Assembly: GCA_016844945.1 (NCBI GenBank)
Contig: JAERTJ010000170.1
Span: 1 to 64,000, forward strand
Length of the DNA: 64,000 nucleotides
Direction: 5' to 3'
Source: Fidelibacterota bacterium
Lineage (GTDB): Bacteria; Fidelibacterota; UBA8477; JABMPR01
Below are positions 1 through 64,000 of this stretch, piece after piece. Every line of letters begins with the position of its first letter. Positions within the stretch are counted from its first letter, which is position 1. A program made the position numbers and the translations under genes. The notes beneath the pieces were generated by a model. It saw nothing but the letters and a program-made list of their open reading frames with translations. It did not search any database and was not told the DNA's origin.

Positions 1-108
1 GGCTTTTATTACTAACTTCTTGCCCTAATTATCGTCAACCCATTTCAGGACAAGACATTTTATTGAGTCTGAGAAAGATTAGCTAGTGCATGGGATGAGT
101 AATAATCC

Positions 109-2004
109 TTATCCATTCCCTTCATCGTCATCACCACCACCCCCATCACGGTTACCGCCACCTCTGTGGTCTCCTCCTCCATGACCACCCCCATCACCGT
201 TCCCATTGCCGTTCCCATGGTCACCCCCATCATCCTCATCACAGGCTTCTCGGGCGGCTCTCAATTCAGTCTCATCATTGAGAGTCACGGTTGATCCATC
301 TGCATAAATGATTTCTACTGGAAACTGTAAGCTTGGTCTTTGATGTGTGTCTGGATGTTCAACATACCAGGCGCGAATAGCAGACATGCCATTCTGATCT
401 TCAACAGTTATCAATGATCCATCAGGCATGATATGGGTGATTGGGAATACCAATTGGAAGCAGAGTTCATAATCTCCGTGTCTACCATCGCCATTTCCTC
501 CATGATTACCATCATCATCGCAGGCAGCACGGGCAGCGCTCAATTCAGACTCATCTTCCAGGGTAACAGTTGACCCATCTTCAAAAATAATATCGACTGG
601 GAATTGTAAAGTAGGTCGGACTCGAACATCCGGGTGGTCGGTGTACCAGGCACGGATAGCAGACATGCCATCCTGATCTTCAACAGTTATCAATGATCCA
701 TCAGGCATGATATGGGTGATGGGGAAAACCAGTTGGAAGCAGAGTTCATGATCTCCGTGTCTACCATCGCCATTTCCTCCATGCCCCCCCCGTCGATCAT
801 CATGGCAGGCAGCTCTCGCTGCACGCATTTCTTCAACATCATTCAGCGTTGTCGTTGTTCCATCCTCAAGAATTATATCCACTGGAAACTGCAATACAGG
901 TCGTCCAGAATAATCGGGATGGTCCACATACCAGGCTCGTAGGGCTGATCTGTCCTCTCTATCACTGATGATAAGTATGGATTCATCGGGCATCATATAC
1001 GAAAGGGGAAAAACAAGTTGGAAACAAGCATCAATATCTCTGTGCTCAACCTGATTCATTAGACGTTCAGCTCCACGGTCATTTATACCGCCTTGTCTAC
1101 CTAGATGTTCATCGGAGTTCTCCTCACAAGCCTCCTTCACCTCCATCAAATCTTCAATGTTCTCCAGAGTACGAGTGGTCTGATCATCTAATTTGATATC
1201 TTGTGGGAAAACTATTTCAGGGCGTGATTGGTTTTCTGGATTTGCTTCGTACCAGGCTTTTAATTCAGCCCAACTACTTTCATCATCTGACGCAACGGTG
1301 AACGATGTGCCATCAGCAGTGAGATAAGTAACCGGGAAGATGAATGTAAAACATGGCTTCTTCTCATATTTCTTGCCACCACACCAGCGGTAGACAAGAT
1401 TCATTTCGTCTTCATCCCAAATGGTTTTTGCGGAGTCACCAATCATAAGGTTGATTGGATACTGGTAGCTGGGTTTTTCCCTGGAATCAGGATGGGAGAC
1501 ATACCATTCGCGGACTGCAGATAATCCAGCTTGCTCCTCTGCAGTGATGATAGTTTCATCAGGCATAATAAATGAAATGGGGTACACAACCTCGAAACAG
1601 GACCAGTTATCAGCCCCACCCCGACTGGGTGTTCTGTTCCCATGTTTACCGTGGGGTGATTTTCCATCTGAACGACGGCTCAGCTTTCTACCATCCAGAT
1701 TGAAATAGACTTCCGAGAATTTACCAGTTTTATCAGCGAAACCCCCACGGAAGACTTCATATCCCAATTCAGGGGCAATGGTTGCTTCGATTGTGATTTC
1801 ACTGGTATATTCCTGATCCAAAATAGAGCGGGAGGCTCCAGGAAGTTCATACTCAGATATAGTTTGTTTATCAGCAGAATTTTGGATAGCGAGAATCAAT
1901 GCTTCATCCGTAAGCTGGGATTCACTATCTGGGGCCAGGTTCTTTTCGCAACTCAGTATAGCCAACGCCATGAATGGAATAGTCAGTACATATCTTATCT
2001 TCAT
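109..2004 (-). CDS. Secreted lipoprotein made of five Cys-bounded repeats, function unknown
   Basis: The 631-residue product starts with a lipoprotein signal (lipobox LAILSC, Cys19), so it is probably anchored to a membrane. After a unique N-terminal part come five repeats, each opening and closing with a cysteine: C136-C208, C218-C293, C327-C400, C422-C495 and C515-C588. The recurring pattern is CFQLVFP, MPDGS, AWY, HPD, RP, LQFPVDII, EDGS, AARAAC. Linkers between the later repeats and the last ~45 residues are rich in Gly, Asp and His and could bind metal ions (inference). The two halves of each repeat resemble each other. The start is supported by GGAGGG just upstream of the ATG. I do not recognise a characterised family; similar acidic repeat proteins occur unannotated in marine Bacteroidota as far as I recall. 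Confidence 0.85.
   Translation of the reverse strand: MKIRYVLTIPFMALAILSCEKNLAPDSESQLTDEALILAIQNSADKQTISEYELPGASRSILDQEYTSEITIEATIAPELGYEVFRGGFADKTGKFSEVYFNLDGRKLSRRSDGKSPHGKHGNRTPSRGGADNWSCFEVVYPISFIMPDETIITAEEQAGLSAVREWYVSHPDSREKPSYQYPINLMIGDSAKTIWDEDEMNLVYRWCGGKKYEKKPCFTFIFPVTYLTADGTSFTVASDDESSWAELKAWYEANPENQSRPEIVFPQDIKLDDQTTRTLENIEDLMEVKEACEENSDEHLGRQGGINDRGAERLMNQVEHRDIDACFQLVFPLSYMMPDESILIISDREDRSALRAWYVDHPDYSGRPVLQFPVDIILEDGTTTTLNDVEEMRAARAACHDDRRGGHGGNGDGRHGDHELCFQLVFPITHIMPDGSLITVEDQDGMSAIRAWYTDHPDVRVRPTLQFPVDIIFEDGSTVTLEDESELSAARAACDDDGNHGGNGDGRHGDYELCFQLVFPITHIMPDGSLITVEDQNGMSAIRAWYVEHPDTHQRPSLQFPVEIIYADGSTVTLNDETELRAAREACDEDDGGDHGNGNGNGDGGGHGGGDHRGGGNRDGGGGDDDEGNG
224..782. repeat. 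Tandem 279-bp duplication inside the repeat lipoprotein gene
   Basis: The DNA for the last two protein repeats is offset by exactly 279 bp (93 codons). Positions 382-504 and 661-783 differ at only about five sites by my count, while the adjoining half of each unit is clearly more diverged. This patchy identity points to a recent duplication or gene conversion that covered only part of the unit. Confidence 0.85.
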
Positions 2005-2175
2005 CTTTCCCTCCGGTAATGATTATCATATAATCTATCAAGATCTGAATTGAATCCAAGATGTTCACCATGAGCAGAAACTCAATCCTCTGATTCGCTG
2101 TCACCCACCGCGATGACTAATTGAAATCTTCAACATAATTTTTATGTTATCCAACCTTTAATTGGAGTCCAAAAG

Positions 2176-5100
2176 ATGAAAACAATGCTGAATTTTCTTA
2201 CCCCTGCCCTGGTCCTTATTTTTGCTGCTTGTACTTCCCAACCCCCAACAAAATATGATTATGATTATTCGAACATGGATCGCACGACTAGAAAAGCCTA
2301 TAAGCGGGTAGATGGCTTTCTCACAATGTGTATTCAGGCCGGAACTCCAGTTGAGATTAATAAATATAGCAGGATCGATACGATTATCATTCATGCTGAC
2401 CAGAATAAAATGTCCATCTTTCTGAATCGGAATTTCAGTAACATCCCCTTGAGGGAAGACAATACTGAAAAGATATATGCCGGGATGAAGCAGGCTTTGG
2501 GAGGAAAGTTCAAGAATCTAGACCTGGAAATTTATGCGAACAATTTTCTCATTGAAGATCTGATTCCAAATTTTTATCGGTCAAGTAAACGTCTTTATGA
2601 TAAGAAGCGGATGCCACAACCTGAAACAAGATCGGTGCCACTCGTTAGAAACATCAGTAAATCGCTACAACCGCAAATGGGACTATACAACCGCAACATT
2701 GCCCTATGGCACAGTCATGGATGGTATTACGAGCAAAAATTTGATCGTTGGGAGTGGCAACGTGCTCGTGTATTCCAGACAGTGGAAGACATTCTCCCCA
2801 TGTCCTTTACACTCAAATACCTCGTGCCTATGCTGGAGAATGCCGGAGCTCAGGTTTTCATGCCCAGGGAAAGAGATACACAACGCAATGAAATGATCAT
2901 TGACAATGACACTCCTGATGTGAGACAAAGTTACCAGGAATACGATTCAAAGACACACAAATGGACAACTCAACCGGAACCTGGTTTTGCTATTGGAACC
3001 CCACCTTATGTTTCTGGAGATAACCCGTTCAAAATGGGAACGGCAAGGTATATCAAATCTGACAGTTCAGGTGGCGCAAAGGCCAGGTGGCTACCAGACT
3101 TACCTGAGGATGGAAAATATGCAGTCTATGTGGCCTATACCGCCTCTGACAGCAATATAACAGATGCCCATTATACTGTTCATCATACCGGTGGACAGAC
3201 CGAATTTTTAGTAAATCAACAGATTGGTGGGGGCACCTGGATTTACCTGGGGACATTTGATTTCAACCGAGCCCTGAACGAGGATATTCATCGTGTTGAG
3301 CTAACGAATAAAAGCAGTGAATCCGATGGTTATGTAAGTGCGGATGCAGTTCGGTTTGGTGGTGGTATTGGTAATATCTCGCGTAATGGTCAAGTTAGTG
3401 GACGACCACGATTTACAGAAGCAGCACGATATTACCTCCAATATGCGGGCATGCCTGACACCCTTGTTTACAACCTTAACAATGATGAAAGTGACTATAA
3501 GGATGACTATCAGTGTCGTGCCGAGTGGGTAAACTATCTCAAAGGTGCACCATTTGGGCCAAACAGGAATCGAATGGAGAAGGGTTTGCAAATCCCCATC
3601 GATCTCTCGTTTGCCTTCCATACTGATGCAGGTTTTACCCGTAACGATACTGTCATCGGGACGCTATCCATATATAGCACTGAAGATTCTGAAGAACTTG
3701 AAGTATTCCCTGATTCCATGTCCCGGTTGACCAATCGGGATCTGGCTGACATTATGCAAACGCAAATTGTTGAGGATATTCGCAAAAAATGGGATCCCGC
3801 CTGGAGCCGGAGAATGCTATGGGATAGAGGGTATAGTGAAGCCTATCGTCCCAATGTTCCATCAGTACTTCTGGAACTGCTATCACATCACAATTTTCTG
3901 GATATGAAATTTGCAAATGATCCGCGCTTTAAATTTGATGCGAGTCGATCCATCTATAAATCCATGCTCAAGTATCTGGCGACTCAATGGAATATGGGGT
4001 ATATGGTGCAACCTCTCCCTGTCTCCCACTTCCAGGCTAATTTCGATGAGACCGGAATGGTTCGATTGGATTGGCAGGCTGTCACAGATCCACTTGAGCC
4101 CACAGCCAACCCGGACAGGTATATGGTCTACACACGTATTGAGGATGAGGGATTTGACAATGGTATTCTGGTTAATGAGCCTTTTCTCGAGGTTGACTCA
4201 CTTTCTCCAGGTATCATCTATAGTTTTAAAGTCACAGCCATAAATGATGGCGGTGAAAGTTTTCCATCAGAAATCCTCAGCGTCTGTGATATGGAATCAG
4301 CGAAAGACCCAGTACTTATTGTGAATGGTTTTGACCGAATTTCTGCAGCCGCCACAATTGAAACAGACAAATATCTGGGGTTTGTAGATCTCTGGGATGA
4401 AGGTGTATCAGATGGATATGATATTAACTATATCGGTTCCCAGTATGATATTCTTGCAGCCTCACCCTGGAAAGACGATGACGAACCGGGCCATGGTGCC
4501 AGCTTTGGCGATTATGAAACGACACTTATTCCTGGAAACAGTTTTGATTTTCCCTATGTCCATGGTCAGGCGCTTCGAGAAGCTGGGTATTCATTTGTAT
4601 CTGCCAGTGATGAGGCCGTTGAATCGGGACAACTCTCACTAAACGAATTCAGAGTATTGGATCTCATCTTAGGTGAGGAAAAGGAGGTCCCGGGCCCCAA
4701 GGATTTTTACCCTCGTGATTTCAGAGCTTTTCCCAAGGAATTTCAGAAGAAACTGTCTGATTATTCAGCCAGAGGAGGAAACCTGTTTATTTCAGGAGCT
4801 TATGTTGGATTTGATTTGTTTGACAACTCTAATGATTCTCTGGATATGAAGTTTGGGGAAGATATCTTAAAATTCAGATTTCGCACGGATCATGCTGTAA
4901 AAACTGGAGGTCTGGAATCCTATAACCCGGACTTTTTCAAGATGAACCTCTCAACCGATCTCGCTTTTAATACCCAGTTTCATCCTACCCTTTATAAGGT
5001 CGAATCACCTGATGCACTAGAGCCAGTAGGCGATGAGGCTCAGACTATTCTCCGATATTCTGAGAATAATACCAGCGCTGCTATTGCATCCAGAGGGGCT

Positions 5101-5208
5101 TCCAATGTTGTCATTTTTGGATTCCCATTTGAAACTATTACATCTGAGACAGCTCGGAATGAGGTCATGACATCTGTCCTGCAATTTTTTGAAGATGAAA
5201 AGAAGTAG
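2176..5208 (+). CDS. Lipoprotein N-acetylmuramoyl-L-alanine amidase (Amidase_3-like) with golvesin-like and Fn3 domains
   Basis: A 1010-residue exported lipoprotein (lipobox FAAC). Amidase_3-type features are split: H179 and E232 (in RERDT) come before, and H482 (FHTDAG) and E567 (LLELLSHH) after, a roughly 100-residue golvesin/xanthan-lyase-type domain around residues 290-400 (ends GYVSADAVRFGG). These four residues fit the zinc and catalytic ligands of the family. A fibronectin type III domain follows (about 615-705), then a C-terminal alpha/beta region (about 713-1010) seen in Bacteroidota proteins often mislabelled xanthan lyase. The likely role is peptidoglycan cleavage outside the inner membrane. 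GGAG lies 8 bp before the ATG. It is divergent from the repeat lipoprotein gene, and a GNAT gene follows 12 bp downstream. Confidence 0.8.
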   Translation: MKTMLNFLTPALVLIFAACTSQPPTKYDYDYSNMDRTTRKAYKRVDGFLTMCIQAGTPVEINKYSRIDTIIIHADQNKMSIFLNRNFSNIPLREDNTEKIYAGMKQALGGKFKNLDLEIYANNFLIEDLIPNFYRSSKRLYDKKRMPQPETRSVPLVRNISKSLQPQMGLYNRNIALWHSHGWYYEQKFDRWEWQRARVFQTVEDILPMSFTLKYLVPMLENAGAQVFMPRERDTQRNEMIIDNDTPDVRQSYQEYDSKTHKWTTQPEPGFAIGTPPYVSGDNPFKMGTARYIKSDSSGGAKARWLPDLPEDGKYAVYVAYTASDSNITDAHYTVHHTGGQTEFLVNQQIGGGTWIYLGTFDFNRALNEDIHRVELTNKSSESDGYVSADAVRFGGGIGNISRNGQVSGRPRFTEAARYYLQYAGMPDTLVYNLNNDESDYKDDYQCRAEWVNYLKGAPFGPNRNRMEKGLQIPIDLSFAFHTDAGFTRNDTVIGTLSIYSTEDSEELEVFPDSMSRLTNRDLADIMQTQIVEDIRKKWDPAWSRRMLWDRGYSEAYRPNVPSVLLELLSHHNFLDMKFANDPRFKFDASRSIYKSMLKYLATQWNMGYMVQPLPVSHFQANFDETGMVRLDWQAVTDPLEPTANPDRYMVYTRIEDEGFDNGILVNEPFLEVDSLSPGIIYSFKVTAINDGGESFPSEILSVCDMESAKDPVLIVNGFDRISAAATIETDKYLGFVDLWDEGVSDGYDINYIGSQYDILAASPWKDDDEPGHGASFGDYETTLIPGNSFDFPYVHGQALREAGYSFVSASDEAVESGQLSLNEFRVLDLILGEEKEVPGPKDFYPRDFRAFPKEFQKKLSDYSARGGNLFISGAYVGFDLFDNSNDSLDMKFGEDILKFRFRTDHAVKTGGLESYNPDFFKMNLSTDLAFNTQFHPTLYKVESPDALEPVGDEAQTILRYSENNTSAAIASRGASNVVIFGFPFETITSETARNEVMTSVLQFFEDEKK

Positions 5209-5220
5209 GGTCAATTAGAA

Positions 5221-6084
5221 GTGGATGTTGAGCTAAGAACCAGATATTGGGATGATAAAAGCTCAAGAACTGCTTTCAAATCATTTATCAAAGAGATTCA
5301 TAATCTTGACTTTACAGCCTGGGAGTCTGAGGGTTTCTGGGACAGTGCCTATACCCCATTTTCCTTCTTTTACGAGGGAAAAGTCATATCAAGCGTCTGT
5401 CTATATTTTCTCGACGCTATCATAGACTCAAACCCAACGAAACTGATCCAGATCTCAGGTGTGGGCACTTCAGAATCCTGGCGTCGCAAAGGCTTAAATC
5501 AGGAGCTTACCCAAATCGGGTTGGGATGGGCAAAGGATAAATACTCCGGATTATTTTTGTTTGCAGACGAAGATGCAATCCCCTACTACAAACACTGTGG
5601 ATTCGTCCCTCTTCAGGAATGTTTACATGAAATCTCAGTTGATCCGCTTCCCAAAATATCTGGTGCTTTTACACTTGATCCAACAAACCCCGAAGATCTG
5701 AAAAAGGTATATAATGCTGCTCAGTTCAGAACGGGAATTTCTGATAAATTCAGTATTCTAAATCCTAAGCTGCTCATGTTTCATGCGCTCTATACCATGC
5801 GCAACAATATGGTTGAGATTCCTGACCTGGGTTGTGTGATCTTTTTAAATGTATATGATGATTGTATTAGTATTTATGATATCATCGGTGAATCGATTCC
5901 AGATTTCCGAGATATTTACCCTTACGTTTCCAGCGAAAGCTGTACAAGAGTTGAATTTCATTTTGAGACGGATAAGTTGGGGCTTGGTGAGGTAAGATCA
6001 ATTCCTATTACAAGTAATCACCCCTTCACGAAGGGACCATTCCCGGTAAAGAAACCAGTATTCCCTTTTACCTCTAGAGCCTGA
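5221..6084 (+). CDS. GNAT-family N-acetyltransferase
   Basis: A 287-residue protein with a GNAT fold in its first half. The acetyl-CoA loop is seen as a SGVGTSESWRRKGLNQEL stretch near residues 80-97, followed by a FADEDAIPYYKHCGF motif typical of the C-terminal part of the fold. The second half (about 140-287) resembles the extension of two-domain GNAT proteins. It starts at a GTG directly after the stop of the amidase gene, in the same frame, so the two are probably co-transcribed. No good Shine-Dalgarno sequence is visible, so the start is less certain. The acceptor substrate cannot be predicted. Confidence 0.8.
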   Translation: MDVELRTRYWDDKSSRTAFKSFIKEIHNLDFTAWESEGFWDSAYTPFSFFYEGKVISSVCLYFLDAIIDSNPTKLIQISGVGTSESWRRKGLNQELTQIGLGWAKDKYSGLFLFADEDAIPYYKHCGFVPLQECLHEISVDPLPKISGAFTLDPTNPEDLKKVYNAAQFRTGISDKFSILNPKLLMFHALYTMRNNMVEIPDLGCVIFLNVYDDCISIYDIIGESIPDFRDIYPYVSSESCTRVEFHFETDKLGLGEVRSIPITSNHPFTKGPFPVKKPVFPFTSRA

Positions 6085-6123
6085 TCAATAAAGTGCAAAA
6101 AGGAGGGTGGCATGGCTCAAAGT

Positions 6124-6909
6124 CTATTGGGCGAGTTCAACTTTAAACCATATTTCAAGATCATTTGATGTTTCTACCAATCGAGGTGATCCACCAGATT
6201 GGCGACTTCCTCGACCTTGACCACCAGCCATTCCACCTGAGCGTCCCCCACCCCGCATGGGGCTGCCACCCATTGCATCGGATCCACCCCCCGATCTATT
6301 GGGCTTGTCGAATGAAGATTCAATTCCAACCCCTACTTTACTCGACCCTTGGAATTCTTCACCCAATAAAGCCAGGGGAATCTGGAACTCAATAAACAGA
6401 CTTTCATCCTCAGAGGTAGCTGTAGCAATCAAATCAGCTGGCCCTAATCGTTTCCCCGCCCTCGTATCGAGGACAATCAGTTCCAGATCACCTGATTTCA
6501 GGTTCAGGTTTTGAAACCTCTCATCTTTATTCATAGCCTGAAATTTTCGACGACTGGCATGTCCACCGCGTTGTCTATCTCTTTGTATCGGGCTCATATA
6601 CTGTAGACCCAAATCCTGTCGTTTACCACCCTTCGAATCTAGCCAGATTTTAAAGCCATTCATGGCAAGTTGCTGCTGAAACTCCTTGTCAATACTGCTC
6701 AGAGCCAGATATAAATAGCTCTGATCGTTGCTCATACTCACTGCGAAATATTCACCTCGTGGAATCTGGAATTTCCCAGACCACTCCTCACGATTTCCAT
6801 CCATGCGGTAATCCTGGGTGGCGGTTTGGCTGATATATTTGTTACTACTACAAGCGCTTAGAAACAATAAGATTAGAATTAGACTAGTCTGCATAAATGT
6901 TTTTAACAT
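6124..6909 (-). CDS. Lipoprotein with CBM9/DOMON-like domain
   Basis: A 261-residue lipoprotein (lipobox LSAC). Residues about 35-200 look like a family-9 carbohydrate-binding or DOMON-like beta-sandwich: DYRMDGNREEWSGKFQIP at the start, then SYLYLALSS and GFKIWLDSKGG. Such domains often bind sugars or haem, but nothing here fixes the ligand. Residues about 205-245 are a low-complexity Gly/Ser/Arg/Met stretch (GGSPMRGGGRSGG), after which the fold resumes with an LEIWFKVELA strand. It ends convergently with the GNAT gene with only 39 bp between them. Function unknown. Confidence 0.7.
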   Translation of the reverse strand: MLKTFMQTSLILILLFLSACSSNKYISQTATQDYRMDGNREEWSGKFQIPRGEYFAVSMSNDQSYLYLALSSIDKEFQQQLAMNGFKIWLDSKGGKRQDLGLQYMSPIQRDRQRGGHASRRKFQAMNKDERFQNLNLKSGDLELIVLDTRAGKRLGPADLIATATSEDESLFIEFQIPLALLGEEFQGSSKVGVGIESSFDKPNRSGGGSDAMGGSPMRGGGRSGGMAGGQGRGSRQSGGSPRLVETSNDLEIWFKVELAQ

Positions 6910-6985
6910 GAACTACCTTCTGTAATTGTTTTAGATCAACTCTGGTTAGACATGAATTCAGAAAATTGGTTAAGATGCAGGTTGA

Positions 6986-8134
6986 CTAATCAGGCAACAT
7001 TTTTTTCACATTCTCAATAATTATTGCCGAGGCCAGCTGGACATCTTCTTCTTTACAAAAACGACCCAGCGAAATACGTATGGTTCCCAGTTGGTAACTC
7101 AAGGGAACATGCATAGCTTCAAGTACGCCTGACCCCTTGCCATCAGCACTATGACAGGCAGCTCCTGCTGACACCATCACTTGATCCAGAGCATCTAGTA
7201 TATCCAGGGCATTAAGTCTGTCAAAACTCACACTTAGCGTATTGGGTAAACGAGCGGTATTCCCTGCGTTGATCCTGATTCCAGGGTAGGCTTGTTTTAA
7301 ACTTGCCTGTAGTCTATCCCTTAAATTTTGCATTCGACCCATTTCTTCCTCAAGCTCATGATTGGCTATTTCTGCTGCCATACCCAATCCAACAATCTGA
7401 GCCACATTTTCTGTACCGGCCCGCAGGCCAAGTTCATGCTTTGCACCATGGATGAGAGGTTCAATATCTACACCCTCTTTTTTAAACAGAATTCCAATGC
7501 CTTTGGGAGCATAAAGTTTATGCCCAGCGAGGCTAAGAAGATCGCAATTCAGATCAATCACATTTACCGGGATTTTTGCCATGGATTGCGCCGCATCTGT
7601 ATGCATGATTGAGCCAGCCCTATGGGCAATATCTGCCAGCTCTCTGATAGGTTGAATACTTCCGATTTCGTTGTTAGCATGCATGACTGAGACAAGAATG
7701 GTTTTGGATGTAATAATCTCTTCCAGATCTTCGGCATTGACAACCCCCTCACTATTCACCGGTAGATATGATATTCTAAATCCCCGATGTTGCAGATATT
7801 GAACCACCTCCATGATAGCAGGATGTTCAATTCGAGATACTACAATGTGCTGTCCCTTATGACTCTGACGAGCTGCAATTCCCTTAAGAGCCATGTTATT
7901 TGATTCTGAGCCCCCTGATGTAAAGATTATTTCCTCAGGTTTACACTCCAGTAGTATCGCTATCCTTTCCCGAGCCAGGTCAATGGCATTCCTATTCTCT
8001 TTTCCCAGGCTATGATTACTAGATGGATTTCCAAAATGTGTATGATAATAAGGCTCCATCGCATCGATGACTCTTGGATCGATGGGGGTGGTTGCATTGT
8101 AATCCATGTAAATGTTACCATTTGCTAATCGCAT
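6986..8134 (-). CDS. Cysteine desulfurase (NifS/IscS class)
   Basis: A PLP enzyme that takes sulfur from cysteine for Fe-S clusters and thio-modification of tRNA. It shows the family landmarks: MDYNATTP near the N-terminus, FTSGGSESNN, the PLP lysine in LAGHKLYAPKG, the RAGTEN motif and the persulfide cysteine in GAACHSADGKGSG. A longer reading to 8167 is open, but an AAGGAG Shine-Dalgarno sits inside that extension, 6 bp before the ATG at 8134 and 3 bp before the ATG at 8137, so the shorter 382-residue form is preferred. No IscU/SufU neighbour is present; Fe-S carrier genes lie elsewhere in the window. Exact subtype (IscS or NifS) is not decided. Confidence 0.93.
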   Translation of the reverse strand: MRLANGNIYMDYNATTPIDPRVIDAMEPYYHTHFGNPSSNHSLGKENRNAIDLARERIAILLECKPEEIIFTSGGSESNNMALKGIAARQSHKGQHIVVSRIEHPAIMEVVQYLQHRGFRISYLPVNSEGVVNAEDLEEIITSKTILVSVMHANNEIGSIQPIRELADIAHRAGSIMHTDAAQSMAKIPVNVIDLNCDLLSLAGHKLYAPKGIGILFKKEGVDIEPLIHGAKHELGLRAGTENVAQIVGLGMAAEIANHELEEEMGRMQNLRDRLQASLKQAYPGIRINAGNTARLPNTLSVSFDRLNALDILDALDQVMVSAGAACHSADGKGSGVLEAMHVPLSYQLGTIRISLGRFCKEEDVQLASAIIIENVKKMLPD

Positions 8135-8284
8135 CATGCACTCCTTATCGCTGAGGTGGAAGGTCATTGGAAATTAATCGCACGAGGCAATCAACCTGCA
8201 ACAAATCTTCGTTTCTTAACCTTCCTGAAACATATTTGTCTAAAAGCACAGAGTTTTGAAAATTAATCTTGAAAGGATAAGAAA

Positions 8285-8755
8285 ATGAAAAATGAATTGA
8301 AACGTATGCTCGTCCCCATGTTGGTCATCGCACTTGCTGTACCAACCCTTGCTCAACCAGGGAAAGGTCAAATGAAGCGAGGTATGGAAGGTGGAAATCT
8401 TCTAGAATCACTTGACCTCACCGAAGAACAGGAGAGTCAGATAAAGGATTTACGTTACGCCAAAGAAAAAAAGATGATCAATCTACAGGCAAAAGTTAAG
8501 AGCGAAAATCTCGATCTAAGAAAATTAAAGCGGGCTGATGATCCCAATAAAAAGAAAATCTATGCCCAGATTGAAAAAGTAAGTGATGCACGTGTTGCCG
8601 TGCAAAAAGCGCGAGCAGATCACCAACTCGCCATGCGTAAAATCCTGACGGATGAGCAATATAAAATCTTTAGCAAGGGTTTACGAGACAGGGAGGGTCG
8701 CAAAGGTCCACGTGAGGGAAAATCAGCCAGGAATAAACATAGATGCAGAAAGTAA
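8285..8755 (+). CDS. Spy/CpxP-like periplasmic LTXXQ protein
   Basis: A 156-residue exported protein with a signal peptide (cleavage probably after TLA in residues 20-24). The mature part is helical and highly charged, with two LTXXQ-type motifs: LDLTEEQESQIKDLR near residue 45 and ILTDEQYKIF near residue 120. This arrangement is typical of the Spy/CpxP/zinc-resistance family of periplasmic chaperones or metal-stress proteins. The C-terminus is a basic Arg/Lys/Gly tail. GAAAGGA precedes the ATG. It is a single gene followed by a strong terminator and divergent from the cysteine desulfurase gene. Confidence 0.75.
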   Translation: MKNELKRMLVPMLVIALAVPTLAQPGKGQMKRGMEGGNLLESLDLTEEQESQIKDLRYAKEKKMINLQAKVKSENLDLRKLKRADDPNKKKIYAQIEKVSDARVAVQKARADHQLAMRKILTDEQYKIFSKGLRDREGRKGPREGKSARNKHRCRK

Positions 8756-8780
8756 ATCTTCTTCCTCCCTGTGAAGTAAA

Positions 8781-8813
8781 AAAAAGCTCCCGCTGGTTCT
8801 GGGAGCTTTTTTT
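8781..8813. terminator. Bidirectional Rho-independent terminator
   Basis: A perfect stem AAAAAGCTCCC/GGGAGCTTTTT with a 9-nt loop, flanked by A-tract and T-tract, lies between the converging Spy-like and metallophosphoesterase genes and can end transcription from both sides. Confidence 0.9.
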
Positions 8814-8835
8814 AATATCGATTTTGCTATATGGT

Positions 8836-10053
8836 TCAAACTGAACCTGGATCATCTTTTCGGAGGGTAAATTGTGTAATCTCAGAAGGGACACCCAGTC
8901 TCAGAGGTGGTCCCCAATATCCAGTGCCACGGTTCACATAGACTTGCATATTCCCTTGTCGATACAACCCTGCAGAGTATTGATGTACCCGGGAAACTGC
9001 CAGGTTAAAGGGGATATACTGTCCCCCATGCGTATGCCCTGTAACCATTAGATCGATTGAAAGGTCCTTTGTGAGTTCTGCAGTTCCAGGTTGATGAGCC
9101 AACATCAGTGTAGGAACAGCAGGCGGTACACCTTCCATGGCTTTATGGGGATCAGTTTTATGAGATTTAGCCACGTTATGTGCCATGAGGTCTGTCACTC
9201 CAGCTATGGCTAACGATGCGCCATCGATGTTCAGCATGCGATGCTCATTATGTAGATTGATCATCCCCAACTCACCTACTTTGTGAACCCATTGATCAAC
9301 ACCCGAGTAATATTCATGATTACCCGTAACGAAATACTTACCATATCTGGCATTCAGTTTTCGTAATGGCTCAACATCGTCCGAAAGGTGATCAACTGAT
9401 CCATCAACCATATCACCTGTAAAAAAGATTAAATCAGGATTTAGGGAATTGACTTGATCCACAACCATTTGGGCATAATCCGCCTTGATGGTTGGTCCTA
9501 CGTGCAGGTCAGAAACTTGAACTACTTTAAGTCCCTCCAGTTGGGGAGACATATTCGAAAGCTTGATGTCCACATCAACTATTTCAGCTTTCCTTCGTGC
9601 TTGAAAGAAGCCTACTCCCCCCAACAGGCTAGTGACCCCCAAAATCCCCATGTTCATGGACATGAGCAGGAATTGTCTTCTTTCGGGATCCATTTGCATA
9701 CTCTGGGAATCAATAATCGAGAGCGATTTGAATGCTTTTAGAGATAGAAATCCAGTGAACCAACCGAAGTCGCGGATTAAAAATGCAACAAAAGCCAGCG
9801 AGAATACCCCCAGCCCTCCAAATCCAATCCACAGAAGTATATCTACAATTTGGTTTTCAGCCCCACGGGCTCTTAGAATCATTCCACCAATGGGTGCCAC
9901 AGCTAGAAATGTGATTATGCCCCAGAATAAATAGTGCCCTGAGCCTATGAGAGCAAACGGTGCAATCAGCCGTGCACCTACATATCCATAGAGAATTGCT
10001 AAAACGATAAGTACAACAATAATGAACAAAGTGTTTTTCCTTTCTTGCCCCAT
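8836..10053 (-). CDS. Membrane-anchored metallophosphoesterase (YkuE/YaeI-like)
   Basis: A 405-residue protein with about four hydrophobic helices in residues 8-150 and a calcineurin-like phosphoesterase domain from about 165 onward. The metal-binding motifs are all there: D182-L-H184, GDMVDG (D214), GNHEYY (N245, H246), a later AHQP histidine and GHTHGGQ. A short RRQF stretch before the last N-terminal helix resembles a twin-arginine-like start but lies internally. Relatives such as YkuE and YaeI act on phosphate esters near the membrane; the substrate here is unknown. Single-gene unit ending at the shared terminator. Confidence 0.88.
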   Translation of the reverse strand: MGQERKNTLFIIVVLIVLAILYGYVGARLIAPFALIGSGHYLFWGIITFLAVAPIGGMILRARGAENQIVDILLWIGFGGLGVFSLAFVAFLIRDFGWFTGFLSLKAFKSLSIIDSQSMQMDPERRQFLLMSMNMGILGVTSLLGGVGFFQARRKAEIVDVDIKLSNMSPQLEGLKVVQVSDLHVGPTIKADYAQMVVDQVNSLNPDLIFFTGDMVDGSVDHLSDDVEPLRKLNARYGKYFVTGNHEYYSGVDQWVHKVGELGMINLHNEHRMLNIDGASLAIAGVTDLMAHNVAKSHKTDPHKAMEGVPPAVPTLMLAHQPGTAELTKDLSIDLMVTGHTHGGQYIPFNLAVSRVHQYSAGLYRQGNMQVYVNRGTGYWGPPLRLGVPSEITQFTLRKDDPGSV

Positions 10054-10205
10054 TCTGAACTAAAAGAAAATTCCTAACTAGGCAATCTTTTTTGTTACCA
10101 ATTTCATCACAATGGTTTCAATCAATTTGTCAGGTGCATTACCCAAGCCTGATTCTATATTGTTGCACGTTCATTACACATAAATAAAGTCTGAGGATGG
10201 TCTAT

Positions 10206-11468
10206 ATGTCGTTTCTACGTGAATTATTCATGAAATTCTGGAAGTTGGAGCTGTATTGGAAGGTATTTATCGGAATGGGCGCAGGTATTATTTATGCCCT
10301 GATACTAGGTGACAAAGCAATGAATGTTGCTCCGCTGGGTGATATGTTTATGCGATTATTGAAAATGGTCATTATTCCTCTTATTTTTTTCTCCATTACT
10401 TCAGGTGTCGCTGGAATTGGTGAAAACAAAAGTCTCGGGCGTCTGGGTGCTAAAACCTTTGGCTACTATTTTCTAACATCAATGCTGGCCATAATTATTG
10501 GGTTAACCTTGACCAATATTATTCAACCAGGTGTTGGCGTCGATATCAACGCAGGTGGCAAGGGCTTTGATCCATCCAGTTTGACCCAACCGGGAAGTTT
10601 GGGAAATATCCTCATCCGAATGATTCCGACCAATCCCATTCAGGCCGCAGCGAATGGTGACGTACTCGCCATTATTTTCTTTTCTATCATCCTGGGAATG
10701 GCAATCACGGCTCTACCTGAGCCACAGTACAAAGTTACTAGAGATCTGTTCGATACCTTTTTTAAAGTCATGATGAAAATGACTCAAGGTGTTATTCTTT
10801 TTCTACCCATCGGTGTGTTTGGACTCATTGCCAAGGCAGTTTCCAGTACTGGTTTTACGCTATTTAAAGCCGTAGGATGGTACATGGTTACCATTGCATC
10901 CGGTCTGACCCTGCACATCTTTCTGGTATTGCCCATTGTGTTTTGGCTACTTACCAAAATTAACCCCTTGAAGCATTACAAAGCCATCGCATCAGCAATG
11001 GCCACAGCCTTCTCAACCAGCTCATCGGGTGCAACCTTACCTGTGACCATGGATGCAGTTGAGAATAGAGCTGGTGTATCAAATAAGGTCACCAGTTTTG
11101 TGCTTCCTCTGGGAGCAACCATCAATATGGATGGGACAGCCCTTTACGAATGTGCAGGTGTTCTTTTCATTTCACAAGCTTTGGGATTTGACCTCACGTT
11201 TACTCAGCAGTTTGTGGTCGTAATCACCGCCTTCCTGGCCTCTGTAGGTGCTGCAGCTATTCCCTCAGCAGGGTTGGTCATGATTTTCATTGTTCTTGAT
11301 GCCGTTGGTTTAGGGAATCACCCCGAGGCAGCCATCATCGTGGGAACCATGCTGGCAGTTGATCGCCCCCTGGATATGTTCCGTACAGTGGTAAATATTA
11401 CCAGTGACACTATGGGTGCTGTTATCGTCGCCAAGTCTGAAGGTGAGGACGTTCTCTCCGATAAATAA
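10206..11468 (+). CDS. Dicarboxylate/amino acid:cation symporter (DAACS, GltP-like)
   Basis: A 420-residue inner-membrane symporter of the glutamate/aspartate/C4-dicarboxylate family. Visible signatures are the serine-rich hairpin loop (STSSSGATLPVTMDAVE), NMDGTALYE of the cation/substrate site, and the late AVDRPLDMFRTVVNITSD with the conserved Asp/Arg/Asn substrate contacts. An ATG at 10197 is also in frame, but GAGG abuts it directly and is 9 bp from the ATG at 10206, so the latter is the better start. It is monocistronic, followed by the candidate 6S-like RNA. Confidence 0.93.
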   Translation: MSFLRELFMKFWKLELYWKVFIGMGAGIIYALILGDKAMNVAPLGDMFMRLLKMVIIPLIFFSITSGVAGIGENKSLGRLGAKTFGYYFLTSMLAIIIGLTLTNIIQPGVGVDINAGGKGFDPSSLTQPGSLGNILIRMIPTNPIQAAANGDVLAIIFFSIILGMAITALPEPQYKVTRDLFDTFFKVMMKMTQGVILFLPIGVFGLIAKAVSSTGFTLFKAVGWYMVTIASGLTLHIFLVLPIVFWLLTKINPLKHYKAIASAMATAFSTSSSGATLPVTMDAVENRAGVSNKVTSFVLPLGATINMDGTALYECAGVLFISQALGFDLTFTQQFVVVITAFLASVGAAAIPSAGLVMIFIVLDAVGLGNHPEAAIIVGTMLAVDRPLDMFRTVVNITSDTMGAVIVAKSEGEDVLSDK

Positions 11469-11615
11469 ATCCAGTTAATTGTCCCACGGATTTAAGAGAA
11501 TCTCAGGGTTTACTCTACCCATTATAAAGGTGCATTTTTAGATGTAGGACTTGAGCTTGTCATGCGCTAAATTTGGCGCATTGGGGGAAATTTTGGGTGC
11601 TTTTTTTAAACTTTG
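11469..11615. other. Intergenic leader between symporter gene and candidate ncRNA
   Basis: No coding sequence is supported. A 6-bp hairpin (ATGCGC/GCGCAT, 11562-11581) and a T-tract at 11601-11607 may form a weak terminator for the symporter gene. I could not find a convincing promoter for the RNA that follows. Confidence 0.4.
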
Positions 11616-11790
11616 ACTGCAATGATGCTCGGCATTTTTTGAACGAGAACTTACCAACGGGAACCTAATCTCCTTGCTGCTAAGGCAGGCCTTTCCCTCC
11701 CCCCAGGGATCAAGGAAGTCTGATCTTCAAGGGCGGTGCCCACCGTGAATAAACACGGTTCAAAAACGTCACATTGTTGCAGTTATTTTT
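11616..11790 (+). ncRNA. Candidate 6S-like RNA (rod-shaped ncRNA with terminator tail)
   Basis: About 175 nt that fold into a long rod. The closing stem pairs 11616-11627 with 11772-11783 (12 bp, two wobble pairs). After a small internal loop, 11636-11644 pairs with 11758-11766 (TTTTTGAAC/GTTCAAAAA). A large open region follows, with a small hairpin on its 3' strand (CCGTG/CACGG, 11743-11758). The terminal arm pairs 11671-11676 with 11728-11733 and 11690-11698 with 11705-11715. A T-rich tail (11783-11792) follows. A closed end, central bubble with a 3'-side hairpin, and distal arm of 175-185 nt is the architecture of 6S RNA, which sequesters sigma70 RNA polymerase. The pairing is read directly; the identity is inference. 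Confidence 0.5.
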
Positions 11791-11825
11791 TTACCCGATA
11801 TTCAAGCATTTGCTGGATATTGAGA

Positions 11826-13763
11826 CTAATCCAGGTTAAATATTTCCACAGCTTCTAAGTCGCCAGATGGCGTAATTCCAAATACCTTCATATAAAAAGC
11901 GTATTCACTTTCGATGGCTTTCACAATGGTAGTGGCTCGCCTAAAACCATGAGATTCACCCCCAAAGGGAAGATAGGCCACAGGTATTCTGTTCTGTTTT
12001 AAGGCAGCTACCATGGATTCTGCCTGCTCCGGGGGTACTACAGGATCCTCTAGACCTTGTAAAAAAATGACAGGACACTTGAGTTGATCCGCATGGTTGA
12101 GAGGTGAACGGTCGATGTAAGTCTCCTTCGCTTCTGGATAGGGTCCCACCAGTTGATCCAGATAGCGGCTCTCAAATTTATGAGTATCCTGCGCCAGCGT
12201 GGTCAAGTCACCTACCCCATAATAGCTAGCTCCAGCTTTGAACACATCTGAGAAGGTCAGGGCAGCCAGGGTTGTATATCCACCTGCACTGCTTCCCTTA
12301 ATGATTAGTCGATCTGGATCTACTTCACCTTCGCGGACAAGATGTTGGGCTGCGGCTGCACAGTCTTCAACGTCTCTTATTCCCCAGGTTCCTTTTAACC
12401 GCTCCCGATATGCTCGTCCAAAACCCGTACTTCCACTATAATTTACATCTACAACAGCAAACCCTCTCAGTGTCCAAAATTGAATACCAGGACTGAAAGC
12501 CATTGAGCTATAGGCAGTTGGTCCACCATGGCTCAATACGATAAGCGGGGGCTTATCATGCTGAGGGGCTTCAAAGTCTGGATTGCAAGGTGGATAGTAC
12601 CAGGCATAAGTTGCTTCATCAGGATGTGATTCAAAACTGATGAGTTTTGGTTGCGAAACATTTCTGATGGAAATCTCCACATCAGAAGATCGTTGCAGAA
12701 TATCCAGTTCTCCGTTCTTAAGATTCATGGAAACAACAGCGCCAGGAGCGCTATCCGTGTACCCCAGGAAGGCAATACGGTCTCCCGATCCCCTCACCTG
12801 GTCTATGACTGAGTAGGGAACATCTATTCTGTTAAAGGACTGATTTTTAACATCTATATGAATCAGTTTTGATCCTTCCAACTCCCTGTATGTGGCAACC
12901 AATTCGCCTGTCCTCAATATGGTGTAGGTACTCATTCCAAAAACCCATTGGGGTAAGCCAAATTCAGCATCCATCTTTAGAATGCAGGTAGAAATGCCTG
13001 AGGAGTAGTGATATAGATTCCACCAATTCGATCGATCTGAGACAAAGTAGATGCTACCATCAGGATCCCACAGAGGTTGAAAAATTGACTCATTCTCACC
13101 ACCGGCGATGCATTCAACTGCTTCCGGGTTTCCCTTTTCATCAAGAGATGCCAACCACAACTGAGAACTGTCCCAGGGCATATCCGGTAAATCCCAAGTA
13201 ATAAACAGGAGCTGACTTCCATCAGGACTGAGTTGAGGATTAGCATAAAAATCGTGCCCTCCAGCAATAACATACTGCTCCCCATTATCACCCAAAGGAA
13301 TACGTACTACCATATTTTGCACATCATCTGTTCTGGCATGATCCTCAGCTATGGCAAAGAGGCAATTTCGCTGCTCATCTATCAACAGATCTGCATATCT
13401 AAAGCCCTGATGGTCAGTGATTTGGCGTGCTTTGTTGGCGTCAATTACTTCATAAATCTGCTGATCTTCATTATTGATATAGAAGCATCGGGAATTATCA
13501 GTCAGGAAAGCTCCTCCACCATATTCATGCGCCCGAGTACGGACATCATGACCGGGGTCTCCATATTCCTGGATAGTCCCACTGATTGACCATCTCATGA
13601 GAGCTGTCCGACCCTTTTCATTGGGTCTTCCCTCTGTCCAGAAAACTTTGTCACCATCTACCTGAATCTGTCCCAATCTGAGACTGCTCTGCACCATTGA
13701 TTCCCCAGTGAGAGGTGAATCCCAGGCACCATAAGGTCGGATTTCGCGGTTTTTTTTCATCAT
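11826..13763 (-). CDS. S9-family prolyl oligopeptidase-like peptidase
   Basis: A 645-residue peptidase with an N-terminal beta-propeller (about 1-370; strands such as LLFITWDLP and IYFVSDRSNWWNLY) and a C-terminal alpha/beta-hydrolase domain. The catalytic triad is visible: S492 in KGSSAGGY, D573 in GLEDPVVPP and H605 in GESHGF. HGGP, the oxyanion motif, lies upstream of the serine. It resembles dipeptidyl/acylaminoacyl peptidases that release short peptides; no signal peptide, so probably cytoplasmic. The ATG at 13763 overlaps the stop of the upstream glycosyltransferase gene in an ATGA junction, which suggests coupled translation and argues against the longer reading from 13784. Confidence 0.9.
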   Translation of the reverse strand: MMKKNREIRPYGAWDSPLTGESMVQSSLRLGQIQVDGDKVFWTEGRPNEKGRTALMRWSISGTIQEYGDPGHDVRTRAHEYGGGAFLTDNSRCFYINNEDQQIYEVIDANKARQITDHQGFRYADLLIDEQRNCLFAIAEDHARTDDVQNMVVRIPLGDNGEQYVIAGGHDFYANPQLSPDGSQLLFITWDLPDMPWDSSQLWLASLDEKGNPEAVECIAGGENESIFQPLWDPDGSIYFVSDRSNWWNLYHYSSGISTCILKMDAEFGLPQWVFGMSTYTILRTGELVATYRELEGSKLIHIDVKNQSFNRIDVPYSVIDQVRGSGDRIAFLGYTDSAPGAVVSMNLKNGELDILQRSSDVEISIRNVSQPKLISFESHPDEATYAWYYPPCNPDFEAPQHDKPPLIVLSHGGPTAYSSMAFSPGIQFWTLRGFAVVDVNYSGSTGFGRAYRERLKGTWGIRDVEDCAAAAQHLVREGEVDPDRLIIKGSSAGGYTTLAALTFSDVFKAGASYYGVGDLTTLAQDTHKFESRYLDQLVGPYPEAKETYIDRSPLNHADQLKCPVIFLQGLEDPVVPPEQAESMVAALKQNRIPVAYLPFGGESHGFRRATTIVKAIESEYAFYMKVFGITPSGDLEAVEIFNLD

Positions 13764-15250
13764 AATCCCCGGTATCCAGTACATTCATAGATATCTATCT
13801 TGCGTACAGGTTTGCCAAAATTCTCAATTTCTATAGATCTGATTTGCTCAACTCGATCAAAATAAGGTTCAATTGCTTTTGCCTTGAATCGATATTCCCT
13901 TCGATCATCAACTGCCAGAATTCCAGTTTTGCCCAGTAGCTTTTCCTCTTTCGCCCAGATGTCAAATTGAAGGGCATGTTTCCCAATAATATCCTGAGCG
14001 TAGGTTCGAGGTTGATTTTTCATATAGAATTTTAACAGGGAGCTGGCTTTGTAGTTTGTGCTATATACAAATGTGGAGTGCCCCTTTGATTCGAGTGAAT
14101 CCTGAACAATCTCAACCTCCGCGGCGGCATGCTTCCAACCACTCCACGTGTTGCCCTCGCCAAGCGGGATATCAGGAACGGCAACAACTGAGATTCCGAT
14201 ACCCAGGAAGATCAGGGATGAATAGATGCCCAGCTTCATACGTGGGAGTCGTGAAGGTGTTTGGAACAGATAATAGATTCCCAAAATAATTAAGGACCAG
14301 TAAGCCGGGGCCAGCCAGTTCATTTTCACCAGACTTCGTAAACTCACGGCTATAAAGAAAAGGGATGTCACCATACCACTGCTTAACAGAAGTAAGATTT
14401 TGTCTTCCAGACCTGAAAGAAGTTTTCTTCCATAGCGATTTAAAGCTGCAAATGTGAGCACAAACAGGTAAGGTGAGAGAATAAAAAACTGTGAACCAAA
14501 TAATTCTCCTAAAAAACGAAGCTCCCATTGCCCCATACCAGATGTTCTCCTAGCCCCCTGAAAAGCAAAGGAAATCCAATCATGCTGGATATTCCATATC
14601 AGTACAGGTGAAAACACCAGGATTGCCAGTATTACACCCAGATAAGGATGTGGCGTTAACAACCATTTCCGTTGTTGCTTTGAAACCAGTGTAAACAAGA
14701 GCACCGAGGGTACCAACATGATGCCTGAGTACTTCCCCAACCAAGCCATTCCCATAAAGAATCCGGCGATATACCACCATTTTGCATTATCCGTTCTGAT
14801 GAGCATCCATAAGGCATAAATACAGGCTGTCCAGGCGAATACAAGGGGTGTATCCGGAGTAATCACAAACCCATACAGTTCAAAGACGATAGTGGCATTT
14901 AGCGCAAGAAGTGTCCAAAAGGTTTGGTTGGTATTTTCAAACATCTCCTGTATCATCTTCGCCCAAAGTATATTCATACCTAGGAACCACAGATTTGCAG
15001 CCAGTTTTATTCCGAAAATAGTTTGGCCAAAAATAGCCGTTGTTAACCAAATGCTGTAGCTGGCAAGGGGTGGATGGTCAAAATAGGATAGGGACAGATT
15101 TCTACTCCAACTCCAGTAGTAAGCCTCCTGAGGAGTCAGCGGCAAAATGATTGCCAGGATAAGTCGAAACAGGGAAAATCCCAATATCACTTTCCATGCA
15201 TTCAAGGATATACCCAAATAACTATCTCTCACTTCAAATTTGTAAGTCAT
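13760..15250 (-). CDS. Membrane glycosyltransferase, ArnT/PMT family (GT39-like)
   Basis: About 496 residues with roughly ten hydrophobic helices. Near the N-terminus is PQEAYYWSWSRNLSLSYFD followed by HPPL, the acidic loop typical of lipid-linked-sugar glycosyltransferases of the PMT_2/ArnT group, and TPDTPL further on. These enzymes move a sugar from a polyprenyl-phosphate donor to an acceptor on the periplasmic face. GGAAGGA just before the ATG at 15250 makes this the likely start; the ATG at 15271 has no ribosome site. It is translationally coupled to the S9 peptidase gene, an unusual partner. Donor and acceptor are unknown. Confidence 0.85.
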   Translation of the reverse strand: MTYKFEVRDSYLGISLNAWKVILGFSLFRLILAIILPLTPQEAYYWSWSRNLSLSYFDHPPLASYSIWLTTAIFGQTIFGIKLAANLWFLGMNILWAKMIQEMFENTNQTFWTLLALNATIVFELYGFVITPDTPLVFAWTACIYALWMLIRTDNAKWWYIAGFFMGMAWLGKYSGIMLVPSVLLFTLVSKQQRKWLLTPHPYLGVILAILVFSPVLIWNIQHDWISFAFQGARRTSGMGQWELRFLGELFGSQFFILSPYLFVLTFAALNRYGRKLLSGLEDKILLLLSSGMVTSLFFIAVSLRSLVKMNWLAPAYWSLIILGIYYLFQTPSRLPRMKLGIYSSLIFLGIGISVVAVPDIPLGEGNTWSGWKHAAAEVEIVQDSLESKGHSTFVYSTNYKASSLLKFYMKNQPRTYAQDIIGKHALQFDIWAKEEKLLGKTGILAVDDRREYRFKAKAIEPYFDRVEQIRSIEIENFGKPVRKIDIYECTGYRGL

Positions 15251-15372
15251 GCTATCCTTCCAGTATCTCATAACAAATATTTATGTTTGCCAAAAGATAG
15301 TAAAGTGAATCCATTTGTCGATCGCTAATGTTTTAATTTTTGTGGAGCGGGAATGATTCTCAATGGGTGGGA

Positions 15373-15672
15373 CTAGTCTCTTCCACTGTTATATTTGAGA
15401 CGTTCTACAACGATGTTTCTCTCAGATTTCCCCTTATACGCTTCCTGAGACACGATGTCCTTACGTCCAGGATAACCAGCCTTCGAAAGTGTGGTTAGTT
15501 GATCCTCATCTTCATCATTTGGACAAAATGCACAATGTGCGTCGCCATCTCCATCCATCTCATGGGTTGCGGCACATGAGCTGTGAACTTTGTTCTCACC
15601 GGTTAAAATCAGGGCGATACTCATGATAAGCATGGCTCCACCGATAATCCCTATGGTCAATAACAGCAACAT
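15373..15672 (-). CDS. Small single-pass membrane protein with Cys cluster
   Basis: 99 residues: one hydrophobic helix (about 2-24), then a cysteine group, SSCAATHEMDGDGDAHCAFCP (C33, C47, C50), and a charged tail. The gene follows the Sui1 gene by 2 bp and is surely co-transcribed. A single helix followed by a Cys cluster recalls the Na+-NQR maturation factor NqrM, but the spacing differs and no NQR gene is seen here, so I do not make that call. The cysteines could bind a metal or an Fe-S cluster (inference). Unrecognised family. Confidence 0.6.
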   Translation of the reverse strand: MLLLLTIGIIGGAMLIMSIALILTGENKVHSSCAATHEMDGDGDAHCAFCPNDEDEDQLTTLSKAGYPGRKDIVSQEAYKGKSERNIVVERLKYNSGRD

Positions 15673-15674
15673 GG

Positions 15675-15989
15675 CTAACCTTTTACGTCGTATCCTTCAT
15701 CATTCAAGTATACACGGAACCGGTCTCGATGTTCACCTTGAACCTCAATTCTATCGTTTTTTGTCGTCCCGCCGGCACTTACAAGATTTTTTAATTGCCT
15801 TGCCAGTCCCTTCATATCGGGAACACCTTCCATATCATAAAGTATGGTGGTAGGTTTTCCTTTTCGCTTTTCCATGCGCAGTCGAATGATCCGAGAGCCT
15901 GTGTTCCGCCGGGTCGCAGGTTTGTCCTCGGCTGCATTAAAGGACCAGCCTTCCCCACCATTAATTCGCTTTGATTTCTTCCGACTCAT
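15675..15989 (-). CDS. Sui1/eIF1-type translation initiation factor (YciH family)
   Basis: A 104-residue protein whose central and C-terminal parts match bacterial Sui1/YciH: RLRMEKRKGKPTTILYDMEG, then LARQLKNLVSAGGT, and a final DRIEVQGEHRDRFRVYLNDEG. Archaeal and eukaryotic eIF1 relatives check start-codon selection on the small ribosomal subunit; the bacterial protein is thought to act similarly but is not essential in E. coli. The first 40 residues are basic. It heads a two-gene unit with a small membrane protein. Confidence 0.88.
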   Translation of the reverse strand: MSRKKSKRINGGEGWSFNAAEDKPATRRNTGSRIIRLRMEKRKGKPTTILYDMEGVPDMKGLARQLKNLVSAGGTTKNDRIEVQGEHRDRFRVYLNDEGYDVKG

Positions 15990-16028
15990 ACGTCAATAAT
16001 CTAGACCCAACCTGTCATTTTGAAACAA

Positions 16029-16058
16029 AAAGTCCTGCATGAAAACATGCAGGACTTT
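16029..16058 (-). terminator. Rho-independent terminator
   Basis: A perfect 13-bp stem (AAAGTCCTGCATG/CATGCAGGACTTT) with a 4-nt loop. Read on the minus strand it ends in a T-tract (TTTTTGTTTC), so it most likely ends transcription coming from the cPGS-like gene before the Sui1 gene. Confidence 0.8.
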
Positions 16059-16078
16059 GAATACTAACCCATTGAAAG

Positions 16079-16111
16079 AACCTTACGAAGGTTTAAAACC
16101 TTCGTAAGGTT
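16079..16111. repeat. 33-bp perfect palindrome with self-similar arms
   Basis: Positions 16079-16094 and 16096-16111 are perfect reverse complements of 16 bp around a single base. Each arm contains CCTTACGAAGG, itself an imperfect palindrome. No T-tract follows on either side. It lies 10 bp beyond the stop of the cPGS-like gene. It could be an extra RNA hairpin stabilising the 3' end, a protein-binding site or one copy of a dispersed palindromic element; only one copy is seen here. Confidence 0.7.
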
Positions 16112-16121
16112 AAACCTGGGA

Positions 16122-17477
16122 TTAACTCTGGCTTTTTAGAACCGCGTCTTCCATTTCTTTTAGTACTTTTGGATTCAATATGCTAGCCAAGGTAGGTGAA
16201 CCAATTTCCTGTAGCTTATATGTCACCCGTGTAGATGGTTTTTCAATATTGATGATTCTGCGCAGGTCAATGGGTGTTCCAATAATCACTGCATCACACT
16301 CAACCTTATTGATGGTGGCTTCCAGATCCTTCATCTGCTCTTCACCATATCCCATGGCAGGTAAGATTTGGCCAATATCTGGATACTTCTCAAAAGTCTC
16401 AGATAACTTTCCAACGGTCCATGGTCGGGGATCTACAAGATTATCAGCGCCATATTTCTCGGCTGCTACAACACCAGCTCCATAGAGCATTTCTCCGTGA
16501 GTCAGTGTGGGTCCATCTTCCACGACCAGGACATTTTTACCCCAGATCAGCTCTTCATCGTCAACTGCAACTGGTGATGCGGCATCTACAACTATCGCCT
16601 CCGGGTTGACAACCCGGATATTTTCACGAACAGTGGCAATATCATCAATATCAGCAGTGTCAATTTTGTTGATCACAATCACATCTGCCATGAGCAGGTT
16701 TGTCTCACCAGGATAATAGGTCAACTCATGACCTGCGCGATGGGGATCAACGACGGTAATCATGATATCTGGCATATAAAAGGGCATATCATTATTGCCA
16801 CCATCCCAGATGATGACGTCTGCTTCCTTTTCTGCTTCCCTGAGGATCGCTTCATAGTCCACACCTGCATAGACCACTGTATCATTCATGATATGAGGTT
16901 CATATTCTTCCATCTCTTCAATGGTGCAATCGTGTTTTTTCAAATCTTCCAATGCAGCGAAACGTTGAACCTTTTGTTTGACCAGGTCACCGTAAGGCAT
17001 AGGATGGCGGATAGCCACAACCTTTTTGCCCTGGGCTGTCAAATGGTCGCAAACTGCACGGGTTGTCTGACTCTTTCCACAACCGGTACGAGCAGCACAT
17101 ATTGCAATTACAGGTTTGGTGCTGGGAATCATGGTGGATTTAGCACCCATGAGTCGAAAATCAGCCCCGGCATAGTTAACGATAGCGGCTTTTGACATGA
17201 CATATTCGTATGGAAGATCACTATATGAGAATACGACTTCATCCACATCAAGATCATAGATTAAATCTTCAAGTTCTTCTTCATCGTGAATTGAGATACC
17301 ATCAGGATACAGGCTACCTGCCAATTCAGCAGGGTACTTTCTACCATCAATATCTGGAATTTGAGTGGCAGTAAATGCGACAACCTCATAGGCTTCATTG
17401 TCACGAAAATAAACGTTAAAATTATGAAAATCGCGCCCGGCTGCGCCCATGATCAATACTTTGATACGATCGCTCAT
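16122..17477 (-). CDS. Cyclic 2,3-diphosphoglycerate synthetase-like P-loop protein
   Basis: A 451-residue protein. The N-terminal part (1-125) starts IKVLIMGAAGRDFHNF, a Rossmann-like nucleotide fold. A P-loop follows (AARTGCGKSQTTRAV), then DVIIWDGGNNDMPFY and INKID as Walker B/GTPase-like motifs. This matches the family named after the archaeal enzyme that makes cyclic 2,3-diphosphoglycerate; many bacteria carry homologues annotated as GTPases whose activity is untested as far as I know. AAGGAG sits 7 bp before the ATG at 17477, so the longer reading to 17525 is unlikely. A carbamate kinase, a frequent genomic neighbour of this family, is 8 kb away. Confidence 0.8.
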   Translation of the reverse strand: MSDRIKVLIMGAAGRDFHNFNVYFRDNEAYEVVAFTATQIPDIDGRKYPAELAGSLYPDGISIHDEEELEDLIYDLDVDEVVFSYSDLPYEYVMSKAAIVNYAGADFRLMGAKSTMIPSTKPVIAICAARTGCGKSQTTRAVCDHLTAQGKKVVAIRHPMPYGDLVKQKVQRFAALEDLKKHDCTIEEMEEYEPHIMNDTVVYAGVDYEAILREAEKEADVIIWDGGNNDMPFYMPDIMITVVDPHRAGHELTYYPGETNLLMADVIVINKIDTADIDDIATVRENIRVVNPEAIVVDAASPVAVDDEELIWGKNVLVVEDGPTLTHGEMLYGAGVVAAEKYGADNLVDPRPWTVGKLSETFEKYPDIGQILPAMGYGEEQMKDLEATINKVECDAVIIGTPIDLRRIINIEKPSTRVTYKLQEIGSPTLASILNPKVLKEMEDAVLKSQS

Positions 17478-17649
17478 TATTTCTCCTTTATAAGTTTGAT
17501 ACTGATTTCTGAAAAGTTTCTTCACAATTGATATTGCAAATTTCCAGCCAATTCCATCAATTCAGCTGGCAAATATTATAATCAAATCTATTAAAAAGAA
17601 TAGTTAATGTTAGGGAAATTCAAGACCCGACATTCTTAAATCAAACAAT

Positions 17650-18702
17650 CTAGTAATTGTCTTTACTTCCAGGGACATTAGGAAAAAGCGCACCATCTTC
17701 ACGATACGTAAAGTTTGCCAGTTCCTCGTTTGCTTCGAGCTCATCTATAATTTTGTTTATTTCAGCATCCATATCACCGAATTCCATCCGTGTGTACAAA
17801 CGTTGACGGTAGGCTGATGCTCCAGGGAATCCCTTAAGGTACCAACTTAGATGTTTTTTGATATAATTGGTGCCCCGAGTATTCCCCATCTCCTGAACTT
17901 CCATATATAAATGTCGATGGCAGAGTTTCATACGATCAAGCAGGCGAACGGCTTCTGGAAGCGTTCCATGATCAAGATATTGATTAATTTCTCTGAAGAT
18001 CCAGGGGTTTCCCAGAGACCGGCGCCCCACCATGACCGCATCACAACCTGTCTCATCCATCATGCGTTTGGCATCTTCCGCACATTTGATGTCGCCATTA
18101 CCGATGAGTGGAATTGTGATCGCTTTACGCGTTTCAGCAATCAAACTCCAATCTGCTTCACCTGTGTATAGTTGTTTTGTGGTTCGGGGGTGCAGTGTGA
18201 GAGCAACAATACCAGCATCCTGGAGGGCAGCCGCAGCGACTGGTGCGACGATACACCCATTATTCCATCCCGATCTGATTTTTGCAGTCACCGGAATTGA
18301 AACAGATTCTACAACCGCCTTGGCAACTTCATCCATGAGCGGGAGGTCTTTAAGAATAGCAGAACCAGCGCCTTTCTTTGTGACCTTGGGAACAGGGCAC
18401 CCAAAATTCAAATCGATGAGATCAGGTTTTACGACTTCCTCTATGTATCTGGCGCTCTGGGCGAGTACCTCAGGAGTTTCACCAAATATTTGCACACCGA
18501 TAGGTCGTTCAGACTCAGTGAATTTCATGAGATTGAGGGTTTTCTGGTTCTCTCGAATTATCCCATTGGCACTAACAAATTCAGTATAAACCAGACCGGC
18601 ACCTTGCTCTTTGCAAAGCACCCTGAAAGGATGACCTGTCACACCTGCCATAGGTGCTAAGAGGGCTTTCGAATCAATTTCTATGGGACCAATCTTAAAC
18701 AT
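17650..18702 (-). CDS. dusB: tRNA-dihydrouridine synthase (DusB-like)
   Basis: A 350-residue flavoenzyme that reduces uridines in the tRNA D-loop. The TIM-barrel motifs are present: LAPMAGVTGHPFR at the N-terminus, the catalytic cysteine in DLNFGCPVPKV, KIRSGW, LTLHPRTTKQLYTG, IGNGDIK and VGRRSLGNPWIF, the FMN-binding segment. Length and motifs fit the DusB branch. It lies between the cPGS-like gene and the MttB pair on the same strand but with gaps over 100 bp on both sides, so it is probably its own transcription unit. The usual bacterial partner fis is absent. Confidence 0.93.
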   Translation of the reverse strand: MFKIGPIEIDSKALLAPMAGVTGHPFRVLCKEQGAGLVYTEFVSANGIIRENQKTLNLMKFTESERPIGVQIFGETPEVLAQSARYIEEVVKPDLIDLNFGCPVPKVTKKGAGSAILKDLPLMDEVAKAVVESVSIPVTAKIRSGWNNGCIVAPVAAAALQDAGIVALTLHPRTTKQLYTGEADWSLIAETRKAITIPLIGNGDIKCAEDAKRMMDETGCDAVMVGRRSLGNPWIFREINQYLDHGTLPEAVRLLDRMKLCHRHLYMEVQEMGNTRGTNYIKKHLSWYLKGFPGASAYRQRLYTRMEFGDMDAEINKIIDELEANEELANFTYREDGALFPNVPGSKDNY

Positions 18703-18819
18703 CTCAGGACATGTTATTCGCTAAGCCCCTGGGCAACAACAAGTTTTAAGCATATTTGGAGAGACAAAAAAATCAACAACTAAAGATGATGAAATGAATT
18801 CATCCCTATTAAATAGACG

Positions 18820-19251
18820 CTATGGGGAGATTTCCTCGAGGATTTGTGCTGCGGATTGTACCAGACCTGGACAAATACTTGTAGATGTATTCTTTTCTTT
18901 AGCTTCCTGTTGACCCTCAGGCGTACTAATATCACATCCCAGGAGGTCCCTACAAAGGATGGAGCCACATTTCTGCTCAAACTTGTTGGTAAAATCTACT
19001 ACCCTGGCGTTAATCATTTCTTTGGAGGAGTCTGTAATATCTGCTGGATTGTAATCCAATCCTAAAACCATAATCGATCCACTCACAGCGCCACATACCT
19101 CTGCCCTGCGCATACCACCACCAAATCCGCTCGCGATTCGCAGGCATTCATCCTCAGATAGATTATAGTCTGGACCATAGGTGCCAATAATGGATTGGGC
19201 ACAATTCATTCCGTGATTAAACCGATCTACTGTTTCTTTCACTCTGCTCAT
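18820..19251 (-). CDS. C_GCAxxG_C_C family protein
   Basis: About 143 residues carrying the pattern that names this family: a cysteine in HGMNCAQSI, then GFGGGMRRAEVCGAVSG, and later KCGSILCRDLLGC and SICPGLV. The spaced cysteines suggest a metal or Fe-S centre, but the function is unknown. A reading from 19278 would overlap the MttB-family stop in an ATGA junction; the ATG at 19251 has a better ribosome site (AAGGA, 6-7 bp away) and is chosen here. Either way it directly follows the MttB-family gene, so the two proteins probably work in one pathway. Confidence 0.85.
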   Translation of the reverse strand: MSRVKETVDRFNHGMNCAQSIIGTYGPDYNLSEDECLRIASGFGGGMRRAEVCGAVSGSIMVLGLDYNPADITDSSKEMINARVVDFTNKFEQKCGSILCRDLLGCDISTPEGQQEAKEKNTSTSICPGLVQSAAQILEEISP

Positions 19252-19274
19252 TCTGAATCCTTTTTCATTTTGGC

Positions 19275-20717
19275 TCAATTCAAGGGGGGATTACCTGGTA
19301 AATTTGCGATAAACTTCTGTCCAAGTACTTGTATTTCATCATGGTCTTGAGGAGTCTGAAGATTATGGAGTGTTTCCCCGGTATGTTTTCTCAGGTGATC
19401 TGTTGCGCTCGGACTGTCTTCCTCCATCCACTTTTCTAACGAATATCCTGGCCAGATCTGGCTGTGTTGCTCATTCACTTCAAGAAAATGTTGTAAGGTT
19501 TGTTCAGACATTAGAAAATTACCACCTGGACCAACTGCATGTATATCATCCAATTCCAGGGCTGATTTATCCATAGTGAAACCATATGACAATTGGCGAA
19601 CCTGACGAATAACCTCATTGGAATAGACGACAAGATTTGGAGAAAAAGCCTGTGAATCAAAATTTCCGCCCACGAACGGAGCAAGACCCGTTTTGCCCAT
19701 GGAGCTGGTCAGATGATTCATCCATAATGTACCACTCCCCAACACATCTGGCCCCCATCCACTCCCACTCCCGGATGTCCCAGCGTGGGGTAATCTGTAA
19801 TAAAACATCATCTCCGCACATGCCAGATTGACCAACATGGTTTGGGATGTATAGGCAGAAATCATGGTCTTCATCTCAAATACAGATGGTAGACTTCCTA
19901 GGATGACAGGTGTACCTGGTTTGATGAGCTGGGCAAAAACCAAACCTGCCAGGAGTTCAGCATTGAGCATGGTTAGTGTCGCATTTGTACCTATTGGTGC
20001 AGTGGCACCAGACATTCCATAACTGGAGTAAATAAACGGTAATCCCAGGTCTAATGTTGTAAATATTTTTTCAGATGTATCCTCATTCAAGACAAGAGGT
20101 GTAATCGGATTTACATAGGGAATGACAAAAGGTTTTTCACTGAGATCACCTTTTAGATGTGCGAGCATTTCCAGACTGGATTCAAACTGTTTTGGATCCG
20201 ACACTAGGAGGACAAGTGGTTTGGTCGTGTTTGAAACCATTTCCAGTGTGGCCATCACTTCGCCGTGTAAAATGTCTTTATCCTGAATGACACCCGGGGT
20301 TGAGATCAGATCGTATTGTTCCAGGGTCTGGGCCAGACGAGCGGCAATTTCCACATGATTTCCTGAGAAAGGCACAAGTTCATCTGTCATAACCTCCTGG
20401 TACCATGTATTGGTGACACCCACTCCATAGATTGTGCCTTTTTCCTGGAGACCTCCTATGGAGAAAGCCCTTTCGCCCAGGCGGTTGAAGATGTCAATGC
20501 TTTGAGGTGTAGACTGTATAGCGGATTCTATGAGATCACCTGGTAACTTGATAATGTCACTTTCACTGTCCTGTCCCAGTGCTTTCTCAAAGACTTTTTT
20601 TGCACGTATTGAGTCGACACGAATTCCAGTTTCAGCCAGGATGTGTATCGAATCCTGATGGATTTTTTGGATATGATCTTCAGAGAGAAGTTTAATTCTT
20701 GGAGATATGGTCTGCAT
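19275..20717 (-). CDS. MttB-family (trimethylamine methyltransferase-like) corrinoid methyltransferase, non-Pyl
   Basis: A 480-residue member of the MttB superfamily (TIM barrel); hallmarks are the ETGIRVDS start region, EVMATLEMVSNTTKPLVLLV, GTSGSGSGWGPD and AVGPGGNFLM near the C-terminus. Founding MttB uses pyrrolysine at an in-frame amber codon. Here the frame is continuous with no TAG, so it belongs to the non-Pyl branch that includes glycine betaine, proline betaine and carnitine demethylases. These move a methyl group to a corrinoid protein; no corrinoid protein or MtgA-like partner is in the window. The substrate cannot be assigned from sequence. It is paired with a C_GCAxxG_C_C gene. 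Confidence 0.88.
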   Translation of the reverse strand: MQTISPRIKLLSEDHIQKIHQDSIHILAETGIRVDSIRAKKVFEKALGQDSESDIIKLPGDLIESAIQSTPQSIDIFNRLGERAFSIGGLQEKGTIYGVGVTNTWYQEVMTDELVPFSGNHVEIAARLAQTLEQYDLISTPGVIQDKDILHGEVMATLEMVSNTTKPLVLLVSDPKQFESSLEMLAHLKGDLSEKPFVIPYVNPITPLVLNEDTSEKIFTTLDLGLPFIYSSYGMSGATAPIGTNATLTMLNAELLAGLVFAQLIKPGTPVILGSLPSVFEMKTMISAYTSQTMLVNLACAEMMFYYRLPHAGTSGSGSGWGPDVLGSGTLWMNHLTSSMGKTGLAPFVGGNFDSQAFSPNLVVYSNEVIRQVRQLSYGFTMDKSALELDDIHAVGPGGNFLMSEQTLQHFLEVNEQHSQIWPGYSLEKWMEEDSPSATDHLRKHTGETLHNLQTPQDHDEIQVLGQKFIANLPGNPPLN

Positions 20718-20879
20718 TTAGTGAATATAATAAGACTCCAGCCACATTCACTCCAATATTTCCGTGAACAATCCCTACCTCTTTTCCCTGAAGAAATAGG
20801 TATAGGATAGGATAGCAAGCCGAGGTCATTCATTCCGAATAGTTAAATCGAATTCTGGTATAAAGTTAGGAATTATTCT

Positions 20880-20907
20880 TTGACACGCGTAGATGTCCGT
20901 CTATATT
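20880..20907 (+). promoter_or_regulatory. Sigma70-type promoter for rpmB
   Basis: TTGACA (20880-20885), a 16-bp spacer and TATATT (20902-20907) form a near-consensus promoter. Transcription would start near 20914, giving a leader of about 20 nt before the L28 start codon. Confidence 0.75.
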
Positions 20908-20934
20908 TGCGCGCTTTAGAATGGGAGTATGAAA

Positions 20935-21126
20935 ATGGCAAAACGATGTGATATATGTGGAAAAGGTCCGGTAACTGGCAATAATGTGAGTCACTCACAT
21001 AAAAAATCTCGTCGCCGGTGGCTTCCAAACTTACAACGTGTACGGGTTGTCTCAGAAGGACAGGTCACACATCAAAAAGTTTGTACAAGCTGTATTAAGT
21101 CAGGGAAGATTGTAAAAGCTGCCTGA
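20935..21126 (+). CDS. rpmB: 50S ribosomal protein L28
   Basis: A 63-residue L28: [12 protein letters not shown], then [10 protein letters not shown] and CTSCIKSGK. The two CxxC pairs (CDIC and CTSC) make it the zinc-binding form. An ATG at 20929 is in frame, but the GGGAG ribosome site is 1 bp from it and 7 bp from the ATG at 20935, so the latter is used. It is a single gene with its own promoter and terminator. Confidence 0.96.
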
Positions 21127-21151
21127 TTTTTTAACCCATTTCAAAATTTTA

Positions 21152-21181
21152 AGGTTCCGTTTTTGCGGGACCTTTTTTTTT
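21152..21181 (+). terminator. Rho-independent terminator after rpmB
   Basis: The stem AAGGTTCCG/CGGGACCTT (one G-T pair) with a short T-rich loop is followed by a run of T residues. Confidence 0.9.
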
Positions 21182-21292
21182 ACCTGAATCTTAGAGGATT
21201 CTCAGCCCCAGATCATCCGTTAACAAATCTATAAAACTCACATAAACAGGATTTTTCTCTACCAATACCCCATATCCAGCGTAGATTTTTCC

Positions 21293-22867
21293 ATGTCTAA
21301 CACCTATGATTATATCATCGTTGGATCTGGTTTCGGGGGATCCGTCTCAGCCTTGCGTCTGGCTGAAAAAGGTTATCGAGTTGCAGTTATCGAAAAAGGT
21401 AAACGCTATCGTCCCAAGGACTATGCCAGGACCAATTGGAATTTTCGAAAATATTTCTGGCTGCCTCAGCTCAAGTTATACGGTATTCAGTGCCTGACCC
21501 TACTCAAGCACGTGTTCATTCTCCATGGTGCCGGCGTTGGAGGTGGCAGTCTTGTCTATGCGAATAATTTATTAGTTCCTCCTGATGAGGTTTTTCATAA
21601 GCCAGAATGGGGACCAGGCGATTGGAAAAAAGCACTGGCACCTCATTATAAGACCGCACAAAAAATGTTAGGAGCAACTCCCAGTCCTACCCTATCACCG
21701 ACTGATCATTTCCTTGCAGAAGTTGGCCAGGAACTCACCGGGAAGGATACATTTCATATTAATGATGTAGGTGTTTTCTATGAAGGATCTGGTACTCCTG
21801 TACCCGATCCGTATTTCAATGGTCAAGGGCCTGAGCGAACAGGGTGCACCCTGTGTGGTGCCTGCATGGTGGGCTGTCGAGATGATGGCAAAAATACACT
21901 TGATAAAAACTATCTCTATCTTGCTGAAAAGTTAGGCGTTGATATAATTCCCGAGAACGAAGTCACACAGATACTGGATCGTGGGAATGGTTATCGGATA
22001 TTATCTCGGAAAAGCACTGGGTTTCGACACCCCTTCACCAGCTATTCCACCCGGGGGGTTATTCTGGCTGGTGGTGTCATGGGGACAGTTAAGCTACTTT
22101 TAAAATCAAAACAGAATGGTGATTTGTCTAAACTTTCTCCCAGACTTGGTGATTTGATTCGTACGAATTCTGAAGCACTTATCGGTGTCAAAACTGGAAA
22201 AAAGGATGTGAATTATTCGAAGGAAATTGCAATCACTTCAGGCATTTATCCGGATAAAGACACACATATCGAGGTGGTTCGCTATCCAAAAGGTTCTGAT
22301 GCCATGTCTATGCTGACGACTCTCCTGGTTGGTGGGGGCGGAAAGATGCCACGCCCACTGCGTTATCTTCTCACAGCCCTGCGACACCCACTAAAAACTA
22401 TAGAAGCACTCTACCCCTTTCAATGGGCTCACCGTACGGCTATCCTGCTGGTTATGCAAACGGTTGAGAACTATATGAAATTCGATTTCAAACCCCGCTG
22501 GTGGCGATTAGGGCAACGCACAATGAATTCTACGAAGGCTCCGGGAGTTCCCATGGTACCTACCTATATCCCCATTGCCCACAAAGTTGCAGAGAAAATG
22601 GCGGATAAAATGGAAGGGAGTGCGTACAGTGTTTTACCTGAGGTCCTTTTCAATGTTTCATCAACTGCTCACATCCTTGGGGGGTGCGCCATGGGAAATA
22701 CGGAACAAGATGGCGTTTGCGACTTTAAAGGCAAGGTGCACGGCTATGAAAATATGTATGTAGTGGATGGTTCTGTCATCCCGGCGAACCTCGGTGTAAA
22801 CCCCAGTCTCACTATCACAGCGCTTGCAGAATATATCCTTTCTAATTTTCCTACAAATAAAGCATAG
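21293..22867 (+). CDS. GMC-family FAD oxidoreductase (cholesterol oxidase-like) with Cys cluster
   Basis: A 524-residue flavoprotein. The N-terminal dinucleotide motif is IVGSGFGGSVSALRLAEKG, followed by HGAGVGGGSLVYANNL. Residues 185-195 carry a C-x2-C-x2-C-x3-C cluster (GCTLCGACMVGC), as I recall from ChoD-type bacterial proteins. The C-terminus has the usual AHILGGCAMG and VVDGSVIPANLGVNPSLTI signatures of GMC oxidases. These enzymes oxidise alcohols; sterol use by homologues is not safe to transfer here. It starts a four-gene unit with an ABC exporter and a LolA-like protein, which hints at a lipid or envelope substrate (inference). Confidence 0.88.
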   Translation: MSNTYDYIIVGSGFGGSVSALRLAEKGYRVAVIEKGKRYRPKDYARTNWNFRKYFWLPQLKLYGIQCLTLLKHVFILHGAGVGGGSLVYANNLLVPPDEVFHKPEWGPGDWKKALAPHYKTAQKMLGATPSPTLSPTDHFLAEVGQELTGKDTFHINDVGVFYEGSGTPVPDPYFNGQGPERTGCTLCGACMVGCRDDGKNTLDKNYLYLAEKLGVDIIPENEVTQILDRGNGYRILSRKSTGFRHPFTSYSTRGVILAGGVMGTVKLLLKSKQNGDLSKLSPRLGDLIRTNSEALIGVKTGKKDVNYSKEIAITSGIYPDKDTHIEVVRYPKGSDAMSMLTTLLVGGGGKMPRPLRYLLTALRHPLKTIEALYPFQWAHRTAILLVMQTVENYMKFDFKPRWWRLGQRTMNSTKAPGVPMVPTYIPIAHKVAEKMADKMEGSAYSVLPEVLFNVSSTAHILGGCAMGNTEQDGVCDFKGKVHGYENMYVVDGSVIPANLGVNPSLTITALAEYILSNFPTNKA

Positions 22868-22873
22868 GTTTAA

Positions 22874-23836
22874 ATGATTGAATCTGAATTCACGGGTATG
22901 CAGGAAGAAGCTCCGATTGTGACTGAATCGACCTCCACTGCTCTGACCTGTTATGGTATCTCAAAACGTTTTAAAACAATTCAGGCTCTGGATAATGTTA
23001 GTCTGAATGTCCCCCGGGGGAGTATTTTTGGATTTCTTGGACCAAATGGAGCTGGAAAATCTACCCTCATTCGAGTCATCGCAGGTCTCATCAAAAGCGA
23101 TGGTGGACATTTTGAAATTCTGGGGAAATCAAGCCGTGAAGGTCATAAAGTGCGTCAGGATATGAGTGCATTGGTAGACCGTGCAGATTTCTATAAAAAT
23201 TTGAGTGCCTTCCAGAACATGAAGATTCTGGGTAGGCTTACTGGTCATGACCAGGATGATCATATCAATGAACTGTTACAACTTCTCGGACTGTATGAAC
23301 GGCGCAAGGACAAGGTTAAGACTTTCTCTCAGGGTATGAAACAACGCCTGGGGCTTGCCCAGTCACTATTGCCTAACCCAAAGCTTCTGGTGTTGGATGA
23401 ACCCACAACAGGGCTAGACCCTCAGGGGATGCATGAGATCAGAGACTTTATACTGAGGATTGCCGCTGAACAGAATGTGACCATTTTTCTTTCCTCCCAT
23501 CTATTGCATGAGGTTGAGTTAATCTGCTCTGACATTGCTCTCATTTTCAATGGGAGGCTTGCAGCCCAGGGTTCCATGCGTACCATTTTCAGCGGGATTG
23601 ATAATGTCACTGTTGAACTGGAGGTTGAAGATTCCGACTCGACCCTTTCATTCCTGGATGGTACTACGCTGGTTTCAGAGATAAAACCGCTGGCTAATGC
23701 CATCAGCATCGAAATAGAGTACAAAAATATTCCCGAGCTAATCAGGCAAATGTCTGAGAGGAAGCTCAATATCTTCTCTGTGTCCCAGAGAAACAGACTT
23801 GAAAACTATTTTCTGTCACTTATGGAGGAAAAATGA
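22874..23836 (+). CDS. ABC transporter ATP-binding protein
   Basis: A 320-residue ATPase with Walker A (GPNGAGKST), signature FSQGMKQRLGLAQSL, Walker B (LLVLDEPTTGLDP) and the switch histidine in LSSHLLHEVE. The class matches ABC-2 exporters of the CcmA/NatA/DRA type. An extra N-terminal stretch of about 22 residues precedes the domain. It starts 6 bp after the GMC oxidoreductase stop and overlaps the permease gene by an ATGA junction. Confidence 0.94.
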   Translation: MIESEFTGMQEEAPIVTESTSTALTCYGISKRFKTIQALDNVSLNVPRGSIFGFLGPNGAGKSTLIRVIAGLIKSDGGHFEILGKSSREGHKVRQDMSALVDRADFYKNLSAFQNMKILGRLTGHDQDDHINELLQLLGLYERRKDKVKTFSQGMKQRLGLAQSLLPNPKLLVLDEPTTGLDPQGMHEIRDFILRIAAEQNVTIFLSSHLLHEVELICSDIALIFNGRLAAQGSMRTIFSGIDNVTVELEVEDSDSTLSFLDGTTLVSEIKPLANAISIEIEYKNIPELIRQMSERKLNIFSVSQRNRLENYFLSLMEEK

Positions 23837-24675
23837 TACTCCTTAAACTGACACAGAATGAGCTCTATAAAATTTTCTCACTGGTTCGATCTTATATCGG
23901 TCCCATCCTTTTTACCGGTATCGTTCCCCTGATTCTCTGGGGGTATGGCATGGGAACTTCGCACATTGAAGGTGAGATAGAAAAATCAATGTCTGAGATG
24001 TTTTTTATCGAGGGTTCTCCTACCAACGGATTCACAGCCGCTTACTTTATCATGAATTTTTTCTGGATTCACATTCCGTTCCTGCTGGCATTGGTGGGTG
24101 GTGACATTTTTGCTGGAGAACAGGCAAACGGAACTTTCAGAGTTTATGCAACCAGACCCATATCACGCTTAAGCATCTTTCTCTCAAAAACACTGGCAAC
24201 CATGATTTACACCCTTGGGTTCGTGCTATACTTTGGTCTGCTGACACTTGGACTAGGATTAATCTGGCATGGTGGTGGTGACATGTTGGTCTTTCACGAT
24301 GGGATTCTCATACTCGAATCCAGTGATGCCTTCATGCGGTTTTTGATCGCCTATGTTTTCTCATTTATGAATATGGCATTAGTGAGTGCCATCGCGATTT
24401 TCTTTTCCACAATGGTAAGAAATGCTGTGGGTCCTGTGATCGGGACTATGGCATTATTCATTTTTATTTTAATGGTATCCACCCTTCCACTAGATGTGTT
24501 CAAGGGGGTGCAGCCCTACTTATTTACAACATATTTTTCCAACTGGGAGCAGGCATTCTTTGATCCTATCCCCTGGGCTGATCTCTTTCGCGGCTTAGGT
24601 TTGGTGATTTCAAATGTCATTTTGTTCCTGGGTACTGCTTATATCATTTTCCGTCGGAAGGACATCCTTTCATGA
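23833..24675 (+). CDS. ABC-2 type permease
   Basis: A 280-residue integral membrane protein with about six helices and a VGGDIFAGEQANGTFRVYATRPISR segment, the coupling-helix region characteristic of ABC-2 permeases paired with NatA-like ATPases. It overlaps both neighbours by 4 bp, so it is translationally coupled to its ATPase upstream and to the LolA-like gene downstream. The exported substrate is unknown. Confidence 0.9.
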   Translation: MILLKLTQNELYKIFSLVRSYIGPILFTGIVPLILWGYGMGTSHIEGEIEKSMSEMFFIEGSPTNGFTAAYFIMNFFWIHIPFLLALVGGDIFAGEQANGTFRVYATRPISRLSIFLSKTLATMIYTLGFVLYFGLLTLGLGLIWHGGGDMLVFHDGILILESSDAFMRFLIAYVFSFMNMALVSAIAIFFSTMVRNAVGPVIGTMALFIFILMVSTLPLDVFKGVQPYLFTTYFSNWEQAFFDPIPWADLFRGLGLVISNVILFLGTAYIIFRRKDILS

Positions 24676-25397
24676 AGATTCTACTCAGTTATATCTTATT
24701 TTTATCACTAAGCCTTAGCGCTACCAGCCTGATAGCCAGGGACCTCCCAGAAAGTGAAGCGTTAACAGACCTAATGCTCAGCAATTGGGAGCGCATAGAA
24801 GACTATGAAGTCGATATCAAATTAGCACTTGATATTCCAGGCTTTCGCATGCCTTCCAGAAAAATACACTACCTCTATAAAGCACCGGATAAGAGCAAGG
24901 TAGAAGTGAAAGGGTTTGCGATTGTACCCAAGCAAGGTATTCAACCGTTCTTTACATTTTTGAGAGATTCATTGGATCTAAAGGTTATCTCAGACACCCT
25001 TGTCTCGGGTAAGGCTGTTTATGAAGTGGCTCTTGAGGATACTTTTATGAATCAGGCAGGAAAGATCAGCTTTTTCGTAGATCAGATGAATGGTAACATT
25101 TACCAGGCCTGGGTCACCCATGATGAACAGGAATTTTTCAGGCTAAAATCTCAATATGATGAAGTTGATGGGATTTATCTCCCGACGTCCACAGAAATCA
25201 GCATGACTTTTCCCCCAGAATTCAAAAACATGCAGCGCCTTGGTAAGAAGCCTACAGATATGCGGGAGTTCGAATCCCAGATGACTGATGAATGGTTGAA
25301 TGGCTCAATCTCAATTAAATTCAAGAATTATAAGGTTAATCGAGGTATCCCCGACTACAAGTTCGATGATCCTGTGGAAGACGCCATTCAGGACTAA
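24672..25397 (+). CDS. LolA-like outer-membrane lipoprotein-sorting/periplasmic protein
   Basis: A 241-residue exported protein (signal peptide about 1-22, ending SLIA). The mature part begins LMLSNWERIEDYEVDIKLALDIPGF and continues with KIHYLYKAPDKSKVEV, the alternating strands of a LolA/LppX/RseB-type lipid-binding half-barrel. In this operon it may be the periplasmic acceptor of whatever the ABC exporter moves (inference). It overlaps the permease gene by 4 bp. True LolA assignment is not safe, since many paralogues share the fold. Confidence 0.75.
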   Translation: MKILLSYILFLSLSLSATSLIARDLPESEALTDLMLSNWERIEDYEVDIKLALDIPGFRMPSRKIHYLYKAPDKSKVEVKGFAIVPKQGIQPFFTFLRDSLDLKVISDTLVSGKAVYEVALEDTFMNQAGKISFFVDQMNGNIYQAWVTHDEQEFFRLKSQYDEVDGIYLPTSTEISMTFPPEFKNMQRLGKKPTDMREFESQMTDEWLNGSISIKFKNYKVNRGIPDYKFDDPVEDAIQD

Positions 25398-25463
25398 TCT
25401 TTTCTTTTATATTTTTAACTTGAATGTTATTTATCAACTGTAGATATGCAGGCTTCTCTGATA

Positions 25464-25492
25464 TTAACCTGGCTATTGAACGACCAGGTTAA
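25464..25492. repeat. 9-bp perfect inverted repeat after the exporter operon
   Basis: TTAACCTGG and CCAGGTTAA flank an 11-nt loop. No T-tract follows, so it is at most a weak or Rho-assisted terminator, or an RNA-stabilising hairpin. Confidence 0.5.
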
Positions 25493-25561
25493 AGACCATT
25501 TCTATGAGTCAATAATTTCCACAACATAATCCCTTGAATCATCTGATTTGGGTTGAGTTTC

Positions 25562-25595
25562 AATTAACAGCAAATAGATTACTTTGCTGTTAATT
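25562..25595. promoter_or_regulatory. 13-bp perfect inverted repeat just upstream of carbamate kinase
   Basis: AATTAACAGCAAA and TTTGCTGTTAATT are exact reverse complements separated by 8 bp, ending 3 bp before the AAGGAG ribosome site. It could be an operator for a dimeric regulator or an RNA hairpin that affects access to the ribosome site. Confidence 0.6.
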
Positions 25596-25610
25596 TTGAA
25601 GGAGAAAATA

Positions 25611-26549
25611 TTGCGAAAAGCAGTCGTCGCCTTAGGCGGAAATGCTATCTCTCCTCCGGGAGAAGTGGACTCAATCCATAACCAGTTTAAACATACGCGT
25701 GAAAGCTTGGGATCCATCGTGGACCTGCTCAAGCAGGATATCGTTCCAGTCATCACTCATGGAAATGGTCCACAAGTTGGTAATGCAGCGCTGCGTACAG
25801 AAGAATTAGCTGATTCCATCCCGTATTTACCCCTGGGTATCAATGTGGCAGATACTGAAGGTGGTATGGGATACATGATCGAGCAATCTCTCATCAACAG
25901 ACTTCGGAAGGATGGCATTAAGCGCCAGGTTGTTACCCTTATCTCTCAGGTTCTCGTGGATCAACACGATCCATCCATCGAGAATCCAACCAAATATATT
26001 GGAACTGCCCTACCTGAAGCTGAAGCTCACAAAAAGGCAGAACAATTCGGGTGGACAATTAAACCGCTGGCAGATGGGACATGGCGTCGTGTTGTACCCT
26101 CACCGGAGCCGATTGATATCATTAATTCTCAAGTTGTAAGTCAGCTTATTGAACATGGACATATTGTCATCGCCGTGGGTGGTGGAGGTGTTCCTGCTTT
26201 CAGAGACATTAGTGGTAACCTGGAAGGTCTTGATGCAGTGATTGACAAGGATAAGGCTTCTGCTCTACTGGGGAATCAAATTGGTGCTGAGCTGCTATAT
26301 ATATTCACCAACGTCGAACAGGTCGCGCTCAATTTTGGAACGGAAGATGAAGTTCTGTTACCCAGCCTGACGTTATCCGAGGCAAAAGCCTATATGGCTG
26401 AGGGACATTTCCCACCTGGAAATATGGGTCCAAAAATTGAAGCCAGCATCAAATTTCTCGAGGGGGGTGGTGAACAGGTCATCATTACTTCCATAGAGGG
26501 CATCATGCAGGATGCTTCTGGTAAACGCGGAACCATCATTACAAAATGA
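25611..26549 (+). CDS. arcC: Carbamate kinase
   Basis: A 312-residue amino-acid-kinase-fold enzyme that interconverts carbamoyl phosphate + ADP and ATP + carbamate/NH3/CO2. Family motifs are RKAVVALGGNAI, ITHGNGPQVGNAALR, TALPEAEA, IAVGGGGVPAF and LDAVIDKDKASALLGNQIGA. The start is a TTG with AAGGAG 6 bp upstream; the frame is open to 25584, but that part encodes no family sequence. No arcA, argF or other arginine deiminase gene is adjacent, so its job (ATP from carbamoyl phosphate, or supply of carbamoyl phosphate) is not settled. sucC follows after 64 bp. Confidence 0.94.
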   Translation: MRKAVVALGGNAISPPGEVDSIHNQFKHTRESLGSIVDLLKQDIVPVITHGNGPQVGNAALRTEELADSIPYLPLGINVADTEGGMGYMIEQSLINRLRKDGIKRQVVTLISQVLVDQHDPSIENPTKYIGTALPEAEAHKKAEQFGWTIKPLADGTWRRVVPSPEPIDIINSQVVSQLIEHGHIVIAVGGGGVPAFRDISGNLEGLDAVIDKDKASALLGNQIGAELLYIFTNVEQVALNFGTEDEVLLPSLTLSEAKAYMAEGHFPPGNMGPKIEASIKFLEGGGEQVIITSIEGIMQDASGKRGTIITK

Positions 26550-26613
26550 TATATGGGATACATGTGGATCAAACGTGTGTATCATCGATAAACTGAAAAT
26601 GAGGAATTAATAC

Positions 26614-27777
26614 ATGAATATTCATGAGTACCAGGCGAAAGAAATCTTTCGGAAATACAATGTTCCTGTCCCTAATGGCGGCGTTGCATTTTCAACAGAA
26701 GAAGCTTTAAGGGTAGCCCAATCTCTTGATTCCAGCATCTATGTGGTAAAAGCCCAGATTCATGCTGGTGGAAGAGGGAAAGCTGGTGGTGTAAAAATCG
26801 CCAAGAGTCTGGATGAAGTCACCCAATATGCAGACGAGATTCTGGGAAAGACCCTGGTCACCCATCAGACAGGTCCTACAGGAAAAACAGTGGGGCGTTT
26901 ACTGATTGAGGAAGGTATAGATATCCAAAGAGAATTGTATATGGGTATTGTCCTTGATCGTCAGAGTGGAAAATTTGTCTTTATGGTTTCCATTGAAGGT
27001 GGTATGGAAATCGAGAAAGTTGCTTCTGAAACTCCAGAGAAAATCATCAAGGAGTGGATTGAACCCGGTCTTGGGCTGCAGGCTTTCCAGGCTCGAAAAT
27101 TAGCCTATGCATTAGGTCTGGAAGGAATCCAGGTAAAACAGGCTGTAAAATTTATGTTCGCCCTTTGGAACGCGTTCAATGCATCCGATGCCTCCCTGGT
27201 TGAAATAAACCCATTGGTCGTTACAGGTAACGGTGATGTTATGGCATTAGATGCCAAAATGAATTTTGATGATAACGCTTTATACCGTCAGAAAGAAATT
27301 ACTGATTTTAGAGACCTGAGTGAAGAAGAGCCCTCAGAAGTTGAAGCATCCAGCTATAACCTGAATTACATCAAACTGGATGGTAATGTCGGTTGTATGG
27401 TAAATGGAGCTGGCCTGGCGATGGGCACCATGGATATCATCAAACTCTACGGTGGAGAGCCAGCCAACTTTTTGGATGTGGGTGGTGTTGCTAACCCTGA
27501 TACTGTCGCTAATGGTTTTCGAATCATCATGAGTGATTCAAATGTCAAAGCGGTTCTGATCAATATTTTTGGTGGAATTGTCCGCTGCGATCGAGTTGCT
27601 ATGGGTATCATTTTGGCACTGGAAATGGTTAAAGTTGATGTTCCCATCGTTGTCAGGCTAGCTGGAACAAATGCTAAAGAAGGTGCTGCGTTACTGGCCA
27701 ATTCTGATATTGATTTTATCGTAGCTGATAGTTTGTCTGACGCTGCTGAAAAAGTAACCGCGGCGATCAAGGAGTAA
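26614..27777 (+). CDS. sucC: Succinyl-CoA synthetase beta subunit (ADP-forming)
   Basis: A 387-residue ATP-grasp subunit. It begins [20 protein letters not shown], with [17 protein letters not shown] for nucleotide binding, [22 protein letters not shown] and [10 protein letters not shown] at the C-terminal CoA-ligase half. With SucD it makes ATP or GTP from succinyl-CoA in the citric acid cycle. sucD starts 4 bp after its stop. Confidence 0.97.
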
Positions 27778-27781
27778 TCTC

Positions 27782-28654
27782 ATGATTCTAGTAAATAATG
27801 ATACAAAACTGGTCGTTCAGGGAATCACCGGTAGCGAGGGTTCCTTTCATACTGAGCAAATGCTTGAATACGGGACAAAAATTGTGGCAGGTGTTACCCC
27901 CGGTAAAGGTGGACAGACAACTGATAAGGGTGTCCCAATCTATAACACTGTCCAAGAAGCAAAAGACCAGGCAGAGGCAAACACATCTGTCATCTTCGTT
28001 CCCCCACCCTTTGCTGCAGATGCGATCATGGAAGCTGTCGATGCTGAATTGGATCTTGTCATCTGTATTACTGAGGGTATACCGACTGCTGACATGGTAA
28101 AAGTGCAGGATTATATGGCTGGTAAAAAAACCCGTATGGTCGGCCCAAACTGTCCAGGCGTTATTTCACCCGGTGCAGGGAAAATTGGCATCATGCCAGG
28201 ATTTATTCATCAACAGGGAAAAGTTGGGGTTATCTCTCGAAGTGGAACCTTGACTTATGAAGCTGTGCATCAACTAAGTACCCGTGGAATTGGTCAATCT
28301 ACCTGTATAGGTATTGGTGGCGATCCAATTATTGGATCAAACTTTATCGACCTCCTGACTCTCTTCAATGAAGATGAAGGAACCGATGCTGTGGTTATGA
28401 TAGGTGAAATCGGTGGAACAGCAGAAGAAGAAGCTGCAGAATGGGCACAGAAAAACTTTACAAAACCCATCGTAGCCTTTATCGCAGGTACGACAGCCCC
28501 TCCCGGGCGGAGAATGGGTCACGCTGGCGCAATCATTTCTGGTGGCAAGGGAACAGCGGCGGATAAAATTGCAGCTTTAGAAGCTGCTGGAATTGCAGTT
28601 TCTGAGAGCCCAGCCGGAATTGGTGAGCTCATGGAAAAAGTCTTAAACAAATAG
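27782..28654 (+). CDS. sucD: Succinyl-CoA synthetase alpha subunit
   Basis: A 290-residue subunit. The CoA-binding Rossmann part opens with [29 protein letters not shown] and [15 protein letters not shown] follow. The phosphohistidine is in [19 protein letters not shown]. It is in an operon with sucC, and ndk follows 47 bp downstream, a sensible grouping if nucleoside diphosphates are interconverted after substrate-level phosphorylation. Confidence 0.97.
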
Positions 28655-28701
28655 AGTGGTTCGAAAAATCACTCGGAATAATGCTATAGGAGTAGAATAC
28701 A

Positions 28702-29130
28702 TTGGGTAACAAAACATTTGCAATGATCAAACCAGATGCCGTAGGATCTGGAAAACTCGGAAAAGTTATCGACGCCACATTAAGCGCCGGATTCAAAATC
28801 AAAGCAGGTCGTCTGACATTGATTACCAGAGCTCAGGCTCAGCAATTTTATGGTGTTCATCGTGAACGCCCTTTTTATGGTGAACTGGTAGATTTTATGT
28901 CTTCAGGACCAACTTTTGTCATGGCACTTGAAAAAGATGGGGCTGTCCAGGCCTGGAGAGATACCATTGGTGCAACTGATCCTGCTGAAGCGGCAGAAGG
29001 TACAATTCGTAAGCTTTATGCTGAGAATAAAGGCAGAAATGCTGTGCATGGTTCAGATTCAGATGAGAATGCTGAGAAAGAGATTGCATTTTTCTTTAGT
29101 GAAGCTGAAATTATCGCCTCTAATCTCTAA
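28702..29130 (+). CDS. ndk: Nucleoside diphosphate kinase
   Basis: A 142-residue Ndk that passes phosphate between nucleoside di- and triphosphates. It starts GNKTFAMIKPDAV; the phosphorylated histidine is in NAVHGSDSDENAEKEI. The start codon is TTG, with GGAG 9 bp upstream. It follows sucCD on the same strand, and the SPOR lipoprotein gene follows after 26 bp. Confidence 0.96.
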   Translation: MGNKTFAMIKPDAVGSGKLGKVIDATLSAGFKIKAGRLTLITRAQAQQFYGVHRERPFYGELVDFMSSGPTFVMALEKDGAVQAWRDTIGATDPAEAAEGTIRKLYAENKGRNAVHGSDSDENAEKEIAFFFSEAEIIASNL

Positions 29131-29156
29131 TTATTAGCCTGTATCAGGAGGCAGAA

Positions 29157-30005
29157 ATGACTAATAATGTTCTACTTAAGCGCGCGTTTACAGGCCTTTT
29201 TCTCATCAGCATTTTAGTCAACTGTGACATGTGGAATAGCCGTTTCGGACGAGAAGAGATCAAATTGGGTGAATATGCAACCCTTGAAGTTGAAGAACCC
29301 GTCGAAGGACAGCGCTATAAATGGGAATTCACTGAACTCCCTGAAGACATCATTCCAGAGTTTCTGCCTGCTGATACCCTTAACCAAGTTTCTTTTCAGC
29401 CGGAGAAGGAAGGCAAATGGACTGTCCATTTGACGATTACTCTGGATGAAGAGGTTGAGGAGCACAATTACTACTACGATGTTGTTATGAGTGAAGATAG
29501 TAGTCTTGTTGTAGGTGAAATCCCTGAGCATCTCTATGGCTATGACACTGCCTCAGTTGAAGAGACCACGGTGGCAGATACGCCAACTGTAAGTTTAACT
29601 GAGGACGGAGATCAACGTCGCTATATTTCAAAAATAGTACCGCCCGGTCAATCCAAGTCTAGCGGTTCTTCAAAGCGCGCTACAACGAGGACAAAAACGA
29701 GACCTTCCAGTGCGACTAAACTTAGCCGTGGTAATTTAATTCCGCTGGCATCACGGACATATACAATACAAGTCTCATCCTGGCCCTCTCTGGATGAAGC
29801 TCAATCTGCATCTCGGGAACTTTTAGATAAATTTGGTGTGGATAGTTATATCCAACGCGCCTTCTTTAAAGATAAAGATGAGATTTATTACCGTCTTCGC
29901 GTGGGGAATTTCAAGGAGTCAAAGGATGCTGAGGCTTACGCCAAGGAAATTCAGGATATGACCAGCCTGCCTGTTTGGGTTGATTTTGTAAGACAGGAAA
30001 TGTAA
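29157..30005 (+). CDS. SPOR-domain lipoprotein
   Basis: A 282-residue lipoprotein (lipobox ILVNC, Cys24). Residues about 35-105 look like a small Ig-like/PKD-type beta domain (GEYATLEVEEPVEGQRYKW). A Ser/Thr/Lys-rich linker (about 160-200) leads to a C-terminal SPOR domain (about 203-280; YTIQVSSWPSLDEAQSASREL, then YYRLRVGNFKESKDAEAYAKEI). SPOR domains bind glycan strands stripped of peptides and bring proteins to the division site, so a peptidoglycan-associated role is likely. AGGAGG precedes the ATG. Confidence 0.85.
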   Translation: MTNNVLLKRAFTGLFLISILVNCDMWNSRFGREEIKLGEYATLEVEEPVEGQRYKWEFTELPEDIIPEFLPADTLNQVSFQPEKEGKWTVHLTITLDEEVEEHNYYYDVVMSEDSSLVVGEIPEHLYGYDTASVEETTVADTPTVSLTEDGDQRRYISKIVPPGQSKSSGSSKRATTRTKTRPSSATKLSRGNLIPLASRTYTIQVSSWPSLDEAQSASRELLDKFGVDSYIQRAFFKDKDEIYYRLRVGNFKESKDAEAYAKEIQDMTSLPVWVDFVRQEM

Positions 30006-30047
30006 CTCACTCAACACCCACTTTAATTTTCAACGGAGAATTTTTTT

Positions 30048-31328
30048 ATGCTTGAAACACAACTGTATTTCAATTTTAAAGATATGTTTCGCGCCCCACG
30101 TCTGGCGTTGGGAAGACGCATGTTGGTAATGCTAGAAGCCCTTTTTGCATCCTACATTGTCTTCGTAGTTTTTACTTATCTTGCACTGCTTATTGATGGA
30201 AATTCATTTGGAAGCATCTGGAATAAATTTCATTTACTCCCACCCCTTTTTGCTCACTACTCTGTGGGCGTTGTTGCCACAGTACTGATAGCTCTTGCCC
30301 GAGTTTTTGCAATTATCGCCATTTGGTTGGGATTAACAGCTGTATCTAAAATCACAATTAAAGAGTACAAAGGTGATTTATTCTACTCATCCAAAGACGG
30401 TTGGAAATGGGCGATGAAGAATTGGTTCCCTGTATTCTTTGGACCAATCTCAATCGCTATCGTTGTTGGCTTTTTTGTTTTGCTGGCTGCCGCAATGGGG
30501 TGGTTGGCACAGTGGCCAGTGCTTGACATCATTCTTTACGGACTTCTCTTTGTTATTTTCTTACCTACGGGTTTATTTCTGGTCTTCTCTGCCCTGGCCT
30601 TCATGGTAGGGTCTTTCATGTCCCCAGGTATCGTTGCATGTGCCGAAGAAGACACGATGGGCTCCATGTTTGGCTCTTATACCCTACTCTGGAATCAACC
30701 GGTACGACTACTTGTTTACACCTTGTTAATTGTGGTCTCTGCCATCATAGGGTATCACATTTTCCAAATCTTTATCCTCTCAGCATTCAAACTTGTGGAG
30801 ATGGTATTTGGTCATGAAAGCATCATGGGTGATGCCTACATGGCAGTTAAGCAAGTTGGAATGGATTTGTTTGGTAACTATAGCTTCTTACCGTCGAATG
30901 TATTTTGTCATTTCAATTTGAGTCATGAAATGCTTGAAATACCTGAATGCCTCAGCAGTGTATTCGCTGTAAGCAGTGGCGGTTGTGGTGGATGCGGTGG
31001 ATGTGGAACAGCAGCCCCAGTTATATCTGCAACCGTGACCCAAACCATAACAGGAGTCCTTGTTGGACTCATTACCCTCCTGGCTCATTTCGCCATCCCA
31101 GCTTATGCGTTGGCTACTCTGGCGACTGGTTTCTCAACATCCTTTATTGTTCTTACCAAACACAAAGATGATCAGGATCTCATCAAACGTAAAGATGCAG
31201 ATGAGCGAGCTGAAGCCGAAGCTGCAGAGGCCGATGAAGAGGCTGAGAAACAAGTGGACTCTGATGAATCACATTCTGATACTGATTCAGATGAGAAAAC
31301 TGATGACGGAGAGACCGAAAAAGAATAA
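30048..31328 (+). CDS. Multi-pass membrane protein with CGGCGGCG motif, function unknown
   Basis: 426 residues with about seven hydrophobic helices (first around 22-50, last around 340-370). Between the last two helices lies a Ser/Gly/Cys run, SSGGCGGCGGCGTAAP (about 305-320), which could bind metal or form disulfides. The final 45 residues are strongly acidic (Glu/Asp/Ser-rich). The N-terminal part up to about 260 resembles general membrane proteins that handle permease-like roles, but I recognise no family. It lies 42 bp after the SPOR lipoprotein gene on the same strand and is followed by a terminator. Confidence 0.7.
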   Translation: MLETQLYFNFKDMFRAPRLALGRRMLVMLEALFASYIVFVVFTYLALLIDGNSFGSIWNKFHLLPPLFAHYSVGVVATVLIALARVFAIIAIWLGLTAVSKITIKEYKGDLFYSSKDGWKWAMKNWFPVFFGPISIAIVVGFFVLLAAAMGWLAQWPVLDIILYGLLFVIFLPTGLFLVFSALAFMVGSFMSPGIVACAEEDTMGSMFGSYTLLWNQPVRLLVYTLLIVVSAIIGYHIFQIFILSAFKLVEMVFGHESIMGDAYMAVKQVGMDLFGNYSFLPSNVFCHFNLSHEMLEIPECLSSVFAVSSGGCGGCGGCGTAAPVISATVTQTITGVLVGLITLLAHFAIPAYALATLATGFSTSFIVLTKHKDDQDLIKRKDADERAEAEAAEADEEAEKQVDSDESHSDTDSDEKTDDGETEKE

Positions 31329-31349
31329 ACTGAATAAACATGAATCTTT

Positions 31350-31387
31350 AAAAAGAGACTGCCCCACCAGGCGGTCTCTTTTTTTTG
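31350..31387 (+). terminator. Rho-independent terminator
   Basis: The stem AGAGACTGCC/GGCGGTCTCT (one G-T pair, 6-nt loop) is preceded by A residues and followed by a run of eight T residues. It ends the SPOR lipoprotein/membrane protein unit. Confidence 0.92.
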
Positions 31388-31485
31388 CTATAGACACGAT
31401 CGATTCGCAAGCGATTCCAACCTCATCCTTTCGATGAACCTAAAGGTAGGACCATTACAAGAAGCGTGTGGTATTCACGCAGAGC

Positions 31486-31526
31486 CTAAAAAAAAGAGGC
31501 TGTCTCAGATAATGAGACAGCCTCTT
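31486..31526 (-). terminator. Rho-independent terminator of the nfeD-floA unit
   Basis: A perfect 14-bp stem (AAGAGGCTGTCTCA/TGAGACAGCCTCTT) with a 5-nt loop. On the minus strand it continues into a run of T residues. It sits 27 bp after the stop of the last gene of the floA operon. Confidence 0.9.
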
Positions 31527-31552
31527 GGTTTCTAATAAGGTTATGACGGGGG

Positions 31553-32053
31553 CTAGCTTTTATGGAACCAGTCATCATTGTTTTGCAGTGCCCTGGGTTT
31601 CCCCAGTAGTTCATGCAAAAGAATGCCTTGTTCTATTTTCGAGTAAGGCTCCAGAACTTCATCAAGAGATTGTCCCTCACCTGATTCATCTTCAAGTTCA
31701 ACCATAATTGAGACCTTAGGTGTATGGATATCGCCTTCTGAACCTCCCTCGGTAAACCTGATTTCAGCTTCAGGTTGGTATGTAGGAATTTCAACATCCA
31801 CCTCTGTCTCAAATGCCGGGGCAGGAGGCTGAAATGCCTCTGGCTCTTCATAAAGCTCAGCCAGCTCGCTTTTGATCTGCTCCAGAATCCCACCCACTTT
31901 TTTCTGAATGGGTCTGGGACCCTCTGGTTGCGGATCAGGTACAGGTATATCAGATGGCTTGTTTCTCTGCCTGGCTTTGTTTTGCTTACTCCAGGCAGAG
32001 ATAGCCATATAGACTATAAATAGAACAATTGGACCTAGACTATCTAAATCCAT
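31553..32053 (-). CDS. Single-pass membrane protein, third gene of the nfeD-floA unit
   Basis: 166 residues: a hydrophobic N-terminal helix (about 7-20), a short basic stretch, a Pro/Glu-rich linker and a C-terminal part ending SLDEVLEPYSKIEQGILLHELLGKPRAL. It follows floA by 9 bp, like the third gene (yqfB) of the Bacillus yqeZ-floA-yqfB operon, although I see no obvious sequence match to YqfB. Probably a membrane partner of the flotillin-like protein (inference). Confidence 0.65.
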   Translation of the reverse strand: MDLDSLGPIVLFIVYMAISAWSKQNKARQRNKPSDIPVPDPQPEGPRPIQKKVGGILEQIKSELAELYEEPEAFQPPAPAFETEVDVEIPTYQPEAEIRFTEGGSEGDIHTPKVSIMVELEDESGEGQSLDEVLEPYSKIEQGILLHELLGKPRALQNNDDWFHKS

Positions 32054-32062
32054 AACTAGACC

Positions 32063-33037
32063 TTATTTCTTGTCCGATTTATCTGGACCTGAGATGTTCT
32101 TACGCATGCCTGTATCAGCCTGGATATTCTCCATGCGATAGTAGTCTAGAATCCCAAGATTTCCTTCACGGAAAGCTTCTGCCATAGCACGTGGTACTTC
32201 AGCCTCGGCTTCAACTACCTTGGCACGCATTTCCTGGGTTTTGGCTTTCATCTCTTGTTCTTCAGCTACAGCCATTGCACGACGCTTTTCAGCTACAGCC
32301 TGAGCGATATTTTTATCTGCATCAGCTTGATCCATCTGCAATGTTGCACCAATATTCTTACCAACATCTACGTCAGCAATATCGATTGAGAGTATCTCAA
32401 AAGCGGTGCCAGCATCGAGACCTTTGGACAAAACATTTTTTGATATAATATCTGGGTTTTCAAGTACCTCTTTATGTGCTTGAGATGAACCGATAGAACT
32501 CACGATTCCTTCACCCACACGGGCCAGGACGGTTTCCTCTCCTGCTCCACCAATGAGGCGGTCGATGTTCGCGCGAACGGTCACCTTAGCAACTGCAAAT
32601 AGCTGGATACCATCCTTAGCAATAGCAGATACGCGGGGGGTTTCAATGACTCTGGGGTTCACACTCATTTTAACGGCATCAAGAACATCGCGACCGGCGA
32701 GATCAATGGCGGCTGCACGCTGGAATACCAGGTCGATATTAGCTTTGTCGGCTGCAATCAGAGCCAGGACAACCTTATTCACATCACCACCAGCAAGGAA
32801 GTGGGCTTCGAGAACATTCGTGTCCAGTGCCAATCCCGCCTTACTGGCGCTTACAAGTGAATTAATAATCAGGGGGGGCGGGATTCTCCGCAAGCGCATA
32901 CCGATCAATGTCAGGAGCCCAACATAGACCTGGGCAGCAGCAGCGCTGATCCACAATCCGATTGGAATAAAATAAGTGAACAGCACAAAGAAGGCGATTA
33001 TCGCCCCCAGGACTGTCAATAAGGTTAAGGTTTCCAC
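32063..33037 (-). CDS. floA: Flotillin-like protein FloA
   Basis: A 324-residue protein with an N-terminal membrane hairpin (about 5-45), then the SPFH/PHB-type domain with the near-invariant [18 protein letters not shown] and the [15 protein letters not shown] segment, and a C-terminal coiled coil rich in Ala/Glu ([20 protein letters not shown]). FloA forms membrane foci that organise lipid microdomains in Bacillus. It lies 12 bp after nfeD. Confidence 0.95.
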
Positions 33038-33049
33038 ATTTCCTCCGGT

Positions 33050-34390
33050 TTATTTTTGTTTCTTTTCAACAACAATTCGATTGCCATCAACTCTTACGAT
33101 GACAATCTCTGTATCTTTTTCAATAAAATCTCCACTTGTGACTACATCCATGCGGACACCTTCAATGAGGGCTGTCCCGGCTGGTCTGAGAAAGGTTGTA
33201 GCCAGGCCAGTTTTACCAACGTGATCCTCAAGACCAATGCTTCCGCTATAGCCATCAGCCTGTGGTTGGCTGGTCTGAAGACTTATTTTTTGCCAGGCTT
33301 TGGAACGTAACATTCCCTTCACCATCCAGTAGAGTGCTAAAATTCCCCCAGGGACTACAATTGCCAAAGCACGCATGGCACTTTTCAAATCATCAGGGGT
33401 TGGAGCTGCCGGTAAAAGCATAGTAAACAACGCATACAGCATGAGCAGAATACCAGCGATGCCAACAATCCCAAAACCTGGTACCACAAAAGCTTCCAGA
33501 CCGAGGAGAACAATGCCGCCGATGAGGAGCATGACCTCCATCATGCTTGCCAGATCGGCAATAAATGAAGTGGAGAAAAACAGGAAGAGTGCCAGCAAGC
33601 CCACACTCCCAGGAATACCCCAACCTGGGCTCTGGATCTCAAAAATCAACCCCAGAAACCCGAGAGTCATAAGTAATGAGCTCACAATAGGATCTGTTAG
33701 AAAGCGTACGATAGCTTCTGACCAGGTAGGTTCAATTTCAGCGACATCCGAAGCGCTAAAGCCAAAATGATCCAGAACGTCATCCATTGAATCCATCTGG
33801 TAGTCAGCCATCCCGTATTTCAGTGCTGTTGAAGTCCTGAGTGTCAGGAGTTTACCAGCAGAGGCACCCTCAATATCTCCGATGAAAAGTGTATCCCCAT
33901 CCTCAAATACAAGTGTATCAATATCAAGTGACTCATCAACCATGGCCATGGCTATATCAGGGTTTCGGCCTTTTGATTCGGCCGTGGATGCCATCTCTTC
34001 ACGCATGTAGGATTGGGCTTTTTCACCAGCTTTCTGGCTTTGGCCATCCACAACGGTGGTTGCACCCATGGTTGCTCCTGAACGCATAACAATGGTATCA
34101 CAGGCCAAAGAAATCAATGACCCTGCCGATATGGCCTTTGTGTTTATGAATGCTATGGTCTGGATTTCTGAGTTTAAAAGAGCATTCTTCATCATAGTAG
34201 CCGCATCTACACGCCCACCGAAGGTATCAATATCAAGAATGATTGCATCCCCGCCAGCCTGATTTAACTGTGGAATCTGCCTTTCAAAAAAATATGCTAG
34301 CCCCATATCAATCGTACCCTTCACTTCAAGTACATAGACCTGAGGATAGAGCAGAATGGGCAGCAATAATAGTAGAATTTTACGTTGCAT
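33050..34390 (-). CDS. NfeD-family membrane serine protease
   Basis: A 446-residue protein with a signal-like N-terminus, a ClpP-like protease domain (about 18-230), four to five hydrophobic helices (about 235-350) and a C-terminal OB-fold NfeD domain ending in TEIVIVRVDGNRIVVE. In the protease domain S88 (KAISAGS) and a lysine near residue 124 fit the Ser-Lys dyad known for the archaeal 1510-N relative. NfeD proteins pair with flotillin/stomatin genes, as here with floA. Confidence 0.9.
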   Translation of the reverse strand: MQRKILLLLLPILLYPQVYVLEVKGTIDMGLAYFFERQIPQLNQAGGDAIILDIDTFGGRVDAATMMKNALLNSEIQTIAFINTKAISAGSLISLACDTIVMRSGATMGATTVVDGQSQKAGEKAQSYMREEMASTAESKGRNPDIAMAMVDESLDIDTLVFEDGDTLFIGDIEGASAGKLLTLRTSTALKYGMADYQMDSMDDVLDHFGFSASDVAEIEPTWSEAIVRFLTDPIVSSLLMTLGFLGLIFEIQSPGWGIPGSVGLLALFLFFSTSFIADLASMMEVMLLIGGIVLLGLEAFVVPGFGIVGIAGILLMLYALFTMLLPAAPTPDDLKSAMRALAIVVPGGILALYWMVKGMLRSKAWQKISLQTSQPQADGYSGSIGLEDHVGKTGLATTFLRPAGTALIEGVRMDVVTSGDFIEKDTEIVIVRVDGNRIVVEKKQK

Positions 34391-34480
34391 AACTGATCCC
34401 GTTTATTGTGAGTTCTAAAGCATTATTAAGTGTAAAAAGATAACCTTGATTTGCTCAGGTTGGAATTGAATTCGGAGGGA

Positions 34481-35161
34481 TCAGGGGTTCTCTAAACGCA
34501 TGATGACATTTCCATACTTTGTACTAATCTCTATCCGTAGTGGTTTGTGGGGATATGATTTAGAATAGAGCATAGACATTTGAATCTTGTTTTCACGGGA
34601 CTTTTTGGAGCTGTTGAGTGGGGTGAGTTTCCACCCCTGTTCAGCGAAAGGTTTGAACAATTTTGGTTTCCCTGTTTTTTCTACATGAAGATTCAAAACA
34701 CCATGACCACGACCATCCCAGATGTGATAGTTTAAGGTATCGTCATCTATAAATTTTGTTCTGGATAATTCGAAAAGTAGGCTTGGAATGTCAGTTAGTC
34801 CCTCAGTTTCAACGACTTTGACCTTCCCGTTGATATCTACTTTATTGCTATCATCAAAGCTAACTCGGTAATTTCGGTGGTATTTTCCTTCATGAATAGC
34901 TTTCGTATGTTGTTCCAGTCGGGCTGTCTCAATTCTATACTCGCTAATAATTGAATCAGAAAGAGTCCAGAGATTTGACAACCAGGGAGATGATTCTATG
35001 ACCAACGAGCTTTTAAGAATCCCATCCTTGACCTGATGCACCAACTTTGCTGCACCAGCGTTCACCATCCCGTATTTCACCTTAAATGAATAGGTCTGTG
35101 CCTGCGCCGGTAGAGCACTGATGATTAATATAGCAATAAGACTGATACTGACTTTTTTCAT
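34481..35161 (-). CDS. DUF3108-type periplasmic protein
   Basis: A 226-residue exported protein (signal peptide about 1-21, ending AQA). The mature sequence, FKVKYGMVNAGAAKLVHQ at its start and HKPLRIEISTKYGNVIMRLEN at its end, fits the DUF3108 pattern of beta-rich proteins that open with a repeating SYGI-xxGxA element. Function is unknown. It stands alone between nfeD and the divergent GtrA gene. Confidence 0.75.
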   Translation of the reverse strand: MKKVSISLIAILIISALPAQAQTYSFKVKYGMVNAGAAKLVHQVKDGILKSSLVIESSPWLSNLWTLSDSIISEYRIETARLEQHTKAIHEGKYHRNYRVSFDDSNKVDINGKVKVVETEGLTDIPSLLFELSRTKFIDDDTLNYHIWDGRGHGVLNLHVEKTGKPKLFKPFAEQGWKLTPLNSSKKSRENKIQMSMLYSKSYPHKPLRIEISTKYGNVIMRLENP

Positions 35162-35241
35162 TGATTGAGAAGCTAGACGCTTTGTTATTCATCCTCAAGC
35201 TTTTTGTCTATCCATTAATCATGACAAGACTAAATTGACAC

Positions 35242-35664
35242 ATGCAGTTGAAACTTCCAAAACGATTTATCACCTTCACCTTTGTGGGGATATCAGGCAT
35301 CGTCGTCAACAATGCGATTTTGTTTTACGCTAAGGAATATCTCTATGTTCCTGTATCTCTTGCTTCTCTCATTGCCATCCAGATAGCCATTTTCAATAAT
35401 TTTATCTGGAATCGCAAGTTCACCTGGACAGATAGAGAAATGAAGGGATATCAGGCTATTCGAACGGGTCTGATAAAATTCACGCTGGTCAGTTGGATCG
35501 CCGGTGGTTTAAATTGGGTTATTCTGCTGATCCTCTATCATTCTTTCGGTTTGCATTATATAATAGCAAATCTGATTGCCATCCTGATTGCATCCGTATT
35601 GAATTATTTATTGAATGATTTATGGACGTTTCGCCATAAGGGGAACGCTGAAAAAGAGATTTAG
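35242..35664 (+). CDS. GtrA-family membrane protein
   Basis: 140 residues with four hydrophobic helices and the family signature FVGISGIVVNNAI at the start and LNYLLNDLWTFRHKG at the end. GtrA proteins are thought to flip polyprenyl-linked sugars across the inner membrane. This could supply the lipid-linked donor for the ArnT-like glycosyltransferase at 13.8-15.3 kb (inference). It ends 6 bp from the stop of the converging MsbA-like gene with no terminator in between. Confidence 0.88.
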   Translation: MQLKLPKRFITFTFVGISGIVVNNAILFYAKEYLYVPVSLASLIAIQIAIFNNFIWNRKFTWTDREMKGYQAIRTGLIKFTLVSWIAGGLNWVILLILYHSFGLHYIIANLIAILIASVLNYLLNDLWTFRHKGNAEKEI

Positions 35665-35670
35665 CTGGTT

Positions 35671-37500
35671 TTAGCTTTGTTCTCCGGTAGCGAACTGGAG
35701 TCGGTACAATTTTTCATAAAGTCCGCCCGCTTTGCTCAAGGTCTCATGTTTTCCCTGTTCTACAATCTCTCCCCCATCCATCACAAGAATCTTATCCGCA
35801 CTGAGTATGGTTGATAAGCGATGAGCGATCACGATTACAGTGCGACCTTGCATCAGGGTTTCGATGGCTGATTGGACGGCTTGTTCTGACTCAGTATCCA
35901 ATGCAGAAGTAGCCTCATCCAGAATGAGAATAGCGGGATCCTTCAAAAGTGCTCGGGCAATGGCTATACGTTGCTTCTGACCCCCTGAGAGACGAGCTCC
36001 ATGCTCACCTAACATGGTTTCATACCCAGCTTCCAGCTTACCTATAAAATCATGGGCATTAGCACGTTTAGCTGCGACCTCTACATCAGCAGAGTTGCTT
36101 TCCAGACCGTAAGCTATATTGTTGTAAACGGTATCATTAAAAAGAATGGTTTCCTGAGAGACAATACCAATCTGTTTACGAATACTGGCGCGCGTCAACC
36201 TTCTAATATCTGTGCCATCAATACTTATGCTTCCAGCGTTGATATCATGAAAGCGTGGGATTAGATCAACAACAGTGGTTTTTCCTGCACCACTGGGTCC
36301 CACCAGTGCAACTACCTCACCCTTTTGGATTATTGTATCCAGGCTCTTAATTGCCTGCATCTCAGAATTGTCATATACAAAAGTGACGCCTTCGAAACGG
36401 ATCTCCTTGCTAAAGGGTGCCAATTCCTGACTCCCACTCTCATCTCGAATGGCGGGTTCAATATCGAAAATATGAAAGACTCTACCACCTGCTGCGACTC
36501 CTGCCTGAATACTGATATTCACACGAGCCAAATTTCTGATTGGTTGATAAAGAGCAAACAGGATAACAATAAATCTTAAAAAATCAGAACTGCTGATGGT
36601 GCCATGCTCAAGTACCTGAACACCTCCAACCCAGAGCAATACCACCGCCATACTCACACCAAGCATTTCAGTGACTGGAAGTGACAGACTTTCTAACCTG
36701 ATCTGTCTGAACATGAGTCGAAATAATTTCTGTGCTTCTCCACCAAATCGTTTGTTTTCATTATTCTCATTTACAAAGGCTTTGATGATACGGATTCCTG
36801 AGATGAGTTCAGAAAACCGAGATGTAATTTCACCGAGTTGACTCTGCACGCGGACAACTTTGCGTCTGATACTTCGACTGATAACACCAATAAATAGTGC
36901 CGTCACAGGGATGATCAGGATTGATATGAGGGTTAATTTCCAGTCGATAATAAATAGAATACTTAGGTAGGTAATAATATAAAGGGGTTCAATGACCAGG
37001 GGATGAAAGGTTGTAGCCAGGGCTTGATTCACTTTGAGAACATCATTCATTGCCAGTGATATAAGATCACCACTTCGTCTAGTCTGAAAAAAACTCAGTG
37101 GCTGTGTCAGGAAGTGCTGGTAGAGCCGTAACCTTAAATCCTGCACCACTTTTGATTGTACATAGCCAGTGAAAAGTTTGTTGCCATAATAGGCTATGGA
37201 TTTGATGAGATAACTGAAGAGAATAACCATGGCCAGGGTCGCCAGTGCATCCACCTGGGAACCAGAGAAAAAATAATCACTGGTGATTTGTTTGAGCCTT
37301 TCATTCAAATCAATAGGTCCCGTCATGGATTCTGCGGGACTTGCCAGTTCTTCACCTGGATTGGTGAAAATCGTGGTGATAAAGGAAGCAGACAGCCATA
37401 GGGTTAATGAATGGAAGATCACATTTATGAATGAAAAAAGAACCCCAGCCGATATTTGCGCCCAATAAGGTTTAATTAATTTGAGTATGCGTAAATACAT
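35671..37500 (-). CDS. MsbA-like ABC exporter (fused permease-ATPase)
   Basis: A 609-residue half-transporter: six transmembrane helices in residues about 10-340, then the ATPase with Walker A (GPSGAGKTTVVDL), signature LSGGQKQRIAIARALL, Walker B (AILILDEATSALD) and the switch histidine in IVIAHRLSTI. An extra Pro/Glu-rich loop of about 30 residues lies between helices 1 and 2. As the last gene of a lipid A/envelope run it most likely flips lipid A or core-LPS, as MsbA does. Confidence 0.9.
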   Translation of the reverse strand: MYLRILKLIKPYWAQISAGVLFSFINVIFHSLTLWLSASFITTIFTNPGEELASPAESMTGPIDLNERLKQITSDYFFSGSQVDALATLAMVILFSYLIKSIAYYGNKLFTGYVQSKVVQDLRLRLYQHFLTQPLSFFQTRRSGDLISLAMNDVLKVNQALATTFHPLVIEPLYIITYLSILFIIDWKLTLISILIIPVTALFIGVISRSIRRKVVRVQSQLGEITSRFSELISGIRIIKAFVNENNENKRFGGEAQKLFRLMFRQIRLESLSLPVTEMLGVSMAVVLLWVGGVQVLEHGTISSSDFLRFIVILFALYQPIRNLARVNISIQAGVAAGGRVFHIFDIEPAIRDESGSQELAPFSKEIRFEGVTFVYDNSEMQAIKSLDTIIQKGEVVALVGPSGAGKTTVVDLIPRFHDINAGSISIDGTDIRRLTRASIRKQIGIVSQETILFNDTVYNNIAYGLESNSADVEVAAKRANAHDFIGKLEAGYETMLGEHGARLSGGQKQRIAIARALLKDPAILILDEATSALDTESEQAVQSAIETLMQGRTVIVIAHRLSTILSADKILVMDGGEIVEQGKHETLSKAGGLYEKLYRLQFATGEQS

Positions 37501-37505
37501 GGCGC

Positions 37506-38138
37506 TTAGTTTAGGAAATCCTTGAGTGCTTGGCGAGAAATTTCACCTTCGCGTAAAATCTTGAAAGGCTGCTGGGAGATATCAATGACTGTACTGCCTT
37601 TTGAGCGTGGAATCGGTCCAACATCCAGCATAAGATCAACCTGATCCTTAAAATATGCGGCGACTTCAGAGCGTGAATTTGCAGGAGTCTGGCCTGCAGG
37701 GTTCACACTTGTTGTGGTGATGGGTCGTCCCAGTATTTCGGGAATTTTTTTTGAAACCTTGTCACCGGGGACGCGAAACCCAATGGTGTCAGCGGCTGAA
37801 CGCAAGGAGGGTGCAAAGCTATAGTCACTCCTGCAAATCACAGTAAGCGCACCTGGTAGAAATGTCTTTATCAGTGTTTGAGCTGTATCGTTGAGCTCCG
37901 TAGCCATATCAAGTAATTGATCCACTGATTCCAGAAGAACTGAAATGGGTGACTGATCACGGTTTTTAACCAGGTTCAGATGATTGACGGCAGATTCAGA
38001 GCTAGCATCCACGCCCAAACCATACAAAGTATCTGTTGGATAAACGATGATCCGTCCTTTATCCAGAAGAGTATGTATAAGCTTTGCCTGTTCACCCTGA
38101 ATGGGTTGAGATTGATCTTGAAGATCTAAAATTTTCAT
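37506..38138 (-). CDS. L-threonylcarbamoyladenylate synthase (Sua5/YrdC/YciO)
   Basis: A 210-residue YrdC-fold protein: KGRIIVYPTDTLYGLGVDAS, LVKNRDQSPISVLL, LPGALTVICRSD, TIGFRVPGD and TTTSVNPAGQTPANS. It makes the threonylcarbamoyl-AMP used for the t6A modification of tRNA. A longer reading to 38183 is open, but the ATG at 38138 overlaps the acyltransferase stop in an ATGA junction and matches the usual family start. The short form lacks the C-terminal Sua5 domain. Confidence 0.9.
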   Translation of the reverse strand: MKILDLQDQSQPIQGEQAKLIHTLLDKGRIIVYPTDTLYGLGVDASSESAVNHLNLVKNRDQSPISVLLESVDQLLDMATELNDTAQTLIKTFLPGALTVICRSDYSFAPSLRSAADTIGFRVPGDKVSKKIPEILGRPITTTSVNPAGQTPANSRSEVAAYFKDQVDLMLDVGPIPRSKGSTVIDISQQPFKILREGEISRQALKDFLN

Positions 38139-39079
38139 GTGCGTTTCGAAGTTTTGGCTTCTTCGCGTTCCAAATCTCTCCAACGGCGATGGAACCAGAA
38201 GTATTGTTCAGGATATTTTCTTACTTCAGTTTCTAATTTGCTGGTCAACTCCTGGGTGAGATCCTTTATCCAATCCTCATTCATAGTTTCTGGGATGGTA
38301 TAGGGTACTTCTTCAATGTGTATTCTGTATCGTCCGCGATGCTGTGTACAGGCGAGAAAAACCAATATGGGTTTGACCCGGTAAGTAAGGATTGCAGCCC
38401 CCTTGGGTGTGGATGAAGGGATACCCATAAAATCAACCTGAACACCATTCTTACCTTTGTACTGGTCGCCCACGACTGCCAATCCATTGAAACGTTTAAG
38501 GGCATCCTCGAATGCGGGCATTCCAGACCAGGAGTTAATGAGCTTTAGCTGATGATACTCCCGAATCCAGGTAAGCATCCAATTGACCATTGGATTACTC
38601 TGAATACGATATATGGATGCAGCGCCATCGCCCATGCCACCAACATAGCGACCTGCCATTTCCCATGATCCGAAGTGTCCAGTGAAGTAGAGGATGGGTT
38701 CCTTACGATCCATGGCAGAGAGAACATACTCCTCCAGACCAGGGGCATCGACTATGGATATCGCTTTTCTTTGTGTAATCATCCACAATTTTAGCGTTGA
38801 GATAAATCCTTCACCCCAATGCATATAACAACCTTTAACCAGGGCTTCAACTTCAGGGGATCCTAGTTCGGGGAAAGCACGTCTAATATTGCTCTCTACC
38901 GTAGACTTCCGTTTAGTCAAAGCATGATATGCCAACCAGCCTAAACCACGCCCAAAACGCCATGAGAGGGCCCAGGGGAGTATAAATAATATGATATTGA
39001 AGATCAGGAGTAGTAGAAATTCAAATGAATACCTTATCCATACCACTGGTTTCACAGGTTTATGATTGGGTGCTGCCAT
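38135..39079 (-). CDS. LpxL/HtrB-like lipid A acyltransferase
   Basis: A 314-residue inner-membrane acyltransferase: hydrophobic helix about 20-40, then the H-x4-E catalytic motif at H135 and E140 (TGHFGSWEMAG) and VGDQYKGKNGVQVDFMG further on. Such enzymes add a secondary acyl chain to lipid A from acyl-ACP. Its place next to rseP, dxr and the lpx genes supports this. It is translationally coupled to the Sua5 gene. Confidence 0.9.
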   Translation of the reverse strand: MAAPNHKPVKPVVWIRYSFEFLLLLIFNIILFILPWALSWRFGRGLGWLAYHALTKRKSTVESNIRRAFPELGSPEVEALVKGCYMHWGEGFISTLKLWMITQRKAISIVDAPGLEEYVLSAMDRKEPILYFTGHFGSWEMAGRYVGGMGDGAASIYRIQSNPMVNWMLTWIREYHQLKLINSWSGMPAFEDALKRFNGLAVVGDQYKGKNGVQVDFMGIPSSTPKGAAILTYRVKPILVFLACTQHRGRYRIHIEEVPYTIPETMNEDWIKDLTQELTSKLETEVRKYPEQYFWFHRRWRDLEREEAKTSKRT

Positions 39080-39093
39080 CGAGGGTTAGTCTT

Positions 39094-40293
39094 CTACAGC
39101 CTGGAAATGTCCTGAATGGTGATAAATAACACCAGCCCCAACAGAAAGAACATCCCGACCTGCTGAATAATCAGTTTGACGTTCAGCGGTAAAGGTCTAC
39201 GGATAATTCCCTCAATACTAATAATGAGGAAATGTCCACCATCAAGACCGGGGATTGGAAGAATATTTATAAACGCCAGGTTTACACTGATGATGGCCAT
39301 AAAATAGAATACATCCAACCAGCCGCGTCGAGCCATATCACCAGCCATTTTAGCGATCATAATTGGACCGCCAACTTGATCCATGGAAGTTTGACCTGTG
39401 ACCATTGACCAGAAACTCCGTGCCATGAGGGTCCCAAAAACATAGGTACTGCGTGCACCATATTTTACAGATTCAACGACTCCCACATCTCGGTGCGTTA
39501 CGACTCTGCCGATACCAATCATACCTATATCAAGGTTACCTTCCGCAGTTGGAACAGTTTCCTTCACAACAGCCATGGAGTCACTATACCGAATCCCGTT
39601 ACGAACCCAATCTACTGTAATAGTTTCTCCAGGTAGATTCTGGACAATTTCCGTCAGCTCTTCCCATTCTGTCACATGCTGTCCATTGATGGACACAATT
39701 TGATCATTTTCCTGGATTCCAGCGGCTTCAGCAGGAAAGACTTCGCGTTCCTCTGTGCTCACGAGCGAACCTACAAAAGTTCCCTCAACGGGTTCATCCA
39801 TTCCTGCAGAAAAAACGATGGCGCTAAAAATGATGAAGGCTAGGATGGTATTCATAATCACACCACCAGAAATGGTCAATAATTGCTGCCAGCGCTTTTT
39901 GCTGCCAAACTCCCAGGGTTTACCCTTAATATCCCCATCCATGGATTCATCAATCATTCCGGACATCTTGACATAACCACCAAAAGGAGTCCAACTCAGG
40001 GCGTATTCAGTATCACTAGCCATGGGTTTTTTACGTGGAATACGAAATTCAACAGCCTCGGCGTTTGCCATGCGCTGAACAAACCAGGGGACAAATAACT
40101 TTATCCAGAGACCATCCACTTTGTTTTGTATACTGAGAAATCGAGGTGGCATCCCGATGGAAAAACGTTCGACCCGAATACCTACCATCCGGGCAACTAG
40201 AAAATGCCCGAGTTCATGAATTAAGATTAGAATGCCCAGCGTGAAAATAGCTGCAGCAATTGTCACTAGTGTATCAATTGAGAAGAAACCCAT
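39094..40293 (-). CDS. rseP: Site-2 intramembrane metalloprotease RseP
   Basis: A 399-residue M50-type protease. The zinc motif H26-E-x-x-H30 (HELGHFLVAR) lies in the first helix and the third ligand in NILPIPGLDGGHFL near the C-terminus. One PDZ domain is visible around residues 170-260 (EAAGIQENDQIVSINGQHV), whereas E. coli RseP has two. It cleaves anti-sigma factors or leftover signal peptides in the membrane. It follows dxr by 9 bp, as in many Gram-negative envelope clusters. Confidence 0.94.
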   Translation of the reverse strand: MGFFSIDTLVTIAAAIFTLGILILIHELGHFLVARMVGIRVERFSIGMPPRFLSIQNKVDGLWIKLFVPWFVQRMANAEAVEFRIPRKKPMASDTEYALSWTPFGGYVKMSGMIDESMDGDIKGKPWEFGSKKRWQQLLTISGGVIMNTILAFIIFSAIVFSAGMDEPVEGTFVGSLVSTEEREVFPAEAAGIQENDQIVSINGQHVTEWEELTEIVQNLPGETITVDWVRNGIRYSDSMAVVKETVPTAEGNLDIGMIGIGRVVTHRDVGVVESVKYGARSTYVFGTLMARSFWSMVTGQTSMDQVGGPIMIAKMAGDMARRGWLDVFYFMAIISVNLAFINILPIPGLDGGHFLIISIEGIIRRPLPLNVKLIIQQVGMFFLLGLVLFITIQDISRL

Positions 40294-40302
40294 TTAGCTT
40301 CT

Positions 40303-41451
40303 TTAACTCCTTTTTATAAAAGCCTGTGTCCACTTTTCCAGAGCTAAGATATCATCCAGGTCTGGGTGTTCAAGGTATTCGTGGGCATCGATTGCTTTAG
40401 TTATCATTTCCGGGATTGCTGTAAATGGAATGTCTCCAGCCAAAAAGCGATAAACGGCTTCTTCGTTGGCAACATTCAATACAACCGGCATGCTTCCCCC
40501 CTGTTCCAGTGCATCAAAAGCCAATTGGATGCATCTGAATTTGTGGAGATCTGCCGCTTCAAATGTAAGTGTCCCGATTTTAGTTAGATCCAGTTGCTCC
40601 CAATCCTGCTTTAAATGTCTTGGATAGCTCAGGGCGTACTGGATGGGAATTTTCATGTCTGGAACACCAAGCTGAGCCTTCACTGATCCATCGATCAACT
40701 CCACCATGGAATGAATAATGCTCTGTGGGTGAACCACAATATCAATTTTTTCTGCAGGCAAATTAAACAACCAGCGGGCCTCAATTACTTCAAGACCTTT
40801 ATTCATCATGGTTGCTGAATCAATGGTAATTTTACGCCCCATTGCCCAATTCGGATGTTTTAGTGCTTGAGCCACAGTGATGTCCTTGAAAGACTCAAGG
40901 GGCAGAGTCCTGAATGGCCCCCCTGATCCAGTGACGATGAGACGTTTAATATCGTCGGGATTTTCACCAACTAGACACTGCCATATCGCACTATGTTCAC
41001 TATCTACAGGATATAGTTTCACATCGTGTTTTTTAAGTAGTCTGTTGATATAATCGCCTGCCATGACAAGACTTTCCTTGTTGGAGAGGGCGATATCCAC
41101 ACTTGCTTCAATGCTACGAATTGTGGGCTCCATCCCGGCACTTCCAACCAGTCCATTTAGCATGGTATCGACGTCATCCCGACCAGCCAAATCAAGCAAC
41201 CCTTCTCTCCCCTGTAAAACCTCAGTACCAGGTAGGGCGGATTTTACTTTGTCGAATTGCCTGGCATCACCAATAGATACTGCCTGTGGTTTGAACTCCA
41301 GTGCTTGCTCAATCAGCAGATCTGCCTGTGAGTGTGCCGACATATAGCGAACTTTATACAGGTCAGGGTAGCTACGAACAACATTAATAGCATTCACTCC
41401 AATACTGCCCGTGGAACCAAGAATAGAAATATTTTTACTTGAAGTAATCAT
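40303..41451 (-). CDS. dxr: 1-deoxy-D-xylulose 5-phosphate reductoisomerase
   Basis: A 382-residue enzyme that makes 2-C-methyl-D-erythritol 4-phosphate in the non-mevalonate isoprenoid pathway. It begins NISILGSTGSIGVNAI (NADPH site); ALSNKESLVMAG and PVDSEHSAIWQCL hold metal and substrate ligands, and ATMMNKGLEVIEARWLF follows. Isoprenoid production connects it to uppS in the same run. Confidence 0.97.
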   Translation of the reverse strand: MITSSKNISILGSTGSIGVNAINVVRSYPDLYKVRYMSAHSQADLLIEQALEFKPQAVSIGDARQFDKVKSALPGTEVLQGREGLLDLAGRDDVDTMLNGLVGSAGMEPTIRSIEASVDIALSNKESLVMAGDYINRLLKKHDVKLYPVDSEHSAIWQCLVGENPDDIKRLIVTGSGGPFRTLPLESFKDITVAQALKHPNWAMGRKITIDSATMMNKGLEVIEARWLFNLPAEKIDIVVHPQSIIHSMVELIDGSVKAQLGVPDMKIPIQYALSYPRHLKQDWEQLDLTKIGTLTFEAADLHKFRCIQLAFDALEQGGSMPVVLNVANEEAVYRFLAGDIPFTAIPEMITKAIDAHEYLEHPDLDDILALEKWTQAFIKRS

Positions 41452-41454
41452 CTT

Positions 41455-42141
41455 TTATCGGGGTCCCATAAATAATTCAACGCTAATTGAAACACCAACT
41501 CCTGCAGAATTTGTTGTGAAACTCGTAGAGGTTCTAAACTGTTTTGTAAAATTATAGCTCACAAAAGGCACTGCTGTATAAATAGTTCTATCGAAACTTG
41601 AGAAGCCGATTCCCTTGTCCACCAATACTCGGTGCATATCTATGATCGCTATCAACCCCAGATTCACCTTTGAGAAGGAATGGCCATAAAGTCCATGGAC
41701 GCTCACATCTCTTTGGGCATAGCCTAAAGCATGAATTTCATTCCACGAAACACCAATCGCCTGCCTTTTATCAGGATTGTCAGCTTGAAACTCAACCTGA
41801 AGTCCTACACCTACACCAAAGTTTGGATAAGCTCCCGGCCATTGTGAAAGCTGAGCCCACAGACTATAGCCTGGATTAGGATATACGCTCATTCTGGCAG
41901 AAGGAACAACCTGGGTTTGGCCAGAATTTGATTTGAACAGAGAACTTGAGGTTTGTACACCTATGTAGTGACCCGCCTCTGTCAAATTGGGTAGATTGCT
42001 AATCAATGAAGCCCTTGCGATATCGTTTTTAAAATCACTAAAAGTATCCCAGGCAGGGAATTCATGTTCAGACCTGGAAGGTATCACAGCAAACATTAAT
42101 ATGATGATAAAAACTAAGGACTTGGGTGAAAAAAATGGCAT
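41455..42141 (-). CDS. Secreted beta-rich protein in the lipid A cluster, unknown
   Basis: A 228-residue exported protein (signal peptide about 1-24). The mature part alternates short strands with aromatic residues (YSLWAQLSQWP, VGVGLQVEFQ, VSVHGLYGHSF) and ends in SISVELFMGPR, consistent with a small outer-membrane beta-barrel. It sits 3 bp before dxr and 42 bp after lpxA, so it is co-transcribed with envelope genes. I recognise no family. A role in outer-membrane assembly is only suggested by position. Confidence 0.65.
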   Translation of the reverse strand: MPFFSPKSLVFIIILMFAVIPSRSEHEFPAWDTFSDFKNDIARASLISNLPNLTEAGHYIGVQTSSSLFKSNSGQTQVVPSARMSVYPNPGYSLWAQLSQWPGAYPNFGVGVGLQVEFQADNPDKRQAIGVSWNEIHALGYAQRDVSVHGLYGHSFSKVNLGLIAIIDMHRVLVDKGIGFSSFDRTIYTAVPFVSYNFTKQFRTSTSFTTNSAGVGVSISVELFMGPR

Positions 42142-42183
42142 GGGTGGAGTATTACATAAAATGAAGGGGATCCTTCAAATCCA

Positions 42184-42966
42184 CTATCCTCGAATAATTC
42201 CTCGTGAACTCTCTTCAATAAAATCCAGAATGTCTTGCACCTCTGGGGTGATATCGACATTCTCATTGATATCACGAACAGCATGGGAAACATTCATATG
42301 ACTTCTGTATATCCGGGTGTAGGCTTGCTTGATTTGATTGATGGTCTCACTGGGAAACCCACGACGATGCAGACCAACTGAGTTCAAGCCATTGTAAGTC
42401 AATGGTATACTGGAAGCCCTAATATATGGTGGAACATCTTTGGTAATGCGAAATCCTCCTGCGATAAAAGCATGCTTGCCAATTTTCACAAACTGGTGGA
42501 TGGGTACTGCACCACCAATAATGACAAAATCCCCAACTTCAACATGCCCACCCATATTACATGAATTAGCAATAATCACATTGTCACCAATATCACAATC
42601 ATGGCCGATGTGGCAGTAAGCCATAATCAACACATTGTTGCCAATGGTGGTTTTCCAGCGATCCGTCGTCCCGCGATGTATAGTACAATATTCACGAATC
42701 ACAACATTATCACCGAGAATCGTCTCTGTACTTTCATCGGCATATTTAAGATCCTGAGGGATTTCCCCGACAACAGCCCCATTAAAGAGTCTACAATTTT
42801 TACCCAGGGTTGTGCGAGCGCCAACTAAAGCATGGGCTTTAATGATACATCCATCCCCAATGGTGACGTTTTCCTCGATGATGGCATAGGGTCCAATGCT
42901 AACATCTTTACCTATTTTTACATTATCGGGACTTATAATAGCGGTTGGATGTATCCGTGTTTTCAT
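42184..42966 (-). CDS. lpxA: UDP-N-acetylglucosamine O-acyltransferase (LpxA)
   Basis: A 260-residue left-handed beta-helix acyltransferase with many hexapeptide repeats (VKIGKDVSIGPYAIIEENVTIG). The catalytic histidine is probably the one in MAYCHIGHDCDIG. The C-terminal part (YNGLNSVGLHRRGFPSETINQIKQAY) is specific to LpxA and separates it from LpxD. It performs the first step of lipid A synthesis and follows lpxC-fabZ by 3 bp. Confidence 0.96.
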   Translation of the reverse strand: MKTRIHPTAIISPDNVKIGKDVSIGPYAIIEENVTIGDGCIIKAHALVGARTTLGKNCRLFNGAVVGEIPQDLKYADESTETILGDNVVIREYCTIHRGTTDRWKTTIGNNVLIMAYCHIGHDCDIGDNVIIANSCNMGGHVEVGDFVIIGGAVPIHQFVKIGKHAFIAGGFRITKDVPPYIRASSIPLTYNGLNSVGLHRRGFPSETINQIKQAYTRIYRSHMNVSHAVRDINENVDITPEVQDILDFIEESSRGIIRG

Positions 42967-42969
42967 AGT

Positions 42970-44376
42970 TTACCTATCAACGATGGAGGCCATAAGGTCT
43001 GCTTCAACAACTAACTTTCCGTCTACAAATCCCATTCCCCGTAGTTTGGCGGATCGTAATCGAAATTTGACCAATTCAAGTTCAAATATAATTTGATCAC
43101 CGGGTTCGATGAGTTTTCTAAACTTCACATTATCAATAGCAGAGAAAAAGACCAACTTATTTTCTGGGTCTTCACCGGCATTCAGGAGCAGTGCTCCCCC
43201 TGCCTGAGCCATCGCCTCAAGTGTAAGGACACCAGGCATCACAGGTTTTCCAGGGAAATGCCCCTGGAAAAATGGTTCATTCATGGTCACATTTTTCAAT
43301 GCTGTGATTTTCTCGCCAGGTGTAAAGTCAATAATTCTGTCAATCAACAGGAAGGGATAGCGGTGTGGCAGAATCCGCATAATGGCTTCTGTATCAAATA
43401 CAATCTGTCGCTCACGGGGTCTCCGTTGAAAACGTTTGGCAAGAATCTGTTTTTCATATTCTTTTTTGAGCAAACGTACCAGTTCAACATTACTTGCATG
43501 ACCACTTCTAGCAGCTGTAATGTGTCCCTGAATAGGCATTCCCAGCAAGGCCAAGTCACCAATCAGATCCAAAATTTTGTGCCGGACAGGCTCAGTTTTT
43601 GAGCGTAATTTCTTCCCGTTTAGAATTCCGTTTTCACTCTGTATGAGTGTTTCATCTATATTGAATAATTTTTTGAGACGATCCAGCTCGGATTCTTCGA
43701 TTTTTCTATCAATCATCACGAGGGCAGTATCAGCAGACCCACCTTTAATCAATCCCTGGGCCTTTAACTCTTCAACTTCGTGTAAAAAACAGAAAGTTCG
43801 AGCTGGCGCAATTTGTTCAACAAAGTCCTGTTCCAGTGAATAAAAAGACATGTACTGCGTACCCAGTGATTGCAGCTTATAGTCAATCAGGAAGGTGACA
43901 CGAAATTGGTTGGAAGGAAGCGCATGAATATCTACGCCCTTATCAGGATCAGAGTAGGTGATGGTTTTATCCAGAACCAGATATTCCCTGGCGGCGTCTT
44001 GTTCTTCAAACCCAGCATCAAGCAGGATGTCCACAAACGGAATGGCACTACCATCCATTACGGGTGGTTCTTTGTTATCCAGTTCGATTAGAATGTTATC
44101 AATTTCAAGACCGCTGATGGCAGCCAAGACATGCTCAGTCGTGTGAATCCGGGACCCATTGTGTTCTAGTGTAGTTCCTCTGGAGATATCTACCACATGG
44201 TCAATATCAGCAGGAATGGGTTTAGCATTGGGTACATCTGTTCTTAAAAATCTGATTCCAGTATTCTGAGCTGCAGGTTTAAAGGTCATGCGAGTCTGGA
44301 CACCAGTATGTAAACCTATGCCGGCAATGGAAACTGCTTTCTTAATACTTCTCTGGTTTTCTCGTCTATCCTGCAT
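42970..44376 (-). CDS. Bifunctional LpxC-FabZ fusion
   Basis: A 468-residue fusion. Residues about 8-305 are the zinc deacetylase LpxC: ISGIGLHTG-like start (VSIAGIGLHTGVQTRMTF), zinc ligands in HTTEHVLAA and in PVRHKILDLIGD, and the catalytic histidine in GHITAARSGHASN. Residues about 320-465 are the dehydratase FabZ: ILPHRYPFLLIDRI and QGHFPGKPVMPGVLTLEAM. This fusion is known from Bacteroidota and related phyla and couples the committed lipid A step to 3-hydroxyacyl-ACP use. Confidence 0.96.
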   Translation of the reverse strand: MQDRRENQRSIKKAVSIAGIGLHTGVQTRMTFKPAAQNTGIRFLRTDVPNAKPIPADIDHVVDISRGTTLEHNGSRIHTTEHVLAAISGLEIDNILIELDNKEPPVMDGSAIPFVDILLDAGFEEQDAAREYLVLDKTITYSDPDKGVDIHALPSNQFRVTFLIDYKLQSLGTQYMSFYSLEQDFVEQIAPARTFCFLHEVEELKAQGLIKGGSADTALVMIDRKIEESELDRLKKLFNIDETLIQSENGILNGKKLRSKTEPVRHKILDLIGDLALLGMPIQGHITAARSGHASNVELVRLLKKEYEKQILAKRFQRRPRERQIVFDTEAIMRILPHRYPFLLIDRIIDFTPGEKITALKNVTMNEPFFQGHFPGKPVMPGVLTLEAMAQAGGALLLNAGEDPENKLVFFSAIDNVKFRKLIEPGDQIIFELELVKFRLRSAKLRGMGFVDGKLVVEADLMASIVDR

Positions 44377-44412
44377 CTATTTCAATTCCTTCATTCTGCA
44401 CACAGCGTCCAC

Positions 44413-45429
44413 TTAGACTTTATTCACTTGTTTTTCAAGTGTTTTAACCATTTTATATAATTCAGGCAACTTTTTAATAATGGCTTCAATTTTAAGCTCA
44501 TCGCGATGAGATCGTGCCGGAAATCCACTCACCATAACCCCATCTGGAATATCTGTTGTTACGCCCCCCCGAGTCGCGATGGATACATCACTACCAACCT
44601 TTAAATGGCCAATAATACCACTCTGTCCACCCATCCTAACTCTATCACCAAGCTCAGTACTCCCAGCAATCCCCGTCTGAGCAGTGAGAAAACAATTTTT
44701 TCCAATACGCACATTATGGGCGATGTGAATTTGATTGTCCAGTTTTGAGCCCTCCCCAATTACCGTGGGTCCAATCGATCCACGATCAATTGCACAATTG
44801 GCTCCGATCTCCACATAATTATTTAGAATCACATTGCCAGTCTGAGGAATCTTCTCAATTTTCCCATCTTCAACCGCAAAGCCAAACCCATCACTGCCAA
44901 TAACCGAGCTGCTATGAATGATGCATTGCTTTCCTAGAATGCTACTTTCGTAAAGCACAACATTGGGAAACAAGTGACAGTCATCACCAATATGGCAATC
45001 TCTCTGAATCACCACATTTCCCTCAATAATGAGATTTTCACCCAGTGTGACACCTTCAGCTATGATAACTCCTGCGCTTATTTCTACAGACTCGGGGATA
45101 ATCACAGAAGGATGGATCGTGGCGGACTCATGCACACCCGGAATTCTAACACGGGGTTTGTAATTCAAAAGTTCAAGTGCCTTCATCATTGCTCTTTTTG
45201 GGTTAGAGCATCGCAAGAGGTTTGGAAATTCTATTTCCATATCCTCGGGGACGATGAGTGCGGCTGCATGAGTCGTCTCAACGTACTTCATGTATTTTGG
45301 GTTAGACAAGAAGGAGACTTCTCCAGGTGCAGCAACTTGAATCTCATTCAATTTTGAGATCGCTACACTCTCATCTCCCTCTAACCTGGCACCGAGAGTT
45401 AGTGCCAGTTCACCTAGTTTTAAAGTCAA
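44413..45429 (-). CDS. lpxD: UDP-3-O-(3-hydroxyacyl)glucosamine N-acyltransferase (LpxD)
   Basis: A 338-residue enzyme with an N-terminal uridine-binding domain (about 1-100; AAPGEVSFLSNPKYMKYVETT), a hexapeptide beta-helix and the catalytic histidine in LDNQIHIAHNVRIG. It adds the N-linked acyl chain to lipid A after LpxC. It lies between the skp-like gene and lpxC-fabZ in the same transcription unit. Confidence 0.96.
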   Translation of the reverse strand: MTLKLGELALTLGARLEGDESVAISKLNEIQVAAPGEVSFLSNPKYMKYVETTHAAALIVPEDMEIEFPNLLRCSNPKRAMMKALELLNYKPRVRIPGVHESATIHPSVIIPESVEISAGVIIAEGVTLGENLIIEGNVVIQRDCHIGDDCHLFPNVVLYESSILGKQCIIHSSSVIGSDGFGFAVEDGKIEKIPQTGNVILNNYVEIGANCAIDRGSIGPTVIGEGSKLDNQIHIAHNVRIGKNCFLTAQTGIAGSTELGDRVRMGGQSGIIGHLKVGSDVSIATRGGVTTDIPDGVMVSGFPARSHRDELKIEAIIKKLPELYKMVKTLEKQVNKV

Positions 45430-45444
45430 TGAAATGACTAGCCC

Positions 45445-45951
45445 CTAATTCTGGAGCTCCTTCAGGACTTTCTCGGTTAGATCATATTGATCCTGCGCAT
45501 ACAGGATGTTGCCTGCCACCGTATCAAAAATGAAATCATAGGAGCCATCTTCACCGACCTTTTTAATCGCCGTATTGATTTTTTGAAGGACAGGATCTGC
45601 AAGGGATTGTTGTTTTTGGTAGAACTCACCCTGAGGACCTAATTTTTGCACCTGGAACTGTTGAATTTCTTCTGCCAGACGTCGCATGTCATTCTCTTTT
45701 GCTGCACGGTTTGTTTCAGTCATCAAGAACTTTTGACGTTCATATTCCTGTTGCATACTGTCCAGTGAGGCAGCCATATCATAATACTGTTTCTCTAATT
45801 TCTTCCCCTCAACTTCGAGTTTGCTCTGGGCTTCGCGGAATTCTTCAAATTGAGAGAGAATGTATTCGGAGTTGATATACCCAAATTTCTGGCCAAAAGC
45901 TGCTACAGATAGGGATAATAAAAGGATTAAATGGATAATATTCTTGTTCAA
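45445..45951 (-). CDS. OmpH/Skp-family periplasmic chaperone
   Basis: 168 residues with a signal peptide (about 1-20), then KFGYINSEYILSQFEEFREAQSKLE, the typical Skp start, and a long charged coiled coil (about 40-110) ending in a short strand-forming tail. Skp trimers hold unfolded outer-membrane proteins in the periplasm for BamA, whose gene lies 26 bp upstream. Confidence 0.9.
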   Translation of the reverse strand: MNKNIIHLILLLSLSVAAFGQKFGYINSEYILSQFEEFREAQSKLEVEGKKLEKQYYDMAASLDSMQQEYERQKFLMTETNRAAKENDMRRLAEEIQQFQVQKLGPQGEFYQKQQSLADPVLQKINTAIKKVGEDGSYDFIFDTVAGNILYAQDQYDLTEKVLKELQN

Positions 45952-45977
45952 AATGGTATCTCCTTAACCAATACTTC

Positions 45978-48335
45978 TTAAAATTGTTGACCGAAAATAA
46001 AGTGATATTCCGGTGATTTCCAATCGGGTACCGGATCATTGTCAAACCCCCAACCGATATCAATACCCAGCATACCTAGCGGTGGCATAATTACGCGACC
46101 ACCAAAACCTGCAGATCTTTTTAGATCAAAAAGGTTACTAGAATTAAAACCATCCCACACGTTACCAGCCTCAGCAAACCCGATTAAATACATCATTGGA
46201 CTTGGAGACAAAAGGAAGCGCATCTCAAGTGTGTACTTGAAAGATGCCATTCCACCAAAATAAGCATTACCTTCCAAAGTTCCAACAGATCGTTCAGCAT
46301 AACCACGCAATGCACTACCATAAATTAAACCAGCCCCACCCATGAAAAAATATTCATCATATGGAATAATATGAGTTGAATCCGTTTCGAGTTGTTCCAG
46401 AAATCCACCCTCAAAATAATTGCGCATCGCCAGCTTGTCTTTCCACATGGGGATATACCATTCAAGACTGGCTTTCTGTTTGAAGAAACTTTCATTTCCA
46501 CCAAGAAATCCACCACTATAGGTTGAGTTCAGGGTCAATACGGACCCATTGGTTGGAAACTCAGGGGCATTCCTGGAATCCCTGGTGATGGTCTGCGATA
46601 AACTGATCCCTGAGGTTTGCTCCAGGTGAGCAGGATTTACGCGATCAAAAGTAGCCTGTGAGTAGATTCTATCCAGGTCGTACTTATCTCTGGCAGCACG
46701 GAATGTCCAACGGCCACGGAAATAGTTATCTGGCCACTGGAAACGACGGCCAAAGGTTAGAGACCCACCCGTTGTATGCACATCGTAAGGTGTGGAATAA
46801 CTTGAGGTATAATTAAAGTAGGATGAGCTGTTCCCCTGACTACGATTCTGATCAAACAGGCTGACACCCAGCAGGTTAGGTGTGTTGAACAACCAGGGCT
46901 CAACAAAGCTGATGGAAAGTGCTTCATAACTGTAGGCACGTTGGAAATTGAATGAAAGTTGCTGACCATTTCCCCTGAAGTTGGGGAATTGGAGGCCCAC
47001 GGTTCCAATAAAACCATCTCGCTCACTATATCCAGCGCTGGCGGTGGCAGTTCCTGTATTCTTCTCCTCAACCTCAAAGACGAGATCGATCTCATCATCA
47101 TCATAGGGAATCACATCTGGAACAACATTCCCAAAATAATTGAGAATCATAACTTCACGCTGTGAACGCATGAGCGCGGTACGACTAAATAGGTCACCAG
47201 GGAAAATTCTTAACTCTCGACGGATGACATTTTCTTTGGTCTTATCATTCCCCACAATATTGATATGACGGATATGAACCGGATTCATTTCAGTAATTTC
47301 CAGCGTCAAATCAACTGTATCAGCAGCGACAGGCATTTCGATTGGATTAATCTGGCAGTACAAATACCCCTTATCCATGTAAGGACCACGGATACCCATC
47401 TCGATGGCTTCCATGAGCTTTTCAGAATTATACTGATCCCCCCTCGATATTCCCAACGCATGGAGGACATCTTCACTTTCAAAGATGGTGTTCCCTGTCA
47501 CAGTCACATCACCATATTTATATTTCTCACCTTCATACAGTTCAATATTGAAATACATCTTTTTTAAATCTTCAGAATAATAAAGGCTATCGCCTAGTAT
47601 TTCAGCATCACGATAACCCAGAGAATGCATGTATTCTTCAATGAGGCGCTCATCTGAACGGAGATTATCTATGGAAAACTCAGTATCAGCCCAAAATTTC
47701 CACCAGCGTTCTTCCTTGATCATTTCCATTTTCTTTTTCAGTTTACGATCTGAAAGCTGTGTGTTTCCTGTGAACAGAATGCCTCCAACAGAAACCTTCT
47801 TGTTCTCTGTGATTTCAAACTTAACACCCCGCGCATTGTCCTTTTCACCCTCAAAAGTACTGGGCTCGACCTCTGCCAGGAGGTATCCATCATCGTAATA
47901 CAATTTCTGGATGATGCGTTGACTTTCATAGACGATAAAAGGTGTCAGTGCTTGACCTGGATGCAGATTCAGGGCTTCATCAATCTCATCTGATTTGATC
48001 TTTTTGTTACCCTCCAGGATCACTTTATCGAGGCGTGGGTACTCTTCAACTGAGATGATGAGAAAAACACCCTCAGGGCTCTCTCGATCAGTAAGGATTT
48101 TAACATCCGAGAAAAGACCTAGACTCCACAACTGCTTGACAGCTTCCGAAAAGTCTTCCTGATTTGCCTCCATCCCTACACTCAAACCTGATGCAGAAAT
48201 TACTACTGCAGGTGTGGCGGTTTTTGTGCCGATAACATCAATACTTGCAACTTTGATCTGGACTGCCTGCTGTTGTCCCCACACAATGGATGTAAGAACA
48301 ATGAGACTTGCGATTTTTAAGATAAAATTTTTCAT
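45978..48335 (-). CDS. bamA: Outer membrane protein assembly factor BamA
   Basis: A 785-residue protein: signal peptide, about five POTRA repeats (residues about 25-405), then a 16-strand beta-barrel. VRGY-like barrel motif reads GSALRGYAERSVGTLEGNAYF, and the end is DPVPDWKSPEYHFIFGQQF, with the terminal aromatic expected of an outer-membrane barrel. It inserts beta-barrel proteins into the outer membrane. It follows uppS by 15 bp. Confidence 0.96.
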   Translation of the reverse strand: MKNFILKIASLIVLTSIVWGQQQAVQIKVASIDVIGTKTATPAVVISASGLSVGMEANQEDFSEAVKQLWSLGLFSDVKILTDRESPEGVFLIISVEEYPRLDKVILEGNKKIKSDEIDEALNLHPGQALTPFIVYESQRIIQKLYYDDGYLLAEVEPSTFEGEKDNARGVKFEITENKKVSVGGILFTGNTQLSDRKLKKKMEMIKEERWWKFWADTEFSIDNLRSDERLIEEYMHSLGYRDAEILGDSLYYSEDLKKMYFNIELYEGEKYKYGDVTVTGNTIFESEDVLHALGISRGDQYNSEKLMEAIEMGIRGPYMDKGYLYCQINPIEMPVAADTVDLTLEITEMNPVHIRHINIVGNDKTKENVIRRELRIFPGDLFSRTALMRSQREVMILNYFGNVVPDVIPYDDDEIDLVFEVEEKNTGTATASAGYSERDGFIGTVGLQFPNFRGNGQQLSFNFQRAYSYEALSISFVEPWLFNTPNLLGVSLFDQNRSQGNSSSYFNYTSSYSTPYDVHTTGGSLTFGRRFQWPDNYFRGRWTFRAARDKYDLDRIYSQATFDRVNPAHLEQTSGISLSQTITRDSRNAPEFPTNGSVLTLNSTYSGGFLGGNESFFKQKASLEWYIPMWKDKLAMRNYFEGGFLEQLETDSTHIIPYDEYFFMGGAGLIYGSALRGYAERSVGTLEGNAYFGGMASFKYTLEMRFLLSPSPMMYLIGFAEAGNVWDGFNSSNLFDLKRSAGFGGRVIMPPLGMLGIDIGWGFDNDPVPDWKSPEYHFIFGQQF

Positions 48336-48350
48336 ATGTAGACGAACGTT

Positions 48351-49112
48351 CTAAGTTTGGATTTGTTCACTAACTTGTCCGTATCTGCGCTCCCTTTTTT
48401 GATAATCGCAAATTGCTTCCAAAAAATCCTTCTCTTCAAAGGCTGGCCAGTAGACAGGTGTAACAAATATTTCAGTATAGGCTAACTGCCACAATAGAAA
48501 ATTGCTCAACCTGAATTCACCACTTGTGCGGATCAATAAATCGGGATCGTTGATCTCGGATGTATACAAATATTTTGAAATTGTTTGATCATTAATGTCT
48601 GAAACGTCGAGTTTACCCTTTTTCACATCTGTACCAATTGATTGAACGGCATGGAGTATTTCTTGTCGACTTCCATAGTTCAGTGCCAGATTGAGGTTGA
48701 GACCTGTATTTTTTGCCGTCTTCTTTATCCCGGCCAGCATACCAGACCGAGGACCTTTAGGCATGGAATCCAGATCACCAATAACAGTAAGACGCACATT
48801 ATTGCGATGTAAATCTTCCACTTCCCTGGTAATCGTATCCAACAATAAATTCATAAGAGCCGACACTTCCATCTTTGGTCTGTTCCAGTTTTCACTGGAG
48901 AATGTATAAAGTGTCAGCGTTTCAATCCCAAGTTCCCCGGCTAATTCAGTGATGCGCCGAACTGTTTTCACTCCAGCTCGATGCCCAAATATTCTGGGTT
49001 GAGACTTTGACTTTGCCCATCGTCCGTTGCCATCCATGATGATAGCAACATGCATAGGTAGATTTCCTCGTTGGAGAACTTCTGATTTCAGTGTGGCAAC
49101 ATCAACAGACAT
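48351..49112 (-). CDS. uppS: Isoprenyl transferase / undecaprenyl diphosphate synthase
   Basis: A 253-residue cis-prenyltransferase: HVAIIMDGNGRWAKSKSQPR with the catalytic Asp, HRAGVKTVRRI, LTLYTFSSENWNRP and DLLIRTSGEFRLSNFLLWQLAYTE. It makes the C55 carrier for peptidoglycan and LPS. The cdsA gene that usually lies between uppS and dxr is absent here; bamA follows directly. Confidence 0.96.
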   Translation of the reverse strand: MSVDVATLKSEVLQRGNLPMHVAIIMDGNGRWAKSKSQPRIFGHRAGVKTVRRITELAGELGIETLTLYTFSSENWNRPKMEVSALMNLLLDTITREVEDLHRNNVRLTVIGDLDSMPKGPRSGMLAGIKKTAKNTGLNLNLALNYGSRQEILHAVQSIGTDVKKGKLDVSDINDQTISKYLYTSEINDPDLLIRTSGEFRLSNFLLWQLAYTEIFVTPVYWPAFEEKDFLEAICDYQKRERRYGQVSEQIQT

Positions 49113-49120
49113 GGTTCTAA

Positions 49121-49420
49121 TTATTCCATTCCCAGAGCTACTCGACCCTCTGGGCTGATCATTTCAGGGTTCCAGCGTGGCTCCCAAACAATGTCAACGA
49201 TGGCTTCGGTGACACCATCAAGTGCCTCTATAGCGGTTTTCACATTTTGGGATATGATACTGTGCATGGGACAACCTGTAGCAGTCAGGGTCATTTTGAT
49301 ATTAACTTTGTCATTTTCAACCTGCGTACTGTAAATCAAACCCAGATCAACCAGATTGACTGGAATTTCTGGATCATAAACTTTACGCAATGCACCTAAA
49401 ATGGTATCTTCACTAACCAT
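49121..49420 (-). CDS. MIP18/DUF59 (SufT-like) Fe-S assembly factor
   Basis: 99 residues, the MIP18 fold: LRKVYDPEIPVNLVDLGLIY near the start and MTLTATGCPMHSII with the conserved cysteine. Such proteins help mature Fe-S enzymes. It lies 6 bp after the Mrp gene, which itself has an N-terminal domain of the same family, so the pair is likely one assembly unit. Confidence 0.92.
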   Translation of the reverse strand: MVSEDTILGALRKVYDPEIPVNLVDLGLIYSTQVENDKVNIKMTLTATGCPMHSIISQNVKTAIEALDGVTEAIVDIVWEPRWNPEMISPEGRVALGME

Positions 49421-49426
49421 GGCAGA

Positions 49427-50464
49427 CTAATTCACTAACTCATGAACTTTGTCAGCAACATCCCTAAACATCTGAGCTGCTTCTGATTCTGGGAGGTGGA
49501 TAACCAATGGTTCACCATTCTCACCAGCTTTCATTATCTCTTCGTTCAATGGGATTTTTGCCAGAAGTGGTACGTCTAAACGTGTGCTTTCCTTATCGCC
49601 ACCACCTGTTGAGAAAATTTGAGAGACATGCCCACAATTGGTACAGACGTGGTAGGACATATTTTCAATGATCCCTAACACAGGTGTGTTGACTTTAGCA
49701 AACATATTGGCACCACGTTCAACATCCTTTAGGGCGAGATCTTGTGGAGTTGTGACAATGACTGCTCCTGTGAGTGCGACTTGCTGAACCAAAGTGAGTT
49801 GCACATCACCTGTGCCTGGCGGTAAATCAAGAATCAAGTAATCCAATTCACCCCACTCTACATCGAACAGAAACTGGGAAACCATTTTACTCACCATAGC
49901 ACCACGCCAGATAACGGGTGAGCTATCAGTAAGCAAGAAGCCCAGCGACATGAGTGACATATCATATTGGGTGATGGGTTGAAGTTTGTTACCAGCTAAC
50001 ACCTTTGGAACTGCATGAATTCCCATGGTGATAGGTAGACTTGGTCCAAATACATCCAAATCCAGGATACCCACTGAATGACCCTGCTTGCGCAATGCAG
50101 CCGCCAGATTGGCTGCGACTGTGGACTTACCGACCCCGCCTTTCCCACTAGCAACAGCAATGGTGTTTTTAACACCAGGGATTGAGGGTGGAGCAGCATT
50201 CTCCTGTGGGGTTCCTGCCTGTTTGGCTGGCTCTTGAATTACTTCAATGCTGACTTTTTCGTATCCCCCATCACGGAGTACCTTCTCAATATCAGAAAGT
50301 ATCTGCTTACGGATCTCCTCTTTTTCCGAGGAAAACTTCACACCTAATTCAACACTATTATCGATCTCTTTTACGTTTTGGATCAGACCGAATGCAACAA
50401 CATCTTTGCTGAATCCAGGGTACTTCACCTGCTGTAAAAGTGATTTAAGTTTATCTTCATTCAT
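49427..50464 (-). CDS. Mrp/NBP35-family Fe-S carrier ATPase
   Basis: 345 residues: a MIP18-like domain (about 1-75), a short linker and a MinD-type ATPase domain with deviant Walker A (ASGKGGVGKSTVAANLA), DLPPGTGDVQLTL and the Fe-S-binding CxxC in CTNCGHV (about residue 270). It carries and delivers 4Fe-4S clusters. It heads the long envelope run, though the two Fe-S genes are probably there by co-transcription rather than shared function. Confidence 0.94.
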   Translation of the reverse strand: MNEDKLKSLLQQVKYPGFSKDVVAFGLIQNVKEIDNSVELGVKFSSEKEEIRKQILSDIEKVLRDGGYEKVSIEVIQEPAKQAGTPQENAAPPSIPGVKNTIAVASGKGGVGKSTVAANLAAALRKQGHSVGILDLDVFGPSLPITMGIHAVPKVLAGNKLQPITQYDMSLMSLGFLLTDSSPVIWRGAMVSKMVSQFLFDVEWGELDYLILDLPPGTGDVQLTLVQQVALTGAVIVTTPQDLALKDVERGANMFAKVNTPVLGIIENMSYHVCTNCGHVSQIFSTGGGDKESTRLDVPLLAKIPLNEEIMKAGENGEPLVIHLPESEAAQMFRDVADKVHELVN

Positions 50465-50631
50465 ATAGTTTTATTTCCTGTAACTTTCATAGCCCGCTAA
50501 TATAGTTTTCATTTTAGTAGATGCAGGAAAAATGATAAAAAAGGACAGGAATTTCCACGAGGCGATTATCCCATGGATTTTAGGCTTTTAACCAATCCTG
50601 AAATTGAAAATTGTGATTCTATAAGTGAATA

Positions 50632-50662
50632 AAAAAGGTCTCCCTCTAGGGGAGACCTTTTT
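50632..50662 (-). terminator. Rho-independent terminator after ferredoxin gene
   Basis: The stem AAAAAGGTCTCCC/GGGAGACCTTTTT with a 5-nt loop is symmetrical in A and T tracts. It lies 39 bp after the ferredoxin stop on the minus strand. Confidence 0.88.
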
Positions 50663-50700
50663 CAAATCAATTGAATGATCCTAGCAACGAAATACTATGA

Positions 50701-51258
<558 letters not shown>

Positions 51259-53046
51259 ATGAAAATAGCCTATCTGGATGGTATACGACTCTATAGAGTG
51301 CTTTATGCTGGCATTCAAAGTCTACTAGATGAACAGGACTACTTGAATAAAATCAATGTTTATCCAGTACCTGATGGTGATACTGGGACGAATATGGCCC
51401 TTACACTCATGGGTGTAGTTGAACATATCCAACCCAACAGCAAATTGCCCTTGAATGCGTTAAGCAAAATAGTCGCAGAAGCCTCCCTGGATAATGCCCG
51501 AGGAAATTCTGGTGTTATTATGGCCCAATTTTTCCAGGGGTTAAGCACTGGTTTAGAGCCCTACTCGGAGGTCAACACCAGTCAATTTAGTGCCGCAACT
51601 CGAATAGCCGTCGATGAAGCCTACACTGCTTTGATGAACCCAGTGGAGGGTACAATTCTTACAGTCCTTCGTGCCTGGAGTGATAGTTTGATTGAGGCTT
51701 CTAAAACCAGTCCAGATTTTCAAAAGGTCTGGAAAATTTCCCTTGATTCAGCTCAAGCCGCTCTGGACCATACGCCAGAACAGTTAAAGGTATTAAAGGA
51801 TGCCGGAGTTGTTGATGCCGCAGGGCAGGGCTTTCTTAGAATTCTCGAAGGTGTTATGTCCTTTATGGACACAGGTGACATCCGACGACTTCCCAAAATC
51901 GATACGGGTTTCTCTTCGGTAGCCATTGAGTTGGATGAGTTATCCGCTTCAGACCTCACCTTACCCTATTGTACTGAGTGCATCATCGTGGGGGAAGATA
52001 TTCCACGCGACCAGCTGAGTCAGACCATAAAATCTCATGGGGATAGTATTGTGATCGCAGGCTCTAAACATCGCGCCAAAGTCCACATTCATACAGATGA
52101 TCCTGCCAAACTCTTTGAAGCCGTTGCGATATACGGAGAAGTCCAACAACAAAAAGTAGATGATATGCGCGAGCAGAATAAAAGTGCACGGTCAAAGCAA
52201 AAGATCGCGCTAGTTGTTGACTCGACTTGTGACCTGCCTCCTGACGTGCTTGAAAAGCATCATGTACATGTTGTTCCTGTGCGATTGAACTTTGGCAAGG
52301 AACAGTATATTGACCGAGTAACGATCACCAATGAAGAGTTTTACTCCAGGCTGGAAAATTCGGCAGTACACCCACAAACCTCACAACCGCCACCTGCAGA
52401 TTTCAAAAGGATGTATCAATTCCTCGCTTCTCACTACGATTCTGTTATATCACTACATTTACCCAAGGTCTTGAGTGGTACCTATCAAAATGCTGCTGCT
52501 GCGCTTGAGAAAATCCAATTCAAAGAGAACCAGGAGATCATTGACTCTTTATCTGTTTCCGCCGGCACAGGTGTAATCGCACTGGAAATAGCTGAGGCAA
52601 TTGAAGCTGGTGTAGCATTTTCTGATATTTTGACTCTGGGTGAACAGACTATCAAAAATACGGAAATTTTTATTGCTTTAAAAACACTTGATGCAATCCA
52701 GAAAGGCGGACGCCTCAGTGTGGGCAAGAAACGCCTCATCGTTTTCCTTGGATTAAACCTGGTTCTGGGTATCAACAGTGAGGGTTTCCTGAAGCCGATT
52801 GGTGCTACATTAGGCAGGAATAATGTGATCAAGAAATTCAAGAAATTTGTTGTGAAGAAGATCAAAGGAAAGTCTGTCAAGCGGATAGGGATTGTTCATG
52901 GATCAAGTCCTGAAATGGCGGAACAGCTTCGTGGTCACTTCGAAATCAGTTATCCAGATGCGGAAGTCTTAGTTTCAGATTTTTGTCCCGCTCTTGGTGT
53001 CCATGCTGGGGTTGGAGCAATGGGTATTGCTTTGCAGTATAACTGA
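51259..53046 (+). CDS. Fused fatty acid kinase: DhaL/FakA N and middle domains + DegV/FakB
   Basis: 595 residues in three parts. Residues 1-205 are a DhaL/DAK2 domain with the Mg-ATP loop VYPVPDGDTGTNM (D39, D41) and NARGNSGVIMAQFF. Residues about 230-305 match the middle domain of FakA (YCTECIIVGEDIP, GDSIVIAGSKHRAKVHIHTDDP, VDDMREQN). Residues about 315-594 are a DegV/FakB fatty-acid-binding domain (LVVDSTCDLP, PQTSQPPPADF, LSGTYQNA, IQKGGRLS). In Firmicutes, FakA phosphorylates fatty acid held by a separate FakB. Here both are in one chain, with the FakA C-domain replaced. plsY follows at 54 bp, which fits acyl-phosphate supply. Confidence 0.88.
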   Translation: MKIAYLDGIRLYRVLYAGIQSLLDEQDYLNKINVYPVPDGDTGTNMALTLMGVVEHIQPNSKLPLNALSKIVAEASLDNARGNSGVIMAQFFQGLSTGLEPYSEVNTSQFSAATRIAVDEAYTALMNPVEGTILTVLRAWSDSLIEASKTSPDFQKVWKISLDSAQAALDHTPEQLKVLKDAGVVDAAGQGFLRILEGVMSFMDTGDIRRLPKIDTGFSSVAIELDELSASDLTLPYCTECIIVGEDIPRDQLSQTIKSHGDSIVIAGSKHRAKVHIHTDDPAKLFEAVAIYGEVQQQKVDDMREQNKSARSKQKIALVVDSTCDLPPDVLEKHHVHVVPVRLNFGKEQYIDRVTITNEEFYSRLENSAVHPQTSQPPPADFKRMYQFLASHYDSVISLHLPKVLSGTYQNAAAALEKIQFKENQEIIDSLSVSAGTGVIALEIAEAIEAGVAFSDILTLGEQTIKNTEIFIALKTLDAIQKGGRLSVGKKRLIVFLGLNLVLGINSEGFLKPIGATLGRNNVIKKFKKFVVKKIKGKSVKRIGIVHGSSPEMAEQLRGHFEISYPDAEVLVSDFCPALGVHAGVGAMGIALQYN

Positions 53047-53099
53047 ACCTTGTCCAGCCCACTGAATGCAAAAGTATTAACTAAACAAAGGAACGCATC

Positions 53100-53762
53100 A
53101 TGATTGAACTGCTGGTTCTCATAATAATTGCCTATGTCGTCGGTTCAACACCCACGAGCATCATCGTAGCCCGGGTCAAGTATAAAACAGATATCAGAGA
53201 ACATGGATCAGGAAACGCGGGAGCCACCAACGTATTTCGAACCTTTGGATGGAAACCAGCACTATTTGTTACCCTGGTTGATGTTTTTAAGGGCTGGCTC
53301 CCCACTTATGTCGCAGGCAACCTGCACTCTGATACAATTCTATTTTCCACCAACCCGGATGGACTGATGATTATTGCTGGTTTTGCCGCTGTTCTGGGTC
53401 ACACCTATACTGTTTTTGCAGGATTTAAAGGAGGCAAAGGTGTTGGAACCCTCGCAGGAATGTTGATTGCTCTCTTCCCCATCGCACTTCCAATATGCTT
53501 GGGGGTATTTATCATCACGCTCATTTCCACAGGAATTGTATCACTGGGTAGTATGCTAGCAGCCAGTGCATTACCTGTGACCCTGTTTATCATTGAAGGA
53601 ATTAACCCCGATGCTCAAATCTCTCTTACGCTCAGAGTTTTCGCTTTATTGATTCCCATGTTTGTCATTTTTACACACCGGAGCAATATCAAGCGCATGA
53701 TAGATGGGAATGAAAACCGATTTGAGAAGGCCAGGATTTTTAAAAAGTCGAAGGACCAATAG
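53100..53762 (+). CDS. plsY: Glycerol-3-phosphate acyltransferase PlsY
   Basis: A 220-residue membrane protein with about five helices. The three conserved loops are visible: GSTPTSIIVARVK with HGSGNAGATNVFRTFG, GHTYTVFAGFKGGKGVGT, and TGIVSLGSM followed by HRSNIKRM. It moves an acyl group from acyl-phosphate to glycerol 3-phosphate, the first step of phospholipid synthesis. It is downstream of the FakAB fusion on the same strand. Confidence 0.95.
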   Translation: MIELLVLIIIAYVVGSTPTSIIVARVKYKTDIREHGSGNAGATNVFRTFGWKPALFVTLVDVFKGWLPTYVAGNLHSDTILFSTNPDGLMIIAGFAAVLGHTYTVFAGFKGGKGVGTLAGMLIALFPIALPICLGVFIITLISTGIVSLGSMLAASALPVTLFIIEGINPDAQISLTLRVFALLIPMFVIFTHRSNIKRMIDGNENRFEKARIFKKSKDQ

Positions 53763-53840
53763 TTTGAGGTCTAAGGTCTAAGGAATATTGCGGGATTAGG
53801 TGGTCAAATCTTTTCATTCCCTAACTCCTAAGTAAACCTC

Positions 53841-54557
53841 TCATTTCCCCCAGAAGGCGTTCATCTTCTTCTTCACTGCCTCAATCTTTTTGATATCTGC
53901 AAGCGCTTGTTTGGCAAACACACCTGTAGGTTCAACTTTCAGGGATTGATAGTAATCCTCAAGAGCGGCATCATAATCTGTGCGATTGTTTTTGTAGCGC
54001 GCCTGACCTGAAAGGAAATAAGGTAATCCTGAGCTTGGATCATAATTGGCAGCCTGGCTATAATCGCTTACTGCATCCCATAATCCCTTGTGAGCTCCTC
54101 GGTCAAATTTTTTCTTACCCGCTAAAATTTTTGTGCAGAATTTGTCCTGCTTAGAATCGGGTGCCAGCGTACTAATCTGGGTAGCGGCCTTTTGGGCTGC
54201 TTCCCATTTATTCGACCCCATGGTTAATAGAGCTCGGTCATACCAGAGATTAGTTGCCAGTGATTTAAGGGAGTCCTCAGCAAAGCCTGCATTGAGAGCC
54301 TCAGTATAATATTTCCCTGCAGTGATACGTTTGCCGGCTTTGAAGGCAGATTCATAGGCAAGACGGTAGACTTCAGCGTTGGCTTTACCTTCACCAATAA
54401 TAGTTTCATAATGCGTCAGAGATTCGCCATACTTCCCTGTCTCAAACAATTCGATACCTGGTTTTATATCTGGTCCAAGCAATCCTGCACAAGAGCCTAA
54501 TATCAGGATATAAATTAGGGATATCGCTAGTAAATATTTTCTGTGGTTAAATCTCAT
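53841..54557 (-). CDS. TPR-containing lipoprotein
   Basis: A 238-residue lipoprotein (lipobox ILGSC). The rest is helical with TPR-like repeats: IELFETGKYGESLTHYETII, then EVYRLAYESAFKAGK, KWEAAQKAATQISTL and DYDAALEDYYQSLKVEP. Probably a protein-interaction scaffold in the envelope. No partner can be named. It lies 82 bp after a small secreted protein gene that carries its own terminator. Confidence 0.75.
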   Translation of the reverse strand: MRFNHRKYLLAISLIYILILGSCAGLLGPDIKPGIELFETGKYGESLTHYETIIGEGKANAEVYRLAYESAFKAGKRITAGKYYTEALNAGFAEDSLKSLATNLWYDRALLTMGSNKWEAAQKAATQISTLAPDSKQDKFCTKILAGKKKFDRGAHKGLWDAVSDYSQAANYDPSSGLPYFLSGQARYKNNRTDYDAALEDYYQSLKVEPTGVFAKQALADIKKIEAVKKKMNAFWGK

Positions 54558-54583
54558 AATTTCCTCAATTCAATAACTAAACA

Positions 54584-54609
54584 AAAGCGAGGTATATAAA
54601 CCTCGCTTT
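54584..54609 (-). terminator. Rho-independent terminator after the small secreted protein gene
   Basis: A perfect 10-bp stem (AAAGCGAGGT/ACCTCGCTTT) with a 6-nt loop; on the minus strand it ends in TTTTGTTT, 30 bp after the stop of that gene. Confidence 0.8.
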
Positions 54610-54639
54610 AATATAAAAAATGATTTTGTGGGTTGACGA

Positions 54640-55068
54640 CTAATGCCAGGTGAGACGCCCCATAAACATGGAGACATCCATTTTCTCTTTATATAGTTTA
54701 ATCACATCCCCAGCATCTGCAGTAGCGGCAATTGAGACTTCTTCTTTATACTGCACTTTAACCACTACACTTACTCGATCGATGGCAGTGTTGGTTCTTT
54801 CAATGGCGGCACCACTAGCAGCATATCCTACCAACAGAGCTTCATCAAAACGATTTCTTCCAGATTTCATGATCACTAAGAGTTGAAGAACATTTTTACC
54901 ATCTTCTTCATATGTTTTCATCTGAAAGTCAGCATAGTCAACATCGTAGCGATAACTTCTAAATATTTTCTGAGCTTCTTTATACATGGTTGAGCTTGAT
55001 TGTGCCATGCTAAATGAAGCTAGGAGTAATAAATTCAGGGCAATAATAGTCAGTTTTTTGATATTCAC
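54640..55068 (-). CDS. Small secreted protein, function unknown
   Basis: About 142 residues with a signal peptide (about 1-22, ending SMA) and an alpha/beta mature part (FRSYRYDVDYADFQMKTYEE, then NVLQLLVIMKSG). The start is a GTG with GGAGG 6 bp upstream; an ATG at 55089 is in frame but has no ribosome site and would add seven residues before the signal peptide. No family is recognised. The sequence ends in FMGRLTWH. Confidence 0.7.
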   Translation of the reverse strand: MNIKKLTIIALNLLLLASFSMAQSSSTMYKEAQKIFRSYRYDVDYADFQMKTYEEDGKNVLQLLVIMKSGRNRFDEALLVGYAASGAAIERTNTAIDRVSVVVKVQYKEEVSIAATADAGDVIKLYKEKMDVSMFMGRLTWH

Positions 55069-55169
55069 GTTGTTCCTCCACTCAAGCATAATTTACGATT
55101 CAGCAATATACTTTCTGTTGGGTCCGAATCAAGCGATATGGGTTGTCATCTTTATATTTTCGTAGATAC

Positions 55170-56402
55170 TCAGTGTATCTGCTTACCCTCAACCACCACA
55201 TGGTTTGCATGATTAACACCATAAAAATAAGCCAACTGGCGATAGTTCTCTGCACGCCAAAGTACAGCATCTGCTTGAAACCCACTGTAGATGGCACCGC
55301 GTTGAGAAGCTAATCCAAGCGATTTCGCTGCTCCCACTGTAGCAGCTTGTAAGGCCTCCAGAGGGGTCATCTGAAGATAGATAACTGCCAGAGTCATCAT
55401 GAAGGGCATGGATAGATTCATATTACTGCCAGGATTGAAATCAGTTGCCAGCGCAACCGTTGCTCCTGAGTCAATGAGCTTTCTGGCTGGCGCCCAGGTA
55501 TTTGTCCCCAGGAAGAAAGTTGTACCCGGTAAGAGGGTAGCCACTGTATCAGATTCTGCTAGGGCAGAAATCCCCTCATCGCTGATTGCCATTAGATGAT
55601 CTGCAGAGAGCGCTCCCATTTTTGCTGCTAGCTCTGCTCCCCCATTCGATACAAATTCATCAGCATGAAAACGAATCCCCAGACCATTCTTGCGAGCCGC
55701 AGATAAAATTTCTTCTGTTTCCGAGGGGGTGTACACTCCTTCTTCACAAAACACATCACAAAATTGCGCCAGTTTTGCTTCTACAACTGCTGGAATCATC
55801 TCATTTACGATGATGCTTATATAAGCTTCTCTATTGTCACGATACTCATCTGGAATTTCATGAGCTCCCAATAAAGTAGAGAGCGTTTGAATCGGTGAAG
55901 TTTGAGAAGCAGTCTGAATGGCTCGTAATGATTTCAATTCTGATTCAGTAGACAGACCATACCCGCTCTTACACTCTACCGTGGTTGTTCCGTGTGCCAG
56001 CATCATGGTGAATCGTTCAACGACCAAATCCTTGAGTTTCTGCTCTGGGAGTTCTCGCAATTTGCGCACTGAGTTTCGAATTCCACCACCTGTGGCAGCA
56101 ATATCCTGATAGGATTTTCCTTGAGACCGCATTTCAAATTCAAGCTCGCGTGTTGCAGCAAATGCCGGGTGCGTATGCGGATCAATCAAACCTGGTGTGA
56201 GAAGCATACCCCTGGCATCCAGAAAACCTGAATCTTTATAGGATCCAGGTTGATATTCAGAGAACACACCTGCTTCAATGAGCCAGGTACCACCTTCACC
56301 AATCTCCATTTGTCGAGATTCGGGATTCCAGGAGACCCATTGGCCTATATTGGTAATCCCCTTGATGGGGTTTGTTTGTGCGCTTGCCACTGTACTACCC
56401 AT
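55170..56402 (-). CDS. hutI: Imidazolonepropionase
   Basis: A 410-residue amidohydrolase that opens the imidazolone ring in histidine breakdown. Metal ligands are H76 and H78 in [10 protein letters not shown], later FHADEF and the Asp in [18 protein letters not shown] and [10 protein letters not shown] are family-specific. The ATG overlaps the hutU stop by 8 bp, so the two are coupled. hutH, hutF and hutG are not in the window. Confidence 0.95.
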
Positions 56403-58047
56403 TTATCATGGGAAGCTTGACGCCACGTTCGTTGGCAACATCAATGGCACGATCATATCCAGCATCAGCATGTCGGGCAACCCCCATTCCAGGATCTGTA
56501 GTCAACACTCGCTGAAGTCTTTCGTCCATTTCTTTGGACCCATCAACCAGAATGACCATCCCTGCATGAATGGCATAACCCATTCCAACCCCACCTCCGT
56601 GATGCACGGACACCCAACTGGCACCGCCAACTGCATTTACTAGAGCATTTAAAATTGGCCAGTCGGCAACTGCATCTGAGCCATCCAACATGGCTTCGGT
56701 TTCACGATTGGGTGAGGCAACTGATCCTGAATCGAGGTGATCACGACCAATGACCAGGGGTGCTGATATTTCCCCATTTCGGACCAGCTCATTCATCGCC
56801 AACCCCAGTTTTGCTCGTTCACCGTATCCCAACCAACAGATTCGGCTGGGGAGTCCTTGAAATTCTATCTGCTCCTGAGCCATATCAATCCAGCGGATGA
56901 GTGCTTCATCCTCAGGAAACATTTCCTTAACGAGTTGATCCGTGCGATGAATGTCCTTGGGATCTCCTGAAAGTGCAACCCACCGGAAGGGTCCTTTGCC
57001 TTCGCAAAAGAGTGGACGGATATAGGCCGGAACGAATCCAGGAAAGTCAAATGCGTTTTTTACACCGGCTTTCTCAGCCTGGGCACGAATGTTATTACCG
57101 TAATCGAACACGATTGACCCTGCCTTTTTAAAGGCAAGCATGGCTTCTACGTGCCGAGCCATGGATATATAGCTCATCTCAATGTATTTATCTGGATCAG
57201 ATTCCCGCAAGGTATTGGCTTCTGAGAAACTGATACCATGGGGGTAATAGCCTCTTAACTCGTCATGTGCAGATGTTTGGTCTGTCACAATATCAGGAAT
57301 GAAGCCCCTTGATATTAATTCTGGTAGCACATCAGCTGCATTAGCCTCTAACCCGACACTAAGTGCTTCGCCATTAGTTTTGGCTGAGTTTATCCAGTGT
57401 AGTGCTTCAGCCAGGTCAGTGGTCGACTTATCGAGGTATCTTGTTTCAAGACGTCGGGTAATCCGATGGGGATCAATTTCAATGACCAATGCGATACCGT
57501 TGTTCATCGTCACAGCCAGAGGTTGGGCTCCACCCATGCCTCCTAAACCAGCGGTGACCACGACTTTGCCTCTAAGATCGCTGTCATAATTCTGTTTTGC
57601 CAGTGATGCCAAGGTTTCATAAGTGCCCTGGAGGATTCCCTGTGAACCGATGTAAATCCAGCTACCAGCGGTCATTTGACCGTACATCATGAGACCTTTT
57701 TTATCCAATTCATTAAAATGGTCCCATGTCGCCCAGTTTGGTACTAACATCGAATTACTAATTAATACACGAGGCGCCTGCGTATGGGTTTTGAATACGG
57801 CAACTGGTTTGCCTGACTGAATCATGAGTGTTTCATCATTTTCCAGCCTCTCGAGACTTTTTAGAATAGCATCAAAGGATTCCCAATTACGAGCTGCTTT
57901 TCCATAGCCACCATATACGATCAACTCATCAGGATTCTCAGCAACATCAGGATGCAAATTGTGTTGTATCATGCGGTAGGCTGCTTCTTGGTGCCAACCC
58001 TTGCAATGCAATTTATTCCCTATCGGCGGTGTGATTGTACGCCCCAT
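56395..58047 (-). CDS. hutU: Urocanate hydratase
   Basis: A 550-residue NAD-dependent enzyme that turns urocanate into imidazolonepropionate. It shows [14 protein letters not shown] at the start, the NAD-binding [16 protein letters not shown], the [22 protein letters not shown] region with the conserved Cys, and [17 protein letters not shown]. Full length for the family. It is 8 bp after the GHL10-type gene and overlaps hutI. Confidence 0.97.
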
Positions 58048-58055
58048 ACTGCCTC

Positions 58056-59213
58056 CTATTTTTTAAAATTGCGATGAATCTGATCGAAGTATCGAGGATC
58101 CTTTTCATATGTATCGTAGGAAAAGATAATAAGATTTTTAAATCCTGCATCCCTTGAATGTGTAATTTTTGCTGCGGAAGTGGAACTGTTTTGGTTGTAA
58201 GTGGCGATACCCATGAAAATCTGATCCGAGTTAATGTTCTCATTTTTCATCATGGTCATGCTGTGAATAAAATCGTGGTCTGCTTTGGCGTAGTTCATTG
58301 GAATTACGAAATCCATACTGCCACTCCTGAGCCATGTCGGCCAGTCCTGAAAAAAGCGTGTGCGTGCAATCTCAGGATTAGGTTTTACAGCAGCAGAGAA
58401 TTTTATTGCCGGTCGGATGGAGTGAATACTCCTACTAATTTGTGAGATAAACTGGCTCAATTCATCACGGCGAAAGCTGTTCCAATACAGCCAGTATTTT
58501 TCTTTATCCTCAGGATTCAGTCGATACCAATAGGAGCCTTTGCCATTGCCCAGAGTGATGGGATCGACATTGTATTTCATAAGAAATTTTTTGCGACCAG
58601 AGCGGTTGTATCCATAATCTCTGTCCTGATATCGTACATAATCGAGATGAATTCCATCTAGATTATAATTTTCCACAAGTTCATTAATCACAGTGAGTAA
58701 GTGATTGTTAGCATCATCATTCAGAGGGGATAAATAGACACCTTCACGGCCATTCCGTCCGTTTTGACTGATAAATGAAAGATCATCCTTCCCCCTGCCA
58801 TTTACTTCTACCCATTCCGGGTGAAGGTTTACAATATGATTTGGATTGGATGGCAATTTTCTAGCTGACCAGGATAAATACATATTTACCCAGGCATGAA
58901 TTTTAATTCCCCTGGCATGAGCTAAGGGGATGATGTCTCGGAGGGGATCATAATCCCCAGAAGGGAGCAAATGTGAGCGAGGAACAATCCGACTATTATA
59001 ATAGGCATCACCTCTTCCCCGCACCTGTACAAACAGATCGGTATAACCATTCTCAGATGCAAATTTTACAAGTTTGCGAACTTTATGTGCTGAGGTGATG
59101 GAGTGCCGGACGACCCATATGCCCTGGACGGGTTCTGCAGTGAGGGCACTCGGTAGAAAAAGTAACATGAAAAAGGCAGGGAAAAACCCTGCCTTTAAAT
59201 ATCTCAATATCAT
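58056..59213 (-). CDS. GHL10/FenI-type glycoside hydrolase-like secreted protein
   Basis: A 385-residue exported protein of the GH10-like DUF187 group: [50 protein letters not shown], and [18 protein letters not shown] with the candidate catalytic acid. It folds as a TIM barrel thought to act on polysaccharides; the substrate is unknown. The signal peptide covers residues 1-26. Its codons 6-15 contain a perfect hairpin that looks like the rplQ terminator. It is placed in front of hutU with an 8-bp gap. Confidence 0.88.
59170..59196 (-). terminator. Terminator-like hairpin inside the signal-peptide codons after rplQ
   Basis: A perfect 10-bp stem AAAGGCAGGG/CCCTGCCTTT with a 5-nt loop, followed on the minus strand by TTTTTC. 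It lies 44 bp beyond the rplQ stop but within the first codons of the GHL10-type gene. Confidence 0.6.
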
Positions 59214-59239
59214 CGAATTCTCAATGGAGAGTCAAATGA

Positions 59240-59824
59240 TCAGGATGTTTTTGATTCAGTTTCTGAATCTTCAGCTTCCTCAGCAGGTGCTGGAGATTCT
59301 TCGACCTCTTCAGTTGCAACTTCGGCTACTTCTTCAACAACCACTGCAGGTGTCTCATCAGCAACTTCAACTGCATCTTCGACAGCTTCAGCTTTGACTT
59401 CTTTCGTCACAACTGGAGCTTCTTTAGCTTTTGCCTTGGTTTTGGTTTTCTCCACTTCACCTGAAGGGTCAAAATCCACCAACGCTAGAATAGATACATG
59501 TGCTGCATCATTTTTACGCTGACCAAGTTTAATTATCCGGGTATAGCCACCATTTCTATCAGCGTACTGTGGTGCAATTTCATCAAAAAGAATTTTAACA
59601 ATATCTTTATGAGGGATAACCTTCAGTACAAGTCTGCGAGAGTGGAGATCACCGCGTTTAGCCTTTGTGATCAGGGCTTCAGCGAAACGCCTGGTTTCGA
59701 GAGCTTTTGGGTGAGTGGTCCGAATCTGTTTATGCAGGAACAGATTAGCCGCCATGTTAGCCAACATGGCTTTGCGGTGGCTGGCTGTCCGGTCTAGTTT
59801 TCTACCATCTTTTCTATGTCGCAT
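59240..59824 (-). CDS. rplQ: 50S ribosomal protein L17 with acidic C-terminal extension
   Basis: The first 120 residues are canonical L17 (MRHRKDGRKLDRTASHRKAM; GGYTRIIKLGQRKNDAAHVS). About 70 extra residues follow, first basic (KTKAKAKE) and then almost only Val, Ala, Glu, Thr and Pro. Such tails are known in some Bacteroidota and related phyla; their role is unknown. It is the last gene of the alpha operon, 13 bp after rpoA. Confidence 0.95.
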   Translation of the reverse strand: MRHRKDGRKLDRTASHRKAMLANMAANLFLHKQIRTTHPKALETRRFAEALITKAKRGDLHSRRLVLKVIPHKDIVKILFDEIAPQYADRNGGYTRIIKLGQRKNDAAHVSILALVDFDPSGEVEKTKTKAKAKEAPVVTKEVKAEAVEDAVEVADETPAVVVEEVAEVATEEVEESPAPAEEAEDSETESKTS

Positions 59825-59837
59825 TTATAAAACCAGC

Positions 59838-60809
59838 CTATTCTTCTGACATGTATTTATCAATGTCCATTCCAAAATGCAAACCGAGCTCTGAGAGTTT
59901 CTCGTTGAGTTCGGTAAGAGACTTCCGACCAAAATTCTTATAGCGGAGCATCTCTTGTTCTTCCTTGCTGACAAGATCAGAAATATTTTTGATCTCAGCA
60001 GCCTGGAGACAGTTATAAGAGCGAACAGATAATTCGAGTTCATCAATACTACGTTTAAGCTCATTGCGGATACGCAGAACTTCTTCATCAATTTCAGATT
60101 CAGGCTCAGTAATAAGCTTGATGTCTTCTGTAACGAAGATGCGTACGTGGTCAATCAGCATCTTGGCAGCATAATTAGCAGCTTCCTGAGGAGCTAAACT
60201 ACCATCAGTCTCGATCATCAGTTCCAACATTTCTAAATCTTCATCCTCGGCACCCTGAAGTTGAATCACTTCGTACGTCGCACGAACGACTGGGGAAAAG
60301 ATGCTATCAATAAAAATGGTACCAATGGGATAGTCTGGTAGTTTATTTTGATCCGCAGGAACATATCCACGGCCTCTTTGAATCCTTATTTCAAGATTCA
60401 ATTCCGCTTCATCATTGAGGGTTGCGATATGATGGTCTGGATTCAGTATTTCAAACTGATCTTCACCATTTTTGATATCGCCAGCAGTGAACATGTGAGG
60501 TCCCTTCAGGGTAAGCTGTACTTTATCAGGATTTGAATCCAACAGCTTAAAACGAACACCCTTGAGGTTCAGGATGATGTCCGTAACATCTTCCTTTACG
60601 CCTTTGATCGTAGCGAACTCATGGAGCACATTGTCCATACGGACACTTGTGATTGCTGCTCCTGGCATTGAGGAGAGCAGAACTCTTCTCAAACCATTTC
60701 CTATTGTGACGCCATATCCTCGTTCCAGTGGACCGACGATAAAACTCTGCTTATTGTCACTGCCGCCATCCTGGATCTTAAACGATGTGGGTATGTGAAA
60801 GTTAGGCAT
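59838..60809 (-). CDS. rpoA: DNA-directed RNA polymerase subunit alpha
   Basis: A 323-residue alpha subunit. The N-terminal assembly domain includes GPLERGYGVTIGNGLRRVLLSSMPGAAI, and the C-terminal domain has ELELSVRSYNCLQAAEIKNISDLV and FGRKSLTELNEKL, which contacts UP elements and activators. Classical position between rpsD and rplQ. Confidence 0.98.
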   Translation of the reverse strand: MPNFHIPTSFKIQDGGSDNKQSFIVGPLERGYGVTIGNGLRRVLLSSMPGAAITSVRMDNVLHEFATIKGVKEDVTDIILNLKGVRFKLLDSNPDKVQLTLKGPHMFTAGDIKNGEDQFEILNPDHHIATLNDEAELNLEIRIQRGRGYVPADQNKLPDYPIGTIFIDSIFSPVVRATYEVIQLQGAEDEDLEMLELMIETDGSLAPQEAANYAAKMLIDHVRIFVTEDIKLITEPESEIDEEVLRIRNELKRSIDELELSVRSYNCLQAAEIKNISDLVSKEEQEMLRYKNFGRKSLTELNEKLSELGLHFGMDIDKYMSEE

Positions 60810-60828
60810 ATTATCCTTTCTTCACTAA

Positions 60829-61440
60829 TTACTTAGAGTACAACTCAACAACGAGCTGTTCATTGTATTCATCATGGATCTGATCGCGAGCCGGAGCTTC
60901 AACATAGATCCCTTCCATATTCGCTTTGTCCAGTCGTAACCAGGGATGACTTCCCTCGCCTTGAACGCGACGCATTGAATCATGGATGATATCCAGTTTT
61001 TTACTCTTCTCACGGACCTGAATTACATCACCAGCTCTCATCTGATAACTGGGGATATTGACTCTTCGGTTGTTGACGAGAAAGTGTCCGTGATTTACAA
61101 GCTGACGAGCCTGACGACGGGTTCTTGCAAAGCCAAGACGATACACAGTATTGTCCAAACGGCTTTCAAGCATCACAACTAAGTTATGACCCGTAATACC
61201 TTGCTTCAGGTTTGATTTCTTGAAGTAGTTTCTGAATTGTTTTTCAAGAACACCGTAGAGGTATTTCATTTTCTGTTTTTCTTTTAGCTGCAAACCATAT
61301 TCAGAGGGTCTGCGGCGATACGTGGGACCATGTTGGCCCGGGGGGTAATTCTTTGTCGGTGCTGCGAATTTCGGAGACTCGAAAGCCTGAAATCCTAGGC
61401 GGCGACAAATCTTACCGCGTGGTCCATTAAAAAGTGCCAT
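60829..61440 (-). CDS. rpsD: 30S ribosomal protein S4
   Basis: 203 residues with the S4 domain at MLESRLDNTVYRLGFARTRRQARQLVNHGHF. The N-terminus lacks the four-cysteine zinc motif: it reads GPRGKICRRLGFQAFESPKF, so this is the zinc-free type. In many bacteria S4 also represses the alpha operon; no leader target can be judged here. Confidence 0.97.
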   Translation of the reverse strand: MALFNGPRGKICRRLGFQAFESPKFAAPTKNYPPGQHGPTYRRRPSEYGLQLKEKQKMKYLYGVLEKQFRNYFKKSNLKQGITGHNLVVMLESRLDNTVYRLGFARTRRQARQLVNHGHFLVNNRRVNIPSYQMRAGDVIQVREKSKKLDIIHDSMRRVQGEGSHPWLRLDKANMEGIYVEAPARDQIHDEYNEQLVVELYSK

Positions 61441-61453
61441 AGTCTATAATTCC

Positions 61454-61846
61454 TTAAACGCGACGTTTCTTTGAAGGACGACACCCATTATGTGGAATAG
61501 GTGTGATATCCTTGATTGCAGTAATTTCGAGACCCAAAGCAGCTATTGAGCGAATAGCGGACTCACGACCACCACCTGGACCTTTAACACGGATTTCAGC
61601 TCGCTGTAATCCTGCATCCATTGCCTCTTTAGCAACCTTTTCTGCAGCCAGAGAGGCAGCAAAGGGTGTATTTTTACGAGAGCCTTTAAAACCGGCAACG
61701 CCGGCACTGGCCCATGCAATCACATTACCGTTGCGGTCAGTAATACTGATTATTGTATTATTAAAGCTGGCCTTGACATGCACGATGCCTTCCGGCTCAA
61801 CTTTAACTTTTCTCTTTTTTCTGGATTTAGCTTGAGCTTTAGCCAC
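61454..61846 (-). CDS. rpsK: 30S ribosomal protein S11
   Basis: 130 residues with [21 protein letters not shown] and the C-terminal [18 protein letters not shown] typical of S11. It forms the platform of the small subunit with S18 and S6. Located between rpsM and rpsD. Confidence 0.98.
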
Positions 61847-61856
61847 TTACTATCTC

Positions 61857-62228
61857 CTAGCCCTTTTTCTTGATTCCGACATTACGTTTGCGGCCTTTAC
61901 GGGTACGGGCATTGTTCTTTGTATTCTGTCCCCGTACTGGTAATCCACGACGATGTCTTAATCCACGATAACATCCAATATCCATAAGGCGTTTAATGTT
62001 CATCTGAGTTTCATTTCTCAGTGCACCTTCGACCCGGTAATCCTTGGTTATGACCTCGCGAATATCGCGAACTTGATTTTCATCAAGGTCTTGTACTCTG
62101 ATTTCTGGATCTACACCCGCCTTCTCACAAATCTGACTGGCAAAATGATCGCCGATACCAAAAATGTATGTCAGGCCATATTGAAGCTTCTTGTTTCTGG
62201 GTAAGTCAACACCTGCTATACGTGCCAA
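61857..62228 (-). CDS. rpsM: 30S ribosomal protein S13
   Basis: 123 residues starting [25 protein letters not shown], with the helix-hairpin-helix region and the C-terminal [25 protein letters not shown] basic tail. It contacts tRNA and the large subunit. Confidence 0.98.
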
Positions 62229-62239
62229 GTGAGTACTCC

Positions 62240-62353
62240 TTAACCTTGTCTTTGCTTATGTTTAGGATTTTCGCAAATAACTAACACCTTGCCCTTGCGG
62301 CGGACCACTTTGCACTTATCACAAATTGGTTTAACTGATGCTCTAACTTTCAT
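62240..62353 (-). CDS. rpmJ: 50S ribosomal protein L36
   Basis: A 37-residue protein: [19 protein letters not shown], then a basic stretch and [11 protein letters not shown] at the end. The C-x2-C, C and H residues (C11, C14, C27, H32) make it the zinc-binding form. It lies in its usual place between infA and rpsM. Confidence 0.97.
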
Positions 62354-62372
62354 TAATCTACGTCCTATTTAG

Positions 62373-62591
62373 TTATTTGTAGCGGTAAGTGATCCGACCG
62401 CGAGATAAATCATAAGGTGATAATTCCACCGTAACTTTATCTCCTGGTAGTATTTTGATATAATGCATTCGCATTTTACCAGATATGTGAGCGAGGACCT
62501 CATGGCCATTCTCGAGCTTCACGCGAAATGAGGCATTCGGAAGATTCTCCAAAATATTGCCATCCGCCACGATCATTTTCTCTTTTGCCAT
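62373..62591 (-). CDS. infA: Translation initiation factor IF-1
   Basis: A 72-residue S1/OB-fold protein: [39 protein letters not shown] and [16 protein letters not shown]. It closes the ribosomal A site during initiation. It follows map by 12 bp, as in many spc operons. Confidence 0.98.
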
Positions 62592-62603
62592 ATTCCCCTT
62601 ACC

Positions 62604-63368
62604 CTAATCAAATACCGTTTCTTCAGCTGTACTAAGCACAACTGGACCATCTGCAGTAATTGCAATGGTATGTTCAAAGTGAGCAGAGTTCTTCCCATCT
62701 CGGGTATTAATTGCCCACCCGTCCTTGCCGGTTAATATCTCTTTTACACCAGCATTAATCATTGGTTCGATCGCCAAACACATACCTTCCTTCAATTCCA
62801 CACCTGTTCCTGCAATTCCATAGTTTGGAACCTGGGGATCTTCGTGCAATTTCTGTCCAATACCGTGACCAACCAACTCTCGAACAACGCCATAACCGTG
62901 TGATTCACAGAATGACTGTATAGCGTGTCCAATGTCATTGAGATGGTTTCCCGGAATACACTGTCCAATGCCGCGGTACAGTGAGTCCCTCGTTACGTCG
63001 AGGAGTTTTTGAGTTTCCTCCGAAATCGTACCGACTGCAAAAGTCTTGGCATGATCTCCGTAATATCCATCTACAATGGCACCACAATCTACTCCAATAA
63101 TATCACCTTCGTTGAGCACTGTGTTATCTGGAATGCCGTGCACAACCATATCATTAGGTGATAAACAAAGGGTTGCAGGAAAGTCATACAGGCCTTTAAA
63201 ACCTGGTATGGCTCCCTGACTCAAAATGTAATCCTCAGCAATTGTATCCAATTCCTTCAATGTCACCCCGGGTTGAACATTTTCTTCAACCAGTAAAAGG
63301 GTTTCATGCACGATCTTCGCAGCACGTCGGATCGTACGGATTTCATCCTTTGATTTGTACTGAATCAT
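62604..63368 (-). CDS. map: Methionine aminopeptidase, type I
   Basis: 254 residues. Metal ligands are visible in GVDCGAIVDGYYGDHAKTF (two Asp), GHGIGQKLHEDP (His), AIEPMI (Glu) and FEHTIAIT (Glu). It removes the initiator methionine. It sits between secY and infA; adk, which often lies between secY and map, is missing here. Confidence 0.97.
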   Translation of the reverse strand: MIQYKSKDEIRTIRRAAKIVHETLLLVEENVQPGVTLKELDTIAEDYILSQGAIPGFKGLYDFPATLCLSPNDMVVHGIPDNTVLNEGDIIGVDCGAIVDGYYGDHAKTFAVGTISEETQKLLDVTRDSLYRGIGQCIPGNHLNDIGHAIQSFCESHGYGVVRELVGHGIGQKLHEDPQVPNYGIAGTGVELKEGMCLAIEPMINAGVKEILTGKDGWAINTRDGKNSAHFEHTIAITADGPVVLSTAEETVFD

Positions 63369-63394
63369 ATCAAAAAACGCAACTTAGGGTCAAA

Positions 63395-64000
63395 TTACAT
63401 CCGTCGTCGGCCACGAATCTTACCAGACTTCATGAACCCGTCATAATGACGCATCAACAGATGTGATTCAACTTGTTGCAATGTATCTAAAGCAACACCA
63501 ACCATAATGAGAAGGCTGGTTCCTCCAAAAAAGCTGGCAACATCATAATCAACATCTAAAAAGGTGACAATGATGGAGGGAAATACAGCGATAAGAGCCA
63601 GTGCTATTGCACCTGGCAGGGTAACTCTCGTTAATATATTATCGATATATTCAGCAGTTCTTTTCCCCGGTCTGATACCGGGAATAAAACCACCCTGCTT
63701 TTTCATGTTGTCTGCAACTTCAACTGGGTTGAAGGCAATTGCAGTATAGAAATATGTAAAGAAAACAATAAATAGTCCAAAGATTGTAAGATAAACTGGA
63801 TGGTTATAATCAAATAACCTGAGCATTGTACCTACCCATGGACTTTCTGAAAAATAGGTCCCAACCATACCTGGCAGCATAAGAATTGCCTGGGCAAAAA
63901 TGATGGGCATAACACCAGCAGTGTTGATCCTTAGAGGGATATGAGTGGATTGACCCCCATAAACTTTTCTTCCAACAACACGCTTGGCATACTGTACCGG
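63395..64000 (-). CDS. secY: Preprotein translocase SecY, C-terminal part (cut by window edge)
   Basis: The frame stays open from 63395 to the last base of the window. The first 30 codons visible read VQYAKRVVGRKVYGGQSTHI and lead into PLRINTAGVMPIIFA, a very conserved cytoplasmic-loop/TM7 region, followed by further helices and YNHPVYLTIFG. The C-terminus ends HYDGFMKSGKIRGRRRM. It encodes the core of the Sec channel; its 5' half lies outside the window. Confidence 0.97.
   Translation of the reverse strand, partial: PVQYAKRVVGRKVYGGQSTHIPLRINTAGVMPIIFAQAILMLPGMVGTYFSESPWVGTMLRLFDYNHPVYLTIFGLFIVFFTYFYTAIAFNPVEVADNMKKQGGFIPGIRPGKRTAEYIDNILTRVTLPGAIALALIAVFPSIIVTFLDVDYDVASFFGGTSLLIMVGVALDTLQQVESHLLMRHYDGFMKSGKIRGRRRM

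Follow-up and report, generated by a model that had tools for sequence, protein, structure and literature searches.

The intergenic element at positions 11612–11791 (+ strand) of the window, by which we mean the whole 64,000-nucleotide stretch of DNA analysed here, is a single-copy, covarying, 6S-shaped RNA orthologous to the 6S RNAs that Rfam recognises elsewhere in the phylum. We conclude, with a probability of roughly 0.95, that it represents the 6S RNA gene (ssrS) of the organism, in a divergent form which is hard to detect. 6S RNA is a well-known small RNA that parks the bacterial RNA polymerase once growth stops, and the element is a new divergent member of this already known family, probably with an ordinary function. 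Judged by its named relatives, the host genome is a MAG of Candidatus Neomarinimicrobiota (Marinisomatota/SAR406).

The bounds of the gene derive from two covariance models, R1 (216.8 bits at this locus) and R2 (166.7 bits), and the interval of 11616–11790 given in a preliminary description of this DNA, made from the letters alone, was right to within a few bases. In the genus, identity to the window per 20-nt step amounts to 0.80–0.96 inside 11612–11791 versus about 0.3 directly downstream, while the 80 nt upstream exhibit intermediate identity (0.57–0.69); this profile delimits the RNA gene at the level of sequence conservation. A DNA similarity search of 100 relatives located the element in 17 of 18 further members of the genus, at 78–97% identity; the exception, G008, is 63% complete. 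Other families yielded short matches as well, of which L027 at least is due to chance. R1 and R2 searches of the organism’s own genome recovered one 6S copy, and no second copy was found there when sought. Weak R1 matches on the opposite strand (14–30 bits) reflect the near-palindromic rod and not second genes. SRP RNA and RNase P RNA were considered as identities and rejected, as RF00169 and RF00010 do not match at the locus and the genome carries its own copies of these RNAs on contigs C37 and C143; a tRNA or tmRNA reading was likewise rejected.

Concerning the family assignment, comparison with the Rfam 6S model (RF00013, gathering cut-off 46.4 bits), by which the preliminary description had proposed to verify its identification of a 6S-like RNA, gave a divided answer. 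The window’s own sequence does not match RF00013 at the gathering threshold, nor at E ≤ 10, and no Rfam family matches it above threshold. Several same-genus orthologues score 24–41 bits, which is significant though below the cut-off (L013, 40.7 bits with E = 7.1e-5; L017, 34.1; L011, 31.9; L009, 31.8; L007, 24.4), and in other families of the phylum it is exceeded by orthologues from 19 of 199 genomes, with up to 85.3 bits, their matches spanning the full RF00013 model (positions 1–187) and including the 6S-type conserved core. At these loci 6S was the sole Rfam family with a significant match. In the reciprocal direction R1, constructed from 17 genus sequences only and blind to Rfam, recovers the Rfam-positive 6S loci of the phylum in alignments that cover the entire model, with E-values between 4.1e-8 and 2e-21. 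Since E. coli ssrS was found neither by R1 nor by R2, the family link runs from the window to its genus, from there to the phylum, and from the phylum to Rfam 6S. The failure of the window sequence to reach threshold for RF00013 or any other family would suit a different structured RNA, such as a lineage-specific sRNA that resembles 6S only in outline (closing stem, bubble and arm), but this reading is very improbable: orthologues that exceed the Rfam cut-off already refute it, and the reciprocal model searches land on the same loci. The 6S identity proposed from the letters is therefore upheld by these Rfam-positive orthologues together with the covariation described below.

Folding of positions 11600–11800 with RNAfold yielded −57.8 kcal/mol against −45.8 ± 4.0 kcal/mol for shuffled sequences (z = −3.0), with none of 200 shuffles as stable as the native sequence. 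The closing stem pairs 11614–11627 with 11772–11785 through 14 pairs in the fold, or 12 when the two terminal pairs are discounted, and is followed by a short helix of 3 bp (11631–11633 with 11768–11770) and by the 9-bp P2 or downstream-duplex helix, whose 5’ strand UUUUUGAAC (11636–11644) pairs with GUUCAAAAA (11758–11766). The 5’ strand of the central bubble (11645–11658) leads into an imperfect terminal arm (11659–11741) composed of a GGG-A-ACC/GGU-G-CCC base, UCCUUG/CAAGGG, AGGC/GUCU and CCUU/AAGG segments and an apical UCCC/GGGA, and the 3’ strand of the bubble holds a small hairpin, CGUG-AAUAAA-CACG (11744–11757), which is predicted for the free RNA (p = 0.99) and displays a compensatory change in L016. 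A T-rich stretch (11783–11791), T-rich in every genus member read, follows the closing stem and is a probable intrinsic terminator; a generic terminator scan passed it over, the enclosed loop greatly exceeding the length that the scan permits. The 12-bp closing stem, second stem of 9 bp, small hairpin on the 3’ bubble strand, imperfect distal arm and T-rich tail that had been discerned by eye are all present, and the RNAfold check that had been suggested shows the region to fold better than its shuffles. The single-sequence minimum-energy fold splits the distal arm into small hairpins, and imposing the comparative 6S arm on the window sequence gives −55.1 kcal/mol, 2.7 kcal/mol above that minimum; in the comparison of sequences it is the 6S arm, rather than the small hairpins, which is backed by covariation. 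The apical loop of the arm ranges in size from a few bases in family f9 to an additional long hairpin in L018 (L018:1500–1696) and L052, which suggests, from the sequences compared, that the tip of the terminal arm is free to grow.

Covariation was assessed in two alignments. In A4, a structural alignment of 48 sequences fitted to the structure of R1 and hence biased in its favour, standard pairs occupy 96.1% of cells and two-sided compensatory changes occur in 45 of 54 pairs, with a covariation score of 0.530 versus 0.200 when shuffled and 0.07–0.09 when pairing partners were slid. In A1, the genus alignment produced by MAFFT without structure, two-sided changes are seen at 8 pairs versus 1.8 in shuffled and 0–2 in slid controls. 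RNAalifold, run unaided on A4, predicts the same helices. Two-sided changes affect 4 pairs of the closing stem on A1 and all 12 of its helix pairs on A4, every pair of the short helix (3/3) and every pair of P2 (9/9, with 96% of cells paired), while in the terminal arm (helices 5–8 on A4) 92–100% of cells are paired and 17 of 24 pairs change on both sides. The anatomy conserved across the alignment comprises the closing stem, the short helix, P2, the bubble, the GGG-A-ACC/GGU-G-CCC base, an arm of variable apex and the 3’-bubble hairpin; the rod characteristic of 6S RNA, with its closing stem, large central bubble and terminal arm, is therefore present and carries compensatory changes. The search for such changes in related genomes, also put forward in the preliminary description, accordingly returned strong covariation.

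By mimicking an open promoter, 6S RNA binds the housekeeping holoenzyme, from which it is released by pRNA synthesis (PMC8876501). By analogy with the family, the window RNA would accumulate as growth slows and mimic an open promoter, its central bubble lodging in the active site of RNA polymerase with the housekeeping sigma factor, so that transcription is restrained. When nucleotides return, the polymerase would copy the 5’ bubble strand and P2, the 5’ strand of which is part of the presumed template, into a short pRNA. T11651, which corresponds to the invariant column T40 in A1, is a plausible start base on account of its invariance in the genus, and the pRNA would likely begin opposite it as 5’-AGUUCUCGUUCAAA; 5’ starts predicted to fit this model are 5’-AGUUCUCGUUC... 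or GUUCUCGUUC.... Its synthesis would open P2 and allow the 3’-bubble hairpin to grow from 4 to 6 bp, upon which the enzyme would be released. When the template bases were blocked in silico, P2 opened and the 3’ hairpin lengthened from 4 to 6 bp, the probabilities of its two outer pairs rising from 0.62 to 1.00 and from 0.45 to 0.87, so that a hairpin in competition with P2, as looked for in a 6S RNA, is predicted. Comparable rearrangements have been reported in the 6S RNAs of E. coli and B. subtilis (PMC8876501), and the lengthening fits a release switch, although single-sequence folding constitutes weak evidence. Both polymerase binding and pRNA synthesis by the window RNA are inferred from its membership of the 6S family.

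It is possible, but in our estimation unlikely, that 6S RNA functions differently in the Marinimicrobia as a lineage-specific variant, tuned for example to a primary sigma factor with the FCB-type TAnnTTTG preference, in which case the bubble and AU-rich P2 would imitate a different open promoter and release would follow a rule unlike that of the E. coli and B. subtilis models. Highly unlikely is a 6S-shaped RNA that would bind core polymerase and template no pRNA, in the manner of Ms1 of Actinobacteria. Ms1 provides the precedent, as it is structurally related to 6S RNA yet binds the core enzyme (PMC9130861), but it has been reported from Actinobacteria, whereas the Rfam matches obtained here cover the 6S model from end to end, the 5’ bubble holds an invariant candidate template base, and the predicted competition between P2 and the 3’ hairpin is as in 6S RNA.

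The convergent genes on either side of the 6S RNA gene encode an SDF (sodium:dicarboxylate) symporter upstream (10197–11468, + strand; PF00375, 413.5 bits) and an S9 prolyl-oligopeptidase-type peptidase downstream (11826–13784, − strand; PF00326, 170.1 bits). An SDF symporter gene immediately precedes 6S in the genus of the window, in a different genus of the same family (G019) and in three other families (L044 in one, L045 and L059 in a second, L057 in a third), with Pfam confirmation for the window, L044, L045 and L057. L044 and L045 exceed the RF00013 cut-off, and L044, L045, L057 and L059 are Rfam-positive or near-positive, so the shared symporter gives independent support for 6S orthology. 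Downstream of 6S an HflX-type GTPase is often encoded (Pfam-confirmed for L045, judged by eye at other loci), and a MazG-type gene is situated upstream in two family f9 loci (Pfam-confirmed for L033). Locus L110 also has an SDF symporter directly upstream of its 6S gene, and the arrangement thereby recurs in several distant families. A bidirectional terminator between symporter and peptidase and nothing more, which the convergent neighbours, the T-rich + strand flank and the A-containing stretch upstream of the closing stem might suggest, deserves practically no credence, as 180 nt at 80–96% identity with a covarying arm and a bubble hairpin exceed what a terminator needs and other families have the RNA between other genes, for instance with MazG or HflX neighbours. 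The closing stem of the 6S RNA may serve in termination as well.

The conserved 80 nt preceding the gene are probably a leader or promoter, to judge from their conservation. They contain a candidate promoter element, TAAATTTG (11568–11575, + strand), for which the upstream alignment offers weak evidence: it resembles the TAnnTTTG promoter element of Bacteroidota, most members of the genus keep an element of this type about 36–45 nt before the 6S gene (alignments of L002–L018), and TTTG is found 19 nt before it in several genus members. The promoter claim is weakened because TAnnTTTG is no commoner across the window than in shuffled sequences and because a sigma-70 promoter scan returned nothing useful.

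At the level of the phylum, R2 detects 6S RNA in 186 of 245 genomes, nearly always as a single copy, and in 78 of 94 good-quality genomes and 77 of 84 genera; its training sequences came from fewer than 50 of the matched genomes, the rest being new. RF00013 at E ≤ 1 matches 62 of 199 genomes of the phylum. Family f7, which has reduced genomes (assemblies of 0.4–1.0 Mb), showed no 6S in any genome listed, ten of which were re-searched with sensitive settings, and its g8 genomes of 0.7–1.0 Mb and up to 98% completeness (e.g. G027, G045 and G051) are without a match detectable by R2 or RF00013. Since the SRP RNA (RF00169), which served as positive control, was likewise undetected in family f7, loss of 6S is not claimed there: either both RNAs disappeared or both became too diverged for the models to recognise. 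In family f22, genome G223 carries two distinct full-length 6S matches with comparable scores (C4:2978–3157 and C43:331–515), the second representing either a second 6S gene or contamination.

These data extend 6S RNA to almost an entire phylum, one that is widespread in the sea and of which hardly any members have been cultured; RF00013, the standard model, passes threshold there in fewer than one genome in ten. The remark that 6S RNA is poorly described in this part of the tree holds as far as it was checked, as a literature search, outside which many subscription papers lie, returned no paper joining 6S RNA with Marinimicrobia or SAR406. Apparent absence of 6S from annotated deep FCB genomes can be a failure of detection, and the alignments can both repair RF00013 and serve as a growth-state marker in ocean metatranscriptomes.

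The Rfam families 6S-Flavo and Bacteroidales-1 are 6S-type RNAs from bacteria of the FCB group, and in the Rfam scans no locus matched either of them. With 6S/SsrS RNA as represented by RF00013 the element shares its length of about 180 nt, the closing stem, P2, the central bubble with a hairpin on its 3’ strand, the imperfect terminal arm with its GGG/CCC base, a CCCACC motif and the T tail; it differs in an AU-rich P2 and in a sequence too diverged for the model to score. Unlike the zapA-ssrS-fau order of E. coli, its neighbours are the SDF symporter and S9 peptidase genes, and elsewhere HflX. It has a 6S-like shape in common with Ms1 of Actinobacteria, but no sequence-family link was found to that RNA, which associates with core polymerase lacking the primary sigma factor (PMC9130861). 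As in B. subtilis 6S-1 RNA, the small 3’-bubble hairpin would already be formed in the free RNA (PMC8876501), but here, unlike in 6S-1, it overlaps P2 and is predicted to lengthen when P2 opens, a predicted behaviour nearer in its logic to E. coli 6S RNA, with its extended release hairpin.
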